From positions 1 through 56,523 of the forward strand of contig JAHFUS010000020.1 of assembly GCA_023264975.1 (NCBI GenBank): 56,523 bases of DNA. The letters run 5' to 3'. The notes under the pieces are model-generated. The model worked only from the letters and a program-made list of their open reading frames with translations. It was not told the origin of the DNA and ran no database searches. This stretch comes from Actinomycetes bacterium (GTDB taxonomy: Bacteria; Actinomycetota; Acidimicrobiia; Acidimicrobiales; GCA-2861595). Both the position numbers and the translations under genes were made by a program. This document shows positions 1 through 56,523 of the stretch, in pieces; within the stretch, counting starts at the first letter, position 1, and each line of letters opens with the position of its first letter.

Positions 1-342
1 CGCGTTGCCTCCGCGGCGTCCACCCGTGCCGCCGCCCCGGCTGCCGCCGCCGCCCCGGCCACCGCCGCTGCCCCGGCCGCTGCGCCCGCCCCGGCCGCAG
101 TCCCTGCGCCCGCTGCAGAAAGCGCCACCCCGGCGCCCGCCGCGTCGCCCGCTCCGGCCAGTGCTCCGGCCACCGCTCCGGCCCGGCGCTCGGTGATGGT
201 CGCCATGTCGGACGACTCCTCGGGGTCGCCTGCCCTGGCTATCGCGCTCGTGGGCATCGGCCTGGTCCTCGCCCTCGGCGCCTCGGCCGTCGTGCTCGCC
301 AGCCGGCGTGAGGCAAAGGCCCCGGTCAAGGCACCGCGGTAG
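1..342 (+). CDS. C-terminal part of an Ala/Pro-rich surface protein with a C-terminal membrane anchor (partial)
   Basis: The frame is open from the first base to TAG at 340-342, so the N-terminus lies outside the window. About 65 residues of almost pure Ala/Pro with a few Thr and Ser come first, which looks like a disordered wall-spanning linker. They are followed by a short polar stretch (SDDSSGSPA), one hydrophobic helix (about residues 81-102) and a basic tail (SRREAKAPVKAPR). This is the usual layout of an actinobacterial extracellular protein held by a single C-terminal transmembrane segment with its domain outside. The functional domain cannot be seen, so no function is given. The alternative frame starting at base 5 gives a Pro/Arg-only peptide and is a shadow. 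Confidence 0.6.
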   Translation, partial: RVASAASTRAAAPAAAAAPATAAAPAAAPAPAAVPAPAAESATPAPAASPAPASAPATAPARRSVMVAMSDDSSGSPALAIALVGIGLVLALGASAVVLASRREAKAPVKAPR

Positions 343-363
343 TCACCGCTCGCAGCCGACACC

Positions 364-395
364 ACGAAGGGGCGGCCTCAGGGCCGCCCCTTCGT
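364..395 (+). terminator. Strong stem-loop after the first gene
   Basis: ACGAAGGGGCGGCC pairs perfectly with GGCCGCCCCTTCGT around a TCAG loop: 14 bp, GC-rich. It starts 22 bases after the stop codon. No T-tract follows, so it is a terminator-like hairpin rather than a classical intrinsic terminator. The bases from 396 to 622 hold nothing else that I can recognise. Confidence 0.7.
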
Positions 396-622
396 CGCGT
401 CCGCCCGCCTGGCGGACGGGTTCGCTCCACTGGTGGTGATTGGCGGGTTGCGAGCGCCGCCCTGCAGCTCACGGGCCGAACAGCCACAACGACCGGTGGG
501 CATGTCCGGACACCCGGATCCCGTGTCGGGGGCGCGGGTGCCTGGTGGGGCCGGATACGTGCCAGGACGGCGCTAACGACGGCCCCGGTGACTCGGACCG
601 CCGGCCCCGCTCCCCCGGGCTC

Positions 623-3463
623 CTACCTGGGGACGGCGGCCAGACCGACGATCGGTGCGTTCAGACGGTTGCCGCCGAGCGAGCCGAGAAAGGGCGCCCC
701 AAGGGCGTAGACCCCGCCGTCGGAGCCGACCGTCCAGTACCCGGGCGTGCCGGGGACGGCTTCCAGGCCCACCACGGGGGCGGCGGTGCGAATGCCGGCG
801 GTGGACCCGGTGAAGAGGGCGTCGCCGTATGCGAAGACCCCGCCGTCGGAGGCCACAAGGTGGTACCCCCGGCCGGACCTGGTGGCCCGGATGCCCTTGA
901 TGGGCGCCGCCAGGCGGGTGGAGCCGGCTGAGCCGGCGAAGCTCGCGTCGCCGAAGGCGAACACGCCACCGTCGGCCGCCGCCAGCCGGTACCCACCGCC
1001 GGTGGGCGTGGCCGAGATGCCGACCACGGGCGCCTTGAGGGCCAGCGAGGCCGCCGATCCCAGGTAGCGGGCATCGCCGAAGGCGAACACGCCGCCATCG
1101 GCCGCCGCCAGCCAGTAGCCGTTGCCGGTGGGCGTCGATGTCATCCCCACCACGGGCGCCTTGAGCGCTGCCTTGCCCATCGACCCCCGGTAGGCGGCGT
1201 CGCCGAAGGCGAACACGCCACCATCGGCCGCCGCCAACCAGTAGCCGTTGCCGGTGGGCGTGGGCACGAGGCCCACGATCGGCTTGGTGAGGCGCAGCGC
1301 GCCTGCCGAGCCGTAGAACCGGGCGTCACCAAGCGCGAACACACCACCGTCCGACCCCGCCAGCCAGTAGCCCCGGCCGGCGAACGGCGCCGGCTTGGCG
1401 AGGATCCACAGGCCGGAGTTGATGTCCGACACGACGATGTGGCGGGGCGTGTAGTCGACACCGACCACGTACGCCTTGGCGGGAATGGTGCCGGTCGGGT
1501 CCGGGGTGTCGGGCGGCACGAAGGAGCCGACCTCGACGGGGAGACCCCCCTTGAGATCCAGCACCCGCAGCCCGTCGGAGTTCCAGGCCGCATAGGCACG
1601 GGCGCCGTCGGCCACGACGTGGTGCACCGAGTAGATGCCCCGATGGTCGGGTGGCGGGAACACGCGCGCGCCCGGGCTGCGGTAGACCGCCTTCTCGACC
1701 GGCGCAGCAGGGTCGGTGGTGTCGACCACATGGAGGCCGCCCCATTCACCCGGCTGATCGAGCAGGGTGCCCATGACCGCCTTGGTCGGCTGGCACAGCC
1801 CACCGACGATGGTGGGGCATAGCGTGGTGCGCAGCGCGTTGGACGGGCCGAGCTTGATCTGCAGCCCCGGGATGGTGAGCTCACCGTTCGTCACCTGGTC
1901 CTGGTCCTGGGGCTCGGTGGGCCACCCGACCGGTGGGTTCCCCGAGGACGCCTCGGGCGTGGCACTGCGGTTGGTGTAGATCACCGCCAGTGCGCCGGCC
2001 TCCTGGGCCCGCTTGTTCAGTGCCACGAAGCGGCAGCCCACGGTGGTGCCGAGGCCGGGCGGGAAGTTGTTGACGGCGTTGCGGTCGGTGAGCAGGATCT
2101 TGCCGGCAGGGTCCGACAGCCAGGGGTCGGCGGGAACCGGCGTGACGCGGTCGCCCGCCACGCGTGCCGGGCAGGCCCGGCCCACGTACACGATGGGGGC
2201 GGTGATCTGGCCCCCGGGCTTGCGGTAGATCTGCGACTCGTACTTCAGGTCCATGGTCGTGTACAGGTCCTCGCACGCCGCGTTGTCGCCGGCCAGTTCG
2301 CCCGGCGCCGTGATCCGCAGCACGGTGCTCATCCACCACCAGTCCTCGTCGGACACCAGCGCCAGGTCGCGACCGTCGACGCTGGCGGGCGTGGCATACG
2401 ACGCATTGCCCTCCACGGTCCAGTCGGCCGGGTACTTCCACTGGCCCAGCGACTTCGGGTTGGCGAGGTCGCGGACATCGAGGTTGTAGAGGCCACCGTC
2501 GAGGTAGGGCACGAGCAGGCGGCTGCCGTCGGGGTTGAACTCGGCCGAGCGCGTCCCCCCGGTGGGATAGCAGCCGTTGTTGGACGCCTGCGACGGCGCC
2601 TCCCCGAGTGGCGGCCAGACTCCTACCACTGTCGGCTTGGCGGGGTCGGTGACGTCGACGATGCGGAGGTCGCCCGACGGCAGGTTCGACTGGGACCCGT
2701 CCGGCCGGGTCGAGACCGACAGGATGCGACCGTCGCGGATGCGCTTCAGGTCGACGGAGAACTGGTCCTTGGCGCAGCGGGCCTCGCGGCCCTCGGGCCG
2801 GGGGCCGCAGGCCGGGGCGGCCGGGTCGACGTTGTCGGAGTCGGCGAAGTAGCGGCCGAGCAGCCGGGGCCGGGTCGGGTCGGAGACGTCGTAGTAGCCG
2901 ACCCCGCGGTCGGCGAAACTCCCCACCTGCGACGTGCCCTGGGTGCGGAAGGCGATCTCGTCGTAGTCGCACGAGGCGAAAGCCACCGCGACCAGGTCGC
3001 CGCTGAAGGCGGGCGTGCTCACCTGGAGGGCGTCGACGTCGCGCGCGGCCTGGCCGGCGGGCACGGGGATGGTGCCGGCCACGCGGGGGCGGCTGGGGTC
3101 GCTGATGTCGACGACCTTGACCGGGATGGCCGGGCACGGCGGCGAGAGGTTCATCGACGCGATCTTGTTGTTGGCGTTCTGCATGGTGCTCTGCGGCACA
3201 TAGCCGGACGCGACCACAGCGGTGGTGCCCACGACGGCGACCTCGCCGTTCAGGCCCTGGCCGCCAAGGTTGCTGTAGCCGACGACCTGGAGGCCCTCGG
3301 CCCGGCCGCCCGGGGGCGCGGTGGCCGGCGCCGCCGTCTGCGCACCACTCGGCGGGACCACGCCGCTGAGGACCGCCGCCAGGGAAACAGCGGCGAGGGC
3401 GGCGACGAGCGCCGACCTCCGGCCGATTCGAGTTCGTACTGTGGCGGACGCCATCTCGCTCAC
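623..3463 (-). CDS. Secreted LVIVD-repeat protein with a PA-like insert and six C-terminal GYWL/DGGVFAFGD repeats
   Basis: 946 residues. A signal peptide is clear: basic start (RTRIGRRS), hydrophobic core, then PPSGAQ. The body has LVIVD-type beta-propeller blades, each with a V.DVSDP.RP or close variant (PVKVVDISDPSRP, YYDVSDPTRP, DLRIVDVTDPAKP, GLHVVDTTDP). A stretch around residues 430-560 (GALAVIYTNRS) resembles a protease-associated domain inserted between blades. The last 250 residues are six 42-residue repeats of the GYWLAAADGGVFAFGDA type, which are common in secreted actinobacterial proteins. It probably acts outside the cell in adhesion or ligand binding; no catalytic residues can be pointed to. 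Its GC content matches its neighbours. It is divergent from the DUF4395 gene. Confidence 0.85.
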   Translation of the reverse strand: MSEMASATVRTRIGRRSALVAALAAVSLAAVLSGVVPPSGAQTAAPATAPPGGRAEGLQVVGYSNLGGQGLNGEVAVVGTTAVVASGYVPQSTMQNANNKIASMNLSPPCPAIPVKVVDISDPSRPRVAGTIPVPAGQAARDVDALQVSTPAFSGDLVAVAFASCDYDEIAFRTQGTSQVGSFADRGVGYYDVSDPTRPRLLGRYFADSDNVDPAAPACGPRPEGREARCAKDQFSVDLKRIRDGRILSVSTRPDGSQSNLPSGDLRIVDVTDPAKPTVVGVWPPLGEAPSQASNNGCYPTGGTRSAEFNPDGSRLLVPYLDGGLYNLDVRDLANPKSLGQWKYPADWTVEGNASYATPASVDGRDLALVSDEDWWWMSTVLRITAPGELAGDNAACEDLYTTMDLKYESQIYRKPGGQITAPIVYVGRACPARVAGDRVTPVPADPWLSDPAGKILLTDRNAVNNFPPGLGTTVGCRFVALNKRAQEAGALAVIYTNRSATPEASSGNPPVGWPTEPQDQDQVTNGELTIPGLQIKLGPSNALRTTLCPTIVGGLCQPTKAVMGTLLDQPGEWGGLHVVDTTDPAAPVEKAVYRSPGARVFPPPDHRGIYSVHHVVADGARAYAAWNSDGLRVLDLKGGLPVEVGSFVPPDTPDPTGTIPAKAYVVGVDYTPRHIVVSDINSGLWILAKPAPFAGRGYWLAGSDGGVFALGDARFYGSAGALRLTKPIVGLVPTPTGNGYWLAAADGGVFAFGDAAYRGSMGKAALKAPVVGMTSTPTGNGYWLAAADGGVFAFGDARYLGSAASLALKAPVVGISATPTGGGYRLAAADGGVFAFGDASFAGSAGSTRLAAPIKGIRATRSGRGYHLVASDGGVFAYGDALFTGSTAGIRTAAPVVGLEAVPGTPGYWTVGSDGGVYALGAPFLGSLGGNRLNAPIVGLAAVPR
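626..1380 (-). repeat. Six tandem 126-bp coding repeats (42 aa each)
   Basis: The consensus is GYWLAAADGGVFAFGDA, then a short variable part with GS, then L.APVVG and TPTG. The first four units are nearly identical at DNA level, for example the repeated minus-strand string encoding DGGVFAFGDA. The last two units are more diverged. This points to expansion by duplication inside the gene. Confidence 0.9.
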
Positions 3464-3669
3464 CCCTATCGCCTGTGACCGGCACGCACCTTAGGATGGC
3501 CACGGCCGCTTGTCAGGTGGGCGCTCTCCATGCAGCCCGAGGGGATCGGCCCGAGGGGATGGGCCCGCCCTTCGCACGCCCGTCCTCGAGGACCACGGCC
3601 CCGGAACACGAGCGTTCCGTCTATTGTTGACCTGACCACTCGGGATTCCGGAGCAGAGGAGACGTTCAG

Positions 3670-4233
3670 ATGGCGCTGGTGGTCGGGGATCGGTCGTGGC
3701 GGGTGTTCTCGTTCCCCGATCCCGTCGACGAGGTCTCCGCCCGACTGGTCGCCGGCGGCGTGGTGGCCATGGCGGCGGTGGCCATCGCCTTCGACCTGCG
3801 CCCGCTCACGGTCGTGATCGCCTACGGGTTCGTGGCCCGGGTCCTCACCGGCCCCACCCTCAGCCCGCTCGGGCAGGTGGTGACCAGGGTCGTGAGGCCC
3901 CGCCTGCCCGTGCCCCCCCGGCCGGTGCCGGGGCCGCCCAAGCGCTTCGCCCAGGGCATCGGGGCGATCCTGTCGGTCACCGCTGCCGCCCTCGCCCTTG
4001 TCTTCCAGCAGTGGACGGCCGCCCAGGTGCTGTTGGCGGCGCTGGTGGCGGCGGCCTCGCTCGAGGCCTTTCTCGGCCTGTGCCTGGGGTGCAGGGTGTT
4101 CTCCGTGCTGATGCGGGCAGGCGTCGTCCCCGCCCGCGTCTGCGTACGGTGCGACGACCTGTGGCGGGCCGGCGCCAGCCCTGACCGGAGCGGCGTCCCT
4201 GATCGAAATCGTCGGGTCCAGCAAAGCCGATAG
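3670..4233 (+). CDS. DUF4395 family integral membrane protein
   Basis: 187 residues. The start ATG follows AGGAG by 8 bases. Several hydrophobic helices are separated by a PPKRFAQGIGA segment and a CLGC motif, both typical of DUF4395 proteins. In other actinobacteria these genes often lie beside thiol-redox genes, so a link to thiosulfate or disulfide chemistry is possible. No such partner is adjacent here. The tail after the last helix (RCDDLWRAGAS and onward) is polar and contains two more Cys in VCVRCDD. The function is unknown. The long minus-strand frame opposite it is very Arg/Gly/His-rich and was rejected. Confidence 0.75.
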   Translation: MALVVGDRSWRVFSFPDPVDEVSARLVAGGVVAMAAVAIAFDLRPLTVVIAYGFVARVLTGPTLSPLGQVVTRVVRPRLPVPPRPVPGPPKRFAQGIGAILSVTAAALALVFQQWTAAQVLLAALVAAASLEAFLGLCLGCRVFSVLMRAGVVPARVCVRCDDLWRAGASPDRSGVPDRNRRVQQSR

Positions 4234-4384
4234 AAAACCCACCCCTTCCGCTTGTAGACTTGTGGCGGGGTTCCTTGCCGGACAAGGGTCAAGGGGACTC
4301 GGAGCACCTCGGTTGGAGAATCGCAGGCGTTGCGTCTTCCCTCGCCCCTGGAGCGGCGCCGTTCGCGGCGTCGAGGAGGACGAC

Positions 4385-4606
4385 ATGGCGATGGCGGACG
4401 CTGAGGAGCGAGCGGCAACGACCGGCAAGCGGGACTACCTGCGGGTGGCGGAGGTCGCGGACCTGTTCCACGTCTCCACCAAGACCGTGGTCCGGTGGGC
4501 CACGGAGGGCAAATTGCCCCATGTACTCACCCTTGGTGGGCACCGCCGCTTCCCCCGGGCGGATATCGAGCGGGTGGTGGAGGGGCTGCAGCGCGGCGGC
4601 GCCTGA
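4385..4606 (+). CDS. bldC: BldC-like MerR-type helix-turn-helix DNA-binding protein
   Basis: 73 residues. The ATG at 4385 sits just after GAGGAGGAC, so the longer upstream frame is not needed. The core reads DYLRVAEVADLFHVSTKTVVRWATEGKLPHV, then LGGHRRFPRADIERVV. This is the winged helix-turn-helix of the excisionase/MerR group, and the GGHRRFP.A.I box is diagnostic of BldC proteins. BldC of Streptomyces is 68 residues and controls the timing of development by binding direct repeats cooperatively. Whether this organism differentiates is unknown. The gene stands alone; the next gene on the plus strand is far away. Confidence 0.85.
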   Translation: MAMADAEERAATTGKRDYLRVAEVADLFHVSTKTVVRWATEGKLPHVLTLGGHRRFPRADIERVVEGLQRGGA

Positions 4607-4615
4607 GCCCGCCCG

Positions 4616-5260
4616 TCAGCCGTCCGCGGGGGCAACCAGCATGCCGGCGGCCTCGGCGGCGCTGATCATGTCCTGCGCCAGCGCCCACAGGCGCGCCGAT
4701 CCGCCCGCCATATGGGCGTTGGTGGCGCGCGCCTGTGCGGCCGTGATCCCCTCGACCGGCCACGCCCCGCCGCCGGCCGCCAGGTTGAGGAGCAGGGGTT
4801 GCAATCGGTCGACGGTGGCCGCGAAACGGGCGTCCGGCGACTGCCGGGCCTCGAACTCCGCCCGCAGCGCCCGCAGCCCGTCCGCCTGGTCGGGCGGCAG
4901 GAGCCCGAAGATGCGCTCGGCTGCAGCCCGCTCGGCGACCACGGCACCCCGGCGGGCCTCGGTGTCGTAGACGAGTACGTCGCCGGTGTCGATCTCGACC
5001 ACGTCGTGGATGGCCACCATGGTGAGGACACGGAGGAGGTCGACGGGCTCGTCGGCGTGCTCGGCCAGCACGAGGGCGGCAACGGTGAGGTGCCACATGT
5101 GCTCGGCGTCGTTCTCCCGGCGGGAGCCGTCGGCCAGGGGGTTGTGGCGCACCACCTGCTTCACCCGGTCGATCTCGAGCAGGAACCGGACCTGGGCTTG
5201 GAGCCGGGCACCGGCGGTGGCCTCGTCGCCCTCGGCCGCCGGGCCGGTGCCGGCCGTCAC
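4616..5260 (-). CDS. HD-domain phosphohydrolase (YfbR/HDDC2-like, probable 5'-deoxynucleotidase)
   Basis: 214 residues from a GTG at 5260 that overlaps the upstream stop as GTGA. A GTG at 5287 is also possible. The HD_3 pattern is present: LLEIDRVKQVVRHNPL, ENDAEHMWHLTVAALVL (H..H), then VAIHDVVEIDTGDV with the HD pair and an E..TGD motif. This matches HDDC2/YfbR proteins, which remove phosphate from deoxynucleoside monophosphates using a divalent metal. The C-terminal Q-P-L-L-N-L helix region also fits the family. It forms a two-gene unit with the small membrane protein before it. Substrate preference cannot be read from the sequence. Confidence 0.8.
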   Translation of the reverse strand: MTAGTGPAAEGDEATAGARLQAQVRFLLEIDRVKQVVRHNPLADGSRRENDAEHMWHLTVAALVLAEHADEPVDLLRVLTMVAIHDVVEIDTGDVLVYDTEARRGAVVAERAAAERIFGLLPPDQADGLRALRAEFEARQSPDARFAATVDRLQPLLLNLAAGGGAWPVEGITAAQARATNAHMAGGSARLWALAQDMISAAEAAGMLVAPADG

Positions 5261-5463
5261 CCGCTGACGAGCGAGGCCAGTGCCCACACGGTGGCCAGGA
5301 GCCCGACCACGATCATGACAACGCTGCGGGCGGGCGGCGCCTTGGCCAGCTCACCCTCCTTCGGCGCCCCCGGGGGGCGCACCAGGGCCAGCCCGTTCCC
5401 GACGACCATGGCGGCGCCGAGGGCGAGGACGAGCAGCGGCAGGAGGTCGTCACCGAGGAGCAC
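5257..5463 (-). CDS. Small two-helix membrane protein
   Basis: 68 residues with two hydrophobic segments (LLPLLVLALGAAMVVGNGLALV and VVMIVVGLLATVWALASLV) joined by a short charged loop (PPGAPKEGELAKAPPAR). This is a helical hairpin with both ends on the same side. Its stop overlaps the GTG of the HD-domain gene by four bases, which suggests translational coupling. I do not recognise a named family, and no function is assigned. Confidence 0.6.
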   Translation of the reverse strand: MLLGDDLLPLLVLALGAAMVVGNGLALVRPPGAPKEGELAKAPPARSVVMIVVGLLATVWALASLVSG

Positions 5464-5832
5464 GGGCGACGTCCTCGGCGACCGGGCGGGCGGCGGTCAC
5501 GGTGTCGAGGCTACGCCCACACCGGGCCCGATCAACGCCGGCCGGATCGAGCGACGGCGTCAGGGCCCGGATTCGGACCGTGGTGCCGTCTGGAGCGAAG
5601 GGGGAGCTGGATGACCGCCTCGGTGGCGGCCGGTCGAGGTTCGAAATGGCCCTCAAGGCACAGGTCGCCGCCGCCGATAGGGAAAGGCGCCCCTCCAGAC
5701 GGCGCTTGTTCAAAGGATGGGCCGGGGACCCTCCCCGGTGACGGCCCGGCAACCCGGCCGGGTCGGCCACACCCCGGCCCTTCCTTTGCCTACCGGCGCG
5801 CCCGCGACCAGCGGGCGGATGCGCGCGTCGGC
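5464..5832. other. Gene-poor interval between dnaB and the small membrane-protein gene
   Basis: 369 bases. Short open frames here (for example 5502-5741 plus) are Arg/Ser-rich and have no ribosome site or family resemblance. GC-rich short inverted repeats near 5720-5780 could help terminate dnaB transcription, but no single clear stem stands out. No RNA gene was recognised. Confidence 0.5.
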
Positions 5833-7194
5833 TCAGATGCGGGCCATGTTGGCGAAGCGGGTGTACTGGTTGAGGAAGGCCAGCTGGCACACGCCGGTGG
5901 GGCCGTTGCGGTGCTTGGACACGATGATCTCCGCCGTGCCCCGGTCGGGCGACTCCGCGTTGTAGATCTCGTCGCGGTACAGGAACATCACCACGTCGGC
6001 ATCCTGCTCCAGGCTGCCGGATTCGCGGAGGTCGGCGAGCATGGGCCGCTTGTCGGCTCGGGCCTCGAGGCCACGGGAGAGCTGGGAAAGGGCGATCACC
6101 GGCACCTCGAGCTCGCGGGCGAGGATCTTCAGGCCGCGGCTGATCTCCGACACCTCGACCTGGCGGTTCTCGGCGTTGGACCGCCCGGTCATCAGCTGGA
6201 GGTAGTCGATCACCACCAGGCCGAGGCCCTCGCGGCTCTTGAGCCGGCGGGCCTTGGCCCGGATGTCCATGATCGTGAGGTTGGGGTTGTCGTCGACGAA
6301 GATCGGCGCCTCGCCCAGCCGGCCGATGGCGTGGCTGATCTTGGGCCAGTCGGTCTCCAGCAGGCGGCCGTTGCGCATGCGGGTGGCGTCGACGCGGGCC
6401 TCGGCGCACAGCAGGCGTTGGGTGATCTCGTGGTGGCTCATCTCGAGCGAGAAAAGGAGCACCGGCGTGCGGGACTCCATGGCGGCGTGGGCCACGATGC
6501 CGAGGGCGAAGCTGGTCTTGCCCATGGATGGGCGGGCGCCGAGGATCACCAGGTTGGACGGCTGGAGGCCGGCCAGTCGCTCGTCGAGGTCGGTGTAGCC
6601 GGTAGGGACGCCTGTGATCGACTCGCCCCGCTCGTACAGGGCCTCAAGGTGGTCGAGGCTCTTGGTGAGCAGGTCGCGCAGGGGGGCGAGGGTGTCGGCC
6701 ACCCGGCGCTGGCCCAGCTGGAACACCAGGGTCTCCGCCTTGTCGACCGCCTGGGCGACATCGTCGGGCATCTCGTAGCCCAGTTCGGCGATCTCCGACG
6801 CCACGCCGATGAGGCGGCGCAGGAGGGCGTGCTCCTCGACGATGCGGGCGTAGCGGGGGGCGTTGCCGATGGCCGGGGTGTTGGCCTGGAGGGAGATGAG
6901 GGTGGGCGGCCCGCCGATGGCCTCCAGCAGCCCGGCCCGGCGCAGTTCGTCGGCGACGGTGACCGGGTCGGCCGGCTCGCCCTGGGCGTAGAGCGACGTG
7001 ACAGCGTCGAAGACGTGGCCGTGGGCCGGCTTGTAGAAGTCATCGCTGCCGCAGATCTGCACCGCTTCGACAATGGCGTCGCGCGACAGCAGCATGGCCC
7101 CGAGCAGCGATTCCTCGGCGTGCAGGTCGTGCGGGACGACCCGTCGCGGGCCTGGGCCCTGGCTTCGCCGGGCGTCGTCGATCGAGCGGACCAT
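5833..7194 (-). CDS. dnaB: Replicative DNA helicase DnaB
   Basis: 453 residues, normal for the family and without an intein. The N-terminal helical domain begins PHDLHAEESLLGAMLLS. The RecA-like domain carries Walker A at about residues 219-228 (GARPSMGKTS), LLFSLEMS after it, Walker B in LGLVVIDYLQLM, and SQLSRGLEARADKRP.LADLRESGSLEQDAD toward the end. It unwinds DNA ahead of the fork as a hexamer. The DciA homologue at 47.2 kb is the expected loader/partner. It lies downstream of rplI on the same strand, the same order as in mycobacteria, with a 235-base gap that contains a hairpin. Confidence 0.97.
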   Translation of the reverse strand: MVRSIDDARRSQGPGPRRVVPHDLHAEESLLGAMLLSRDAIVEAVQICGSDDFYKPAHGHVFDAVTSLYAQGEPADPVTVADELRRAGLLEAIGGPPTLISLQANTPAIGNAPRYARIVEEHALLRRLIGVASEIAELGYEMPDDVAQAVDKAETLVFQLGQRRVADTLAPLRDLLTKSLDHLEALYERGESITGVPTGYTDLDERLAGLQPSNLVILGARPSMGKTSFALGIVAHAAMESRTPVLLFSLEMSHHEITQRLLCAEARVDATRMRNGRLLETDWPKISHAIGRLGEAPIFVDDNPNLTIMDIRAKARRLKSREGLGLVVIDYLQLMTGRSNAENRQVEVSEISRGLKILARELEVPVIALSQLSRGLEARADKRPMLADLRESGSLEQDADVVMFLYRDEIYNAESPDRGTAEIIVSKHRNGPTGVCQLAFLNQYTRFANMARI

Positions 7195-7403
7195 CAGTCA
7201 GGCCATCACAGCCGCAACGCCGTGTGGACGTCCAGCCCCGTTTCCTGTGGATTCACCGTGGAAACCCCTCCTGTTCACCCACAGGGGAACTCCTGTTCGA
7301 AGGTTAACGGAGGGGTGCGACAGTCTTCGGGCCCGCGCAGAAGCCGCGGAGGACGACATCCGGATGCCGGGACGTGGAACTCCGCGGAACCTGCGTTGGT
7401 AGG

Positions 7404-7423
7404 GCGGGCCGACCGAGGCCCGC
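7404..7423 (-). terminator. Hairpin just after rplI
   Basis: GCGGGCC and GGCCCGC pair around a 6-base loop, starting 6 bases past the rplI stop on the minus strand. There is no T-tract. It could end or attenuate the rpsF-ssb-rpsR-rplI transcript before dnaB. Confidence 0.5.
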
Positions 7424-7429
7424 ACCTCG

Positions 7430-7879
7430 TCAGCGGTCGGTGACGACCTCGACGTTGAGCCGGAACTCGACGTCGGTGTGCAGCTTCACCGGGATCTCGT
7501 GGGAGCCGAGGGTCTTGATCGGCTCGTCTATGTGGAGCCGGCGCCGGTCGAGCTCGACACCTGACTGGGCGGTGACGGCATCGGCGATGTCGGCGGCCGT
7601 GACTGAGCCGAACAGCCGGCCTTCGCGCCCGGCACGGGCCGGGATCTTGATGACCAGCGGCACGAGCTTGCGGGCGACCGCCTCGGCGCCCTCGCGATCG
7701 CGAGCGTCCTTGACGTCGCGCGAGCGCCGCATGGCGTCGGCCTGGGCCTGCACACCGGGCGTAGCCTTGATGGCCCGCCCCTTGGGTACCAGGTAGTTCC
7801 GGCCGAAGCCGTCGGCGACGTCGAGGACGTCGCCCTTCTTGCCGACGCCCTCGACGTCGACACGCAGCACGACGCGCAT
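7430..7879 (-). CDS. rplI: 50S ribosomal protein bL9
   Basis: 149 residues, the usual length. The N-domain has the family signature: VVLRVDVEGVGKKGDVLDVADGF, then GRNYLVPKGRA. A long helix (QADAMRRSRDVKDARDREGAEAVARKL) leads to the C-domain with GRLFGSVTAADIADAV. It binds 23S rRNA near the L1 stalk. It is last in the rpsF-ssb-rpsR-rplI unit and starts directly after the rpsR stop without spacing. Confidence 0.97.
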   Translation of the reverse strand: MRVVLRVDVEGVGKKGDVLDVADGFGRNYLVPKGRAIKATPGVQAQADAMRRSRDVKDARDREGAEAVARKLVPLVIKIPARAGREGRLFGSVTAADIADAVTAQSGVELDRRRLHIDEPIKTLGSHEIPVKLHTDVEFRLNVEVVTDR

Positions 7880-8386
7880 CTACTCCTCCGCCGTGTCGTC
7901 GCCGCCGCCGGCCGCGACGACCTCGAGATCGGCGTCGACGCCGGCGTCGGCCTCGACGGTGCCGGTGGCGTCGGCATCGGGCTCACGGCCCGGGGGCGGG
8001 CCCGGGGGCCGGGGCGGGGCGCCGTCGCGCGGGGCCATGGGCCCCCGCGAGCCGCCCGGCCCGCCACGGCCGCCGCCGCCGCCACCACCACCACGGCCAC
8101 CCGTGCGCTCCGTGACGGTGCGCTGGGTGTACGGCAACAGGGCCAGCTCGCGGGCGGTCTTGATGGCCACCGCCACCTCGCGCTGGTGCTGGGTGCAGTT
8201 GCCGCTGACCCGGCGGGCGCGGATCTTGCCCCGGTCGGACATGAACCGGCGGAGGACGTTGACCTCCTTGTAGTCCACCCAGGGAATGTGCTCGGTGCAG
8301 AAGATGCAGACCTTCTTCTTGCCACCCCGGCGCCCCTCGCGCGGGGCGCGCTTGGTGCCGCGGTCGCGATCGTTGTTGCGTGCCAT
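7880..8386 (-). CDS. rpsR: 30S ribosomal protein bS18 with a long Gly/Pro/acidic C-terminal extension
   Basis: 168 residues, about twice the usual 75-90. Residues 1-90 are ordinary bS18: [61 protein letters not shown]. The CxxC plus a later Cys is the zinc-type variant. After VTERTGG comes a Gly run, then a Pro-rich segment, then an acidic tail ending GGGDDTAEE. The frame stays open to its own TGA and the codon use does not change. The tail is predicted to be disordered and may project from the platform of the 30S subunit. Its role is unknown. Confidence 0.95.
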
Positions 8387-8893
8387 CTAGAAGGGCTCCT
8401 CGTCGTACTGCGGGGGGGCGGACTGGCCGCGGCCGGCGGGCGCCGGGACCTGGGCGGGGCGGTTGCCGTAGGAACCCCCGGAGGGGCCGTTGCCGCCGGA
8501 CTGCCCCGAGGGGCCGCCGCCCTCGCCGGCGGGACGCCGTTCGTTGCGGGTGACGGTGGCTGTGGCCCAGCGCAGGCTGGGGCCGATCTCGTCGGCGATG
8601 ACCTCGATCTTGTACTGCTTCTCGCCCTGTTGGTTGTCCCAGGAGCGCTGCTCCAGGCGGCCGGTGACGACGATGCGCGAGCCCTTGGTGAGCGACTCGG
8701 CGGCGTTCTCCGCCATCTCCCGCCAGCACACCACGTCGAAGAACGACACCGCTTCCTTGCGCTCGCCGCTCTGGCGGTCGGTCCACACCCGGTTGACGGC
8801 CAGGCCCAACGTGGCGGTGGCCTGCCCGGTGGCCGTGAAGCGCAGCTCTGGGTCGCGGGTGACGTTGCCGACCAGGGTGACTGTGTTGTCCAT
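8387..8893 (-). CDS. ssb: Single-stranded DNA-binding protein
   Basis: 168 residues from ATG at 8893. The OB-fold starts MDNTVTLVGNVTRDPELRFT and continues through FFDVVCWREMAENAAESLTKGSRIVVTGRLEQRSW. After the fold comes a Gly/Pro/Ser-rich linker and the acidic tip DEEPF, a variant of the DDDIPF tail that recruits replication and repair proteins. It sits between rpsF and rpsR as in most bacteria. Longer upstream frames run into rpsF and have no ribosome site. Confidence 0.97.
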   Translation of the reverse strand: MDNTVTLVGNVTRDPELRFTATGQATATLGLAVNRVWTDRQSGERKEAVSFFDVVCWREMAENAAESLTKGSRIVVTGRLEQRSWDNQQGEKQYKIEVIADEIGPSLRWATATVTRNERRPAGEGGGPSGQSGGNGPSGGSYGNRPAQVPAPAGRGQSAPPQYDEEPF

Positions 8894-8898
8894 GTCGC

Positions 8899-9270
8899 TC
8901 AGCTCTCTTTCGCGCTCGGCCCGTCGGGGGCCGTACCACTGGATGCAGGGGCGGCCGCGACCGGGCGCTTGGCCCGGATGGCCGCGAGAGGCAGGCGGAT
9001 CACCTTGTGGCGCACGACACCGTCGGCCAAGGTGAGCATCCGGCCCAGCTCGTCCATCGCCGCCGGCTCGGCCGACGCCTCGAGGAGGACGTAGTAGCCC
9101 TCCCAGCGGTGGTTCAGCTCGTAGGCGAACCGCCGCTTGCCCCACCGGTCGACCCGACCGGGGTTGCCACCGGATGCCGAGATGATCCCGGTGGCCCGGT
9201 CGAGGGTGGCACGTATGACGTCCTCTTCCAGGGCAGGATCGAGGATGATCATGACTTCGTAGGGCCGCAA
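8899..9270 (-). CDS. rpsF: 30S ribosomal protein bS6
   Basis: 123 residues. I choose a TTG at 9270 because it follows GGAGG at 8 bases and places the conserved LRPYEVMIILDP at the start, as in other S6 proteins; the first in-frame ATG upstream adds a Pro/Arg-rich stretch with no family match. The fold continues with KRRFAYELNHRWEGYYVLLEA. A short Ala/Pro/Ser tail follows (AAAPASSGTAPDG). It binds S18 on the 30S platform. It is first in the rpsF-ssb-rpsR-rplI unit. The promoter is expected in 9271-9534, but no clear -35/-10 pair was found. Confidence 0.93.
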   Translation of the reverse strand: MRPYEVMIILDPALEEDVIRATLDRATGIISASGGNPGRVDRWGKRRFAYELNHRWEGYYVLLEASAEPAAMDELGRMLTLADGVVRHKVIRLPLAAIRAKRPVAAAPASSGTAPDGPSAKES

Positions 9271-9534
9271 GGGCCACTCCTCCCTCTGGACCCGGCGCCT
9301 GTGCGCTCGGGGCCCCGGCGGACCCGGGGCAGGGTTGCTTCGTACAGCCTGGTCACTGTAGTCGATGCGGGTGCCGGCTCCATAGGGCAAGTATCGCGGG
9401 GCGGTGTGACAGCCTCCTCGCGGAGGTCGGTCAGTCCTAGGCCCCGATGTTCACCAAGGTGTTCGCCGGCGCCGTGCTCGAAGCGCCGGGCTGGCACCGC
9501 CACTGGGAACGCTGACGCCGGCTCGGGGTCCGCG

Positions 9535-10086
9535 TCAGCGCCGGCAGGCACCGCCCACGGTGAGCACGGACCCTTCGGCGATCCCCAGCTTGCCCAGGTC
9601 GCCCCGGAGCACTTCGATGGCCTGGCGGTAGGGGCGGGTCGGCGAGTAGGTCGGGCAGCCGTCCCGGTCGGGGCACGAGGCCATGTCGGCGGCCGACACG
9701 AAGCGCCCGTCGGCGCCGAACCAGGCGATGCTCAGCCCGACGGGCACGTTGCGCATGTAGAAGCCGCCGGACGAGTCGGCGTCGAAAACGAAGACCATGG
9801 CGTCGAAGCCGGCCAGGTCGCGCCGGCCCATCAGCCCCCTGGCCCGCTGCTCCTCGGTGCTGGCGAGCAGGGCGCAGTACTGGCCGGCCGTGCCGCCACC
9901 GGCGGGCACCACCTGGAAGGCCGTCTCCCCGAATCCCCGGATGCCGCCGAGGGTGGGGTCCTCCGGGCCATTGGCGCCCACGGCGAGGAACCCGACGAAG
10001 CTCAGCACGGCGACCACGAGCACGGCCCAACCCAGCACCTTGTAGGTGGTGCTCGGGTCCCGTGGCTTCGAGTGCTTGCCGGCCAT
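9535..10086 (-). CDS. DUF192 family membrane-anchored protein
   Basis: 183 residues from ATG at 10086. A basic N-terminus (AGKHSKPRDPSTTYK) is followed by one transmembrane helix (VLGWAVLVVAVLSFVGFLAVGA), then an exported DUF192 domain: EEQRARGLMGRRDLAGFDAMVFVFDADSSGGFYMRNVPVGLSIAWFGADG is typical, in particular the R..GLM.R and F.M.N...LSI.... motifs. It ends in a short strand-rich region (GDLGKLGIAEGSVLTVGG). The family's function is unknown. It follows panB by 37 bases on the same strand and may be co-transcribed with it. Confidence 0.8.
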   Translation of the reverse strand: MAGKHSKPRDPSTTYKVLGWAVLVVAVLSFVGFLAVGANGPEDPTLGGIRGFGETAFQVVPAGGGTAGQYCALLASTEEQRARGLMGRRDLAGFDAMVFVFDADSSGGFYMRNVPVGLSIAWFGADGRFVSAADMASCPDRDGCPTYSPTRPYRQAIEVLRGDLGKLGIAEGSVLTVGGACRR

Positions 10087-10123
10087 CAGCCCACGCCCGA
10101 CCGCGCTGGCTGGGTGGCGACCG

Positions 10124-11008
10124 TCACGCCGACTTGCTAGCACCTCCAAGCAGCCCCAGGGCGGCGACCGCCTCGTCGGCCAATTGGTAGCTCTCGGCGT
10201 CGGAGGGGAAGCGGCCGGCCCGCACGTCGGCTGCGTACGCGGCGATGGCGGCCACGCCCTCGGCCTTGAGGTTGGCGTACCGGCGCACGAAGCGGGGCAG
10301 CACCCGGTCCTCCAGGCCGACGGCGTCATGGAATACGAGCACCTGGCCATCGCACGAGGGCCCGGCCCCGATGCCGATGGTGGGCACGTCGACCGCCTCG
10401 GTGATCATCCGCGCCACCGGGGCGGGTACGCCCTCGAGCACGATGGCGAAGCAGCCGGCGGTGGCCAATGCGATGGCGTCGTCGACCAGACCGGCGGCGG
10501 CGGCGGCGTCCCGCCCCTGCACCTTGTAGCCGCCGGTGGCAAGCACCGACTGGGGGGTCAGGCCGATGTGGCCCATCACCGGGATCTCGGCGTCGACCAG
10601 GGCGGCGATCATCGCCACGCGCTTGCGGCCCCCCTCCAGCTTCACCGCCTGGGCGCCGGCCTGCACCAGGCGGCCGGCGTTGCGGACGGTGTCCTCGGCG
10701 CTCACGTGGTAGCTGAGCCAGGGGAGGTCGGCCAACACCAGCGCCCGCGGCCTGGTTCGGGCGACGGCGGCGGTGTGGTGCGCCATGTCGTCCACCGATA
10801 CGTGGAGGGTGTCGTCGTAGCCGAGCACCACCATGGCGACGGAGTCCCCCACCAGGATGAGGTCGACGCCCGCCTCGTCGGCGATGCGGGCCGTGGGGGC
10901 GTCGTAGGCGGTCACCATGACGAGGGGCGGGGCGCCGCCTGCCTCGGCGGGACGGACCTTGCGGGCCCGCACCGCGGGCACGGTCATCGCGGCAGGCCTG
11001 GTGGTCAT
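10124..11008 (-). CDS. panB: 3-methyl-2-oxobutanoate hydroxymethyltransferase (ketopantoate synthase)
   Basis: 294 residues, slightly longer than the usual 265-280. TIM-barrel motifs are clear: PLVMVTAYDAPTARIADEAGVDLILVGDS, GHIGLTPQS, and FAIVLEGVPAPVARMITEAVDVPTIGIGAGP with the catalytic Glu. The tail KAEGVAAIAAYAADVRAGRFPSDAESY is also typical. It transfers a methylene group from methylene-THF to 2-oxoisovalerate, the first step of pantothenate and CoA synthesis. No panC or panD is nearby. Confidence 0.96.
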   Translation of the reverse strand: MTTRPAAMTVPAVRARKVRPAEAGGAPPLVMVTAYDAPTARIADEAGVDLILVGDSVAMVVLGYDDTLHVSVDDMAHHTAAVARTRPRALVLADLPWLSYHVSAEDTVRNAGRLVQAGAQAVKLEGGRKRVAMIAALVDAEIPVMGHIGLTPQSVLATGGYKVQGRDAAAAAGLVDDAIALATAGCFAIVLEGVPAPVARMITEAVDVPTIGIGAGPSCDGQVLVFHDAVGLEDRVLPRFVRRYANLKAEGVAAIAAYAADVRAGRFPSDAESYQLADEAVAALGLLGGASKSA

Positions 11009-11128
11009 CCGGGTCTCCTTTCCATCCGGCGCCCGAGGCTGCCGGCGGGAGAACTGGCGGCCAGTGTACCCCGGGGGAGGGCTAAGAACCCCCCGGCGGG
11101 GCTGTCGTTTCCCGGGACCGCGGGCTGG

Positions 11129-13249
11129 TTACCCGGAGCCGATGCCGAGGAGTCCCGTCGGAGGCGGCGTGGTCGGCGGAGTGGTCGTCGTGGTCGGCGG
11201 CGCAGTGGTGGCGGGAACGGTGCTGGGAGCGGTGCCCGGAGTGGTGCTCGGTGGATCGGGCACCAAAGTCGACGACGTGGTGGTGGTCGGCAGCATGACA
11301 CCCTTCGGTGGCGTGAGGATCTTGCCCCGGCCGGTGTTGGCGGTGACGAACGAGCCGGCGTCGACGCCCTTCGTCGCCTCCTGCATGAAGCGGCGGAAGA
11401 GCTGTGCGGGGAACGAGCCGCCGTTGACCTTGCGGCCCCGCACGTTGTCCATCTTGTGGACGTTGCCCTCGGGGAAGCCCATCCACACGGCTGTGGTGAG
11501 CTTGGGCGTGTAGCCGACGAACCAGGCGTCACCGAAGTCCTGGGTCGTGCCCGTCTTGCCCGCCACCGGCTTGCCGATCCCGGCCGCCGTGCCCGACCCC
11601 TCGGTGACGACCTTCTGAAGGGCCAGGTTTACGACGTCCGCCTGCCCCTGGTCGAGTACCCGGGTGCGCGTGGGTGGTCGGGGCGGCTTCAGCACCTTCC
11701 CGCCGGCCGTGGCGACCTCGACGATCACGCTCGGCTCGACCCGCACGCCCCGGTTGGCGAAGGTGGAGAAGGCGCCGGCCATCTCCAGCACCGACACCTC
11801 CGACGTGCCGAGGGCCAGCGAGATGTTCTCGACCAGGTCCGAGGTGACGCCCGCGTCATGGGCCATCTTCGCCACCTTGGCCGACCCGATCGCCTTGATG
11901 AGCTGGGCGTAGACGGTGTTCACCGAGTTGCGGGTGGCGTCGATGAGGCTGACGGCCTCGCCGAAATCGGCATCCTCGAAGTTCCTGACGACGTAGTCCT
12001 TGCCCTCGTTCGCCTTGGGGAAGGTGATCTCGGGGGGGCCGGCGAGGGTGGACTGGGCGCTGTAGCCGTCGCGCAGGGCGGCGGCCAGCACGAACGGCTT
12101 GAACGTGGACCCCGGCTGGCGGCCGGTGCCGCCGCCGTCCTTCCCGACGGCCAGGTTCACCTTGGCGAACGCGTCGGCGGCGTTCCAGTCGCGGCCACCG
12201 ACCATGGCCTTCACCCGGCCCTGGTCGTCGATCGCCACCAGTGCGCCCGCTGGGTCGCCGGGCCTGTCCAGGAACCCGTAGACGGCGTCGTAGGCCTGCT
12301 CCTGCAGGCGCAGGTCGAGGGTGGTGGTGACCCGGAGGCCGCCCGAGTACAGGGCGGTTCGGCCGTAGGTGGCCTCGAGCCGGCGGCGCACGTACTCCAC
12401 GAAGTACTGGGTTCCCTTGTCGGGCCGGGCGAAGGTCGTCTCCGCCTGGGCCTTGGCCACCACGTAGGCCGACACCGGCTCCTTCTCCACCTCGACCCGC
12501 TGGGCGTGGGTGATGGCCTTCGTCTGCTCCATGGCAGTGAGGATCCGGGCCCGGCGGGCGGCCGCCACCTCGGGCGACTTGGTGGCATCGGCCGCCTCCG
12601 GCGAGCGGATGAGGCCCGCCAGGTAGGCGCTTTCCCGCAGGCCCAGCTCGCCCACGTCCTTGCCGAAGTACGACCGGGAGGCGGCCTGCACGCCATAGTT
12701 GCCCCGGCCCAGGTAGATCGTGTTCAGGTAGCGCTCGAGGATCTCCTTCTTTTCGTACCTGCGCTCGAGCTTCACCGCCAGCACCGCCTCCTTGAGCTTG
12801 CGTAGGACGGTGCGCTCGCGGTCGAGGTAGACATTCTTGACGTACTGCTGGGTGATGGTGGACCCACCCTGGAGCGCCCCGCCCCGCACGTCGGCCCAGG
12901 TGGCCCGGGCGATGCCCACCGGGTCGATGCCGGCGTGGTCGAAGAACTCCCGGTCCTCGGCGGCCAGGACGGCGTCGACCACGACCTTGGGCACCTGATC
13001 GAGGTGGACCGACACACGGTTCTCACCGTTGTCGAGTGACGCCAGCCGGGCGCCGTTGGCATCGAGGATGATCGTGGTCTCGTCCAGGCCGACCTCGGGC
13101 GGCAACGGCACCCGCACCAGGAGGTAGGCGGAGCCGGACAGGGTCGTGAAGACCAGCAGGGTCGCCAGGAACAGCAGCCGCCGGTAGCGCCAGACCCGGC
13201 TGCGGCGCGGCGCGACGCGGCGGCGCGGCGGCGAGGGTCTGGGAAGCAT
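11129..13249 (-). CDS. ponA: Class A penicillin-binding protein (PonA1-like glycosyltransferase/transpeptidase)
   Basis: 706 residues from ATG at 13249; the frame is open further upstream but that part is Arg/Pro-only. A basic cytoplasmic start is followed by a transmembrane helix at about residues 25-45. The GT51 domain has EDREFFDHAGIDPVGIARA (catalytic Glu about 99), GGSTITQQYVKN and ERRYEKKEILERYLN. The transpeptidase has S381TFK, SVN at 442-444 and KTGTT at 565. A Thr/Pro-rich tail follows. It polymerises lipid II and cross-links peptidoglycan outside the membrane. The position beside DUF5318 and rpsF matches mycobacterial ponA1. The intervening membrane genes are an addition. Confidence 0.95.
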   Translation of the reverse strand: MLPRPSPPRRRVAPRRSRVWRYRRLLFLATLLVFTTLSGSAYLLVRVPLPPEVGLDETTIILDANGARLASLDNGENRVSVHLDQVPKVVVDAVLAAEDREFFDHAGIDPVGIARATWADVRGGALQGGSTITQQYVKNVYLDRERTVLRKLKEAVLAVKLERRYEKKEILERYLNTIYLGRGNYGVQAASRSYFGKDVGELGLRESAYLAGLIRSPEAADATKSPEVAAARRARILTAMEQTKAITHAQRVEVEKEPVSAYVVAKAQAETTFARPDKGTQYFVEYVRRRLEATYGRTALYSGGLRVTTTLDLRLQEQAYDAVYGFLDRPGDPAGALVAIDDQGRVKAMVGGRDWNAADAFAKVNLAVGKDGGGTGRQPGSTFKPFVLAAALRDGYSAQSTLAGPPEITFPKANEGKDYVVRNFEDADFGEAVSLIDATRNSVNTVYAQLIKAIGSAKVAKMAHDAGVTSDLVENISLALGTSEVSVLEMAGAFSTFANRGVRVEPSVIVEVATAGGKVLKPPRPPTRTRVLDQGQADVVNLALQKVVTEGSGTAAGIGKPVAGKTGTTQDFGDAWFVGYTPKLTTAVWMGFPEGNVHKMDNVRGRKVNGGSFPAQLFRRFMQEATKGVDAGSFVTANTGRGKILTPPKGVMLPTTTTSSTLVPDPPSTTPGTAPSTVPATTAPPTTTTTPPTTPPPTGLLGIGSG

Positions 13250-13296
13250 GAAAGGGATCGGAGCGCCCGTTTTTCCAGGCGCCGGTGGCCCCCAGG

Positions 13297-14493
13297 CTAC
13301 CCGTCGACCGGCGGTTCCGGCCGTGGCCGGGCGGGAGGGGGGGCGGGGGGTGGCGGGGTGGCGGAGGTGTGGCGGAGCGCTGGGCGGGCGGCGGCGACCA
13401 GGGCCAGGGCGGCGACGGCGACGGCGGCGCCGCGGTCGTAGGCACCGGTCCCATGGCCTCCAGCCCAGGCCCAGGTGCCGGGCGCCAGCAGGAGCCAGCC
13501 GGCCAGAACGAGGGCGGGCAGGGCGGCCGGCGACGGACGAGCACGGCCGTTCCGGTCGGGCGTTCCTGCTGCGGCCCGCAGGGCGAGGGCCAACGCCACC
13601 CCGGCTGCGGCCGCAGCCACGGCGATCGCCGGGTCGCTCCGCCCCGGCGGCACGACGGCGGCGGCGAGGGCGGCGGCGCCGGGAAGGCCGAGGAGGGCAG
13701 CACCTCGATGATCGACGGGGAGGGCCAGGACGGCGGCCGCCCCCAGCAACGGCGCAGCCGCACCGAGGGGGGCCGACGACGAGGCGGCCGCCACCGCAAG
13801 GGCGGCCAGGGCGACGGTGGGCCTGGACGGAAGGGCAACGGCGGCGGCGACGGCCAGCCCACCCGCCACCACCGCACCGGGCCCGGCCGGGAGGCGTTCG
13901 GCGACAGCTAGGACCACGGCCAGGGCAGGGACGGCGGTGGCCCAGGCCCGCGGCGGGCCGAGAGCGGCCGCTCCCACCAGAACGACGGCGCCCGCCAGGA
14001 GGAGGCCGAGAGCCACCCTGTTGCCGGCGGGCAGCGCCCACTCGCCGCCGTCGATCCGATCCACCACCACGCCGGCGGCCAGGAGCCCGCCGCCGACGAC
14101 GAGACCGAGGGAGTCCGCCAGCGCCCGGGCCCGGGCCCGCCGGCGGTCTCGGCGGTCCGGAGCCGGACCGGTCACCAGTCGGGCCGTGGATGCGACCGCT
14201 GCCTCGACACCGGCCAGCACCACGAGCACCAGCGCCAACAGGGCGGTGCTGCCGCCCACCGCCCCGGCCGCAGCCGCCGGCAGCACGAGCACCAGCACCC
14301 CACCGGTCTGCAACGTGCCGAGCGACGTGGCCCGCCAGCCGGCGCCGAGCAGCGCAGCCGTTGCCGCGGCGGCCGCCGCTCCGGCGGCCGTGGTGGTGAC
14401 GGGAGAGGCGTCAGCGCCGCCGAGAGCGATGGCCACCCATGCCGCCACGACCACTGCGCACAGGGCGGCCCACGCCCCGCCGGCCTGGGTCAT
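13297..14493 (-). CDS. Unknown polytopic membrane protein (about 12 hydrophobic segments)
   Basis: 398 residues from ATG at 14493, which overlaps the upstream gene's stop as ATGA. The chain is extremely rich in Ala, Leu, Val and Gly and alternates hydrophobic stretches with short Arg/Asp-rich loops (PAPDRRDRRRARARAL). It ends in a Pro/Arg tail (PPPPAPPPARPRPEPPVDG). I see no family signature. Its size and many helices suggest a transporter, flippase or polymerase-like enzyme. The location between DUF5318 and the PBP gene points to envelope work, but this is only context. It could also be a low-complexity open frame; the ATGA coupling and the hydrophobic pattern argue for a real gene. Confidence 0.6.
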   Translation of the reverse strand: MTQAGGAWAALCAVVVAAWVAIALGGADASPVTTTAAGAAAAAATAALLGAGWRATSLGTLQTGGVLVLVLPAAAAGAVGGSTALLALVLVVLAGVEAAVASTARLVTGPAPDRRDRRRARARALADSLGLVVGGGLLAAGVVVDRIDGGEWALPAGNRVALGLLLAGAVVLVGAAALGPPRAWATAVPALAVVLAVAERLPAGPGAVVAGGLAVAAAVALPSRPTVALAALAVAAASSSAPLGAAAPLLGAAAVLALPVDHRGAALLGLPGAAALAAAVVPPGRSDPAIAVAAAAAGVALALALRAAAGTPDRNGRARPSPAALPALVLAGWLLLAPGTWAWAGGHGTGAYDRGAAVAVAALALVAAARPALRHTSATPPPPAPPPARPRPEPPVDG

Positions 14494-15374
14494 GGGTGCG
14501 CCACGGCGAGCAGTAGGGCGGCGCCGGCCAGCGCGATCCCCACCGCCTGCGCCGGCCGTCTCGGGAGCACGAGGCCGGCGACCAGCGCCAGAGCCGCGCC
14601 GGCCGCCGTTGCTCCCACGCGCACGGCGATGTCGGCCGGTCCCCCCGGCGCCGGCCCGGCCACGCCCAGGGCGGCGGCCGCGCCGAAGGCGATCGCCGGC
14701 CAGCCGGCAGGTGCGGCCACGACCAGGGCCATGGCTGCGCACCAGGTCGCCGCCACGGCGCCGGCCGGGCCGACCGACCCCCCCGGGCCCAGCACCGCCT
14801 GGGCGCCGGCGATGGCGTCGAGCGACGTGGAGCCCCACCGCAGGGCGAAGGCGACCACCGCGGTGGCGGCCACCACGGCGCTCCCGAGCTCAGCCGCGGC
14901 CAGGCCGAGGAGCACGGCGAGCAGAACAGCCTCCCCGGACGACGTGGCGGCGACGGTCGCCGCGGCGGCGGTGGTGGCCAGGGGGAGCGGATCGTCATGC
15001 AGGACGGGCGACCGGCGGCGCGGCGGCGGGTCGAGCGAGCGGGGCGCCGCCGTGTCCTCGGGAGGCACCGTGGCAGCGTCGGTCGGGACTCGGCGCCGGT
15101 GGCGGCGCGGCGGCGGGTCGATCGGGCGAGGCTGCGCCGTGTCCTCGGGAGGCACCGTGGCAGCGTCGGTCGGGACTCGGCGCCGGTGGCGGCGCGGGGG
15201 CGGGGGCGGGTCGAGCGGGCGGAGCGCCGCCGTGTCCTCGGAAATCTCCGTGCCGGCGTCGGGCGCGACCCGGCGGCGCCGTCGCCTCGTCGTGGCGGGA
15301 CCGGCCGTCAGGTGGACGAGGCCCGGCGGCGCCGTCCGGCGGCGTAGGTGCGGGCCAGGTGGTTCCACGAACAC
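14490..15374 (-). CDS. Unknown membrane protein with an N-terminal repeat region; start uncertain
   Basis: About 294 residues if it starts at the GTG at 15374, which follows GGAGG by 10 bases and lies inside the end of the DUF5318 gene. The first 130 residues contain three repeats of 29-31 residues of the type PTDAATVPPEDTAQPRPIDPP followed by RRHRRRV. They are probably disordered and cytoplasmic. From about residue 140 there are several Ala/Val/Leu-rich membrane helices (GEAVLLAVLLGLAAAELGSAVV and onward) ending near the ATGA junction with the next membrane gene. No ATG, GTG or TTG lies between 15310 and the first repeat unit, so the start is not settled. The family is not recognised. It probably works with the neighbouring membrane protein. 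Confidence 0.45.
   Translation of the reverse strand: MFVEPPGPHLRRRTAPPGLVHLTAGPATTRRRRRRVAPDAGTEISEDTAALRPLDPPPPPRRHRRRVPTDAATVPPEDTAQPRPIDPPPRRHRRRVPTDAATVPPEDTAAPRSLDPPPRRRSPVLHDDPLPLATTAAAATVAATSSGEAVLLAVLLGLAAAELGSAVVAATAVVAFALRWGSTSLDAIAGAQAVLGPGGSVGPAGAVAATWCAAMALVVAAPAGWPAIAFGAAAALGVAGPAPGGPADIAVRVGATAAGAALALVAGLVLPRRPAQAVGIALAGAALLLAVAHP
15020..15290 (-). repeat. Three direct repeats, 87- and 93-bp spacing, inside a coding frame
   Basis: The plus-strand marker CGTGTCCTCG recurs at 15051, 15138 and 15231. The first two units are almost identical over about 70 bases (GGAGGCACCGTGGCAGCGTC is shared). The third has diverged. The spacings of 29 and 31 codons keep the minus-strand frame. 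Confidence 0.85.
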
Positions 15375-15727
15375 CCCGGGCACACCTCCACCACGTAGCA
15401 CGCCACGTCGCCCGCTCGCCGGGTGAGCTTGGCCAGCTCGGCCGGGCCGGCGAACGCCGCCCCGCCCGGTGGCAGGCGGGGCCCGAATGCGTACGACACG
15501 TGCACCAGTGCAGGCTCCTCGCAGATGGGGCACGGCTGACCGGCCGGCGTGCCGATGCCCGCCGCCGTGCGCAGGAGCTCGGGGTGGGCGTCGCACACGT
15601 CGAGGCGTGACAGGCGGCCCCGGCGGAACTCTTTGACGATGGCGTTGCGGGCCAGCCGGTAGTCGATCTGGCCCGGCGCAGCAGCTGTCCCGGGGGCGCC
15701 TCGCACGGTTTCGGGCCGGAAGCTCAC
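15308..15727 (-). CDS. DUF5318 protein (Cys-rich, zinc-ribbon-like)
   Basis: 139 residues from GTG at 15727. It begins with a region typical of the family: GQIDYRLARNAIVKEFRRGRLSRLDVCDAHPELLR. It then has CPICEE and later VVEVCPGCSWNHL, giving two CxxC pairs that likely bind zinc. DUF5318 genes lie next to ponA1 in mycobacteria, and that neighbourhood is kept here apart from two added membrane genes. The cellular role is unknown. The C-terminus (AGRRRRASST) overlaps the likely start of the next membrane gene. Confidence 0.85.
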   Translation of the reverse strand: MSFRPETVRGAPGTAAAPGQIDYRLARNAIVKEFRRGRLSRLDVCDAHPELLRTAAGIGTPAGQPCPICEEPALVHVSYAFGPRLPPGGAAFAGPAELAKLTRRAGDVACYVVEVCPGCSWNHLARTYAAGRRRRASST

Positions 15728-15948
15728 GGGTCGTAAGGGTAGCCCCGCCCGCCCGTCATCCCGCACGGTCCCGAGGACGGGCGGGGGCCCGGTCGCCCAC
15801 ACCGGCGGCGAGAAGGCTCGCTACGAGCACCGCCACCGGCTTTCGCATGAGACCCGCCCTCTGGCCGACCGGCGTTGGACAGGCAGGCGACGATCGACCC
15901 CCGCGAGAGCCCGGGGCAAGCGTCGCTGCCACTACCGGCGGTGTGGTC

Positions 15949-15976
15949 TTGACGACCGGTCCGCCGCTGGTATGGT
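15949..15976 (+). promoter_or_regulatory. Sigma-70-type promoter of padR-ino1
   Basis: TTGACG at 15949-15954 and TATGGT at 15971-15976 are 16 bases apart. This predicts a start of transcription near 15982-15985, at the left edge of the operator-like palindrome. Confidence 0.6.
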
Positions 15977-15984
15977 GATCCTTG

Positions 15985-16003
15985 ATATATCGAAGCGATA
16001 CAT
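15985..16003. promoter_or_regulatory. Operator-like inverted repeat at the padR transcription start
   Basis: ATATATCG-AAG-CGATACAT is an inverted repeat with one mismatch in eight pairs. It is AT-rich in otherwise GC-rich DNA, lies just after the -10 box, and is followed 26 bases later by the padR start. The 8-3-8 layout fits a dimeric winged-helix repressor, so autoregulation by PadR is likely. Confidence 0.6.
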
Positions 16004-16028
16004 CGAGTACGACGACACCGGAGCACAC

Positions 16029-16640
16029 GTGCTGGAGTTGGCCATTCTGGGGCTTCTGAAAGAGCAGGAGCTCCACGGGTACGAACTGAAGAAGCGCCTC
16101 GGCGAGACGCTGGGGCCGCTGTCGAGCGTGTCGTTCGGCTCGCTGTACCCCGCCCTGGCCAAGCTGGAGGCGGCCGGAGCGGTGAAGGCGGTCGAGGCCA
16201 ACGAGGCCCCGCCGTTCCCGCCGGTGCCCATGACCGGCTCCATCGGCGGCGAGCTGGCCGCCTTCCGGGCGCGACGCGGCGGCGCGCGCGGACCCAAGGG
16301 CGCGCGCGGCAAGAAGGTCTACGGCATCACCGAACGGGGCGAGCAGCTGTTCGCCGAGCTCCTCGTGGCGGACGCGGCGGGCGGCGACGACCGGGGGTTC
16401 TCCCTCCGGCTGGCCTTCGCCCGCCACCTTCCCGCCGACGCCCGGCTGGGGCTCTTCGAGCGCCGCCGAGCCCTACTGGTGGAGCGACTCGCCAAGGCCC
16501 GGTGCAGCGTCCGGGCCGGCCGCGAGCGCCTCGACAACTACACCCGCTCCCTGTTGGAGCACGGAACCGAAGCCACGGAGCGAGACATCTCCTGGCTCGA
16601 CAAGCTCATCGCCGCTGAGCGGCAGGAGGACCAGCCATGA
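16029..16640 (+). CDS. PadR-family transcriptional regulator
   Basis: 203 residues from GTG at 16029, preceded by CCGGAG at a 5-base gap. An ATG at 15972 would put the operator inside the coding sequence and lie upstream of the predicted transcript start. The winged helix reads [24 protein letters not shown], then [18 protein letters not shown], and [13 protein letters not shown]. The rest is a helical dimerisation domain ([20 protein letters not shown]). An Arg/Gly insertion ([17 protein letters not shown]) lies in the wing. The gene overlaps ino1 by ATGA, so it likely controls inositol synthesis along with itself. The same padR-ino1 pairing occurs in mycobacteria. Confidence 0.9.
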
Positions 16641-17716
16641 AAAAGTCCGTCAAGGTCGCCATCGCCGGTGTGGGCAACTGCGCCAGCTCCCTAGTGCAGG
16701 GCGTCGAGTACTACCGCAAGGCCGACCCGGCCGAAACGGTGCCAGGGCTCATGCACGTCGAGCTCGGCGGGTACCACGTGGGCGACGTGGAGTTCGTGGC
16801 TGCCTTCGACGTCGACGCGGCCAAGGTCGGCCTCGACCTCTCCAAGGCCGTGTTCGCCAGCCAGAACAACACCATCCGGTTCGCGTCCGTGGGCGACCTC
16901 GGTGTCACCGTGCAGCGCGGCCCCACCTTCGACGGCCTCGGCAAGTACTACCGGGCCACGGTGGAGGAGTCGCCGGCCGAGCCGGTCGACATCACCGAGG
17001 CCCTGCGGGCATCGGGCGCCGACGTGCTGGTGGCCTACCTCCCCGTCGGGTCCGAGGTCGCCCAGAAGCACTACGCCCAGGCCTGCATCGACGCCGGGGT
17101 GGCCTTCGTGAACGCCATCCCGGTGTTCATCGCCAGCGACCCCGAGTGGGCGCAGCGCTTCACCGACGCCGGCGTGCCCATCGTGGGCGACGACATCAAG
17201 AGCCAGGTCGGGGCCACCATCGTGCACCGCATGCTGGCCCGCCTGTTCGAGGACCGGGGCATGGTGCTCGACCGCACCTACCAGCTCAACGTGGGCGGCA
17301 ACATGGACTTCAAGAACATGCTCGAGCGCGAGCGCCTGGAGTCGAAGAAGGTCTCCAAGACCCAGGCCGTCACGTCGCAGATCGACAACGGCATCGAGGC
17401 CGACGACGTGCACATCGGCCCTTCCGACCACGTGGCCTGGCTCGAGGACCGCAAGTGGGCCTACATCCGCCTGGAGGGCCGCAACTTCGGCGACGTCCCC
17501 CTCAACGTCGAGCTCAAGCTCGAGGTGTGGGACTCCCCCAACTCGGCCGGCGTCATCATCGACGCCGTCCGCTGCGCCAAGATCGCCCTCGACCGCGGCA
17601 TCGGCGGCCCCCTCGAGGGCCCTTCCGCCTACTTCATGAAGTCGCCCGCGGTGCAGCACCGCGACGAGGAGGCGCACCGCATGGTGGAGGAGTTCGCCGC
17701 CGGCACCGCCGGCTGA
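16637..17716 (+). CDS. ino1: myo-inositol-1-phosphate synthase (actinobacterial type)
   Basis: 359 residues. It starts with an ATGA overlap. The Rossmann motif [22 protein letters not shown] is at the N-terminus. NPINFIA-type archaeal/actinobacterial features follow, including [19 protein letters not shown] and [29 protein letters not shown] with the catalytic Lys residues. [22 protein letters not shown] is near the end. It converts glucose-6-phosphate to inositol-3-phosphate using NAD, supplying phosphatidylinositol and possibly mycothiol. It is followed by a strong hairpin. Confidence 0.96.
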
Positions 17717-17726
17717 TACGCATGTG

Positions 17727-17751
17727 AGGACGGCCAGCTCCGGGCCGTCCT
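17727..17751 (+). terminator. Stem-loop terminator after ino1
   Basis: AGGACGGCC pairs with GGCCGTCCT around a 7-base loop, 10 bases after the ino1 stop. A C-run, not a T-run, follows. Confidence 0.65.
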
Positions 17752-18201
17752 GACCCCCCGGCGACCGCCGGAAGTTCCCGCCGGCCGGCGCTCCTGACTA
17801 AGAGAGGCCTGTCCGAGAGCCATCCACCACCCCAGCCAGTTCAGCGACAGACCACTCGGCGAGTCGCTCTGCGATGGCGCACGACGCGCTGCGGATAACG
17901 CGGCCGTCGATGAGCGCGAGTCGTCGTCGCCAATCTCCAGGCCCTCGTCTGTCGGCTGCGTCGGCTCGCCTTGGTACCGGCCCGCCCGCGGGGCGCTCAT
18001 GGCACCAGCGTCCGGGTCGCGGAGGGCCTGCGACGGCGCCGTTCGGCCCCTCAGTCGTCGTCGTCCGGACACGGCGGCGCTAGAGTCACCGATCACCCTG
18101 TCCAACGTCACGGAGGTCCGGGTCGCAGCCAGCATCGGCCTGGTCGATGCATGAGGCCAAGCGGGGTGCACACTCGCCCGCCCGACGGCGGAGGCCCGAG
18201 A
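17752..18201. other. 450-base interval without a supported gene
   Basis: The frames here are Arg/Ser/Pro-rich on both strands and start far from any ribosome site. I see no RNA gene or repeat. The receiver gene's promoter should lie in its last 200 bases, but no clear motif stands out. Confidence 0.5.
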
Positions 18202-18579
18202 ATGGCGGCCAGCATCCTGATCGTCGAGGACGACCAGCCCACGGCCATGGCGATGGCACGCATCCTCAAACAGGCGGGCTACGGGGTCGCCACCGCCCCC
18301 GACGCCGTGCTGGCCGTCTCGACGGCGCGGCGGGCGCCGCCGGACCTGGTGCTGCTCGATCTCGCGCTGCCAGGCGGGGGTGGGCTCGCCGTGCTCGAGC
18401 GCATCCACGGCCTGGCCAACGCCGCGGCCGTGCCGGTGAGCGTCATCACCGGGGGATCGGACCGGCCGGAGATAAGCCGGGCCGTGGCCGATGGGGAGGT
18501 GCTCGGCGTGCTCCACAAGCCGGTGCCGGCCGAGGACCTCCTTGCCGCGGTGGCCGTCGCCCTGCCCCCAGCGCCGTGA
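18202..18579 (+). CDS. Stand-alone response-regulator receiver domain (CheY-like)
   Basis: 125 residues, just one REC domain. The acidic pair is at D10/D11 (LIVEDDQPT), the phospho-acceptor is D53 in LVLLDLALPGGGG, a conserved Ser/Thr occurs in SVITGGSD, and the Lys is in VLHKPV. There is no output domain, so it signals by protein contact or phosphotransfer. The upstream in-frame extension to 17971 is Arg/Pro-rich and was dropped in favour of the ATG after GGAGG at 18191. No histidine kinase is adjacent; PAS-domain genes follow. Confidence 0.85.
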   Translation: MAASILIVEDDQPTAMAMARILKQAGYGVATAPDAVLAVSTARRAPPDLVLLDLALPGGGGLAVLERIHGLANAAAVPVSVITGGSDRPEISRAVADGEVLGVLHKPVPAEDLLAAVAVALPPAP

Positions 18580-18686
18580 CGTAGGCCGCCCCATCGGCGG
18601 TACCATCATGTCAGCACGTTGCAAGCAGCGGACGCTCTGTTCCGGGGGAGCGGGGCACTTCCAGGCTGGTGAGCGGGAGGATCGCG

Positions 18687-19271
18687 GTGAGCCACGGGAA
18701 CAGCCTCGGCGACGAGCGATCGTGGCTAGCGGCCATCGCCGCCCAGGCCGACGGCGCCATCGTCGGCAAGACCCTCGACGGCACCATCACGTGCTGGAAC
18801 GCAGGCGCTGAGCGCCTCTCCGGCTACCGGGCCGAGGAGATGCTCGGGCGCCACATCGGCGTGCTCGCCCCGCCCGATCGCAAGGACGAGGTCGAGCTGA
18901 TCCTGGCACGCGTCGCCTTGGGCGAGCGCCTCGAGCGCTACGAGACCATCCGCCGCACCAAGGACGGCCTGCGGATCACGGTGTGGATCGCCGTGGCGCC
19001 GCTGTACGACGACTCCGGCACGATCCCGGGCGCGTCTTCGATCGCCCGGGACGTGACCGCGATCGGCGGGCGGGTCGCCCACCTGGAGGCGCGGGTGGCC
19101 GAGCTCAGGGCCGCCTTCGCTGGCACGGCCAGCGAGATCGACGGAGGCCACGACGACCGTCCCGGCGTTGCCGGCCGTGACGGCGCGGCAGCGCCACGTC
19201 GTGGCCGCCCTGGCCCGGGGCGACCGCGTGCCGGCCCTCCCGGTTCGCACTATTGCGGGTGCGGTTCGTGA
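18687..19271 (+). CDS. PAS-domain sensor; C-terminal LuxR-like part apparently frameshifted
   Basis: 194 residues from GTG at 18687, six bases after GGGAGG. A PAS domain covers about residues 15-125: ADGAIVGKTLDGTITCWNAGAERLSGYRAEEMLG, then PLYDDSGTIPGASSIARDVT. A short coiled coil (RVAHLEARVAELRAAFA) follows. After GTASEID the frame turns into Gly/Arg/Pro-rich sequence. In the +1 frame at that point (from about 19141) the sequence reads VTARQRHVVAALARGDRVP, which looks like the start of a LuxR-type helix-turn-helix. A PAS-coil-LuxR layout is common in actinobacteria. I therefore think a single-base frameshift has detached the DNA-binding part, which is itself incomplete. Confidence 0.6.
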   Translation: MSHGNSLGDERSWLAAIAAQADGAIVGKTLDGTITCWNAGAERLSGYRAEEMLGRHIGVLAPPDRKDEVELILARVALGERLERYETIRRTKDGLRITVWIAVAPLYDDSGTIPGASSIARDVTAIGGRVAHLEARVAELRAAFAGTASEIDGGHDDRPGVAGRDGAAAPRRGRPGPGRPRAGPPGSHYCGCGS

Positions 19272-19332
19272 CCGTCCGGGCGCCGCCAGTGGCGTCGCGG
19301 CCGACCGCACCACGGGGGGAAGGGGAGTGAAC

Positions 19333-19459
19333 ATGCCGTCGCGCAGCTCACTGATCGACAGCAGCATCTTCGAGACGCCCGACCGGGCCATCGACTTCAT
19401 CGCCAACGTGCTCGAGGCGTCCACCGAGTACTCGATCATCGGTGCCGACCTCGAAGGCG
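19333..19459 (+). pseudogene. 5' fragment of a PAS-domain sensor gene
   Basis: ATG at 19333 follows AGGGGAG at 5 bases. The peptide MPSRSSLIDSSIFETPDRAI, then DFIANVLEASTEYSIIGADLEG, is the typical opening of actinobacterial PAS proteins, where G.ILLWNEGARR should follow. Instead, homology stops after ADLEG at about 19459 and the sequence continues in a different frame as a transposase C-terminus. The rest of this PAS gene is absent from the window. Confidence 0.6.
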
Positions 19460-19808
19460 CAAGAACATCTCCGACGACCTCTTCCGCAAGGGCAAGCCCA
19501 ACGCGGCACGCAAGAAGGTCCAGCGCGGCCGCGGGTTCGTCAAGATGGTCAAGTGGCGCACCGGTTCCGAAGCGCGCATCTCCTGCCTCAAGCGTGACGC
19601 CGGGTGGCGCCGCACCCTCTTCGACGGTATCGAAGGCGCCCAGACGTGGTGTGGCTGGGGGGTCCTGTCGCAAAACGCCGTGAAGATCGCCAAGCTCATC
19701 GAGGCGGAACCACCGAAGACGTCCCCGAGCCAACGCGAAGAGTCCACCGCCGCCTCAGGCCGGGCCGGCGCCGGCCCACCCGGCAAACTCCGCGAGCCCG
19801 CAGCCTGA
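19460..19808 (+). mobile_element. Transposase remnant (C-terminal end of a DDE transposase)
   Basis: Read from about 19460, the frame gives KNISDDLFRKGKPNAARKKV, then KWRTGSEARISCLKRDAGWR and GAQTWCGWGVLSQNAVKIA, ending in a Ser/Gly/Pro-rich tail with TGA at 19806-19808. The R.GSE.RIS.LKR...WRR...GI.GA.TW.GWG...N pattern is the end of a DDE-type transposase, containing the final catalytic Glu. The N-terminal two thirds are missing, so it cannot be active. The left junction falls inside a PAS gene. I cannot assign the IS family. Only the last 87 residues carry an internal ATG (19545). Confidence 0.65.
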
Positions 19809-19810
19809 AC

Positions 19811-19897
19811 GTTTCTGTCCCTCGCTTCACCCGGCACGCCCAACGGCCCGGGAACGGGCCGAAAGGGCCGCCGGAAGTTGAAGCGAGGGATGGAAAC
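19811..19897. repeat. Large imperfect inverted repeat with a nested hairpin
   Basis: GTTTCTGTCCCTCGCTTCA (19811-19829) pairs with TGAAGCGAGGGATGGAAAC (19879-19897) with two mismatches out of 19. Inside it, CCGGC pairs with GCCGG and GGCCCG-GGAA-CGGGCC forms a further hairpin. It starts two bases after the transposase stop. It could be an IS end, a small mobile repeat or a structured RNA. Confidence 0.7.
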
Positions 19898-19974
19898 GGG
19901 CACCTACGGGCCGCTCGTGGTCACGACGGGGAGAGCCAGGACCCCGCCACGATCACTTTTTCGGGAGGAAGTAA

Positions 19975-20655
19975 CTAATGGACCTCGACCACCAGCGCCC
20001 GGTGGTCGCTGACCGGCGCCGCGTCGAGGACGTCCACCGACACTACTTCGAAGCCCTCGCTGAGGAAGTGGTCGATGCGATGGTGCGGCTCGGCCGCCGG
20101 GAAGGTCGGCAAGGTGGCGGAGGCCATGGCGTAGGACCGCTGCTGGATCGCCGGCGCGACCTGCTCGGGCTTCAGGTTGAGGTCGCCGATGAGCACCCGG
20201 GGCACGTGGCACCTGCGCAGCGCCACCAGCACGGCCTCCAGCTGGGGGGCCGCCTCCTCCGGGTGGACCGAGAGGTGGGCGGCAGCCACCGTGAAGACCC
20301 GGTCGTCGACGATCACGTCGGCCAGGACGAAGCTGCGGGGCTCGTGGTCGTGGCTGTGGCGCGGCAACGGCACCGTCTCGACCTGGTCGATGATGCCCCG
20401 CACGAACAGGGCGTTGCCGTAGCGGCCCCGGAGGCCGAGCTTGCGGGCCAGGCCGAAGTAGCCGGCCATGCCGGTCGCCTCGGCCACCGCCTTGGCCTGG
20501 TCGACACCGCCCGACCGGTGGGCCCGCACGTCGACCTCCTGGAGGGCGAGGACGTCCGCCTTCAAGCCGGCGCAGTACCTGGCCAGCGCGTCGGTAGCAA
20601 CCTTCGAGCCGTCCGGAGTGAGCCCGTGGTGGGTGTTGAAGCTGACGATCCTCAT
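19975..20655 (-). CDS. Endonuclease/exonuclease/phosphatase (EEP) family hydrolase
   Basis: 226 residues. The metal-dependent EEP motifs are all present: MRIVSFNTHHG, VLALQEVDVRA, TVAAAHLSVH, VLIGDLNLKP, HRIDHFLSEG and APVSDHRALVVEV. The final SDHR-A-L motif holds the catalytic Asp-His. Family members cut nucleic acids or phosphoesters; the substrate cannot be told from sequence. No signal peptide is visible, so it is probably cytoplasmic. It is divergent from the methyltransferase gene with 32 bases between starts. Confidence 0.85.
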   Translation of the reverse strand: MRIVSFNTHHGLTPDGSKVATDALARYCAGLKADVLALQEVDVRAHRSGGVDQAKAVAEATGMAGYFGLARKLGLRGRYGNALFVRGIIDQVETVPLPRHSHDHEPRSFVLADVIVDDRVFTVAAAHLSVHPEEAAPQLEAVLVALRRCHVPRVLIGDLNLKPEQVAPAIQQRSYAMASATLPTFPAAEPHHRIDHFLSEGFEVVSVDVLDAAPVSDHRALVVEVH

Positions 20656-20687
20656 GGACGCCTCCGTCCTGTAGCAACATCTCTCTC

Positions 20688-21428
20688 GTGCCTGCCGACA
20701 ACGCCGCTGCGTGGGACCGGGCGGCTGCCGCCTACCTGGCCGTCACCGAGCTGCCAACCGACGTCGCCCACTACGGCCCTGACATCGGCACGGAGGCCGA
20801 CTTCCGCCTCCTCGGCGACCTCAAGGGCAAGCGGGTCCTCGAGCTCGGCTGCGGCGCCGCCCAGAACTCCATCGCCTTCGCCAAGCAGGGCGCCATCGCC
20901 ATCGGCGTCGACCTGTCGGCCGAGATGCTGGCGCACGCCCGGCGCCTGGCCGACCAGGAGGAGGTGCGCGTCGAGCTCCGGCACGGCGACATGGCGGACC
21001 TCGCCTTCATGCGCGCCGAATCGGTGGACCTGGTGTTCAGCGCGTGTGCGTTCGGCTTCGTCGACGACCTGAGCCGGGTGTTCCGGCAGGTCCACCGGGT
21101 GCTGCGGACGGGCGCGCCGCTGGTGTTCAGCCTCCCCCACCCCGCTTACCACCTGATCGACGGCCGCCATGCTGACCAACCTCTGCTCGTTCGTCGTTCT
21201 TACTTCGACACCGAGGCCGTGGATATAGAGCGCTTCGGGGCCATCTTTACCCGTTACCACCATTCCATCGCCGACCTGCACACCGCCCTCGTGCGTTCGA
21301 GCTTCTCGGTGGACACCATCCTCGAGCCGGCGCCCACCAGCAGCGGGCCCCGCAGCACCGACTGGCAGGAAGCCTTCCGCTTCGTGCCCCGCACCCTCGT
21401 CATCCGCGCCCGCAAGGAAGGGAATTAG
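20688..21428 (+). CDS. Class I SAM-dependent methyltransferase
   Basis: 246 residues from GTG at 20688. Motif I is VLELGCGAAQNSIAFAKQG, followed by AIGVDLSAEMLAHARR and GDMADLAFMRAESVDLVFSACAFGFVDD, and FRQVHRVLRTGAPLVFSLPHP. This is the methyltransferase-11/25 type acting on small molecules. The substrate is unknown. It stands alone, divergent from the EEP gene. Confidence 0.85.
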   Translation: MPADNAAAWDRAAAAYLAVTELPTDVAHYGPDIGTEADFRLLGDLKGKRVLELGCGAAQNSIAFAKQGAIAIGVDLSAEMLAHARRLADQEEVRVELRHGDMADLAFMRAESVDLVFSACAFGFVDDLSRVFRQVHRVLRTGAPLVFSLPHPAYHLIDGRHADQPLLVRRSYFDTEAVDIERFGAIFTRYHHSIADLHTALVRSSFSVDTILEPAPTSSGPRSTDWQEAFRFVPRTLVIRARKEGN

Positions 21429-21627
21429 CCCTTTCGCCCCGGAAGCGGGCCCGGGCACGCCGTGCTCTCCGGCGTGCGGACCTTCCTTCGGCGAGCTGAT
21501 GGTGCGCCGTCGACTGGCGGGGCCGGTCGCCGCCGCTCTGCAACCTCGTTCCCACCGTCCATCGGGGCGCCTTCGGCGAGTCGGTGGGACGGCGGGCCGC
21601 GGGCGCACACCCCACTACCCTCGCCCT

Positions 21628-22329
21628 ATGGGTGGGACGTTCGTGCTCTGGGATGTCGATGGGACGCTGCTCCGTACGAACGGGGTGGCGCAGCGCGCCT
21701 TCGATCTCGCCGCCGAGCATGTGTTGGGCCGGCCTGTCGGGCCCCATGAGGTGCGGATGAGCGGGAAGACCGATCCGCTCATCGCCCTGGAGATCCTCGC
21801 CTTCGCAGGCCTGGGCGACGAGCAGGCACGCCGGCTGGTGCCCGACGTGCTGGACCGGCTGGAGGCGGAGCTGGCGGGCGCCAAGGACCTGGTGCGCCGG
21901 CAGGGCCGCGTCCTGCCCGGCGTGGCCGAGGTGCTGGCCGACCTGCACGGCGACCCCGACGTGGTGCAGTCGGTGCTCACCGGCAACACGGCAGCCAACG
22001 CCGTGCTGAAGCTCCAGGCCTTCGAGCTGGACCGCTGGATCGACGTCGAGGTGGGCGCGTTCGGCAGCGACCGCCACGACCGGGAGGAACTGGTGCCGGT
22101 GGCCCTGGAACGGGTGGCCCGGCTCCGCGGTCGCACCATCGACCCAGGTGACGCGTGGGTCGTGGGCGACACGCCCCGGGACCTGGCCTGCGCGCGGGCG
22201 GGCGGCGCCCGATGCGCGCTGGTCGCCACCGGCCAGTTCGGTGTCGACGAGCTGGCCGGGCTGGGAGCCGACGCGGTCTTTCCCGACCTCACCGACGCCG
22301 GCGCCGTAGCCCGCCTCCTGCGCTCCTGA
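21628..22329 (+). CDS. HAD-superfamily hydrolase (phosphoglycolate-phosphatase-like)
   Basis: 233 residues from ATG at 21628; the longer frame upstream is basic and low complexity. Motif 1 is VLWDVDGTLLRTNG with the nucleophile and acid Asp, motif 2 is SVLTGNTAAN, and motif 4 is DAWVVGDTPRDLACARAGGARCALVATG. A helical cap (residues about 20-90) makes it a C1-capped phosphatase like Gph or phosphonoacetaldehyde hydrolase. It removes phosphate from a small metabolite. It is convergent with pcnA. Confidence 0.88.
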   Translation: MGGTFVLWDVDGTLLRTNGVAQRAFDLAAEHVLGRPVGPHEVRMSGKTDPLIALEILAFAGLGDEQARRLVPDVLDRLEAELAGAKDLVRRQGRVLPGVAEVLADLHGDPDVVQSVLTGNTAANAVLKLQAFELDRWIDVEVGAFGSDRHDREELVPVALERVARLRGRTIDPGDAWVVGDTPRDLACARAGGARCALVATGQFGVDELAGLGADAVFPDLTDAGAVARLLRS

Positions 22330-22353
22330 GGCACCGACCGGCCACCGCCGGTT

Positions 22354-22396
22354 GCGACGGCGTGAGGGCTCGGGTTCCGAACCCTGGCGCCGTCGC
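22354..22396. terminator. Bidirectional hairpin between convergent HAD and pcnA genes
   Basis: GCGACGGCG pairs with CGCCGTCGC (9 bp). The loop itself contains the palindrome GGGTTC-C-GAACCC. Its position between two convergent stops fits a shared terminator. Confidence 0.55.
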
Positions 22397-22424
22397 CCGC
22401 CGGCGTCGTCGGCCGACCCCGAGA

Positions 22425-23813
22425 TCAGATCTTGTTCTCGGCCCACCACTCGTCGAGGCGGCGGAGGGCCTCCTCCTCGCCGAGCGGGCCCTCGTCGACG
22501 CGGCTCTCGAGCAAGAAGGCGAGGGCCTTGCCCACAATCGGTCCGGGGGCGATGCCCAGATGCTCCATGACGCGCTGGCCGTCGATGTCGGGCCGCAGGG
22601 CCCGCACCTCCTCCTCCTCCTCGAGGCGCTCGATGCGCGCCTCCAGCTCGTCCATCCGCAGGGCCAGGCCGCGCGCCTTGGCCGCGTTGCGGGTGGTGCA
22701 GTCGCAGCGGGTCAGCTCGTTGAGTTCGGAGAGCAGCGGGCCGGCGTCCCGCACGTAGCGGCGCACGGCGCTGTCGGTCCACCCGCCGTCGCCGTCGCGG
22801 TAGCCGTGGAAGCGCAGGTGCAGCTCCACCAGGCGGGTGACGGCGGCGGTGTCCTCGTTGGAGTACCTCAGCGCCCGCATACGGTCGCGGGTCATACGGG
22901 CGCCCACCACCTCGTGGTGGTGGAAGGACACGCCGCCCGGGCCGAAGGCGCGTGTGCGGGGCTTGCCGATGTCGTGGAACAGGGCGGCCAGGCGGACGAT
23001 GCGGTGGGTCTGGTCGACCTTCTCCACCACCGCGAAGGTGTGCTCCAGCACGTCCTTGTGGCGGTGCACCGGATCCTGCTCGAGGGCAAGGCCGGTGAGT
23101 TCGGGCAGGAAGTGGTCGGCCAGCCCCGTGTTCACCAGGAACCGCAGGCCCTCGCCCGGCAACTCGACCGTCACCAGCTTGTCGAGCTCGATGCGGACGC
23201 GCTCGGCCGACACGATCGCCAGCCGATCGCGCAGGACTTCGATGGCCCTGGCGATGGCGGGGTCGGGCAGGAGGTGGAACCCGGCGAGGAAGCGGGCCGC
23301 CCGGAGCATTCGCAGGGGGTCGTCGCTGAACGACTCCTCGGCCGACAAGGGTGTGCGCAGGCGCCGGTCGTGCAGATCGGCGGCGCCACCGTGGGGGTCG
23401 ATGAGCTCGAGGTCGGGCAGGCGCAAGGCCATGGCGTTGATGGTGAAGTCCCGCCGGGACAGGTCGGTCTCGACGCTGTCGGAGAAGGCCACATCGGGTT
23501 TGCGGGACTCCGGCACGTAGGCCTCGGCCCGGTGGGTGGTGATCTCGAAGATGCGGCCGTCCTTCTGGGCACCGATGGTGCCGAAGCACTCCCCCTGGAG
23601 CCACACCGCGTCCGCCGCGGGAGCAACCAGGCGCTTGATCTCGCCGGGTCGGGCGTCGGTGGTGAGGTCGATGTCGAGGTTCGGGCCCAAGCGGTCGAGC
23701 AGGGCGTCTCGCACCACGCCGCCCACCAGGTACAGCTTGCGGCCCGCCGCCGCGAACGGCTCGGCCAGCCACGCCGTCTCGTCCAGCAACGGGCGGAACC
23801 GCTCGGGGATCAC
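22425..23813 (-). CDS. pcnA: CCA tRNA nucleotidyltransferase with HD domain
   Basis: 462 residues from a GTG at 23813 (VIPERFRPLL). The nucleotidyltransferase core has LYLVGGVVRDALLDR and LDIDLTTDARP with the DxD metal site, then SRRDFTINAMAL and DDPLRMLRAARFLAGF. The HD domain reads HRHKDVLEHTFAVVEKV and LAALFHDIGKPRTR. It adds or repairs the 3' CCA of tRNAs. That is needed here, because the tRNA-Ile at 53.3 kb has no encoded CCA. The same gene lies at this side of the origin in mycobacteria. A longer upstream frame is open but basic and unlike the family. Confidence 0.95.
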   Translation of the reverse strand: MIPERFRPLLDETAWLAEPFAAAGRKLYLVGGVVRDALLDRLGPNLDIDLTTDARPGEIKRLVAPAADAVWLQGECFGTIGAQKDGRIFEITTHRAEAYVPESRKPDVAFSDSVETDLSRRDFTINAMALRLPDLELIDPHGGAADLHDRRLRTPLSAEESFSDDPLRMLRAARFLAGFHLLPDPAIARAIEVLRDRLAIVSAERVRIELDKLVTVELPGEGLRFLVNTGLADHFLPELTGLALEQDPVHRHKDVLEHTFAVVEKVDQTHRIVRLAALFHDIGKPRTRAFGPGGVSFHHHEVVGARMTRDRMRALRYSNEDTAAVTRLVELHLRFHGYRDGDGGWTDSAVRRYVRDAGPLLSELNELTRCDCTTRNAAKARGLALRMDELEARIERLEEEEEVRALRPDIDGQRVMEHLGIAPGPIVGKALAFLLESRVDEGPLGEEEALRRLDEWWAENKI

Positions 23814-23863
23814 CCGTCGAGGGTAGTTGGCGGCCCGGAGCCGCCCGCCCCATTCGCCGGCGG

Positions 23864-24961
23864 CTAGACGGAGATCTGGGTGGCCAGGAGGCCGGCCTGC
23901 TGAAGCGAGATGCGCAGGTCGTGGGGGTTCGACGCCGCCGCCATCGCGCTGCGCAGGTCGACGTCCCCCGCCTTGAACAGCGCGAACAGGCTCTGGTCGA
24001 AGCTCTGCATGCCGTAGTACTCGCCGTCGGCGATGATCTCGTCGATCGAGTCGTTGCCGCCGGCCTCGGGGTCGACGATACGGTCGAAGATCCGACCGGT
24101 CATCACCAGCACCTCGACCGAGGGCACCCGGCCCTCGCGGTCGGAGCGCTCCAGGAGGCGCTGGCTCACCACGCCCTTGAGCGACGAGGCGAGCGACAGG
24201 CGGACCTGCTTCTGCTGGAAGGGCGGGAAGAAGTCGACCACACGGTTCACGGTCTCCACCGCGTTGGTGGTGTGCAGGGTCGAGAGCACGAGGTGGCCGG
24301 TTTCGGCCGCGGCCAGGGCGGCCCATACCGTCTCGGGGTCGCGCATCTCGCCGATGAAGATCACGTCGGGGTCCTGGCGCAGAACCCGGCGCATGGCGGT
24401 GGCGTAGTCCTTCGTGTCGGAGCCGATCTCGCGCTGGTTGACGAGCGCCCGCTTGTCGGTGTGAAGCACCTCGATGGGGTCCTCCACCGTGACGACGTTG
24501 CACGACCGGGTGTTGTTGATGTGGTCGATGATCGCCGAGATGGTGGTGGTCTTGCCGGAGCCGGTGGGACCGGTCACGAGCACCATGCCCCGCTGCTCGT
24601 CGGCGAGGCGGCGCACCACAGGCGGCAGCCCCAGGGCGTCGAAGGACGGGATGCCGGGGAGGACGCGCCGGAACACCAGGCCCACGGACCCGCGCTGGCG
24701 GAACACGTTCACCCGGAAGCGCCCCAGGCCGGCGATGCTGTAGGCGAAGTCGGCCTCGTACGACGCGTCGAACTCGTCGGCCCGGTCACGGGGCAGGACG
24801 GCGAACGCGACCCGCTCTGCGTCCTCGGCCGTCACCGGGTCGAAGGGGGATACCAGGAGCTGGCCGTCCACCCGCAGGTGCGGAGGCGACCCGACCTTCA
24901 CGTGCAGGTCGGAGCCGGAGTGTTCCACCGTGTACCGCAGCAACTCATCCAGGTCCAGCAT
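23864..24961 (-). CDS. pilT: PilT-like secretion/twitching ATPase
   Basis: 365 residues from ATG at 24961. The PAS-like N-domain has SDLHVKVGSPPHLRVDGQL. Walker A GPTGSGKTTT is at about 131-140, the Asp box is NVVTVEDPIEVLHTD, Walker B is DPDVIFIGEMRDPET, and the His box is TGHLVLSTLHTTNA. These are PilT features, including the C-terminal ATQISV-type end. In type IV pili PilT powers retraction. No pilB, pilC or pilin gene is near. It lies between pcnA and the GNAT gene, an insertion relative to the mycobacterial order. Confidence 0.92.
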   Translation of the reverse strand: MLDLDELLRYTVEHSGSDLHVKVGSPPHLRVDGQLLVSPFDPVTAEDAERVAFAVLPRDRADEFDASYEADFAYSIAGLGRFRVNVFRQRGSVGLVFRRVLPGIPSFDALGLPPVVRRLADEQRGMVLVTGPTGSGKTTTISAIIDHINNTRSCNVVTVEDPIEVLHTDKRALVNQREIGSDTKDYATAMRRVLRQDPDVIFIGEMRDPETVWAALAAAETGHLVLSTLHTTNAVETVNRVVDFFPPFQQKQVRLSLASSLKGVVSQRLLERSDREGRVPSVEVLVMTGRIFDRIVDPEAGGNDSIDEIIADGEYYGMQSFDQSLFALFKAGDVDLRSAMAAASNPHDLRISLQQAGLLATQISV

Positions 24962-25053
24962 CGTTGTCCTATCGGCGCCCGTCGGCCCGATCTGGAGCAC
25001 CGTTCGCAACCTGTCAGCGGTTGGGCGGCCGGGGTCGGTAACCTCGCGAAGAA

Positions 25054-25767
25054 GTGAGCGCCGCCAACGTCGACGTGATCCGCTGGGGTCGGGAACGGGT
25101 GCGCACCGGGCCATGGCGGGGTGACCACGACGTGGCCTACCTGACGCCACTCCCCGATGCGCCACTGCCCTCGGCCCAGTTCGTGCGCCGCTGCCTCGAT
25201 CAGCTGGCCGCCCGGGGTTTCCGGCGGGTGATCACGTCCGCCCTCTCACCGGCCGAGCAGGCCGGTTTCCTGGGCGCCGGCTTCGAGGTCCACGAACGTC
25301 TGCATCTACTCGAGCACGACCTCCACGACGTGCCCAGGGCCGACGTGTCGGCCTTGCGCCGGGCCGGGGCGGACGACCACGCCAGCGTGCTCACGGTCGA
25401 CGGACGGGCCTTCCCGACCTTCTGGCGCATCGACGAGAACAGCCTGGGCGAGGCACTCAATGCCACCCCCAACAGCCGCTTCCGGGTGGCCACGATCGAC
25501 GCCAGGGTGGTCGGGTACGCCGTCACCGGCCGGGCCGGCCGGCGGGGCTTCCTCCAGCGCCTCGCCGTCGACCCCGACGAGCAGCGCCGGGGCCTCGGTC
25601 GGGCGTTGTGCGTCGACGCCCTGCGCTGGTTGCGGCGGTGGCGGGTCGAGCAGGCGGTCGTGAACACACAGATGGGCAACGAGGCGGCGCTCACCTTGTA
25701 TGAGAGCCTCGGCTTCCGGCGGGAGGCGGCCGGCCTCTCGGTGCTCAGCGCCGCCCTCGAGCGATGA
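25054..25767 (+). CDS. GNAT family N-acetyltransferase
   Basis: 237 residues from GTG at 25054. The GNAT fold is in the C-terminal half: FRVATIDARVVGYAVTGRAGRRGFLQRLAVDPDEQRRGLGRALC has the Q/RxxGxG/A acetyl-CoA loop, and NEAALTLYESLGFRREA closes the fold. The N-terminal half (VRRCLDQLAARGFRRVITSALSPAEQAGFLGAGF) is a second, degenerate GNAT-like half. The acceptor is unknown. Its stop overlaps the next start as ATGA, so it heads a coupled run GNAT-DUF6049-murJ-TadE-like. Confidence 0.82.
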   Translation: MSAANVDVIRWGRERVRTGPWRGDHDVAYLTPLPDAPLPSAQFVRRCLDQLAARGFRRVITSALSPAEQAGFLGAGFEVHERLHLLEHDLHDVPRADVSALRRAGADDHASVLTVDGRAFPTFWRIDENSLGEALNATPNSRFRVATIDARVVGYAVTGRAGRRGFLQRLAVDPDEQRRGLGRALCVDALRWLRRWRVEQAVVNTQMGNEAALTLYESLGFRREAAGLSVLSAALER

Positions 25768-27758
25768 TCGGCCGCCGCCGAGCGCGGCGCCCTCCGCTCT
25801 CGTTCCTGGCTGTCCTGGCCGTCGCCATCGGGCTCCCCTTCGTCGGCGGCGGCCTGGTCGCAGGGGCCCAGGAGTCGGGCAGCCTGCTGCGCCTCGCCTC
25901 CCAGACGACGTGGGTCGGCCCAGGCGAGGAGCTCGTGCTGCGTCTCAACGTCACCACTTCAGAGGCGCCGGCCGACGTCGAGCTGGCGGTGGCCGTCTAC
26001 CGTCGGGTCACCAGCCGGTCCGAGTTCACCCGCACCATCGACGACGGGCCGCGCGGCAACCCGGTCACCGTCGTGCCGCCGGCCAAGCTGGCCGACCTGG
26101 CCACCGACGTCGGCGGCGCCCTGGTGGTACGCCTGCCGATCCAGGACCCGGTGGCGCCAGCCGACGCGGCCCGCCTGCGCCTCACCACCGAAGGCGTCTA
26201 CCCCGTGCGGGTAGAGCTGCGGCGGACGGGCGGGGGGACGTCGCTCGCCAGCCTGGTGACCCACCTCGTCTACACCCGGCCGCCGCAGCCCGGCGGCTTC
26301 CCGCTGGGCGTCGCCTTGGTCCTGCCTGTGCACGCGCCGCCCGCCCTGGCGCCCGACGGCACCCGCGCCCTGGCCAACCGGACAGCGACCGCCCTGGGCG
26401 CCCTGGCCTCGTCGCTCGAGGCCTATCCGAACGTGTCGCTCACCCTGCTCCCGACGCCCGAGACGCTGGTATCGCTCGACACCAGCGGCCGGGCCCGGGA
26501 CCGGGAGACGGTGGCTGCGCTGGCCCGGGCCACCACCGACCGGCAGGTGGCCGCCGGCACCTACGTCCCCGTGTCCCTGTCCTCGTTCGCCGCATCCGGG
26601 ATGGCGCCGGAAGCGGCGATCCAGCTCGACCGGGGCAGTGAGGTGATCGAGCAAACCCTCGGCAAACGGCCCGAGCTGCGCACGTGGGTGGCGGAGGATG
26701 GGCTCGACGAGCGGGCCGCCCTGCTGCTCCGCCAGCAGCAGGTGGACCGCCTCGTCCTGCCGGAGGAGGCCCTCGAACCGGCCAAGCTGGCCATCACCCT
26801 CACCCAGCCCTTCGAAATCGACGCCCGGGCCGTGCGCCGCCCGCTCGCCCTGGCCGCCGACGTCGGCCTGGCCGCCCACTTCAAGCCGGCCGACGACCCC
26901 GTGCTGGCCGCCCACCGGCTGCTGGCCGACCTCGCCGTCGTGTACCAGGACCAGCCCAGCCGCCTCCGCGCCGTTGTCGTCGTGCCGCCGAGGTCGTGGC
27001 AGCCCGACCGCGCGTTCCTCGACTCCCTGCTGAGCGGTCTCACCACGTCGGCGATCATGAAGGGCACGATGGTGGAGGACGCGTTCGACGTGCCGCCCGC
27101 CACCACCACGGGGGGCGCCCCCCTCGTCCGCCGGCTGGCGCCCGGTCCCGCGCCCCAGCCCCTTCCGGTGGGGGACATCACGGCGGCGCGGCGCCAGCTC
27201 GTCGGCTTCGCCAGCATGCTGACGCCCGACAACGCCCTCGACGACGCCATGGAGCAGCTCCTGTTGGTCGGCGAGGGCGCCGGGCTCAAGACCGGCCGAC
27301 GCCAGGACTTCCTCGACGCCATGCTCGACCGGATCCACTCCCAGACCGATGCGGTGCAGGTCCCGAGTCACCGCTCCATCACCCTCACCGCCCGCACCGG
27401 CGAGATCCCGGTCACGATCCTGTCCAGGACCGGCTACCCCCTCAAGGTGGAGATCCGGGTGGCCAGCGACAAGCTCGACTTCCCCAAGGGGTCGGTCCGC
27501 AGCGTCGACCTCGACCGGCGCAGCACCACCGAGCGCTTCTCGGTGAAGGCCCGCACGTCGGGGTCGTTCCCGCTGCGGGTCAGCCTGCAGTCGCCCGACG
27601 GCGCCCTCGAGCTCGGCACCAGCCGCTTTACCGTCCGCTCCACCGCCGCTTCCGGCGTCGGCGTGGTGCTGTCGGTGGGCGCCATGGCCTTCCTCCTCGT
27701 GTGGTGGGGGCGCCACATGGTGCGGGGCCGGCGGAACCGCCGGCTGGTGCCGGCGTGA
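25764..27758 (+). CDS. DUF6049 family secreted/membrane-anchored protein
   Basis: 664 residues. A signal sequence (RRRARRPPLSFLAVLAVAIGLPFVGGGLVAGAQ) leads to a long extracellular part with beta-rich ends and a middle that resembles a polysaccharide-deacetylase-like barrel (LPVHAPPALAPDGTRALA, YPNVSLTLLPTPETLVSL, RTWVAEDGLDERAALLLRQ). One transmembrane helix (GVGVVLSVGAMAFLLVWWG) and a basic tail end the chain. The protein upstream of murJ in mycobacteria (Rv3909 position) has this architecture. It is coupled to murJ by a GTGA overlap, so a role in peptidoglycan precursor traffic or its control is likely, though no activity is known to me. Confidence 0.82.
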   Translation: MIGRRRARRPPLSFLAVLAVAIGLPFVGGGLVAGAQESGSLLRLASQTTWVGPGEELVLRLNVTTSEAPADVELAVAVYRRVTSRSEFTRTIDDGPRGNPVTVVPPAKLADLATDVGGALVVRLPIQDPVAPADAARLRLTTEGVYPVRVELRRTGGGTSLASLVTHLVYTRPPQPGGFPLGVALVLPVHAPPALAPDGTRALANRTATALGALASSLEAYPNVSLTLLPTPETLVSLDTSGRARDRETVAALARATTDRQVAAGTYVPVSLSSFAASGMAPEAAIQLDRGSEVIEQTLGKRPELRTWVAEDGLDERAALLLRQQQVDRLVLPEEALEPAKLAITLTQPFEIDARAVRRPLALAADVGLAAHFKPADDPVLAAHRLLADLAVVYQDQPSRLRAVVVVPPRSWQPDRAFLDSLLSGLTTSAIMKGTMVEDAFDVPPATTTGGAPLVRRLAPGPAPQPLPVGDITAARRQLVGFASMLTPDNALDDAMEQLLLVGEGAGLKTGRRQDFLDAMLDRIHSQTDAVQVPSHRSITLTARTGEIPVTILSRTGYPLKVEIRVASDKLDFPKGSVRSVDLDRRSTTERFSVKARTSGSFPLRVSLQSPDGALELGTSRFTVRSTAASGVGVVLSVGAMAFLLVWWGRHMVRGRRNRRLVPA

Positions 27759-29380
27759 GGCCACGGGGCACCGCCGTCGACGACACCGACGGCCTGGGCC
27801 GGGGCGGGGCCGACCGGCCCAGCCTGGCCCGCAGCACCGCGGTCATGGCGGCCGGCACGCTGGCGTCGCGCATAACCGGGTTCGCCCGGCTGAGCGCCCT
27901 GGCCTACGCCCTCGGCTTCACCCGCCTCACCGACAGCTACAACCTGGCCAACATCACCCCCAATATCATCTACGAGCTGGTCTTGGGCGGGGTGCTGTCG
28001 GCCACCCTCCTTCCGGTGTTCGTCGATCGTCTGTCGGGCGGGCGGGAGGAAGACGACGAGGCGTGGCGGGCCATCTCGGCCGTCTTCACCGCCGTCGCCG
28101 CCCTCCTGGTGGTGGTCACCGCCGCGTTCATGATGATCGCCCCGGTGCTCGTCCGCCTCTACACGCTGGGAAACAACACCCCGTCGGTGGGCGAGCAGCG
28201 CGTCGTCGCCACCAGCCTTCTGCGCATGTTCGCCCCCCAGGTCGCTCTGTACGGGATGATCGCCGTCGTCACCGCCGCCCTCCACGCCCGTCGCCGCTTC
28301 GGGGCGACGATGTTCGCGCCGGTGCTGAACAACCTGGTGGTCATCGGCATGCTGCTCGCCCTTCCCCATGTGGTGGACGACGTGTCGCTCACGGGCGTGC
28401 GCAACGACGCCGGCGCCCGGCTGCTGCTCGGCCTCGGCACCACCGCCGGCGTGGCCGCCCTCGCCGTCGCCCTGCTGCCGGCGCTGCGGGGGGCGGGCGC
28501 ACGCCTGCGACCAGTGTGGGACCCCGGCCACCCGACCGTGCGCACCATCGTGCGCCTGTCGGGTTGGACCTTCGGCTTCGTGGCCGCCAACCAGGCCGCC
28601 CTCATGGTGGTGCTGGTGCTGGCCAACGGGAAGGCGGGCGACGTGGCCGCCTACCAGGCCGGCCTGGTGTTCTTCCTGCTCCCCCATGGCGTGTTCGCGG
28701 TGTCGGTGATGACCGCCCTCCAGCCCGACGTGGCCGAGCGCTGGGCCCTCGGCGACGTCGCCGGCTTCGGACGGCGGGTGGGCAAGGGCCTGCGCACCAT
28801 CGGTGCCGTGGTGGTGCCGGCCGGAGTGGGGTACCTGTGCCTGGCCCATCCCATCGTGCGCGTCGCCCTCGAGCACGGCGCTCTGCGTTCGACCTCGGCG
28901 TCCACCACCGCCGGCGTGCTGGCCATGCTCGCCATCGGCCTGCCCGGCTTCAGCGCCTTCCTCTTCCTGGTGAAGTCGTTCCAGGCCATGCAGGACACCC
29001 GGTCCGTGTTCTTCCTCTACCTGGTGGAGAACGGGCTCAACGTCGTGCTAGCCGTCGCCCTGTACCCGTCCCTAGGCGTGCAGGGTCTGGCCCTCGCCTA
29101 CGCCCTCGCCTACACGGGCGGGGCAGCGGCCGCGCTGGTAGTCCTACAGCGACGCACCAAGTCCGTCGATACCGCCTTCGTGGTCCAGACGTGGGTCCGC
29201 GTCGGCCTGGCCAGCGCAGTGATGGCGGGCGTAGTGTCCGTCCTGTCGGCGGTGGTCGAACCGGCGCTGCTGCGGGCCATCGTCGGCGTTCTCGCCGGCG
29301 GAACGGTCTATGTCCTCGTCGCCCGGCGCCTTGGGGTCCAGGAGCTGTCGACACTCCTTCCGATGCGGAGACGCCTGTGA
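27755..29380 (+). CDS. murJ: Lipid II flippase MurJ (MviN family)
   Basis: 541 residues from GTG at 27755, GTGA-coupled to DUF6049. About 14 membrane helices are present. Family signatures include STAVMAAGTLASRITGFARL, FTRLTDSYNLANITPNIIYELVLGGVLSATLLPVFV, and SFQAMQDTRSVFFLYLVENGLNVVLAVAL. MurJ moves lipid II across the membrane for wall synthesis. In mycobacteria the homologue is fused to a C-terminal pseudokinase and extracellular domain. Here MurJ ends after the membrane part (LLPMRRRL), and a separate kinase gene with an extracellular domain lies 1.3 kb on. Confidence 0.94.
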   Translation: MRPRGTAVDDTDGLGRGGADRPSLARSTAVMAAGTLASRITGFARLSALAYALGFTRLTDSYNLANITPNIIYELVLGGVLSATLLPVFVDRLSGGREEDDEAWRAISAVFTAVAALLVVVTAAFMMIAPVLVRLYTLGNNTPSVGEQRVVATSLLRMFAPQVALYGMIAVVTAALHARRRFGATMFAPVLNNLVVIGMLLALPHVVDDVSLTGVRNDAGARLLLGLGTTAGVAALAVALLPALRGAGARLRPVWDPGHPTVRTIVRLSGWTFGFVAANQAALMVVLVLANGKAGDVAAYQAGLVFFLLPHGVFAVSVMTALQPDVAERWALGDVAGFGRRVGKGLRTIGAVVVPAGVGYLCLAHPIVRVALEHGALRSTSASTTAGVLAMLAIGLPGFSAFLFLVKSFQAMQDTRSVFFLYLVENGLNVVLAVALYPSLGVQGLALAYALAYTGGAAAALVVLQRRTKSVDTAFVVQTWVRVGLASAVMAGVVSVLSAVVEPALLRAIVGVLAGGTVYVLVARRLGVQELSTLLPMRRRL

Positions 29381-29733
29381 TCACCGGCTGGCTCATGAAG
29401 ATCGTCGTCAGCTTCGTGCTGGTGGGCGTGCTGCTGGCGGAGCTCGGCGCACCACTGGTGACGCGCGCCCAGATCGACGGGGTGGCTCACGACGCGGCCG
29501 ACACCGCCGCCCTCGACCTGCTGGACCACAACGACCTCGAGCGCGCCCGCGCCGCGGCCCAGGAGATCGCCGACGACAAGGACGTCGTCCTCGAGAGCTT
29601 CACCGTGGACAACCGTGGCTTGCGGGTCACCGTGGCGCGCCAGGCCTGGTCACTGGTGCTGAAGAAGTGGGACAAGACCAAGACCTGGTATGACGTGCGG
29701 GTCACGGCAACCGCCAGCACGGCGAAACGCTGA
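29377..29733 (+). CDS. Small exported TadE/TadG-like protein
   Basis: 118 residues from GTG at 29377, GTGA-coupled to murJ. One N-terminal helix (LMKIVVSFVLVGVLLAELGAPLV) is followed by a segment resembling TadE/TadG proteins: VAHDAADTAALDLLDHNDLERARAAAQEIADDKDV, then beta strands (VVLESFTVDNRGLRVTV). Such proteins are minor pilin-like subunits or parts of a Flp-type system. No tad genes are near. It may be a small partner of the murJ block. The family assignment is tentative. Confidence 0.6.
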   Translation: MITGWLMKIVVSFVLVGVLLAELGAPLVTRAQIDGVAHDAADTAALDLLDHNDLERARAAAQEIADDKDVVLESFTVDNRGLRVTVARQAWSLVLKKWDKTKTWYDVRVTATASTAKR

Positions 29734-29752
29734 CTACCACGAGGAGCTGACA

Positions 29753-30592
29753 ATGAGCGGTGTCCGGATTGTCGCCGATACGGCCAGCGACCTTCCTCCT
29801 GAGGTGGCCACCGCCCACGGCATCGAGCTGGTGCCTCTCACCGTCCGCTTCGGCGCCGAGGAGCTGGTCGACCGGCGCGACCTCACGCCCGCCGACTTCT
29901 GGTCCCGGCTGGCCGCCTCGTCGGTGCTGCCCTCCACGGCGGCCCCGTCGCCCGGCGCCTTCGAGGAGGCCTACCGGCGGGCGGCAGCCGACGGCGCCGA
30001 CGGCGTGGTGTGCGTGACCATCTCGTCGGCCCTGTCGGCCACTTTCGAGGCGGCCCGCCTGGCGGCCGACTCGGTGAAGGACACCATCGACGTGCGGGTC
30101 GTCGACTCGCGCGCGGTGAGTATGGCCGAGGGCACGGTGGCCATCGCCGCCGCCGGCCTGGCCGCCGCCGGCAGAAGCCTCGACGACGTGGCCGCGGGCG
30201 CCGCGGCCATGGTGCCCCGCACCCGCACGTTCGCCGCCCTCGACACACTCGACAACCTGCGCAAAGGGGGCCGCATCGGCGCCGCCCAGGCCCTGCTCGG
30301 CTCCATGCTGTCGATCAAGCCGATCATCCAGGTGGCGGGCGGCAAGGTGGAGGCCGAGTCCAAGCAGCGCACACGCGGCAAGTCGCTGCGCTACCTGGCC
30401 GACAAGGTGCACGAGGCCTCGCCGGTGGATCACCTCACCGTGATGCACGGCGGCGCCCCCGATGTCGACGCCCTGCTCGACCTGCTCGCCGACGTGTGCC
30501 CACGCGACAAGATCACAGTGGCCGACGTCGGGGCCGTGATCGGTACCCACGCCGGGCCGCGCGTCATCGGCGTCACCTTCGCCGTCCCGTAG
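29753..30592 (+). CDS. DegV family fatty-acid-binding protein
   Basis: 279 residues from ATG at 29753, after GAGGAG at 6 bases. The DegV pattern is clear: VRIVADTASDLPPEVATAHGIELVPLTVRFG, then PSTAAPSPGAFEEAYRRAA, VVCVTISSALSATFEAARLAA, DSRAVSMAEG, and LRKGGRIGAAQALLGSMLSIKPI. Family members bind a fatty acid, and some (FakB) feed fatty acids to the FakA kinase. No fakA is in the window. Confidence 0.93.
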   Translation: MSGVRIVADTASDLPPEVATAHGIELVPLTVRFGAEELVDRRDLTPADFWSRLAASSVLPSTAAPSPGAFEEAYRRAAADGADGVVCVTISSALSATFEAARLAADSVKDTIDVRVVDSRAVSMAEGTVAIAAAGLAAAGRSLDDVAAGAAAMVPRTRTFAALDTLDNLRKGGRIGAAQALLGSMLSIKPIIQVAGGKVEAESKQRTRGKSLRYLADKVHEASPVDHLTVMHGGAPDVDALLDLLADVCPRDKITVADVGAVIGTHAGPRVIGVTFAVP

Positions 30593-30649
30593 GCCCGTAC
30601 GGGGTGGTCTGGGGGCGGCTTCAGCGGCGCTGGGTACGCTCCAATCGTC

Positions 30650-32161
30650 GTGCCCGAACCGCTCCCCCTGATCGACCGCGTCCTGGTGGGCCGGTACCGC
30701 GCCACCCGGCTGATCGCCCGGGGCGGCATGGCCGAGGTGTGGGAGGCGTACGACGACGTGCTGGCCCGGCCGGTGGCGGTGAAGGTCCTGCTCCCCCACC
30801 TGGCGGTGGACGACGCCTTCGTAGCCCGGTTCCGCCTGGAGGCCCAGGCCGCCGCCCGGCTCGGGCATCCTGGCATCGTGGCCACGTACGACACCGGTAC
30901 CGACGGCGACCTGGCCTTCATCGTGATGGAGCTGGTGCCTGGCCACACCCTGCGCGACGCGGTGGAGAAGGCGGGCACGCTGCCGCCGTCGATGGCCGTC
31001 TCCATCGCCGCCGAGGTGGCGGACGCCCTCGACCACGCCCACCGCGAGGGCCTGGTCCACCGGGACGTGAAGCCGGCCAACATCCTTCTCGTCCGCCGCG
31101 AGGTCGAGGACACCGCCCCCCTGCTGCGGGTGAAGGTGGCCGACTTCGGCATCGCCAAGCTCCAGCCCAGTGCAAACGCCACCGTGGCCAGCCTCACCCA
31201 GACGGGCGCGGTGGTGGGCACTGCCCGCTACCTGTCGCCCGAGCAGGTGAAGGGCGACCCGCCCGACGCCCGGTCGGACGTCTACGGGCTTGGCGTCGTG
31301 CTCTACGAGATGCTGTGCGGTAAGCCGCCGTTCAGCGCCGAGACGGAGCTGGCCACCGCCCTGCTCCATGTGCGGGAACCCCCGCCGACGTTGCAGCGCG
31401 GCACCGGTGAGATCCCTGCCCCCCTCGAGGCGGTGGTCATGAAGGCCCTGGCCAAGGAGCCCCACGACCGGTACCCGTCGGCCGCCGCGCTGCGCGACGC
31501 GCTGCTGGCCGTCGACCTGGCGCCACCCGACGACGCCGTGCCCCAGGTCGTCCGGGAGACCACTCCCGCCTCGGGGACGCCGGCGCTGGCCCGTCCGCCG
31601 GCCCGTCGCCTGCTCCCCCTCGCCGTGGTGGCGGCGGTGGCGGTGGCCGCTGTCCTGCTGGTGGCCGTGCTGGCCGACCGGGACAGCAGCGGCCCCAATG
31701 GCAAGGCCGCGGCCGGGGCCACGGACGCGACCAAGGCTTCCGTTATCGCCGTGCACTCGTTCGACCCGGCGGGCGACGGTGAGGAGAACGAGCCACGAGC
31801 CGCCCTGGCCGCCGACGGCAACCCGGCCACCAGCTGGAACTCCGACCGGTACAAGACACGGGCGTTCGGCGGACTGAAGCCCGGCATCGGGCTGGTGCTG
31901 GAACTCGACCAGGCGGCCGACGTGGCCGCCATCACCGTGACGTCGGCCACGTCGGGGTGGTCGGCCTCGGTGTACGTGGCCGACCAGCCGGCCGGCGACC
32001 TGGCCGGCTGGGGTGAGCCGGTCGCACAGAAGTCCGACATCACCGGCGACGCCGAGTTCGACCTCGGCGGCAGGAGGGGCGCCACCGTGCTTTTGTGGAT
32101 CACCGACCCCGGGACGGCCAACCGGGTCGAGGTGGCCGAGGTCGCGGTACGCCACTCGTAG
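30650..32161 (+). CDS. Transmembrane Ser/Thr protein kinase with an extracellular discoidin-like domain
   Basis: 503 residues from GTG at 30650. A full kinase domain is present: Gly loop IARGGMAEVW, K45 in VAVKVL, E64 in the C helix, H137RDVKPAN, D165FG, TARYLSPEQ and SDVYGLGVVLYEML. All catalytic residues are kept, so it should be active. A juxtamembrane linker leads to one transmembrane helix (about 321-341) and an outside domain of 140 residues resembling the F5/8-type fold (NPATSWNSDRY, GLVLELDQAADVAAITVTS). In mycobacteria a pseudokinase plus such a domain is fused to MurJ. Here it is separate and looks active. Likely targets are wall-synthesis proteins nearby (CwlM, MurJ). Confidence 0.9.
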   Translation: MPEPLPLIDRVLVGRYRATRLIARGGMAEVWEAYDDVLARPVAVKVLLPHLAVDDAFVARFRLEAQAAARLGHPGIVATYDTGTDGDLAFIVMELVPGHTLRDAVEKAGTLPPSMAVSIAAEVADALDHAHREGLVHRDVKPANILLVRREVEDTAPLLRVKVADFGIAKLQPSANATVASLTQTGAVVGTARYLSPEQVKGDPPDARSDVYGLGVVLYEMLCGKPPFSAETELATALLHVREPPPTLQRGTGEIPAPLEAVVMKALAKEPHDRYPSAAALRDALLAVDLAPPDDAVPQVVRETTPASGTPALARPPARRLLPLAVVAAVAVAAVLLVAVLADRDSSGPNGKAAAGATDATKASVIAVHSFDPAGDGEENEPRAALAADGNPATSWNSDRYKTRAFGGLKPGIGLVLELDQAADVAAITVTSATSGWSASVYVADQPAGDLAGWGEPVAQKSDITGDAEFDLGGRRGATVLLWITDPGTANRVEVAEVAVRHS

Positions 32162-32290
32162 CCGGCCCGCCGGCGCCGGGTACGGGATCTCTCGCCGGAG
32201 CGTGAGATTCGTCAACCGAGAAGGGCCCGGCGGCCGCGTCGAGGACGCCGGCAGGCGGGCGATGGTGGCCTACGCTTCGCCGCATCGACC

Positions 32291-32880
32291 ATGGGGCCGG
32301 GGACCGAGAGCTGGCTGAGGCGGCGCAGGCGGGCGACCAGGGCGCCCTCGACCAACTGCTGCGCCGCCACGTCGACCGCCTGCACGCGCTGTGCCGGCGC
32401 ATCCTGGGCTCCGACGCCGACGCCGACGACGCCACCCAGGAGGGCCTCATCGCCATCGCCCGGGCCCTGGCCGCCGGCCGGTTCGACGGGCGGGCCAGCT
32501 TCGCCACGTGGGCCTACCGGGTCACCACCAACGCCTGCCTCGACGAGCTGCGGCGCCGGGGGCGGCGGGCGGAAGCGGTCACCGACGAGCGGCTCGAGCG
32601 CAGCCTGAGCGGGCCCGGTGGGACGGGCGCGACCGGCGGCCCGGATGCCGCTGTGGCCGACCGGGTCGACGTGGAGGCCGCCCTCGCCCGCCTCCCGCTC
32701 GACTTCCGGGCCGCCGTGGTGCTCCGCGACCTGTGCGGCCTCGACTACGCCGAGATCGCGGAGGTCCTGTCCATCCCGGCCGGTACCGTGCGATCGCGTA
32801 TCGCGCGAGGCCGAGCCGCCCTTGTGCCCCTCCTCGGGAACCAGTCGCCCCCTGCCAACCGTCCAACTGCACGCCCATGA
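32291..32880 (+). CDS. ECF RNA polymerase sigma factor (SigM-like); 5' end probably frameshifted
   Basis: Region 2 reads LLRRHVDRLHALCRRILGSDADADDATQEGLIAIARAL, with RASFATWAYRVTTNACLDELRRRGRR. Region 4 reads LPLDFRAAVVLRDLCGLDYAEIAEVLSIPAGTVRSRIARGRAAL. It is thus a complete group 4 sigma factor, at the position of mycobacterial sigM. In this frame there is no ATG, GTG or TTG between a TGA at 32203 and region 2; the first is at 32653, inside the gene. The ATG at 32291 is in another frame and joins correctly if one G is added to the GGGG run at 32299-32302. A sequencing or assembly deletion is the simplest reading; a true frameshift or a non-standard start is possible. Confidence 0.75.
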
Positions 32881-33914
32881 CCGATCCTCATCCCGACGAC
32901 GAGTCCCTGAGCGCCGCCCTCGACGGCGAGGACGCCACCACCGCCAGCCACGTGGCGTCGTGCGTGACGTGCCTGGCCCGTTCCGACACGCTGCGTGCCG
33001 CCGGCCGGGCCATCGGCGCCACCGACACGGCGAGGGCGTCAGCGACGCTGACCGACCGGGCCGTGGCCGCCGCGCTGGCCGCCTTCGCGGCCGAGCGGGG
33101 CGCCGGTGCGGGCGGCGTAACGATCGACGGCGCCGGTGACGGGACAACGGCGGGTCGGACGATCGGCACGGCCGGCGGCGGCGGCGGCAAGGTGGCCCCC
33201 CTGCGGCCGGCGCCGACCGGCGAGTCCGACTCGTTCACGTCCCACGGACGCGTCGCGGGCGACAGCCGGCGGCGTGTGCCCCCGGGCTGGCTGGTGGGCG
33301 TGGCCGCCGCCCTGGTGGCACTGGCCGTCGCCGTGCCGGTTCTCACGGGTGGCGGCACCAAGACCGACACGGTCGCCACGGCCGCCAATGACGACAGCGC
33401 CAAGATGTCGGCACTCGCCGGCGCTCCTGCGATCGACGGCGGCGACATCGGCGAGCAGAGCGACCAGGCGGCGCTCGGCGGCATCGTCACCGGCGCCCTG
33501 CGCGGCGCGTCGGTCGGAGCGGCGGCGGCCGACCAGGCCAGTCCCCCGAGCGTCCCCGCATCCGGCGTCGGGGAGGTGGCCGGCCCCTCCCGTTCCGCCA
33601 CCGCCCCCGACGACCCGCTTGCCGCTGACCGCGATCCGCTCGCCGCTCCGGCCCCCGAGAGTGCGGCGCCGCCGGCGGCGGCGGCCGGCGCCTCCGATGC
33701 AGCCGGCGCCACCTGCGAGGCGACCGTGGCCAAGGACTACGCCAAGGCCCTGAACCTGGGAGCGTTGGTGTACCGGGCCACGCTGCGATGGAAGGGAACC
33801 CCGGCGGTGCTGTTGACCTACCGCCTGGCCGAGACGAGCGGGCCAGGCGCCGACCATCAGACCTTCGTCATGGCGACCGACGGCTGCCGCCTGCTGGTCG
33901 TCCAGGGTTCTTGA
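32877..33914 (+). CDS. Membrane-anchored anti-sigma factor
   Basis: 345 residues from ATG at 32877, overlapping the sigma stop as ATGA. The N-terminus has the zinc-type anti-sigma motif HVASCVTC (HxxxCxxC) after DDESLSAALDGED. A single transmembrane helix (GWLVGVAAALVALAVAVPVLTGG) follows at about residues 140-162. The outside part is Ala/Pro/Asp-rich, with a final folded segment containing two Cys (ATCEATVAKDYAKAL and [13 protein letters not shown]). It should hold the sigma factor at the membrane until an envelope or redox signal releases it. Placement before trxB-trxA suggests a thiol link. Confidence 0.82.
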   Translation: MTDPHPDDESLSAALDGEDATTASHVASCVTCLARSDTLRAAGRAIGATDTARASATLTDRAVAAALAAFAAERGAGAGGVTIDGAGDGTTAGRTIGTAGGGGGKVAPLRPAPTGESDSFTSHGRVAGDSRRRVPPGWLVGVAAALVALAVAVPVLTGGGTKTDTVATAANDDSAKMSALAGAPAIDGGDIGEQSDQAALGGIVTGALRGASVGAAAADQASPPSVPASGVGEVAGPSRSATAPDDPLAADRDPLAAPAPESAAPPAAAAGASDAAGATCEATVAKDYAKALNLGALVYRATLRWKGTPAVLLTYRLAETSGPGADHQTFVMATDGCRLLVVQGS

Positions 33915-34221
33915 TCCACCACAGGGCCGCCGCTGCGGCCAGGATCACGCCCACCCAGACCCCGCCCGGCACGTAGTCCCAGTCCCTGCCGGACGAGATC
34001 CACGCCGCCCACACCATGCCGGCGGCGGCGAAGCATGCGCAGGCCGCCGCCGTCACCGTGTCGCGGCCTTTCCCGGCCACGACGGCCACCTCGGCCACCA
34101 CCAGACCGAACAGCAACCCCGCCACGACAGGCGTGGGACCGGAGAGGTCGTACTCCCCGAGGATCACCCCGCCGGCGGCGGCGGCGGCAGCAGCAGCGAC
34201 CAGCGCGAGAGTCCGGCGCAT
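33868..34221 (-). CDS. Small four-helix membrane protein
   Basis: 117 residues from ATG at 34221. Hydrophobic segments are [19 protein letters not shown]-like at the N-terminus, then [38 protein letters not shown] and [17 protein letters not shown], ending in [13 protein letters not shown]. Its 3' end overlaps the end of the anti-sigma gene by 47 bases on the opposite strand. No family is recognised. It is divergent from the next plus-strand gene with 24 bases between starts. Confidence 0.55.
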
Positions 34222-34245
34222 CGGGCGCAAGGGTAGTGTGCCGGT

Positions 34246-34590
34246 GTGGCCCAGCCGGGAGATGCCCCGCGCCCTGCCGTCGGGGGCACCGACTGGACCG
34301 CCCAGGCAGCCGACACCATCGAGCGGGTGGTCACCGGCATCCGGGACAAGACCTCGGGCCGGCTGATCACCTTCGTCCGGGTGCTGGTGTACGGGCTGCT
34401 GGCCGCCGTGATGGGCACCCTCATCGCCATCCTCGCCACGATCAGCGCCATCCGTGCCCTCACCAACTACGGGTTCCGTGGCCACGTGTGGGCGTCGTAC
34501 CTGTTCGTGGGCGCAATATTCGTGACCTTCGGGACGTTGCTGCTCCGCAAGGCATCGTCGACAAAGAGAAAGAAGAGCCGGAGATCGTGA
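34246..34590 (+). CDS. Small membrane protein coupled to trxB
   Basis: 114 residues from GTG at 34246. The N-terminal half is amphipathic ([33 protein letters not shown]). Two membrane helices follow ([19 protein letters not shown] and [18 protein letters not shown]), and the chain ends in a strongly basic tail ([14 protein letters not shown]). It overlaps trxB by GTGA. The layout resembles actinobacterial phage-holin-like/DUF proteins near trxB, but I cannot name the family. Confidence 0.65.
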
Positions 34591-35576
34591 GCAGCGAGAC
34601 CCGCGAGGTCATCATCATCGGGTCCGGGCCGGCCGGCCTCACGGCCGCCGTCTACACGGCCCGGGCCAACCTGCACCCCCTGGTCATCGAGGGCGAGCCG
34701 TCGTCCACCAGCGACCAGCCCGGCGGCCAGCTCATGCTCACCACCGAGGTCGAGAACTACCCCGGTTTCGTCGACGGCATCCAGGGGCCCGAGCTGATGC
34801 GCAACTTCCGGGCCCAGGCGGCCCGCTTCGGGGCCGAGCTGGTCACCTCCAAGGTCACCCGGGTCGACTTCTCGGTGCGCCCGTTCAGGGTCTGGATCGG
34901 CGACGCCGAGCTCGAAGCCCAGACCGTCATCGTGTCCACCGGCGCCCGGGCCCTGATGCTCGGCCTCGAAAGCGAGGAGCGCCTCATCGGCTACGGCGTC
35001 TCCACCTGCGCCACCTGCGACGGGTTCTTCTTCCGGGACCTCGAGATCGCGGTGGTGGGCGGCGGCGACTCCGCCCTCGAGGAGGCCATCTTCCTCACCA
35101 AGTTCGCCAGCAAGGTCAGCGTGATCCACCGCCGCAAGGAGCTGCGGGCGTCGAAGATCATGCAGGACCGGGCCTTCCGGAACCCCAAGATCGAGTTCGT
35201 CTGGGACTCGCAGGTGGTCGACGTGCTGGGCGAGACCACGGTGGACGGCGCCAGGGTGCGCAACGTGGTGACGGGCGAAGAGACGGTGCTCCCCATCTCC
35301 GGCCTGTTCGTCGCCATCGGCCATGTGCCCAACACGTCGATGTTCACCGGCCAACTCGACATGGACGAGGCCGGCTACCTGCTCACCCGACCCGGGTCCA
35401 CCCGCACCAACGTCGAAGGCGTGTTCGCCTGTGGCGACGTGCAGGACTCCACCTACCGCCAGGCCATCACCGCCGCCGGCTCCGGCTGCATGGCGGCCAT
35501 CGACGCCGAGCGCTGGCTCGAGAGCCAGGAAGACGCCCCCGCCGATATCGCCGACGAGACACCCCGCACCTGGTGA
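34587..35576 (+). CDS. trxB: Thioredoxin-disulfide reductase
   Basis: 329 residues. The FAD site is [20 protein letters not shown], the redox pair is C141ATC144 ([13 protein letters not shown]), the NADPH site is [12 protein letters not shown] with HRRKELRAS, and the C-terminal FAD motif is [27 protein letters not shown]. It uses NADPH to reduce thioredoxin in the cytoplasm. It begins with a GTGA overlap and is followed by trxA after 32 bases. The order sigma, anti-sigma, trxB, trxA, cwlM matches mycobacteria. Confidence 0.97.
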
Positions 35577-35608
35577 CACCCGTCACCATCCAGGAAGGAA
35601 GCGCCACC

Positions 35609-35941
35609 GTGGCCGAACCCACCAACATCACTCACCTCACCACAGACACCTTCGACGAGGAGGTCGCCGGGTCCACCGAACCACTGCTGGTGGACTTCTG
35701 GGCCGAGTGGTGCGGGCCGTGCAAGATGATCGCCCCGATCCTCGACGAGATCGCCGGCGAGCACGCCGGCAAGATCCGGATCGCCAAGCTCAACACCGAC
35801 GAGCACCCCGACATCGCCCGTCGCTTCGACATCCTCAGCATCCCCACCCTCATCCTGTTCAAGGACGGCGAGCCGGAGCTGCGAATCCGCGGCGCCAAGG
35901 GCAAGGGCCAGCTGGTCCAGGAGTTGCAGGCATTCCTGTAG
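35609..35941 (+). CDS. trxA: Thioredoxin
   Basis: 110 residues from GTG at 35609, chosen because AAGGAAG lies 7 bases before it and the length is then normal. A GTG at 35573 (GTGA overlap with trxB) would add 12 residues. The active site is FWAEWCGPCKMIAPIL, with the cis-Pro loop in SIPTLILFKDGEP. It is the electron carrier reduced by TrxB. Confidence 0.96.
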   Translation: MAEPTNITHLTTDTFDEEVAGSTEPLLVDFWAEWCGPCKMIAPILDEIAGEHAGKIRIAKLNTDEHPDIARRFDILSIPTLILFKDGEPELRIRGAKGKGQLVQELQAFL

Positions 35942-35952
35942 GCGGCCTGCCG

Positions 35953-36945
35953 GTGCTCGCCGGCCACCGTGGTGAGGCCGTGCGCGACCTCCAGCATCGC
36001 CTGGGCAGCCTCGGCCACCCCACCACCGGCGACGAGCCAGGCACGTTCGCAGCCGCCACCGAGGCCGCCGTCCGAGCCTTCCAGCTCAGCCGCGGCCTAC
36101 GGGTCGACGGCATCTGCGGGCCGCAGACCTGGTCGACGTTGGTGGAGGCGGGCTGGCGGCTGGGCGATCGCCACCTCTACCTGCGCCAGCCAATGCTGCG
36201 GGGCGACGACGTGGCCGCCCTCCAGAGCCGCCTGGGCGCCCTCGGGTTCGACGCCGGGCGGGTCGACGGGATCTTCGGGCCGGACACCAAGCGGGCGCTC
36301 GACGAATTCCAACGCAACATCGGCATCGTGGTCGACGGCATCTGCGGGCTCGGGACCCTCGCCATGTTCGAGCGCTTCGGCCAACGGGGCGCCGGGCGCC
36401 AGCCCGTGGCCGCCGTCCGTGAAGCGGAGCTGCTGCGCCAGGCGCCGCGCACGCTGCAGGGACGGCGGGTCGTGCTGGCCGACAGCGGCGGCCTGCACGC
36501 AGTGCTGCGCGCCACCGAGCGGGTGCTCACGGCGGCGGGGGCCGACGTCACCGTCGTGCGCCACCCCGACCAGTCCGACCAGGCGGCCGAGGCCAACGCC
36601 GCACGGGGCGACGTGTTCCTCGGTCTGCGCCTGGAGCCGGGAGCCGACGGCTGCACCTCGGCCCACTACGCCGGGCACCGCTACGAGTCGGCGGGCGGGC
36701 GGCGGCTGGCCGAGCTGGTGCAGTCGATCGTGCCCGAGGCAGTGGACATCGGTGATGGCGGCGTGAAGGGTATGGCCATCGCCGTGCTGAAGGAGACGCG
36801 CATGCCGGCCGTCGTGTGCGACCTCGGCCCGCCGTCGCACGTGGTGGCGCACACCGCCGAGCTGGCGGTCGCCCTGGGCGCCGTCTTCGCTGCCTGGGTG
36901 GAGTCGCCTGTCGAGGAGGTGGCGGCGGCCACACCCGAGGGCTGA
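35953..36945 (+). CDS. cwlM: CwlM-like protein: two peptidoglycan-binding domains and a degenerate amidase_3 domain
   Basis: 330 residues from GTG at 35953. Two PG_binding_1 domains come first (VRDLQHRLGSLGHP to GICGPQTWSTLVEAG, and VAALQSRLGALGFDAGRVDGIFGPDTKRALDEFQ). The amidase_3 fold follows from RVVLADSGGLH. The family's zinc ligands are not in place: the usual DPGHGG is ADSGGL, the usual SIHAN is GLRLEP, and the final Glu region reads VVCDLGPPS. It should therefore be inactive as a hydrolase. Mycobacterial CwlM is a cytoplasmic activator of MurA controlled by phosphorylation, and no signal peptide is visible here either. The kinase 4 kb upstream is a candidate partner. Confidence 0.88.
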   Translation: MLAGHRGEAVRDLQHRLGSLGHPTTGDEPGTFAAATEAAVRAFQLSRGLRVDGICGPQTWSTLVEAGWRLGDRHLYLRQPMLRGDDVAALQSRLGALGFDAGRVDGIFGPDTKRALDEFQRNIGIVVDGICGLGTLAMFERFGQRGAGRQPVAAVREAELLRQAPRTLQGRRVVLADSGGLHAVLRATERVLTAAGADVTVVRHPDQSDQAAEANAARGDVFLGLRLEPGADGCTSAHYAGHRYESAGGRRLAELVQSIVPEAVDIGDGGVKGMAIAVLKETRMPAVVCDLGPPSHVVAHTAELAVALGAVFAAWVESPVEEVAAATPEG

Positions 36946-36962
36946 CCGCCGGGCGCAGACCT

Positions 36963-36995
36963 TCGTCCACAATCTCATGCACAGGTTGTGGATTA
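36963..36995. other. Pair of DnaA-box-like 9-mers between cwlM and parB
   Basis: TCGTCCACA (36963-36971) matches TTGTCCACA in 8 of 9 positions. TGTGGATTA (36987-36995) matches TGTGGATAA in 8 of 9 and is in the opposite orientation. They lie in the 99-base gap between the convergent cwlM and parB genes. Confidence 0.4.
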
Positions 36996-37044
36996 CGCTC
37001 GACCTCCACCGCAAGGACGGTCTCCGGAGTCGGAAAACTGCTGG

Positions 37045-37932
37045 TCAGTGCGGGGTTGAGGGTGACTCCGTCATGGCCCGGTAGATGCGCTCGAGATCTT
37101 CCAGGGACGCGAACTCGACCAGTACACGACCCTTCTTGGCCCCCATGTCGACTTTCACGCGCGTCTCGAGATACTTCGAGAGCAGCTCCTCCAGTTCGAG
37201 CAGGCCAGGAGGTCGAAGACGACGAGGGCCGGTCCCGGCAGGGCCGGCGAGGGCGGCCTGGCCCAGCTCGTTGCGAGCCCGCACCGCCTCCTCCACCGCC
37301 CGTACTGACAGGCCCTGGCTCACGGTGCGCTTGGCCAGCGCCTCCTGAAAGGCCCGATCGGGCGTGGCGAGCAGGGCCCGGGCGTGGCCCTCGGCCAACT
37401 GCCCCTCCGCCACCAGGCGTTGGATGGTCGGTGGCAGCTGGAACAGGCGCAGGGTGTTGCTGATCGCGGCCCTGCTCTTGCCGACACGGGTCGCCACTTC
37501 ATCGTGGGTGAGGTGGAAGTCCTCGATGAGCTGCTGGTAGGCCGCACCCTCCTCGAGAGGGTTGAGGTCGGCCCGGTGCAGGTTCTCCACCAGCGCCTGC
37601 TCGAGGCTGGCGTCGTCGGTCACCTCGCGCACGAGGGCGGGGATCGTCTGCAGGCCGGCCCGCTTGGCTGCCCTCCAGCGCCGCTCCCCGGCGATGAGCT
37701 CGTAGCGCTCATCCTGGGCGGGGCGCACCAGCACCGGCTGGAGCACCCCTAGCTCGCGCACCGAGGCAGTGAGCGAAGCAAGGTGCTCCTCATCGAAGTG
37801 CTTCCGGGGCTGGAAGGAATTGGGAATGATTCGGGCAATCGGGACCTCGATGAGCGCCGAGCCCCGGTTGCCGGCTACCTCCGACGGGATCAGCGACGCG
37901 AGGCCCCTACCCAACCCGCTGCGGCGTGCCAC
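37045..37932 (-). CDS. parB: Chromosome-partitioning protein ParB
   Basis: 295 residues. Two adjacent GTG codons (37935 and 37932) follow AAGGAGG; the second has the better 6-base spacing. It begins with the typical ARRSGLGRGLASLIP. The CTPase/ParB domain has IIPNSFQPRKHFDEEHLASLTASVRELGVLQPVLVR, GERRWRAAKRAG and ALVENLHRADLNPLEEGAAYQQL. The helix-turn-helix follows (THDEVATRVGKSRAAISNTLRL). It loads on parS and spreads to organise the origin. It overlaps parA by 26 bases. Confidence 0.97.
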   Translation of the reverse strand: MARRSGLGRGLASLIPSEVAGNRGSALIEVPIARIIPNSFQPRKHFDEEHLASLTASVRELGVLQPVLVRPAQDERYELIAGERRWRAAKRAGLQTIPALVREVTDDASLEQALVENLHRADLNPLEEGAAYQQLIEDFHLTHDEVATRVGKSRAAISNTLRLFQLPPTIQRLVAEGQLAEGHARALLATPDRAFQEALAKRTVSQGLSVRAVEEAVRARNELGQAALAGPAGTGPRRLRPPGLLELEELLSKYLETRVKVDMGAKKGRVLVEFASLEDLERIYRAMTESPSTPH

Positions 37933-39481
37933 CACTTACCTCCTTGGCCAGTTCGCGGTAGGCGATGGCCCCTCGGGACGTGGGATCGAACACCACGATC
38001 GGCTGTCCGAACGAGGGCGCCTCGCTGAGGCGCACCGTACGGGGGACGATGTTGCGGCACACCTTGGGCCCGAAGTGCGTGCGCACCTCGGTGACCACCT
38101 GCTCGGCCAACTTGGTGCGGGCGTCGAACATGGTGAGCACGATGGCACTCACCTCGAGGCGGGGGTTCAGGTTGGTCTGCACCAGCTTCACGTTTCGCAG
38201 CAACTGGCCGAGACCCTCGAGGGCGTAGTACTCGCACTGGATGGGCACGACGACCTCGGTGGCGGCGGCCAGGGCGTTGACGGTGATGAGCCCGAGCGAC
38301 GGTGGGCAGTCGATCACCACGAAGTCGAAGTCCTCGAGCACCGGCTCCAGCGCCCGGCGGAGCTTCAGTTCGCGGCTGAAGGCGGGCACCAGCTCGATCT
38401 CTGCGCCGGCCAGGTCGATGGTGGCCGGGCACACGAACAGGTTGCGCAGACTGGTGGGCTCGATGCAGTCGTCGAGGGCTACATCGTGCATCATTACGTC
38501 GTAGATCGACGATTCCAGGTTGCGGGGGTTGATGCCCAGGCCAGTGGTGGCGTTGCCCTGGGGGTCGAGGTCGATCACCAGCACCCGGTATCCCAGCTCG
38601 GCCAGGCCGGCGCCCAGGTTGACGGCCGTGGTGGTCTTGCCCACGCCGCCCTTCTGGTTGGCGATGGCGATGACCCGCGGCAGATCCCGCGCGAACCGGG
38701 TCGGCGAGTACTTAGCCGGGTCGGCGGCGGTCAGGGGGACAGCGCCGAGCAGCGACGCGACATCCGGCGGCATCCCCAGCGGAACCGGCCCGGGCGCCGC
38801 CCGCTCGGCTGCTTCCGGGTCCGAGGCTGGGACGGGGGCAACTGTGGTGGCTTCGGGGGTGGGCTCGACGGCCGGGGAGGGCGGCGCTGTGGAGGGTGCG
38901 GGGCCGGAGGCGAGGTGTTCGTTGGAAGAAGCAGGCCCGGAGGTGGTGGGAGTGAACGCGGTCGCCGTGCCGGCGGGGATCAGGCCGGCCGAGACATCAC
39001 CGTCGGGGTATTCGACGGAATGATGCGAGGTGCTCGCCGTGGCTGCCAGCGAGGATGTGCCCGCCTGCAACGGAGGCGTCGGTAGTGTGAGCTCCGGCGG
39101 CGAGGCGCTGGTGTCAACGGCAGGGGAGTCGGTCCCGGTCAAAACCTCGGCGGCCGGTACCGCAACCGCCTCCCAGTGGGTCGCCGACTCTCGATCGGCC
39201 ATGACGTCGGTCTGGTTCTCGTCCTCAGGCCTGTTCGAGGTCGGCGGCTCCTCTGCGGGCTCGGGCTCCTCATCGACGTCCTCGCCACCGTCCGGCTGAC
39301 CGCTACCAGACCCCTGTTCGTGTTCGACCTTCACAGCGGGCATGCCGTGCAACTGCTCGAAGATGGCGCGGCCTCGTTCGACTACATCCTCGTTGGGTGC
39401 GCTCACGGCTGCACTCTGGCCGCAAAATCGGTCGAGGTCAAGGACCACACGTCCGGCGGGAAGACTGGTCGATGAAAACAT
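37907..39481 (-). CDS. parA: Chromosome-partitioning ATPase ParA with a long disordered N-terminal extension
   Basis: 524 residues from ATG at 39481; a GTG at 39406 (VSAPNEDVVERG) is an alternative because neither has a strong ribosome site. The ATPase begins near residue 268: VIAIANQKGGVGKTTTAVNLG (Walker A 277-285), LVIDLDPQGNATTGLG, FDFVVIDCPPSLGLITVNALAA. It is a normal ParA/Soj. The first 265 residues are rich in Glu, Pro, Ser and Thr and look disordered, apart from a short helix (ERGRAIFEQLHG). Mycobacterial ParA has an extension of only some tens of residues. It moves ParB-parS complexes using ATP-dependent DNA binding. Confidence 0.95.
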   Translation of the reverse strand: MFSSTSLPAGRVVLDLDRFCGQSAAVSAPNEDVVERGRAIFEQLHGMPAVKVEHEQGSGSGQPDGGEDVDEEPEPAEEPPTSNRPEDENQTDVMADRESATHWEAVAVPAAEVLTGTDSPAVDTSASPPELTLPTPPLQAGTSSLAATASTSHHSVEYPDGDVSAGLIPAGTATAFTPTTSGPASSNEHLASGPAPSTAPPSPAVEPTPEATTVAPVPASDPEAAERAAPGPVPLGMPPDVASLLGAVPLTAADPAKYSPTRFARDLPRVIAIANQKGGVGKTTTAVNLGAGLAELGYRVLVIDLDPQGNATTGLGINPRNLESSIYDVMMHDVALDDCIEPTSLRNLFVCPATIDLAGAEIELVPAFSRELKLRRALEPVLEDFDFVVIDCPPSLGLITVNALAAATEVVVPIQCEYYALEGLGQLLRNVKLVQTNLNPRLEVSAIVLTMFDARTKLAEQVVTEVRTHFGPKVCRNIVPRTVRLSEAPSFGQPIVVFDPTSRGAIAYRELAKEVSGGTPQRVG

Positions 39482-39485
39482 CCGC

Positions 39486-39499
39486 GTTGCACGTGCGAC
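39486..39499. promoter_or_regulatory. Degenerate parS-like site
   Basis: GTTGCACGTGCGAC is a near palindrome (one mismatched pair) with the CACGTG core of parS. It lies 5 bases before the first possible parA start and 38 bases from the next site. Confidence 0.45.
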
Positions 39500-39523
39500 G
39501 CGTAGCAGCGCCGCGGTCAGCGC

Positions 39524-39537
39524 GTTTCACGTGGAAC
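39524..39537. promoter_or_regulatory. parS: parS site
   Basis: GTTTCACGTGGAAC differs from the consensus core GTTTCACGTGAAAC at one position. It is in the parA-rsmG intergenic region. Confidence 0.85.
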
Positions 39538-39554
39538 GTCAAGAACAACGGGGC

Positions 39555-39568
39555 GTTCCACGTGGAAC
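39555..39568. promoter_or_regulatory. parS: parS site (perfect palindrome)
   Basis: GTTCCACGTGGAAC is a perfect palindrome with two symmetric changes from the consensus. It ends one base before the rsmG stop codon and is 31 bases from the neighbouring parS. Confidence 0.85.
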
Positions 39569-39569
39569 G

Positions 39570-40181
39570 TCAAAACAGCGGACGCTTCGCGGGTACACCG
39601 ACACGCCGGGGAAACCCATCCGGACACAGGCGCTCCTGCCGAAGGACCTGAAACCGGGAGAACGCCTGCTCGAAGCGACCAACCGGGCCCATACCCAATT
39701 GGGCGACCTCTTCCTCCGGCCACCTGCCGGCGGCCTCGCCCGGTGGCTCGGACACGATCAGCCGCCCCCCTACCTGCAACAGCGGCGCTGCGCATTCCGC
39801 AGTCACTGCGGGCGGGCCGAAGCTGCGGGCCAGCACCAGATCGGCTTGCGCTCGCCACAGTGGGTCTCGGCCCGCGTCCTCAGCTCGAGCATGGCCGACA
39901 ACCACTCGGTCCGACAGCCCCAGCAAGGACGCAGCCCGGGCCAGAAACAGAGCCCTCCGCTCATTGCTTTCAAGAAGATAGATCCTGGCTGTCGGCCACG
40001 CCGAGGTGACAACCAAGCCGGGGATCCCACCGCCGCTACCCAGGTCAACCACTCGGCTGGGATGATCTGTGCCCACAGTCTGTACGAACCCGGCTGCGTG
40101 CTCGATATGGCCCGCTACCGGCCCCGGGCCTAGAAAGCCCAGTTCCTTGGCCTCCTCGAGCACCGTGTCGAGGGCGACCAC
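39570..40181 (-). CDS. rsmG: 16S rRNA (guanine-527-N7)-methyltransferase
   Basis: 203 residues. SAM motif I is RVVDLGSGGGIPGLVVTSAWP, followed by IYLLESNERRALFLARAASLLGL and VVVGHARAEDAG, and VLARSFGPPAVTAECAAPLLQVGGRLIVSEPPG. It modifies G527 of 16S rRNA. It lies between jag and parA as in most actinobacteria. The C-terminal tail past FPRRVGVPAKRPLF runs up to the parS sites. Confidence 0.95.
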   Translation of the reverse strand: MVALDTVLEEAKELGFLGPGPVAGHIEHAAGFVQTVGTDHPSRVVDLGSGGGIPGLVVTSAWPTARIYLLESNERRALFLARAASLLGLSDRVVVGHARAEDAGRDPLWRAQADLVLARSFGPPAVTAECAAPLLQVGGRLIVSEPPGEAAGRWPEEEVAQLGMGPVGRFEQAFSRFQVLRQERLCPDGFPRRVGVPAKRPLF

Positions 40182-40198
40182 GGACTTCCCGCTTCCGC

Positions 40199-41110
40199 TC
40201 AGCCTGGGGAGATCACGACCCGCCGGCGGGGATCCTCGCCCTCCGAGGTCGTGCTCACCCCGTCCAGACCGTTCACCGTGTCGTGCACGACTTTGCGGTC
40301 GGCCGCGTGCATTGGCTCGAGCGCCTTGGCCACACCACTGGTGCGCACCTCGGCTGCTATGCCCTCCACGAAGCGCTCCAGCGCAGCCTTGCGCTTGCGC
40401 CGGTACCCTGACACGTCGACCAGAAGGCGGCCGTTGCGAGCGCCGGTCTGGCGCTGCACCACACAGCGCGTGATTTCCTGCACCGCCGTGAGGGTGGCAC
40501 CACTGGGGCCGATCAGAAGATGCAGGTCCTTACCCCCGTCGATCGACAGCTCCATCGTGTCCTCATCGAGCTCGACCACTTCGACGTTTCCATCGGCCTC
40601 GAAGGACGCCAGCAGGCCCACGAGGAAGTCCCGGGCTATGTCGGCCTGTTCCTGCAACGGTACGTCCTGCTCCATCACGGCTCCTTCTGGCTTGGGGGAA
40701 TCAGGTGTGGGCGAGGCGGCGGCGGGTCGGGGCGCACGGCCAGGCCGGGCTCCCTCCTTGGGCTGGCGGGCCTGCGGCAACCGGCTGCGATCGCCCGTCG
40801 GCTGCACCAGACCGGCGTGCTCACCGGTCTCGGCGTCGTCGTCCGGTTGGGTCGCGACCACCGGCGGAGCGGCGGCGCCTCGCGCGGGCTTGCCCTGGCG
40901 CTTGCGGTCACGCCGTACTTCCTTGGGACGGGGCTTGTTCGGCCGCACCCGCGCCCGCACCCGCGCCTCGGTCCGCACCCGCCCGAACAGGCCAAGCCGG
41001 GGCTGCTCGAGCACCTCGAACTCTGCATCGGTCTCGTCGATGCCCAGCTTGTCGAGGGCTGCGTCCTTGGCTTCGTCGATCGTGCGTCCGGTGGTCTCGA
41101 CCCACTCCAT
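40199..41110 (-). CDS. jag: Jag/KhpB-type RNA-binding protein
   Basis: 303 residues from ATG at 41110. Jag_N is at 1-52 (MEWVETTGRTIDEAKDAALDKLGI, then EFEVLEQPRLGLFG). A basic, then Pro/Asp-rich linker of about 90 residues follows. The KH domain has DLHLLIGPSGATLTAVQEI with the GPSG loop. The R3H domain ends the chain (GVSTTSEGEDPRRRVVISPG). Jag/KhpB binds RNA and is tied to cell-wall synthesis and division in other Gram-positive bacteria. It follows yidC by 49 bases. Confidence 0.94.
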   Translation of the reverse strand: MEWVETTGRTIDEAKDAALDKLGIDETDAEFEVLEQPRLGLFGRVRTEARVRARVRPNKPRPKEVRRDRKRQGKPARGAAAPPVVATQPDDDAETGEHAGLVQPTGDRSRLPQARQPKEGARPGRAPRPAAASPTPDSPKPEGAVMEQDVPLQEQADIARDFLVGLLASFEADGNVEVVELDEDTMELSIDGGKDLHLLIGPSGATLTAVQEITRCVVQRQTGARNGRLLVDVSGYRRKRKAALERFVEGIAAEVRTSGVAKALEPMHAADRKVVHDTVNGLDGVSTTSEGEDPRRRVVISPG

Positions 41111-41159
41111 GACTAGCCCGCCACGACCAGGCGACGAGAGGAGACGCGGAATGGGCGCA

Positions 41160-42158
41160 TCAGCGGTCCTTCTTACTGCGACGCTTCTGCGCCGGACGGG
41201 GTGGTGGCCGGCGCCCGTTTCCACCGCTGCCGCCCGCCTTGGGCTGACCGGCCCGGTTCGAGCCGGGTTTGGTGCCGTTGCCCAACCCCTTGGCTGCGCC
41301 GCCGCCGCCCTTTCCATCCGGGCCGTTCCGGTCCGAGGATCCCGACGGCGCCGGCGGTCGCTTCCCGCCGTTCCTCGGCGGCTTCACGTCGACGGCCTTG
41401 GCCTCGATCTCCCGGGCGTGCTTCTTGGCATGGGCCGACAGGTCGGGGTCGAAGCTGTACATGGCCGCAGTCTGGCCGATCCGGAACAAGGCCGAGGCCA
41501 GGAAGTACACGTTGACGGCGGCCGGGATCGATAGTGAGATCAGGCCGAAGAAGCCCGGCATCACCTTGAGGATGATCTGCTGCTGGGAACTGGCCGCCTT
41601 GGTGTTGCGGGCCATGGTCTGGCGGGTCTGGATGTACTGGGTAAACACGACGAGCGCGACGATGAGGAAGAACGGGAGGGCCGAGGCGAACGAGCTGTGG
41701 CCTTGATTCGCACTTTGTGCGAGGTCGATCCCGAAGGACTTCATCCGCCCGCCGGAGTGCACCAGCGCCTGGAACAACTCCGAGCCCTTGTCGAGGTACT
41801 TGGGGCTGGCGATCTCGCCCGTCTTATGGGTCAACCCCCGGATGACGTTGTACATGATGATGAAGACAGGCATCTGCAGGAGCATCGGCAGGCATCCGGC
41901 CACCGGGTTGACCTTGTGCTCCTTGTAGAGCGCCATCATCTCTTCGTTGAGCTTCTGGCGGTCGCCTCCCTTGTGCTTGGTCTGGAGCGCCTTCATCTCC
42001 GGCTGCAGCTTCTGCATGGCCAGCATCGAGCGGGTGCTCTTGAGGGTGAGGGGCGACAGCACCAGCATCACAGAGAGGGTGAGTAGGGCGATTGCGATCG
42101 CGTAGTTGGGGATGACGGAGTAGAAGAAGGCAAGTATGCCTGCCATAAATTGGAACAT
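41160..42158 (-). CDS. yidC: Membrane protein insertase YidC/OxaI
   Basis: 332 residues from ATG at 42158, after GGGAGGGCTG. It starts FQFMAGILAFFYSVIPNYAIAIALLTL. The conserved OxaI core is LTLKSTRSMLAMQKLQPEMKALQTKHKGGDRQKLNEEMMALYKEHKVNPVAGCLPMLLQMPVFI, with the buried Arg in LKSTRS. Five helices are present. A Gly/Pro/Lys-rich cytoplasmic tail follows (KKHAREIEAKAVDVKPPRNG to RSKKDR), which may touch ribosomes. Its start overlaps the yidD stop (TGATG). Confidence 0.96.
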   Translation of the reverse strand: MFQFMAGILAFFYSVIPNYAIAIALLTLSVMLVLSPLTLKSTRSMLAMQKLQPEMKALQTKHKGGDRQKLNEEMMALYKEHKVNPVAGCLPMLLQMPVFIIMYNVIRGLTHKTGEIASPKYLDKGSELFQALVHSGGRMKSFGIDLAQSANQGHSSFASALPFFLIVALVVFTQYIQTRQTMARNTKAASSQQQIILKVMPGFFGLISLSIPAAVNVYFLASALFRIGQTAAMYSFDPDLSAHAKKHAREIEAKAVDVKPPRNGGKRPPAPSGSSDRNGPDGKGGGGAAKGLGNGTKPGSNRAGQPKAGGSGGNGRRPPPRPAQKRRSKKDR

Positions 42159-42385
42159 CAGCCCTCCCGGGCGGGTACGGGGTCGGCGCCGAGGCCGCCC
42201 CACGGGTGACAGCGGCCGAGACGGCGCGCCATGAGCCAGCTCCCGCGCACGGCGCCGTGGAGCTCGAGGGCCTCTAGGGCGTAGGCCGAGCAGCTGGGGT
42301 CATACCGGCACGGCGAAGGTCGTCCTGCCCGCAGAAGCCGGTACAGGCGGACCGGCGCCGCGACGACGTGGGCACCAACGGTCAC
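42158..42385 (-). CDS. yidD: Membrane protein insertion efficiency factor YidD
   Basis: 75 residues from GTG at 42385. The family motif is complete: [60 protein letters not shown]. It is a small amphipathic peripheral protein that helps YidC-dependent insertion. Its stop overlaps the yidC start by one base. Confidence 0.96.
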
Positions 42386-42449
42386 CGGCGCGCCTTCCCG
42401 TGGGGACGGAGCCCCGGCGAGTTACTCACGGACCGACCTCCCGGGCCGG

Positions 42450-42920
42450 TCACCGGCGCTCTCCGCGGCCGGTGTCGTCGAACGCTCCCGTGACCATCTG
42501 CTGCAACTCCCCGAATGGCAGGGAAACCGCCTCCGGAGCAGCTCCCACCAGGTAGGCACCCGGCCGCAGCTGCGGACCGAGCTCGGACACAACGGCACGC
42601 ATCCGGCGCCGGAGCCGATTGCGCACGACGGCCCCACCGACCGACCGGCCGATGGCGTACGCCACCCGCGGAGGCCCAGTCGGGGCGTCGGGTACGTAGG
42701 TTACCGTGACTGGACCTCGTCGAGCCCGTCGCCGGGACCGGCTCAGCGCCGCGAACGTGGACGTGTCGGTGATCCGGTGGATCAGGCCGACAGCTTGTGG
42801 CGGCCCTTCAACCGCCTGGCCTTGAGGATTGCCCTCCCGGCGCGGGTGGACATCCGGTGGCGAAACCCGTGACGCTTGGCCCGCTTCCGGGTGTTGGGTT
42901 GGAAGGTTCGTTTCACCCAT
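42450..42920 (-). CDS. rnpA: RNase P protein component; frame encloses rpmH (start proposed at 42920)
   Basis: The RnpA core covers 111 residues: [57 protein letters not shown] and [15 protein letters not shown]. The RNRLRRR helix is diagnostic. At the expected start there is only CTG (42785, CTGA overlap with the rpmH stop), with no ATG, GTG or TTG near. The frame stays open through the whole of rpmH to an ATG at 42920. That ATG is four bases before the rpmH GTG, and AGGAG lies 3 bases before it and 7 before the GTG. This gives 156 residues and the nested rpmH-in-rnpA layout known from Thermus. The 45-residue extension is Pro/Gln/Glu-rich. The alternative is a CTG start at 42785. Confidence 0.8.
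42782..42916 (-). CDS. rpmH: 50S ribosomal protein bL34
   Basis: 44 residues from GTG at 42916: [20 protein letters not shown], then [20 protein letters not shown] and KLSA. This is textbook L34. The ribosome site AGGAG is 7 bases upstream. The gene lies entirely inside the extended rnpA frame. It is the first gene of the rpmH-rnpA-yidD-yidC-jag-rsmG-parA-parB run, divergent from dnaA. Confidence 0.97.
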
Positions 42921-43285
42921 GAGCTCCTGTCGGCGCGGGACGACCCGGCCGGTCCAGGCTAGAGCCAACCTACCGACGATGCCAATGGCGGGCCGGAAAA
43001 TGACGACCACGGGGGGATTTAGGGGCCCAACTCGGGGAGATGACGGGGGTGGGTCCCGGCCGGGGAGTTGAAACGGCCTGGTCATCGGACTTTCTAGTTC
43101 GCCCCTCGCCACCGTCGAGAACCCGGTGCTACCGTCCCTCGAGCCCCCTCTGAGTACCCGTTCCGACTTCCCCCGGAGCCTGCGTAGGCGGGGTTCGGCG
43201 AGGCCTTGTCGGGCGCTTCGTCGTAGTTGTACACAGGTGTGGACGAGGTTGTGGACACGGAGCACTAGGGAAGGCGGAGCCGCCA
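42921..43285. other. rpmH-dnaA divergent intergenic region
   Basis: 365 bases containing the promoters of both directions and DnaA-box-like sites near dnaA (listed separately). A run of minus-strand frames here (part of 42450-43286) is Pro/Arg-rich and has no ribosome site. No RNA gene was found. Confidence 0.7.
43227..43258. promoter_or_regulatory. Three DnaA-box-like 9-mers upstream of dnaA
   Basis: TTGTACACA (43227-43235), TGTGGACGA (43238-43246) and TGTGGACAC (43250-43258) each match TTGTCCACA or its complement in 8 of 9 positions. They are 28-60 bases before the dnaA start, a place suited to autoregulation or part of the origin. Confidence 0.55.
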
Positions 43286-44713
43286 TTGACCGACGCCGAG
43301 CAGGTCTGGGGCCTCTGCGCCCAAGCGCTCCAGGGGATGGTCACCGATGCCGCCTGGCGAATGTGGTTCACCCAGATCCAGCCGTCGTGGGCCGATGAGC
43401 ACCGCCTTGTGCTGTCGGTGCCAAGCGCCCTGGCCAGGGAGCGGCTCCAGGGCACTCACCACCAGCTGATCATCGACGCCGTGAGCGAGTTGGCCGGGCA
43501 CCCGGTGGCCGTCGACTTCGTCGTGGGCACCCCCTTGGGGACGGGAGACGACTACCTCGACGCTGGCGCCGACGACGAGGTCGACGAGGTCGACCCGGCG
43601 CTGCTCGCCCGCATCGGCGTGAACGGAAACGCAGCCGCCATCCGACCGGGCGACGACCCTGCCCAAGCCGACGGCTCCCCACCCCGTGAGCGGGGCGGCC
43701 TCCAACCCAACTTCACTTTCGACGCCTTCGTCACCGCCGACTCCAACCGCTTCGCCCGGGCGGCCGCCGAGGTCGTGGCCGCCACCCCGGGCTACGCCTA
43801 CAACCCCCTCGTCATCTACGGGGGCAGCGGCCTAGGCAAGACCCACCTGCTGCACGCCATCGGCAACTACGTCCGGCGCCACTTCCCTAACTACACCGTG
43901 CGCTACACCACCACCGAAGGGTGCATGAACGAGTTCGTCGAGGCCCTCCGCACCAAGACCACGTTGGCCTTCAAGCGCCGCTACCGGGAGTGCGATGTGC
44001 TCCTCATGGACGACTTCCAGTTCGTCATGACCAGTGAGCGCCTGGGCGAGGAGTTCTTCTACACGTTCAACGAGCTCCAGGAGGCGTCCAAACAGATCGT
44101 CATCGTCTCCGACCGCTCGCCGGCCGAGATGATGTCGCTGCACGAACGCTTCCGCAGTCGGCTACTGGCCGGCCTGGTCACCGACGTCAAGCCGCCGGAC
44201 CTCGAAACCCGCATCGCCATCCTCCGCAAGAAGGCCGAGAAGCACGAGCGGATCGTGCCCGACGATGTCCTGGTGCTCATCGCCACCCACATACGCGACA
44301 ACATCCGTGAGCTGGAGGGCGCCCTCACCCAGGTCGTGGCCTTCGCCCACCACTTCGATGAGCCGCTCACCAAAGAATTGGCCGAGAAGGTGCTGGCCGA
44401 CTCCGTCTCCAAGACGCACAAGCCCATCACGCCTGAGCTCGTCATCGACAAGGCATCGGAGTTGTCAGGCTTCTCGGTGGAGGACCTCAAGGGCCCCAAC
44501 CGCAGCCGCCCCCTCGTACAGGCCCGCCAGATTGCCATGTACGTGCTCCGCCAGCTCACCGACCACAGTTATCCGGCCATCGCCGAGGCCTTCGGCGGCC
44601 GGGACCACACCACCGTGATCCACGCCGTCAAGAAGATCGAGGGCCTGATGCCCGAGCGGGCCAAGGTTTACCAGGACGTCGAGGCGCTCACCCGACTCCT
44701 GACTAGTGCATGA
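43286..44713 (+). CDS. dnaA: Chromosomal replication initiator protein DnaA
   Basis: 475 residues from TTG at 43286, with GGAG six bases upstream. Domain I is TDAEQVWGLCAQALQGMVTDAAWRMWFTQIQP. An acidic linker (domain II) follows. The AAA+ domain has Walker A YGGSGLGKTHLLHAIGNYV (about 179-187), Walker B DVLLMDDFQFV and sensor regions (VSDRSPAEM). Domain IV has the DnaA-box reader GGRDHTTVIHAVKKIE. It opens the origin when bound to ATP. It is divergent from rpmH and followed by dnaN. Confidence 0.98.
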   Translation: MTDAEQVWGLCAQALQGMVTDAAWRMWFTQIQPSWADEHRLVLSVPSALARERLQGTHHQLIIDAVSELAGHPVAVDFVVGTPLGTGDDYLDAGADDEVDEVDPALLARIGVNGNAAAIRPGDDPAQADGSPPRERGGLQPNFTFDAFVTADSNRFARAAAEVVAATPGYAYNPLVIYGGSGLGKTHLLHAIGNYVRRHFPNYTVRYTTTEGCMNEFVEALRTKTTLAFKRRYRECDVLLMDDFQFVMTSERLGEEFFYTFNELQEASKQIVIVSDRSPAEMMSLHERFRSRLLAGLVTDVKPPDLETRIAILRKKAEKHERIVPDDVLVLIATHIRDNIRELEGALTQVVAFAHHFDEPLTKELAEKVLADSVSKTHKPITPELVIDKASELSGFSVEDLKGPNRSRPLVQARQIAMYVLRQLTDHSYPAIAEAFGGRDHTTVIHAVKKIEGLMPERAKVYQDVEALTRLLTSA

Positions 44714-44919
44714 CCCTGTGTCGGACCTTTGTAATTTCGGGGGACGGGCGGGACGCTGTCCCCCACCCATCCCCGGGGCCGTCACACGCCTGTGGGAGCC
44801 TGGGGGCACCCGGGGGACAGGGAAACCATCCCTGACCTGGGCCTGGGCCCGGTTGTCCCCAATCCACACCCCCTACTACTGCTTCTAAGTATTTCTACAA
44901 AAAGAAGAAAGGCAGTTGC
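44714..44919. other. Candidate oriC segment between dnaA and dnaN
   Basis: 206 bases. Box-like 9-mers TTGTCCCCA (44853-44861, 8 of 9) and CAATCCACA (44860-44868) lie beside an AT-richer stretch (TAAGTATTTCTACAAAAAG, from 44886) that could unwind. GGGGGAC and GTCCCCC (44739-44745 with 44758-44764) form a hairpin after dnaA. Actinobacterial origins usually lie here, but few boxes are visible, so the origin may also include the region before dnaA. Confidence 0.45.
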
Positions 44920-46032
44920 TTGAAGCTCCGAAGTGAACGAGACACGCTGGTCGAGGCGCTCACCACCGCCGGGCGCGCCGTCACCAGCCGGGGCGGTGCC
45001 CAGCCCATGCTGTCCGGAGTACGCCTGGAGGTCCGGGGCGACCGCCTGCTGGTGGCCGGGTCCGACCTCGACCTCACGATCCAGGTCGACGTGGCCATCG
45101 GCGGCGGTACCGACGGCGTGTGTGTCATCCCGGCCCGGTTGGCGGCCGACATCGTGCGCTCACTCGAGCCCGGTGCAGTCACCTTCGAGGCGGGCGACGA
45201 TGAGGTGCGCATCACCGCCGGGCGCTCCCAGTTTGCCGTGCGCATGCTGTCGGCCGGTGATTTTCCCCGGTTGCCATCTGCCAGCGCCGACGGGGCCCCG
45301 GGCGAGGCCGTCACCCTTGCCGGCGGCCAGTTCGCCGACGCCCTTCGCCAGGTCGTCCGGGCCGCCTCGGCCGACGACGCCCGGCCGATCCTCACCGGCG
45401 TGCTCATGGCGGCTGAGCCGGCCGGGCTGCGCCTGGTGGCCACCGACTCATACCGCCTGGCCGTGCGCGATCTGCTGGGCACCACGGTGCTCGGCGAGGG
45501 CCAGCACGTGCTGGTGCCATCCAAGGCCCTGTCCGAACTCCAGCGGCTCCTGTCGGCCGACCAGGAGGTCACCCTGCGCCTGGGCGAGCACGACGCCACC
45601 TTCGAGGTCGGCGGCGTGCGCCTCACCACCCGGCTTATCGAGGGTGAGTTCCCCAACTACCGCCAGCTCATCCCGTCGTCGTACCCCAACCGCCTGGTGG
45701 TGGCCAAGGAAGCGCTGCTCGACGCCGTCCGCCGCGTCAAGCTCCTCGTGCGCGACGCCACCACTCCGGTGCGCGTCGCCCTGCGCTCCGACGTGATCGT
45801 TCTCACCGTGGTGAGCACGGAAGTGGGCCAGGCCGCCGAGGAGGTCGACGCCAAGTACGAGGGCGCCGAGATGACCGTGGCCTTCAACCCCACGTACCTG
45901 ATGGAGGGCGTCGAGGCGGTCGTGGGTGACGAGATCCTTCTGGAGACGCTCGATGCGCTCCGCCCGGCTGTCATCCGCTCGGTGGAGGGGGAGGAGTACA
46001 TGTACCTGCTCATGCCGGTGCGGGTGTCGTAG
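44920..46032 (+). CDS. dnaN: DNA polymerase III beta subunit (sliding clamp)
   Basis: 370 residues from TTG at 44920, with AGAAAGG upstream. Three clamp domains are visible: MKLRSERDTLVEALTTAGRAV, then ARPILTGVLMAAEPAGLRLVATDSYRLA and FPNYRQLIPSSYPNRLVVAKEALLDAVRRV. It ends MYLLMPVRVS, the conserved clamp tail. It forms a ring that tethers polymerases to DNA. recF begins 10 bases after it. Confidence 0.98.
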   Translation: MKLRSERDTLVEALTTAGRAVTSRGGAQPMLSGVRLEVRGDRLLVAGSDLDLTIQVDVAIGGGTDGVCVIPARLAADIVRSLEPGAVTFEAGDDEVRITAGRSQFAVRMLSAGDFPRLPSASADGAPGEAVTLAGGQFADALRQVVRAASADDARPILTGVLMAAEPAGLRLVATDSYRLAVRDLLGTTVLGEGQHVLVPSKALSELQRLLSADQEVTLRLGEHDATFEVGGVRLTTRLIEGEFPNYRQLIPSSYPNRLVVAKEALLDAVRRVKLLVRDATTPVRVALRSDVIVLTVVSTEVGQAAEEVDAKYEGAEMTVAFNPTYLMEGVEAVVGDEILLETLDALRPAVIRSVEGEEYMYLLMPVRVS

Positions 46033-46042
46033 GCAGGCCCCT

Positions 46043-47119
46043 GTGCGGCTACGCCGGCTCTGGCTCACCGACTTCCGGAACTACACGTCGGCCGAGGTCG
46101 AGCTGGCCCCGGCCGGCCTCACCGTGGTGTCGGGTGGCAACGGCCAGGGCAAGACAAACCTCTTAGAGGCCATCGCCTACCTGGCCACGTTGGACTCGTT
46201 CCGGGGCGCGCCCGCCGACGCCCTGGTGCGCACCGGCTGCGCCACCGCCGTGGTGCGGGCCGAGGGCGACAGGAGTGGGCGGGCGCTCCTCATCGAAGCC
46301 GAAATCGCGGCGAGCGGCCGCTCCCGCACGCTGGTGAACTCGCAGCCGCTGCGCCGGGCCGCCGACCTCCTCGGGGCCCTGCGGGTGAGCGTGTTCTCGC
46401 CGGGCGACCTCGAGCTGGTGAAGGGCGGGCCGGCCGCCCGCCGGCGCTATCTCGACGACGCCCTCGTCGGCCTGCACCCCCGCAACGCGGCGGTCCGGTC
46501 GGACCTTGAGAAGGTGCTGCGACAGCGCAACGCCTTGCTCAAGCAGTGCAAGGGTCGTCTCGACGCGTCGGCCGAGTCCACCCTTGACGTGTGGGACGCC
46601 AAGCTGGCCGCGACCGGCGCCGCCCTGGCCGACGCCCGAGCCGCTCTTGTCGCCGCTCTGGAAGCTCCGCTGGGCAAGGCCTACGGCCAGCTGGCGGGCT
46701 CGCCGGCCGACGTGGGCATCACCTACGAGCGTTCGTGGCCGGGCCCCCTCGACGACGCCCTCGCCGCCGCCCGTACCGACGACGTCCGCCGGGGGTTGTC
46801 CACCGTCGGGCCCCACCGTGACGAGCTGAGCCTGTCCATCGCCGGCCTGGCCGCGCGCACCCATGCCTCGCAGGGTGAGCAGCGTTCCATGGCCCTGGGC
46901 CTGCGGCTAGCCGCCCACCGAGTCGTCACCGATGCGGTGGGGGAGCCACCCGTCCTACTGCTCGACGACGTGTTCTCCGAGCTCGACGCCGACCGCTCCG
47001 CCGCCCTCCTTGCCCATCTCCCCGACGGCCAGATCCTGCTGACGACGGCGGGAGGCCTCCCCGCCGGCGCCTTCCCCGCCCTCACCGTGCAGGTCCACGG
47101 GGGCGGGATCATCCTGTGA
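46043..47119 (+). CDS. recF: DNA replication and repair protein RecF
   Basis: 358 residues from GTG at 46043. It opens VRLRRLWLTDFRNYTSAEVELAPAGLTVVSGGNGQGKTNLLEAIAYLA with Walker A GGNGQGKTN. The ABC signature appears as ASQGEQRSMALGLRLA, and Walker B as PVLLLDDVFSELDADR. It helps load RecA at gaps. The dnaA-dnaN-recF order is conserved. Confidence 0.97.
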   Translation: MRLRRLWLTDFRNYTSAEVELAPAGLTVVSGGNGQGKTNLLEAIAYLATLDSFRGAPADALVRTGCATAVVRAEGDRSGRALLIEAEIAASGRSRTLVNSQPLRRAADLLGALRVSVFSPGDLELVKGGPAARRRYLDDALVGLHPRNAAVRSDLEKVLRQRNALLKQCKGRLDASAESTLDVWDAKLAATGAALADARAALVAALEAPLGKAYGQLAGSPADVGITYERSWPGPLDDALAAARTDDVRRGLSTVGPHRDELSLSIAGLAARTHASQGEQRSMALGLRLAAHRVVTDAVGEPPVLLLDDVFSELDADRSAALLAHLPDGQILLTTAGGLPAGAFPALTVQVHGGGIIL

Positions 47120-47212
47120 GGCGAACGGAGCTTCTTGGTACTCCAGGGAGCCCAGCCACACCCGCCGCCAGAGGCCCCAACGGATGGTCGACACCAAGCG
47201 AGAGATGACGAA

Positions 47213-47545
47213 ATGAGCACGTGGAAGCCGCTTCCCACCGGCGCGCCGAAGGAGCCGAAGCGGATCGGAGTGGCGTTGGACCGGCTGGCGAAGAGCCTCG
47301 GCGCTCCCGGATCGGACGCCCTCCAGGTGGTGTTCGGGCGGTGGGCGGAGATCGTCGGCCCCGAGGCGGCGGCCCGGTCGCGTCCCCTTCGCCTGGCCCG
47401 AGGGACACTGGTCGTGGGGGTCGGGGACCCCGGCTTCGCCACCGAGCTCCGCTACCGCGGCACGGAGATCCTCGGGCGGATCACCGAGGTAGTCGGACGT
47501 CCCGTGGCAGAGCGTCTCGAGGTGCGTGTGCGAGCCCGTCGATGA
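47213..47545 (+). CDS. dciA: DciA-like protein (DUF721), helicase partner
   Basis: 110 residues from ATG at 47213. The DUF721 core is RLAKSLGAPGSDALQVVFGRWAEIVGPEAAARSRPLRLARGTLVVGVGDPGFATELRYRGTEILGRI. DciA proteins guide DnaB onto the origin in bacteria that lack DnaC or DnaI. DnaB is in this same window, and no dnaC is seen. It lies between recF and gyrB as in mycobacteria (Rv0004). Confidence 0.9.
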   Translation: MSTWKPLPTGAPKEPKRIGVALDRLAKSLGAPGSDALQVVFGRWAEIVGPEAAARSRPLRLARGTLVVGVGDPGFATELRYRGTEILGRITEVVGRPVAERLEVRVRARR

Positions 47546-47694
47546 GGCCGGTCCTGCTCTCGTCCGTCACATCCCGGTGGTAAACTGTCGTTACTGCAAT
47601 TCTGGCCTCTGAACAGCGGTTTTGTACCTTCGACACCGCTCTCTCAGCGCTTGGATCGCCTCTCAACTCCACACCTGTGAAAGGTCGCGCCTGG

Positions 47695-49644
<1,950 letters not shown>

Positions 49645-49698
49645 TTCCGCCCTCACTCGCTCCGCCGCTGTCCAGCATCTTGATCTCTGGAGGATTTC

Positions 49699-52173
49699 TT
49701 GAGCGACACCCCGATCGATGGCCCTGAGGAGAACGTTTTCTCCGGGGTAGAGCCGATCGAGATCCAGGAGGAGATGGAGCGGTCCTTCCTGGAATACGCC
49801 ATGTCGATGATCACGCAGCGGGCGTTGCCCGATGCTCGTGACGGACTCAAGCCGGTGCACCGCCGGATCCTGTTCGGCATGCACGAGCTGGGCCTGCGCC
49901 CCGACCGGCCGTTCATGAAGTGCGCCCGTGTCTCGGGCGAAGTGATGGGGAAGTTCCACCCGCACAACCAGCAGGCCATCTATGACGCGCTGGTGCGTAT
50001 GGCCCAGCCGTTCAGCCTGCGCAACCCCCTGATCGACTTCCACGGCAACTACGGCTCGCCCGACTTCCCGGCGGCGGCCGAGCGCTACACGGAATGCCGC
50101 CTCTCGCCGCTGTCGATGCACATGCTGGCCTCGATCGACGAGGACACGGTCGACTTCGTCGACAACTACACGAACGAGTTTCAGGAGCCGACGGTGCTCC
50201 CGGGGCGCTTCCCCAACCTGCTGGTCAACGGCAGCCAGGGCATCGCCGTCGGCATGGCGACCAACATCCCGCCCCACAACCTGGGCGAGGTGATCGATGC
50301 CACCGTCCACCTCATCGACCACCCCGACGCCACCCCGGACGACCTCATGGCCTTCGTGAAGGGGCCCGACTTCCCCACAGGCGGGTTCATCCTCGGCCGC
50401 CAGGGCATCCTCGACGCCTACCGCACCGGCCGGGGCAGCATCCGCATGCGGGCCCGGGCCGAGATCCAGGAGACCAAGACCGGCGGAACCGCAATCGTGG
50501 TCACCGAGCTGCCCTACCAGGGGAGCGCGGCGGCGCTGGAGACGCGGGTGGCCGAACTGGTGAACTCCCGCGAGCTCGAGGGCATCCGCGACATCCAGAA
50601 CCTGTCGGCCGGCCTCGAGACCAAGATCGTCTTCCCGCTCAAGCGCGACGCCAACGCCAACGTCGTGCTGAACAACCTCTACAAGCACACCCCACTACAG
50701 ACCAGCTTCGGCGTGAACATGGTGGCCCTCGTCGACGGCATCCCCCGCACGTTGAACCTGGCCCAGATCCTGTCGGCCTATATCGACCACCAGGTCGAGG
50801 TGGTCACCCGACGCACGCAATTCCGCCTGCGTAAGGCCGAGGACCGGGCCCACATCGTGGAGGGCCTCATCAAGGCGCTCGACATGATCGACGCCATCAT
50901 CACCCTCATCCGGGGCTCAGCCGACCGACCGGCGGCCCGCACCGGGCTGATGGCGGCCCCGTTCGAGTTCAGCGAGATCCAGGCCAACCACATCCTCGAC
51001 ATGACCCTCGGGCGCCTCACCCGCCTCGGCCGGGCCGAGCTCGAGGAGGAGATGGCCAAGCTGCGCGAGACCATTGCCGAGCTGCGGGCCATCCTCGACG
51101 ACGAGGAAAAGCTGCGGTCCGTCATCAAGACGGAGCTCGGCGAGGTGCGGGCGCAGTTCGCCACACCCCGCCGGGCCCAGATCACCTACGACCCGGGCGA
51201 CATCGGCGTCGAGGACCTCATCGACGACGAGCCGCTTGTCGTCACCATGACGCGCGCCGGGTACATCAAGACCGTCGCCGCCGGCGCCTTCCGCTCCCAA
51301 GGCCGCGGCGGGCGCGGCATCCAGGGCGCGCGTCTCAAAGAAGAGGACCTGATCAGCACCGTGATCCACACCACGGCGCACGCATACCTGTTGTTCTTCT
51401 CCAACCGGGGCAAGGTGTACCGGCTCAAGGCCCACGAGGTGCCAATGAAGGAGCGCACGGCGCGCGGCACCGCCATCGTTAACCTGCTGCCGCTGGCCAA
51501 CGACGAGCACATCCAGGCCATCATCGACACCCGCGAGTTCGGCGACGAGGAGTTCCTGGTCTTCGCTACCCGACTCGGGCAGGTCAAGAAGACCACATTC
51601 TCGGAGTACGACAAGTCCCGCCGCGACGGCTTCATCGCCATCACCCTGAAAGACGGCGACGAGCTCGTGCGGGTAATCCGCACGGCCGGAAACGACGACA
51701 TTTTCATCGTCTCCCGGCTGGGCCAGACCATCCGGTTCTCCGAGGACGAGGTGCGCCCCACCGGCCGGGCCGCCCAGGGCGTGATCGGCATGCGCCTGCG
51801 GGAGGGCGACGAGGTCGTGTCGTGCGACGTGGCGCGCGACGACGTGGCCATCCTCCTCGTCACCGACGCCGGCTTCGGCAAACGCACCCAGCTCGACAGG
51901 TTCCCCCGCAAGGGCCGCGGCACCATGGGCGTCAAGGGCATCAAGCTCACCGCCCGACGGGGCTACGTGGTGGCCGCCTTCATGGTCGGCCTTGACGACG
52001 AGATCATGTTCGTGTCGTCGGCCGGCGTCACCATGCGCCAGCCCGTGCGCGGAGTCCCCTCCCAGGGGCGCGACGCCACCGGCGTGCGGGTGATGAACCT
52101 CGACGCCGGCGCCACGGTCGCCTCGGTTGCGCCCATCCTGGCGGCGGAAGAGGCCGAGACGTCCCCCACGTAG
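49699..52173 (+). CDS. gyrA: DNA gyrase subunit A
   Basis: 824 residues from TTG at 49699, after GGAGG at 5 bases. It has [33 protein letters not shown], the catalytic Tyr at about 130 ([14 protein letters not shown]), and the C-terminal beta-pinwheel with the GyrA box [13 protein letters not shown], which marks it as gyrase rather than topoisomerase IV. The quinolone-resistance region reads [20 protein letters not shown]; the usual GDS or GDA triplet is NQQ. No intein is present. Confidence 0.98.
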
Positions 52174-52246
52174 CCCCACCCCTTCGCGGCCCCGACCGCC
52201 GGCACTTCCCCTTCTCTGTTCGCCTGGCCACACGGAGTGTCGTGAA

Positions 52247-52846
52247 ATGGGAAATGAACGGTTGGACGAGCCTGGTCGCGAGTGCGGGCAGGTCTTGCCG
52301 CTGGTCACGTTGGTGATCGTGCTGGTCGGGATGGCGTGCCTGGCCGCCGGCAAGCTCGGGGGAGCGGCGGTGGCGCGGGCCCAGGCGGTCACGGCCGCCG
52401 ACGCGGCCGCGCTGGCCGGCGCAGCGGCGGGGCGGACGGCGGCGCTCGAGGCGGCCACCGCCAACGGAGGCAGGGTCACGGGCTACCAGGAGGCGGGGGC
52501 CGCCGCCCGCGTCGAAGTCGAGCTCGGGCGGGCCACGGCCAGCGCCCAGGCCAGGCGCAGCGGTGGCGCCGGCACGACCACGGGCGCCGGCCATGCGCCG
52601 GCCATGCGAGCCGCCCTGGCCCGGGCCGCCCAGCTGCTCGGCCGTACCGTCCCGGTGGCCGCGCCCCTCGACGACGTGCCGCCACCGGGCGACGCCGCCA
52701 TCCTTCACCAGCGCGGGCTGGCCGTCGACGTGCCTGCCCCCTTCGTGGCGTCGCTGGCGCCGGTTGCCGCCCGCGCCGGCCTGTGCCAGCCCTATCCCAC
52801 CGTGCATCCGGTCCACTTCGAGGTCTGTGGCTACCGACTACCGTGA
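52247..52846 (+). CDS. TadG-like membrane protein with an M15 peptidase-like C-terminus
   Basis: 199 residues from ATG at 52247. The N-terminus is TadE/TadG-like: GQVLPLVTLVIVLVGMACLAAGKLGGAAVARAQAVTAADAAALAGAAAG. This type of segment anchors pilus-associated proteins. A Ser/Gly/Thr linker follows. The last 50 residues read AILHQRGLAVDVPAPFVASLAPVAARAGLCQPYPTVHPVHFEV, which resembles the H..G.A.D and HFE metal motifs of VanY/M15 carboxypeptidases. A complete M15 domain is larger, so this is either a minimal or a relic domain. It lies between gyrA and the DUF3566 gene. Confidence 0.6.
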   Translation: MGNERLDEPGRECGQVLPLVTLVIVLVGMACLAAGKLGGAAVARAQAVTAADAAALAGAAAGRTAALEAATANGGRVTGYQEAGAAARVEVELGRATASAQARRSGGAGTTTGAGHAPAMRAALARAAQLLGRTVPVAAPLDDVPPPGDAAILHQRGLAVDVPAPFVASLAPVAARAGLCQPYPTVHPVHFEVCGYRLP

Positions 52847-52850
52847 ACGG

Positions 52851-53228
52851 GTGTCGCAGGGGAGACGGGTGCGCCGGGTCGTCCGCAGGGTCGATCCCTG
52901 GAGCGTCCTGAAGTTCTCGATGTTGTTCTACGCCTGCATGCTGCTGGTCGGCATGGTGGCCGGCGTGCTGCTCTGGGCGGCGGCGTCCACCACCGGCGTC
53001 ATCGACAACGTCGAGCGCTTCATCAAAGAGCTTTTCGCCCTGGAGTCGTTCGCCTTCAACGGCGCTCTCCTGCTCGAGTCGACCGTGATCGGCGGACTCG
53101 TCCTGGTATTGCTGGGCACAGGCGCCAACGTCTTGATGGCGGTGCTCTACAACCTCACGGCCGACGTGGTCGGTGGCGTCGAGATAACGGTGCTCGAGGA
53201 GGAAACCGCCCGCGGCCCCCTCGTGTGA
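52851..53228 (+). CDS. DUF3566 transmembrane protein
   Basis: 125 residues from GTG at 52851; a GTG at 52869, after GGGGAG, is an alternative. The core RVVRRVDPWSVLKFSMLFYACMLLVGMVAGVLLWAAASTTGVIDNVERFIKELF, then AFNGALLLESTVIGGLVLVLLGTGANVLMAVLYNLTADVVGGVEITVLEEE, is the DUF3566 domain with two helices. The same family follows gyrA in mycobacteria (Rv0007). Function is unknown. Confidence 0.88.
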   Translation: MSQGRRVRRVVRRVDPWSVLKFSMLFYACMLLVGMVAGVLLWAAASTTGVIDNVERFIKELFALESFAFNGALLLESTVIGGLVLVLLGTGANVLMAVLYNLTADVVGGVEITVLEEETARGPLV

Positions 53229-53268
53229 GGCGGGCACAACCTCCAGGCGCTAACCTCGCGAGTCCCCC

Positions 53269-53342
53269 GGGGCTATAGCTCAGCTGGTTAGAGCGCAGCA
53301 CTGATAATGCTGAGGTCGATGGTTCGACTCCATCTAGCCCCA
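53269..53342 (+). tRNA. tRNA-Ile (anticodon GAT)
   Basis: The acceptor GGGGCTA pairs with TAGCCCC. D arm GCTC/GAGC, anticodon stem CAGCA/TGCTG with loop CTGATAA, and T arm GATGG-TTCGACT-CCATC are all intact. The anticodon GAT is at 53303-53305. The discriminator is A and the 3' CCA is not encoded. In mycobacteria tRNA-Ile and tRNA-Ala follow gyrA; no tRNA-Ala is found here. Confidence 0.97.
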
Positions 53343-53423
53343 CTCCCCGGATAGGCGTTTCCGCACGTCAGGCTGGGTACGCCGACCGCAGGGTGTTTCC
53401 GCTGAGGTCCAGGTACTCGACCG

Positions 53424-53633
53424 TCACTGCACCAGGCGCTCGAGCAACTCCCGATCCTGTTCGATGATCTTGCGAAGGCGCTTCTTGAACGCTGGATCCC
53501 GGCGCTTCCGCTCGACCGCCTCCGCCAGGGCCTCCTTGACCGTCTCGTTCAGGCTTCGGCCCTCGGCACGGGCGACAGCCTCAGCCTCGGCCGCGAGATC
53601 GTCGGGGAGACGGAGGGTGATGTGCTTCGTCAT
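53424..53633 (-). CDS. Ribbon-helix-helix (antitoxin-like) protein
   Basis: 69 residues from ATG at 53633. The N-terminus TKHITLRLPDDLAAEAEAVARAEGRSLNETVKEALAEAVE is a ribbon-helix-helix DNA-binding fold of the VapB/CopG kind. The C-terminus is highly charged (RKRRDPAFKKRLRKIIEQDRELLERLVQ), like a toxin-binding tail. No toxin gene is adjacent on either side, so it is an orphan antitoxin or a simple regulator. Confidence 0.75.
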   Translation of the reverse strand: MTKHITLRLPDDLAAEAEAVARAEGRSLNETVKEALAEAVERKRRDPAFKKRLRKIIEQDRELLERLVQ

Positions 53634-53991
53634 GGTGCCATGATGCCATCGCACGGCGCTTCGCGACTGGGTAGCGAGGCCCGCTGGCCGTCGACAAGCG
53701 CATCGAGGGCGGCGATGCCGTGAACATCAGCGGTGCCGAACGACCGTGTCGTCGCCGTCCTCACCCTCGTTGTCGGGCAACACTGTGGCGGCTGCCGCGC
53801 CAGCGGGCCTGGGCGGCCGCGAATGCCCACGCCGCCGACCAAGCGCCGGGTCCAGACGCCATAGCAGTTCGGCGCGATACTGCTGTCCCTAAGGCGCCAC
53901 GCCGGATCTCGATGTGGAACCGGGTGCTGCCCGTGTGGTAGTCCTTCCCGGCGCCCCGTGCATCCGGGGTTACCCCCCAAAGGAGCGAACT
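53634..53991. other. 358-base interval without a supported gene
   Basis: The frames on both strands are mixed and lack ribosome sites. The minus-strand frame at 53630-53980 encodes no recognisable domain. The last bases (CCCCCCAAAGGAGCGAACT) provide the ribosome site of the next gene. Confidence 0.5.
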
Positions 53992-54129
53992 ATGAGCAGC
54001 GAACTGGGCAAGGTCGTGGGTCGTTGCCACAAGTGCAATCGACCGGTGCGGACCGGGGGGCACGAGGGCCGTCTGGCATGCGAAGGCTGCGGCCTCCCCA
54101 CCGACAACTGCACCTGCACCGCCGCCTGA
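53992..54129 (+). CDS. 45-residue zinc-ribbon protein
   Basis: ATG at 53992 has AAGGAG six bases upstream. The peptide has CHKC, CEGC and CTC motifs: RCHKCNRPVRTGGHEGRLAC, then EGCGLPTDNCTC. Two or more of these pairs should bind zinc. Too small for a catalytic role; it is probably a protein- or nucleic-acid-contact module. Family not identified. Confidence 0.7.
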   Translation: MSSELGKVVGRCHKCNRPVRTGGHEGRLACEGCGLPTDNCTCTAA

Positions 54130-54304
54130 CCCCGCCTCCCTCGGCGGAGGAATCGGTCGGACCGTGCAAGGTGGGCGTGCACATGTACGTGCAGAAAACA
54201 CTTATTGCAGGCCTCTGCCTCGTCGCGGAGTATCGAGCAGGGTTGCCCGGGCCGGGTGCGCGGGTCAGGTCCAATCGATCCGACAAACAGGGAGCAGTGT
54301 CGAC

Positions 54305-54577
54305 ATGGCGGCAACGCGCAGGGGTGGAGCGGCGGACAAGGCCACGTGGGGTTACCACTGGAAGGGCAGCGACAAAAACGACGAGAGCCAGGGGGTGGTT
54401 GCAGCACTGTGGGCCGACCTGCGGGGCAGGCAGCTTCCCAAGAGCGACACGTCCGATGTTGAGGACTGGTACGAAGAAGAGCAGGCCGAGCGTCGGGCGT
54501 TCTCGGCGAGAATCGGCCTCGCCCACAACATCGACCCGGAGCGTCGCGAGAGCTTCCGCCGGCGGTACTGGAACTAG
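54305..54577 (+). CDS. 90-residue hypothetical protein
   Basis: ATG at 54305, with GGGAGCAG about 8 bases upstream. The sequence is hydrophilic: GAADKATWGYHWKGSDKNDE, then a region with WADLRGRQLPKSDTSDVEDWYEEEQAERRAFSARIGLAHNIDPERRESFRRRYWN. No Cys, no membrane helix. It is flanked by two zinc-ribbon peptides on the same strand. No family is recognised. Confidence 0.6.
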   Translation: MAATRRGGAADKATWGYHWKGSDKNDESQGVVAALWADLRGRQLPKSDTSDVEDWYEEEQAERRAFSARIGLAHNIDPERRESFRRRYWN

Positions 54578-54607
54578 TCGTAGCCTCTAGGAGACGAGAG
54601 AACCAAC

Positions 54608-54769
54608 ATGGCAACTCCTCTGTACCTGAAGTGCAAGTCCTGTAACCGGCAGTTCTTCTCGGGCGTCGACCTGGCGCCGCCCGAGCCCCGGCCGCATGAG
54701 TGCATTTGGTGCCACGCGGCACCCGTGTACGACAGGAACGACTACCTGGCCGGCGTCGTCGAGATGTAG
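54608..54769 (+). CDS. 53-residue zinc-ribbon protein
   Basis: ATG at 54608; an AGGAGACGAGAG stretch lies upstream. The peptide reads MATPLYLKCKSCNRQFFSGV, then DLAPPEPRPHECIWCHAAPV and YDRNDYLAGVVEM. CKSC and CIWC form one four-Cys zinc site. It is close to the small zinc-ribbon (zf-C2C2-like) proteins seen in many genomes. It was too short to be in routine open-frame lists. Confidence 0.65.
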   Translation: MATPLYLKCKSCNRQFFSGVDLAPPEPRPHECIWCHAAPVYDRNDYLAGVVEM

Positions 54770-54882
54770 CCCGTCGGGTCGCCGGCTCCGGCGCGGCGAC
54801 CCGAACGAGCCCGTGGCCAAGTCGGGATGGCCCGAACGGGCTATGGCCGGTGGTGGACCGGATCACGTACCGTCAGCCTCAG

Positions 54883-55290
54883 ATGGCGACGCTGATCTGT
54901 GACGATGACTGGCGCCTGCGCCTCCTCTACCGCCAGGAGTTCGAGTGCGCAGGGGTCGAGGTGATCGAGGCCGGCGACGGCGAACAGTGCATCGAGGTGG
55001 CGCGGCGCGAGCAACCGGACCTCATTGTGCTGGACCTGTCTATGCCGCGGCGGGGGGGCCTGTCGGCCCTGCCCGAGCTGCGGCTGTGCTGTCCCGGCAC
55101 ACCCGTGGTGGTCGTGACGGCCCATGCCGCAGTCGAGGTGTTCAGCCGCACCCGGGAACTCGGAGCCACCGCCTGCTACTCCAAGCCGGGCTTTCTGGCT
55201 CGCATTCCCGACGTCGTTGCGCGGTTCGGGTTGTCGCACTCGGCCCCGGGCCCGGGCCCGACCGGCACCCCGCAGCCGACCCCGTACTAG
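54883..55290 (+). CDS. Stand-alone response-regulator receiver domain
   Basis: 135 residues from ATG at 54883; in-frame GTGs at 54850/54853 would add about ten residues. The acidic pair is D7/D8 (LICDDDWRLR), the phospho-Asp is D51 (LIVLDLSMPRRGG), Thr is in VVVVTAHA and Lys in CYSKPG. It is a single REC domain with a short Pro/Gly tail and no output domain. No kinase is adjacent. This is the second such protein in the window. Confidence 0.85.
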   Translation: MATLICDDDWRLRLLYRQEFECAGVEVIEAGDGEQCIEVARREQPDLIVLDLSMPRRGGLSALPELRLCCPGTPVVVVTAHAAVEVFSRTRELGATACYSKPGFLARIPDVVARFGLSHSAPGPGPTGTPQPTPY

Positions 55291-55354
55291 CGTCGGCTCC
55301 CATCGACGACGCTTCGGCCGCCTCCTGGCGTCCGCCCGGCGTCGCCCGCCTTCT

Positions 55355-55489
55355 GTGAAGACTCTCCGCCGCACCCTCGTCGCCCTCTGCGGGGCCGGCC
55401 TCGTGGCCGGTGCCCTGCGGCTGCGGGGCGGTGCGCGGCCATCGCGTAGCGGCGGGTGGCGGGAACTCAGCGGGCCCGACCTCCGGTGA
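55355..55489 (+). CDS. 44-residue single-helix membrane peptide
   Basis: From GTG at 55355: a basic start (KTLRRT), one hydrophobic segment (LVALCGAGLVAGALRL) and a polar tail (RGGARPSRSGGWRELSGPDLR). It ends 19 bases before the dehydrogenase gene. Small membrane peptides of this shape are common in actinobacterial operons, but the ribosome site is weak, so the call is tentative. Confidence 0.35.
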   Translation: MKTLRRTLVALCGAGLVAGALRLRGGARPSRSGGWRELSGPDLR

Positions 55490-55508
55490 CGTCTCCCACG
55501 TCGCCAAC

Positions 55509-56522
55509 GTGAGGGCGATCGTGGTGGGCGCCGGTGCCGTGGGCGCCCGCGCCGCCCGCCAGCTGGTGTCGGCCGCCACCGTCGAAGCCCTCACCGTCGT
55601 CGACGTCAACTCCCAGCAGGCGGTGGCGGTGGCGAACTCACTCGGTGCGCCGGTCGCCGTGGGCCACTGGGATCCTGACACCGTGCAGCCCGGCGACGTG
55701 GTGGTCCTGGCCTTGCCCGGGCCCCACCTCGGCCCGGCGAGGGCGGCTGTTGAGCGGGGAGCGTCGGTGGTGTCGCTGGCCGATGCCATCGACGATGTCC
55801 GCGCCCTCCTCGCCCTCGACAGCGACGCCCGCGCGGCGGAAGCCACCGTGGCGATCGGCGCGGGCTTCGCTCCCGGCCTCACCTGCGTGCTGGCCCGCCA
55901 CGCGGCGGCGGGCTTCGACTCGGTAGACGAGGTGTACGTGGCCAAGGCAGGCACGGGAGGGCCCGCCTGCGCCCGCCACCACCACGAGGCGCTCACCGGC
56001 GAGGCGGTCGACTGGCGCGATGGCTCGTGGTCCCGGCACCGGGCCGGGTCGGGTCGGGAGCTGTGCTGGTTCCCCGACCCGCTCGGCGCACTCGACTGCT
56101 ACCGGGGCGGCCTAGTCGACGCTCTGCTCCTGGCGCCCGCCTTCCCCGGCGTGTGCAGGGTGACGGCACGGGTCGCCGCCTCCCGTCGCGACCGGTTCAC
56201 GGCCAGGCTTCCCATGCTCCGCCGGCCGCATCCCGAAGGACTCCTCGGTGCAGCCCGGGTGGAGGTGCGGGGCCGGCGGGGCCCGGCTACCGACGTGCGC
56301 GTGCTCGGCGCCCTCGACCGTCCTGCCATCGCCGCCGGCATTGTCGCCGGTGTGACCGCCGCCTGGCTGCTCGACGGCCGACTCGGCCGCCGGGGTGCGG
56401 CCGGCCTGGGCGAGCTGGTCACCGAGCCGGTGCCCTTCCTCCACGAGCTGGCCCGCCGCGGCGTCCGGGCCGCTGTCTTCGAGGGCGCCGGCGCGGCCGC
56501 CACTGAGCCAGCGCCGCGCTAG
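55509..56522 (+). CDS. NAD(P)-binding dehydrogenase-like protein (saccharopine-dehydrogenase type)
   Basis: 337 residues from GTG at 55509 to TAG at 56520-56522, complete at the window edge. The Rossmann motif is VRAIVVGAGAVGARAARQLVS, followed by LTVVDVNSQQAVAVANSLG and GDVVVLALPGPHLGPARAAVERGASVVSLADA. The middle (ATVAIGAGFAPGLTCVLARHAAAGFDSVDEVYVAKAGTGGPACARHHHEAL) matches the saccharopine-dehydrogenase/homospermidine group, where A.F.PG is typical. The substrate is unknown. Confidence 0.75.
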   Translation: MRAIVVGAGAVGARAARQLVSAATVEALTVVDVNSQQAVAVANSLGAPVAVGHWDPDTVQPGDVVVLALPGPHLGPARAAVERGASVVSLADAIDDVRALLALDSDARAAEATVAIGAGFAPGLTCVLARHAAAGFDSVDEVYVAKAGTGGPACARHHHEALTGEAVDWRDGSWSRHRAGSGRELCWFPDPLGALDCYRGGLVDALLLAPAFPGVCRVTARVAASRRDRFTARLPMLRRPHPEGLLGAARVEVRGRRGPATDVRVLGALDRPAIAAGIVAGVTAAWLLDGRLGRRGAAGLGELVTEPVPFLHELARRGVRAAVFEGAGAAATEPAPR

Positions 56523-56523
56523 C

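What the first reader, a model, noticed from the sequence alone, without database searches (positions are those of the whole stretch)
19811..19897. 19-bp imperfect inverted repeat with a nested tetraloop hairpin
GTTTCTGTCCCTCGCTTCA and its near complement flank a 49-base centre that itself folds (GGCCCG-GGAA-CGGGCC). It begins two bases after the transposase stop. The arms are less GC-rich than the surroundings. It could be a non-autonomous mobile repeat, the IS right end or a structured RNA. The arm ends GTTTC/GAAAC also resemble CRISPR repeat ends, but no array is present.
Basis: seen in the sequence. Interest (0 to 1): 0.55.

Follow-up and report, generated by a model that had tools for sequence, protein, structure and literature searches.

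The report
Conserved hairpin inside an insertion sequence
The palindrome is a long, evolutionarily maintained stem-loop that lies just after the transposase gene inside one branch of an actinobacterial insertion sequence, most likely as a transcript-ending or end-insulating hairpin; the copy seen here is left over in a broken element.

Summary
The inverted repeat is real (19810-19829 / 19879-19898, 18 of 20 complementary; RNA fold z = -9.2). It is not a CRISPR repeat, a free mobile repeat or the terminal repeat of the IS. It is an internal part of an ISNCY/IS5-like insertion sequence, between the transposase stop codon (19806-19808) and the right terminal repeat (19952-19977). The window holds a 5'-truncated remnant, single copy in its genome. 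Relatives show one clade ("group A", 19 distinct 3' regions) in which the transposase gained a 32-41 aa C-terminal tail and a hairpin of about 80-100 nt starting 0-2 nt after the stop codon; related "group B" elements (50) have neither. Hairpin sequence diverges while pairing is kept: own arms pair better than swapped arms (0 of 20,000 permutations), and 6 of 6 basal pairs show double changes. A covariance-model search of 298 genomes found confident hits only at IS right ends. Rfam has no match. Best mechanism: a U-less, bidirectional terminator/insulator hairpin protecting the IS right end (inferred; no expression data). RNA versus DNA action is unresolved; a partnership with the co-acquired tail is the bold alternative. 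New variant of a known kind; moderate interest.

The parts
19482..19805 (+). C-terminal fragment of an ISNCY/IS5-like transposase (5'-truncated), including the 34-aa tail with the motif AGAGPPG
   Evidence: NF033593 transpos_ISNCY_1 profile positions 375-443, E 1.8e-18 on window 19461-19805, below the curated cut-off because it is a fragment; homology to relatives from 19482; tail
19806..19808 (+). transposase stop codon TGA
19810..19898 (+). the hairpin: arms 19810-19829 and 19879-19898, 89 nt span in the predicted fold
   Evidence: covariance-model match 19810-19897, 75.9 bits (the window is in the model)
19845..19860 (+). apical stem-loop GGCCCG-GGAA-CGGGCC
19861..19864 (+). GAAA, partly unpaired A-rich internal loop 3' of the apical stem; A-rich loops recur at this place in relatives
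   Evidence: loop status from predicted folds
19952..19977 (-). right terminal inverted repeat of the IS, read inward TAGTTACTTCCTCCCGAAAAAGTGAT
   Evidence: matches the terminal repeats of relatives such as TAGTTACTTCGACCTGAAATAGTCGA; IS end 168 nt from the start of the stop codon

Best explanation
It is the conserved hairpin of the 3' untranslated region of an ISNCY/IS5-like insertion sequence, present only in one clade (group A) and gained together with a C-terminal extension of the transposase. Shown here: position inside the IS, clade restriction, tight spacing to the stop codon and to the IS end, and maintenance of base pairing while sequence drifts. Inferred: the hairpin acts in transcripts as a U-less ('I-shaped') terminator/insulator. 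Transcription of the transposase ends, or is strongly impeded, right after the stop codon so that polymerase does not run over the right terminal repeat and out into the host; being about equally stable on both strands it could also stop transcripts entering from the right. In the window the IS is dead (5' truncated) and the hairpin is a leftover.
For: Homologous hairpin at the same place in a relative with both IS ends present (G005/L067). In 19 distinct group A 3' regions the 100 nt after the stop have mean fold z -4.2 (17 of 19 below -2), against -0.18 for the 100 nt before the stop and -0.25 in 50 group B elements. The hairpin starts 0-2 nt after the stop in 18 of 18, spans 81-98 nt, and ends 68-84 nt before the IS end where that end was found (15 of 18). 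Own 5' and 3' arms pair at mean -31.9 against -24.3 kcal/mol when swapped between elements; 0 of 20,000 permutations as good. On alignment A4 (9 rows) 17 double-change cells against 7.9 in shuffles, 0 of 500. Group A is one clade (13 of 13 long tips, support 0.99). Sense and antisense folding energies differ by 0.7 kcal/mol on average. U-less hairpins within 50 bp of stop codons are described as the predominant intrinsic terminators of mycobacteria (passages of PMC12288462).
Against: No RNA-seq or termination data. [quoted passage not shown] Stems are longer than a terminator needs and are interrupted by recurring A-rich internal loops. Group B elements spread without any such hairpin. Two of 19 group A members fold poorly (L041 z -0.4, L045 z -1.4), and L041, L081 and L019 do not prefer their own arm (ranks 12, 13 and 9 of 18).
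Confidence: 0.5

Rival explanations
1. mRNA stabiliser or processing signal: the hairpin abutting the stop codon blocks 3'-5' exonucleases (REP-like) or is cut by an RNase, setting transposase mRNA level, without terminating transcription.
For: Very stable stem right after the stop; no U-tract; pairing maintained.
Against: Not distinguishable here from termination; a sense-strand bias of wobble pairs, expected for an RNA acting on one strand, is absent (28 G-U in sense folds, 57 in antisense folds).
Confidence: 0.2
2. DNA-level element: the palindrome extrudes or folds as single-stranded DNA, or is bound as a subterminal site by the transposase, possibly by the C-terminal tail that appeared with it.
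For: Hairpin and 32-41 aa tail arose once, in the same clade, inside the same roughly 170-nt expansion between the last conserved transposase motif and the IS end; no sense-strand preference in wobble pairs; spacing to the right end is tight. Right-end-only remnants keep it.
Against: Arm sequences diverge strongly between elements, unlike the terminal repeats, so recognition would have to be of shape only; no matching palindrome inside the left end: the hairpin at the start codon is a different one shared with group B.
Confidence: 0.15
3. Trans-acting structured RNA, for example a target guide as in IS110/IS1111 or a sponge RNA like Ssr9 of ISPpu9.
For: Conserved structured noncoding segment beside a transposase gene; A-rich loops.
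Against: Hairpins show no special complementarity to their own insertion-site flanks (permutation p 0.75, 9 elements); no promoter-like site found near it; no confident copies away from an IS end.
Confidence: 0.06
4. Neutral by-product: an inherited palindrome with no function, kept by gene conversion between arms or by recency.
For: Absent from group B without obvious cost; the window copy is in a dead IS.
Against: The group A transposases aligned are 59-65% identical to the first, and mean column identity of the hairpin alignments is 53-67%, yet pairing persists with double changes; 17 of 19 keep z below -2.
Confidence: 0.07
5. CRISPR repeat, or non-autonomous mobile repeat (MITE/REP-like).
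For: Arm ends GTTTC/GAAAC resemble CRISPR repeat ends (recalled, not tested against a repeat library).
Against: Only the two arms match in the whole genome at up to 3 mismatches; the element is single copy; all 9 hits with E below 1e-5 in 298 genomes lie at IS right ends.
Confidence: 0.02

Closest known systems
ISNCY family transposase model NF033593 (with weaker IS5 and IS1182 models; Pfam DUF772)
   Same: The relative's transposase N-terminal 329 aa match NF033593 over 13-328 (E 4.3e-80), then IS5 and IS1182 models, and Pfam DUF772; annotated rhizobial relatives are ISNCY-like ISRle10, ISRtr6, ISRm17 at about 30% identity
   Different: The fragments stay below the curated cut-off of 325 bits; the four rhizobial copies looked at show no comparable hairpin straight after the stop, by eye on single folds; group A carries an extra C-terminal tail
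U-less 'I-shaped' intrinsic terminators of mycobacteria (PMC12288462, passages read)
   Same: GC-rich hairpin without U-tail close after a stop codon
   Different: About 80-100 nt, with recurring internal loops, confined to one IS clade; termination not measured
Ssr9/Asr9 RNAs of ISPpu9 (PMC8450116, passages read)
   Same: Structured noncoding segment downstream of an IS transposase gene
   Different: Ssr9 is a separate sRNA of about 180 nt, found also as orphan copies and pairing with an antisense RNA; here no confident orphan copies and no evidence of a separate transcript
seekRNA of IS1111/IS110 (PMC11187229, search listing and abstract start only)
   Same: IS noncoding region with possible RNA structure
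   Different: Different transposase type; no match between hairpin and insertion flanks
IS1202 family, formerly in ISNCY (PMC10132070, passages read)
   Same: Shares only the historical ISNCY label
   Different: A member's transposase was modelled on TnsB with two HTH domains; here DUF772 and IS5-like matches

Membership tests
ISNCY/IS5-like insertion sequence (NF033593) | transposase homologous to the family model | tested here: met
   Window fragment E 1.8e-18; relative E 4.3e-80; both below the curated cut-off as fragments
ISNCY/IS5-like insertion sequence (NF033593) | terminal inverted repeats at both ends | tested here: inconclusive
   Right repeat present at 19952-19977; left repeat not found in the window, the copy being truncated; both repeats present in relatives
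ISNCY/IS5-like insertion sequence (NF033593) | target-site duplication | tested here: inconclusive
   Automatic search gave 0-3 nt matches only
Intrinsic terminator, canonical | GC-rich stem followed by a U-run | tested here: not met
   0 terminator-like sites in 19400-20100
Intrinsic terminator, U-less (I-shaped) | GC-rich hairpin within 50 bp of a stop codon, no U-run | tested here: met
   Hairpin starts 0-2 nt after the stop in 18 of 18; description from PMC12288462
Intrinsic terminator, U-less (I-shaped) | ends transcription | not testable with these tools
   needs RNA 3'-end data
CRISPR repeat | array of direct repeats with spacers | tested here: not met
   only the two inverted arms in the genome
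MITE / REP-like repeat | multiple free copies | tested here: not met
   single copy; confident relatives all at IS right ends
Known Rfam RNA family | match at gathering score | tested here: not met
   best of 4 weak hits 20.7 bits to microRNA model RF03976 with gathering score 75
IS110/IS1111 guide RNA | RNA segments matching target DNA | tested here: not met
   permutation p 0.75 with 9 elements; transposase matches ISNCY/IS5 models instead

The most novel reading that the evidence does not exclude
The tail and the hairpin are one co-acquired module: the transposase's new C-terminal tail binds the hairpin, either in its own just-translated mRNA (tethering the enzyme to its template and giving cis preference) or as folded DNA near the right end, so that a DDE insertion sequence works with a shape-recognised nucleic-acid partner whose sequence is free to drift.
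Probability: 0.08. Interest if true: 0.8.

Novelty: new variant of a known kind. Interest (0 to 1): 0.4.

Why it matters
It defines a structure-conserved subterminal hairpin, absent from Rfam, that marks one clade of an ill-characterised IS group and came with a new piece of transposase. It offers a natural pair (group A with, group B without) to ask how an IS protects its right end from transcription, whether U-less hairpins terminate in actinobacteria, and whether DDE transposases can use a structured nucleic acid. It also clears away the CRISPR and mobile-repeat readings.

Tried and rejected
CRISPR repeat: rejected by whole-genome pattern search. Mobile repeat: rejected by copy number and by the model search. 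Known RNA family: none at gathering score. Phages: no match; plasmids: 3 records with partial matches covering 28-31% of the query, E 0.8. Viral contigs: no transposase relative. Guide RNA: no match to flanks. Strand of action: G-U counts favour the antisense fold (57 against 28), unpaired A over T in sense folds favours sense (203 to 31), but group B 3' regions without a hairpin are also A-rich (849 A to 351 T): inconclusive. MAFFT plus RNAalifold on 18 diverged hairpins gave no pairs; pairwise pair-counting over all pairs with at least 66% identity suffered from misalignment and showed more broken than kept changes, and was not used; a home-made structure-aware alignment failed. Hence the alignment-free arm-swap test and a hand-set structure on 9 sequences, whose basal columns are partly out of register for the window, L012 and L021.

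Rows dropped before counts: of 84 rows, 27 had tails of 28-45 aa, 56 had tails of 8 aa or less, one (L086, tail 58) fell in neither group. L093 was removed from the long-tail set by hand because its open frame runs through its own terminal repeat (seen afterwards). Identical 3' regions were merged, giving 19 A and 50 B; L053 was left out of B as too short. L028 was dropped as a near-copy of L022. In the trees the window, L028 and L030 are absent as too short (16 of 19 A tips used). L045 was left out.

Full report
OBSERVATION. The palindrome is present where stated. Arms 19810-19829 and 19879-19898 are 20 nt, 90% complementary and 49 nt apart; the 19-nt arms agree at 17 of 19 positions. The centre holds GGCCCG-GGAA-CGGGCC (19845-19860). 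The RNA fold of 19805-19905 is -71.1 kcal/mol, z -9.18, 0 of 200 shuffles as stable. It is single copy: over the 3.78-Mb genome the only other match of the element with E below 0.01 is the element against its own reverse strand, and the arm pattern with up to 3 mismatches hits only the two arms. Rfam gives nothing near a gathering score.

WHERE IT LIES. A DNA search of the family found a second copy, 82% identical over query positions 16-97, in another genus (G005). There it stands directly downstream of an insertion-sequence transposase, in the same relative orientation, and the element is bounded by terminal repeats reading inward TTAGTTACTTCGACCTGAAATAG (left) and CTAACTACTTCGACCTGAAGAAC (right, reverse complement). 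The window has the same layout from the right: a 115-aa open stretch ending at TGA 19806-19808 that matches the C-terminus of the ISNCY family transposase model (E 1.8e-18), the hairpin, then the right terminal repeat TAGTTACTTCCTCCCGAAAAAGTGAT at 19952-19977. No left repeat and no further transposase sequence is found upstream, and the model finds no second copy in the genome: the window carries a 5'-truncated remnant.

RELATIVES. A scan of genome contigs with a 7-sequence transposase alignment returned 79 loci; with earlier loci this gave 84 C-terminal ends. They fall into two groups. Group A (19 distinct 3' regions; hosts of the named contigs are mostly Acidimicrobiia and unplaced metagenome actinobacteria): 32-41 aa beyond the last conserved motif, IS end 164-176 nt after the stop where found (15 of 19). 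Group B (50 distinct): 0-8 aa beyond the motif, IS end 81-143 nt after the stop where found (40 of 50). The 100 nt after the stop fold with mean z -4.2 in A (17 of 19 below -2); in B the stretch up to the terminal repeat has mean z -0.25 (1 of 50 below -2); the 100 nt before the stop are neutral in both. In 18 group A sequences the hairpin starts 0-2 nt after the stop and spans 81-98 nt, and in the 15 with a found IS end it stops 68-84 nt before it. On transposase trees group A is one clade: 13 of 13 long tips with no B inside, support 0.99; 16 of 16 with shorter ones added, support 0.87. So hairpin and tail most simply arose once, together, within the same expansion of about 170 nt. Four rhizobial relatives (three at about 30% identity, one more distant) show no such hairpin straight after the stop on single folds, judged by eye.

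IS IT MAINTAINED? Without any alignment, each element's 5' arm was paired in silico with every element's 3' arm: own arms -31.9, swapped arms -24.3 kcal/mol, 0 of 20,000 permutations as good. The own arm ranks first in 10 of 18, but poorly in L041, L081 and L019 (ranks 12, 13 and 9); a group B control shows no difference (-11.4 against -11.5, 40 elements). The permutation ignores relatedness; near relatives should pair well when swapped, which works against the result. On a 9-sequence alignment with a hand-set three-helix structure there are 17 cells with changes on both sides that keep the pair, against 7.9 in shuffles (0 of 500), and all 6 basal pairs have such changes. That alignment is partly out of register for the window subgroup, relatedness is not controlled, and about a quarter of its cells are unpaired. 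The counter-result: simple pairwise alignments gave more broken than kept changes, which I put down to misalignment.

IS IT CONFINED TO THE IS? A covariance model from those 9 sequences (R1) was run blind over 298 genomes of the order. Nine matches have E below 1e-5: seven are group A transposase ends already known (window, G082, G005, G271, G197, G188, G138) and two are new, G033:C79 and G054:C151. Both new ones are followed by the right terminal repeat 157 nt after the hairpin start. G033:C79 keeps only the end of the transposase (residues 443-492 of the query); G054:C151 has no recognisable transposase. The weaker matches that I looked at (10 loci, L138-L143 and L145-L148) have no repeat and no transposase and look like chance; the other weak matches were not inspected. 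The model also misses diverged members (L019 is hit only at E 0.44, L029 only on the opposite strand at E 0.21), so absence outside ISs is only as good as the model.

HOW IT MAY WORK. Shown: a subterminal, structure-conserved hairpin abutting the stop codon. Inferred: it is transcribed at the end of the transposase mRNA and acts as a U-less terminator or insulator. Position and absence of a T-run fit the I-shaped terminators that a review describes as predominant in mycobacteria, within 50 bp of stop codons (passages of PMC12288462); the same reference list holds a title claiming that mycobacterial polymerase requires a U-tract. Both strands fold almost equally well (mean difference 0.7 kcal/mol), which allows two-way action. 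Strand-specific tests did not settle RNA against DNA: G-U pairs are commoner in antisense folds (57 to 28), and A-rich loops on the sense strand are partly background because hairpin-less group B regions are A-rich too. The recurring A-rich loops (for example GCCGAAAAGG, GCCAAAACGG, GCCGAAAGGG) are more than a pure terminator needs, and the simultaneous gain of a transposase tail (a GTGPP-like motif in many members) keeps a tail-hairpin partnership open. A guide role is not supported (p 0.75, 9 elements).

THE OTHER END. At the 5' end of these ISs a different hairpin abuts and often pairs with the start codon (for example GATGGCC...GGCCATC-GTG). Fold z is below -2 in 10 of 11 group A and 20 of 34 group B copies tested. 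It probably hides the ribosome-binding site on transcripts entering from outside, a device known from other ISs (recalled; [quoted passage not shown] Group A genes are therefore bracketed by hairpins at start and stop.

NOVELTY. Searches of the paper library for hairpins or stem-loops tied to transposase stop codons, ISNCY, terminators and right ends listed nothing whose title or abstract start describes this element; apart from the three papers read in passages only listings were seen. Hairpins and structured RNAs in ISs are known in kind; this clade-specific, stop-codon-abutting, covarying hairpin is a new variant. In the window itself it is a relic.

Noticed in passing
5' ends of relatives, e.g. 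L067/L014 (G005), L019, L049, L075: A second hairpin abuts and often pairs with the transposase start codon; fold z below -2 in 10 of 11 group A and 20 of 34 group B copies. Likely blocks translation of read-in transcripts.
   Followed up: partly
window 19975-20655 (-): An endonuclease/exonuclease/phosphatase-family gene (PF03372, E 4.6e-18) ends with a TAG that is the first three bases of the IS right terminal repeat: the insertion supplies its stop codon.
   Followed up: no
window 19332-19481: A start-like stretch (MPSRSSLIDSSIFETPDRAIDFIANVLEASTEYSIIGADLEG) without Pfam match lies up against the IS fragment; the junction looks like a deletion or truncation point, close to a PAS-domain gene at 18669-19271.
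   Followed up: no
L134 (G033:C79), L137 (G054:C151), window: Three right-end-only remnants of group A elements keep hairpin plus right terminal repeat while most or all of the transposase is gone.
   Followed up: partly
L043: Two group B copies, one on each strand, with C-terminal ends facing each other and overlapping terminal repeats, as if one IS had inserted into the end of another.
   Followed up: no
L045 (contig labelled Acidobacteriaceae bacterium BOG_194): Group A element on a 3.1-kb contig assigned to Acidobacteriota; horizontal transfer or mis-binning. The terminal-repeat sequence recurs just past its right end.
   Followed up: no

Follow-up and report, generated by a model that had tools for sequence, protein, structure and literature searches.

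A free receptor Ser/Thr kinase with intact catalytic motifs is probably the unfused form of the pseudokinase module linked to MurJ in mycobacteria

In mycobacteria, the MurJ homolog Rv3910/MviN carries a pseudokinase and an extracellular domain in one chain. In the 56,523-nt stretch of DNA analysed here (the window; contig JAHFUS010000020.1 of an Acidimicrobiia genome), a free murJ and a separate gene for a kinase with an outside domain lie in one cluster, which raises the question of whether the two arrangements are related and, if so, which of them came first. Our analysis indicates that the window protein is probably a single-pass receptor Ser/Thr kinase, the free and intact form of the module that is dead and MurJ-fused in Rv3910/MviN.

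The genes of the cluster (Table 1) are ordered pcnA (reverse strand), DUF6049, murJ, a small transmembrane (TM) protein gene, degV, the kinase gene, sigM, an anti-sigma factor gene, a small protein gene, trxB, trx and cwlM (all forward), and parB and parA (both reverse). This is the order of the oriC-proximal actinobacterial cluster, which in M. tuberculosis contains Rv3909-Rv3915. As had been predicted, MurJ is encoded by a separate gene and is not joined to the kinase; the fusion to the MurJ C-terminus that marks MviN/Rv3910 was found in a single family (f33) only. The position of the kinase gene (the slot, DUF6049-(murJ)-(degV)-kinase-sigM-trxB-trx-cwlM) is conserved across about 20 families. 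Because dozens of genomes have this protein in this slot, chance can be ruled out as the origin of the kinase-ectodomain protein. Of 38 loci with a live (catalytically intact) kinase, 17 had no murJ upstream of the kinase gene, and in the genomes checked murJ lay elsewhere.

Table 1 Features of the kinase locus in the window
Feature	Position	Strand	Remarks
DUF6049/Rv3909-like envelope protein	25764..27758	+	Conserved upstream gene
MurJ lipid II flippase, free	27734..29380	+	TIGR01695, 5.1e-82; 5-aa tail past profile end
Small one-TM protein	29377..29733	+	4-nt overlap with murJ; no Pfam family
DegV (FakB-like) protein	29753..30592	+	
Receptor Ser/Thr kinase with CBM32/discoidin-like ectodomain	30650..32161	+	503 aa; GTG start; one intact ORF
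Kinase domain (residues 15-286)	30692..31507	+	Catalytic motifs complete
R15, presumed dimer face	30692..30694	+	
L38, presumed back-to-back dimer face	30761..30763	+	Aligns with MviN L750
K45, VAVK lysine	30782..30784	+	42/42 live slot kinases; 0/30 fully degraded
D81, presumed dimer face	30890..30892	+	Aligns with MviN D793
D139, HRD catalytic Asp	31064..31066	+	0/30 in fully degraded copies
D165, DFG Asp	31142..31144	+	
T183, activation-loop Thr	31196..31198	+	Aligns with PknB T171; invariant in 42 live slot kinases; none in fully degraded
Juxtamembrane linker (residues 287-321)	31508..31612	+	Low model confidence; no T-[DE]-x-[IL] FHA-docking motif
Single TM helix (residues 322-344)	31613..31681	+	Basic flank on its N-terminal side, placing the kinase inside and the CTD outside
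C-terminal extracytoplasmic domain, CTD (residues 362-503)	31733..32158	+	Discoidin/CBM32 fold; AF2 model, structure matches, profile A1
SigM-like ECF sigma factor	32272..32850	+	Extent approximate; followed by presumed anti-sigma factor
TrxB	34575..35576	+	
Thioredoxin	35573..35941	+	
CwlM (PG_binding_1 + Amidase_3)	35983..36945	+	No PTGTFTF phosphotail

Several further observations were made on the cluster and its genome. The small TM protein recurs after murJ in many genomes, and in many genomes of the same order (L118, L119, L123, L126, L127 and others) the kinase-ectodomain gene is still in place with murJ out of the cluster. The DegV/FakB-like gene was found upstream of the kinase in 23/38 live loci versus 3/24 dead ones, a difference that may reflect lineage alone. 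No Rfam element was detected between positions 25000 and 38000 of the window. Elsewhere, the genome encodes a second, divergent MurJ homolog (G000:C106:6607-7998), and an unusual protein with a predicted Ser/Thr kinase domain, an insert before the HRD motif and downstream S1 RNA-binding domains (L005:1189-2862 on G000:C22).

The Pkinase profile PF00069 matched residues 17-281 of the window kinase (1.4e-44, Pfam), and the nearest solved structures to its kinase domain in the PDB comparison were mycobacterial PknB (240 bits) and PknA (205 bits). K45, D139 and the Asp of the DFG motif (D165), which the original prediction had read as retained, were all confirmed, together with E64, K141 and N144, and all six residues are invariant across 25 aligned relatives. 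The hallmarks of the MviN/Rv3910-type pseudokinase (ActPs3), namely degraded VAIK, HRD and DFG motifs with a deletion in the activation loop, are thus not those of the window kinase, in which every one of these elements is intact. Judged by its motifs, the window kinase is presumably an active enzyme.

In the full-length AF2 model (pLDDT 85.5), a flexible linker and a single TM helix join the kinase domain, whose activation loop is disordered, to a compact domain at the C-terminus. A TM helix was found in every slot protein compared. Modelled alone, the CTD reached a pLDDT of 97 and a pTM of 0.91, and the model matched CBM32/discoidin folds with Z scores of 13-15.6 over 116-129 residues. The top structural match was the chitosan-binding module 4zz5 (Z 15.6, rmsd 2.2 over 123 residues), followed by the CBM32 of AlyQ (Z 15.3), and Foldseek also matched the domain to such folds (1.5e-7). 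The CTD therefore has the discoidin beta-sandwich fold by both AF2 and structure comparison, and the predicted discoidin-like outside domain, separated from the kinase by one TM helix, was borne out. Its sequence identity to solved structures was 9-21%. No Pfam or NCBIfam family was found above cut-off, and all carbohydrate-binding families in Pfam stayed below theirs; the nearest were CBM_AftD (the CBM of the arabinofuranosyltransferase AftD; 9.5e-5) and F5/8C (0.14), and among relatives the best match to F5_F8_type_C was 6.5e-4, again short of the gathering score. The fold suggests that the ligand of the CTD is a glycan.

Scanning whole proteins of named genomes returned mostly generic kinases, none of them with a CTD. 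When the CTD was used as the query, it was present in 60/119 genomes of the same class, and 38 of the 40 loci fetched around CTD matches contained recognisable neighbouring cluster genes. The CTD profile A1 matched in 137/296 genomes of the phylum, MurJ-fused proteins among them. It found the ectodomain of one such protein (L177) with an E-value of about 5e-24, and the pseudokinase of the same protein scored about 430 bits against the M. tuberculosis MviN pseudokinase structures (3OUN, 3UQC and 3OTV). Because a profile led from the window reaches the MurJ-fused protein, the free kinase and the mycobacterial fusion carry homologous ectodomains. The window protein also shares the C-terminal layout of MviN/Rv3910, a TM helix followed by a carbohydrate-binding-like ectodomain. 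Common descent with the slot family, fused proteins included, is indicated by the kinase tree (with weak support, 78/34), the locus tree and the shared ectodomain, so that the proposed kinship with the mycobacterial MurJ-pseudokinase-ectodomain protein holds.

A grouping of the kinase domain within PknA, PknB or PknL would have spoken against this kinship, and it did not appear in the phylogeny that had been called for. PknA (100/98), PknL (100/100) and the PknB core (100/96) each formed a group without slot kinases. In the best tree, 45 of the 48 live slot kinases grouped together (support 89/87) and three rows of family f61 fell outside; uniting all 48 in one clade was not rejected (p-AU 0.57) and gave a slightly better likelihood. 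Some of the 48 (L184, L197, L168 and L215) are partly degraded and were retained because they could be aligned over the whole domain. Once degraded sequences entered, support for the slot clade was 78/34, the deep kinase branches being only moderately supported, and all slot proteins, fused ones included, lay on one side of PknA, PknB, PknL and the others. Joining the window kinase alone to each Pkn clade was rejected in AU tests (p 0.004-0.049), which count for little since they also split it from its close partner L117. A window kinase nested in PknA, PknB or PknL was not found in any of the kinase trees. In addition, it fails the PASTA kinase model NF033483 of NCBIfam (363 bits versus a cut-off of 450) and has no PASTA match.

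The slot contains live, dead and fused forms, judged by their catalytic motifs in a sample of a few dozen families. Their history was read from an unrooted tree of seven neighbouring genes, in which 42 rows were free and live, 28 free and dead, and 6 dead and fused to MurJ; neighbouring genes were used to count losses because long-branch clustering seems to affect the kinase trees that include degraded sequences. One dead clade lies in the window's own class and has V-x-V/I-R, HG-x-I-D and [GA][FY]G in place of the catalytic motifs, with the activation loop deleted, and dead forms also occur in large-genome families (f28). On the seven-gene tree the live/dead label changed 8 times, and the starred branches require 6 or more of these changes, indicating that catalysis was lost at least about six times with the gene kept. 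Placing all dead rows in one clade was rejected by the neighbouring genes (p-AU 8e-51) and, for the dead copies, also by the CTD tree (p-AU 0.015), and a single loss of catalysis was thereby ruled out.

In the neighbour-gene tree the fused forms came out as a single group (100*) surrounded by free dead ones, and they were similarly nested in the kinase tree. Catalytic motifs are presumably lost far more easily than regained; given this, the free live kinase would be ancestral, death would have been repeated, and fusion would have come last and once. The single origin of the fused form among free dead ones points to the same ancestral state, free and live. With the tree unrooted, the ancestral-state call rests on the loss argument. 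Of the original idea of an ancestral, unfused and live kinase, the unfused and catalytically intact condition and its ancestry were upheld, but there was no simple step from live to fused. Death preceded fusion, recurred, and mostly took place without fusion; to judge from the sequences, catalysis was lost first, and fusion with MurJ followed later in one family.

The dead copies also reveal what the slot protein keeps. The 41 positions that are invariant in live slot kinases were checked in 30 fully degraded copies. R15, D35, L38, R40, V42 and D210 were kept in 100% of them and D81 in 73%, missing only from the dead clade of the window's own class; K45, D139, K141, T183 and T191 were kept in none (0/30). 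R15 and L38 were present in all live, dead and fused copies. L750 and D793 of MviN, with which L38 and D81 align, are reported to be contacts of its back-to-back dimer (PMC12599244), and PknB is known to form dimers of both the back-to-back and the face-to-face kind (PMC6333020, PMC6428115). Since R15, L38 and D81 are near-universal in the compared non-slot kinases as well, the telling point is their survival after catalytic death.

This pattern makes scaffolding a serious rival, in which the main job of the protein, despite its intact motifs, would be to recruit partners through ligand-driven dimerisation, phosphotransfer being dispensable. The repeated deaths with the gene kept are what give this reading weight, and the retained dimer face of the degraded copies fits it as well. 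A further case is a protein (L206, G008:C12) that consists of a TM helix and the ectodomain, occupies the slot position upstream of trxB and has apparently lost its kinase domain completely. However, the catalytic residues and the activation-loop Thr stayed invariant over long divergence in the live lineages, which implies selection for catalysis there, and we regard scaffolding as the main role of the window protein as unlikely.

The CTD itself is mobile, and it raises a second alternative: an ordinary PknB- or PknL-like kinase could have gained a mobile glycan-binding domain by shuffling, its nearness to murJ being incidental to the mycobacterial fusion. The domain was found on kinases outside the slot (L169-L173, L186-L188, L194-L196 and L203), which lie near PknB, PknL and PknF-like types, so the ectodomain by itself is no proof of orthology. 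It also follows an O-antigen-ligase/TPR-like membrane protein (L208, G163:C1), where it is close to that of L188 from the same genome; its occurrence outside kinases and this likeness indicate mobility. In a genome of the mycobacterial family (G148), a second, PknF-like kinase (L180) has an ectodomain closest to that of the genome's own MurJ fusion, an apparent in-genome domain transfer. The frequent absence of murJ upstream of live kinases likewise suits shuffling. Against it stand the conservation of the slot from DUF6049 to sigM/trxB/cwlM in about 20 families, the clustering of the slot kinases, and the fact that the fused pseudokinases join the slot pseudokinases in the kinase tree too. 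Shuffling is therefore an improbable origin for the window protein.

CwlM and MurJ had been named as likely targets of the kinase, a claim that fared less well. In mycobacteria, T382 in the CwlM tail NDRPTGTFTFAELLA is phosphorylated by PknB, and it is the unphosphorylated form of CwlM that binds the linker of MurJ (PMC6180346). The corresponding PTG[TS][FY]TF tail was found in 6/6 MurJ-fused genomes (L177, L178, L179, L181, L182 and L183, the MurJ-fusion family) and in 0/46 other CwlM loci scored, including that of the window; MurJ fusion and CwlM phosphotail may have arisen together. MurJ of the window has no cytoplasmic linker or extension, and the T-[DE]-x-[IL] motif (T947-type FhaA docking), which was visible only in fused linkers, was looked for in the linker of the window kinase and was absent. 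With no phosphotail, no MurJ linker and murJ often elsewhere, the two targets are unsupported by known sites, and the confinement of the PTGTFTF tail to the fused family removes them as evident substrates by that route. Direct action of the kinase on other sites in CwlM or MurJ is possible.

The same evidence bears on whether the window kinase is the local equivalent of PknB and, like its mycobacterial counterpart, phosphorylates CwlM and MurJ. The presence of cwlM and murJ in one cluster and of FhaA in the genome (C66) would suit such a role, but the CwlM tail with the PknB sites and the cytoplasmic extension of MurJ are missing, a T947-like docking site was seen only in fused linkers, and the genome already encodes a separate PASTA kinase (L001), so we consider it doubtful that the kinase takes the place of PknB. 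Least probable is a secondary live state, with catalysis regained or the ancestral pseudokinase replaced by transferred live genes: although unrooted counts alone cannot separate gain from loss, K, D, DFG, APE and the activation loop would all have had to be rebuilt several times, and the live slot kinases track the neighbour-gene tree, with order and class groups recurring in both trees.

With the window protein taken as a free and intact receptor kinase, the most likely working scheme is one drawn by analogy with PASTA receptor kinases. The outside CBM32/discoidin-like domain would bind an envelope glycan, whereupon the kinase domains would meet through the conserved N-lobe face (R15, L38 and D81). 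The activation loop would then be autophosphorylated at T183, and the activated kinase would phosphorylate cytoplasmic partners in envelope synthesis. Activation by dimerisation is presumed from the same analogy, and a role in cell-wall synthesis seems likely.

More tentatively, the slot beside sigM/trxB/cwlM may be a natural series in pseudokinase evolution, in which a glycan-sensing receptor kinase lost catalysis independently at least six times with the dimer face and sensor kept, apparently lost its kinase domain once, and was tied to MurJ once. If so, the core function under selection would be to dimerise or to act as a scaffold, under ligand control, at the cell-wall machinery, and the MviN-FhaA switch of mycobacteria would have come late, as a rewiring that accompanied the MurJ linker and the CwlM phosphotail. 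At least about six independent catalytic losses in one slot provide rare material on what pseudokinases keep and why.

Unfused kinases downstream of mviN are already known. According to the legend of S6 Fig in PMC10166564, a 'protein kinase family protein' often lies downstream of unextended mviN in Actinobacteria; these kinases have the same position as the window kinase and are very probably the same set of proteins. The text consulted says nothing on whether they are catalytically intact, on the homology of the ectodomain or on the direction of evolution, and the extended (mviN-fused) pseudokinase is reported only from organisms with an arabinogalactan layer. Our search of the open-licence literature turned up no account of the live state, of a CBM32-like ectodomain common to both forms, of repeated decay, or of MurJ fusion occurring together with the CwlM tail. 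A 2025 review states that other ActPs3 proteins are without the carbohydrate-binding-like domain (PMC12599244). The free pseudokinases found here carry the ectodomain, although they may not all count as ActPs3, which suggests, against the review, that this MviN domain is not confined to mycobacteria.

Compared with the PASTA receptor kinases PknB and StkP, the window kinase has the closest PDB kinase-domain sequence (the PknB match above), the single-pass layout, the activation-loop Thr and the dimer face in common, but it has a CBM32-like ectodomain instead of PASTA repeats and lies outside the PknB clade. With CBM32, F5/8 type C domains and the AftD CBM, its CTD shares the fold and weak sequence matches to CBM_AftD and F5/8C; it differs in its low identity to solved structures and its scores below the Pfam gathering thresholds. 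With Rv3910/MviN (ActPs3), the window protein shares the gene slot beside sigM-trxB-trxC-cwlM, a homologous ectodomain after one TM helix, and L38/D81 as the equivalents of L750/D793. Unlike Rv3910/MviN, it has intact kinase motifs, is not fused to MurJ, and comes without the T947-type FhaA-docking site, the cytoplasmic MurJ linker and the CwlM phosphotail, which suggests that it was in the mycobacterial lineage that the PknB-CwlM-FhaA-MurJ circuit came together. The MurJ pseudokinase of mycobacteria, which takes part in controlling an essential cell-wall step, thus gains an ancestor-like living relative that can be assayed.
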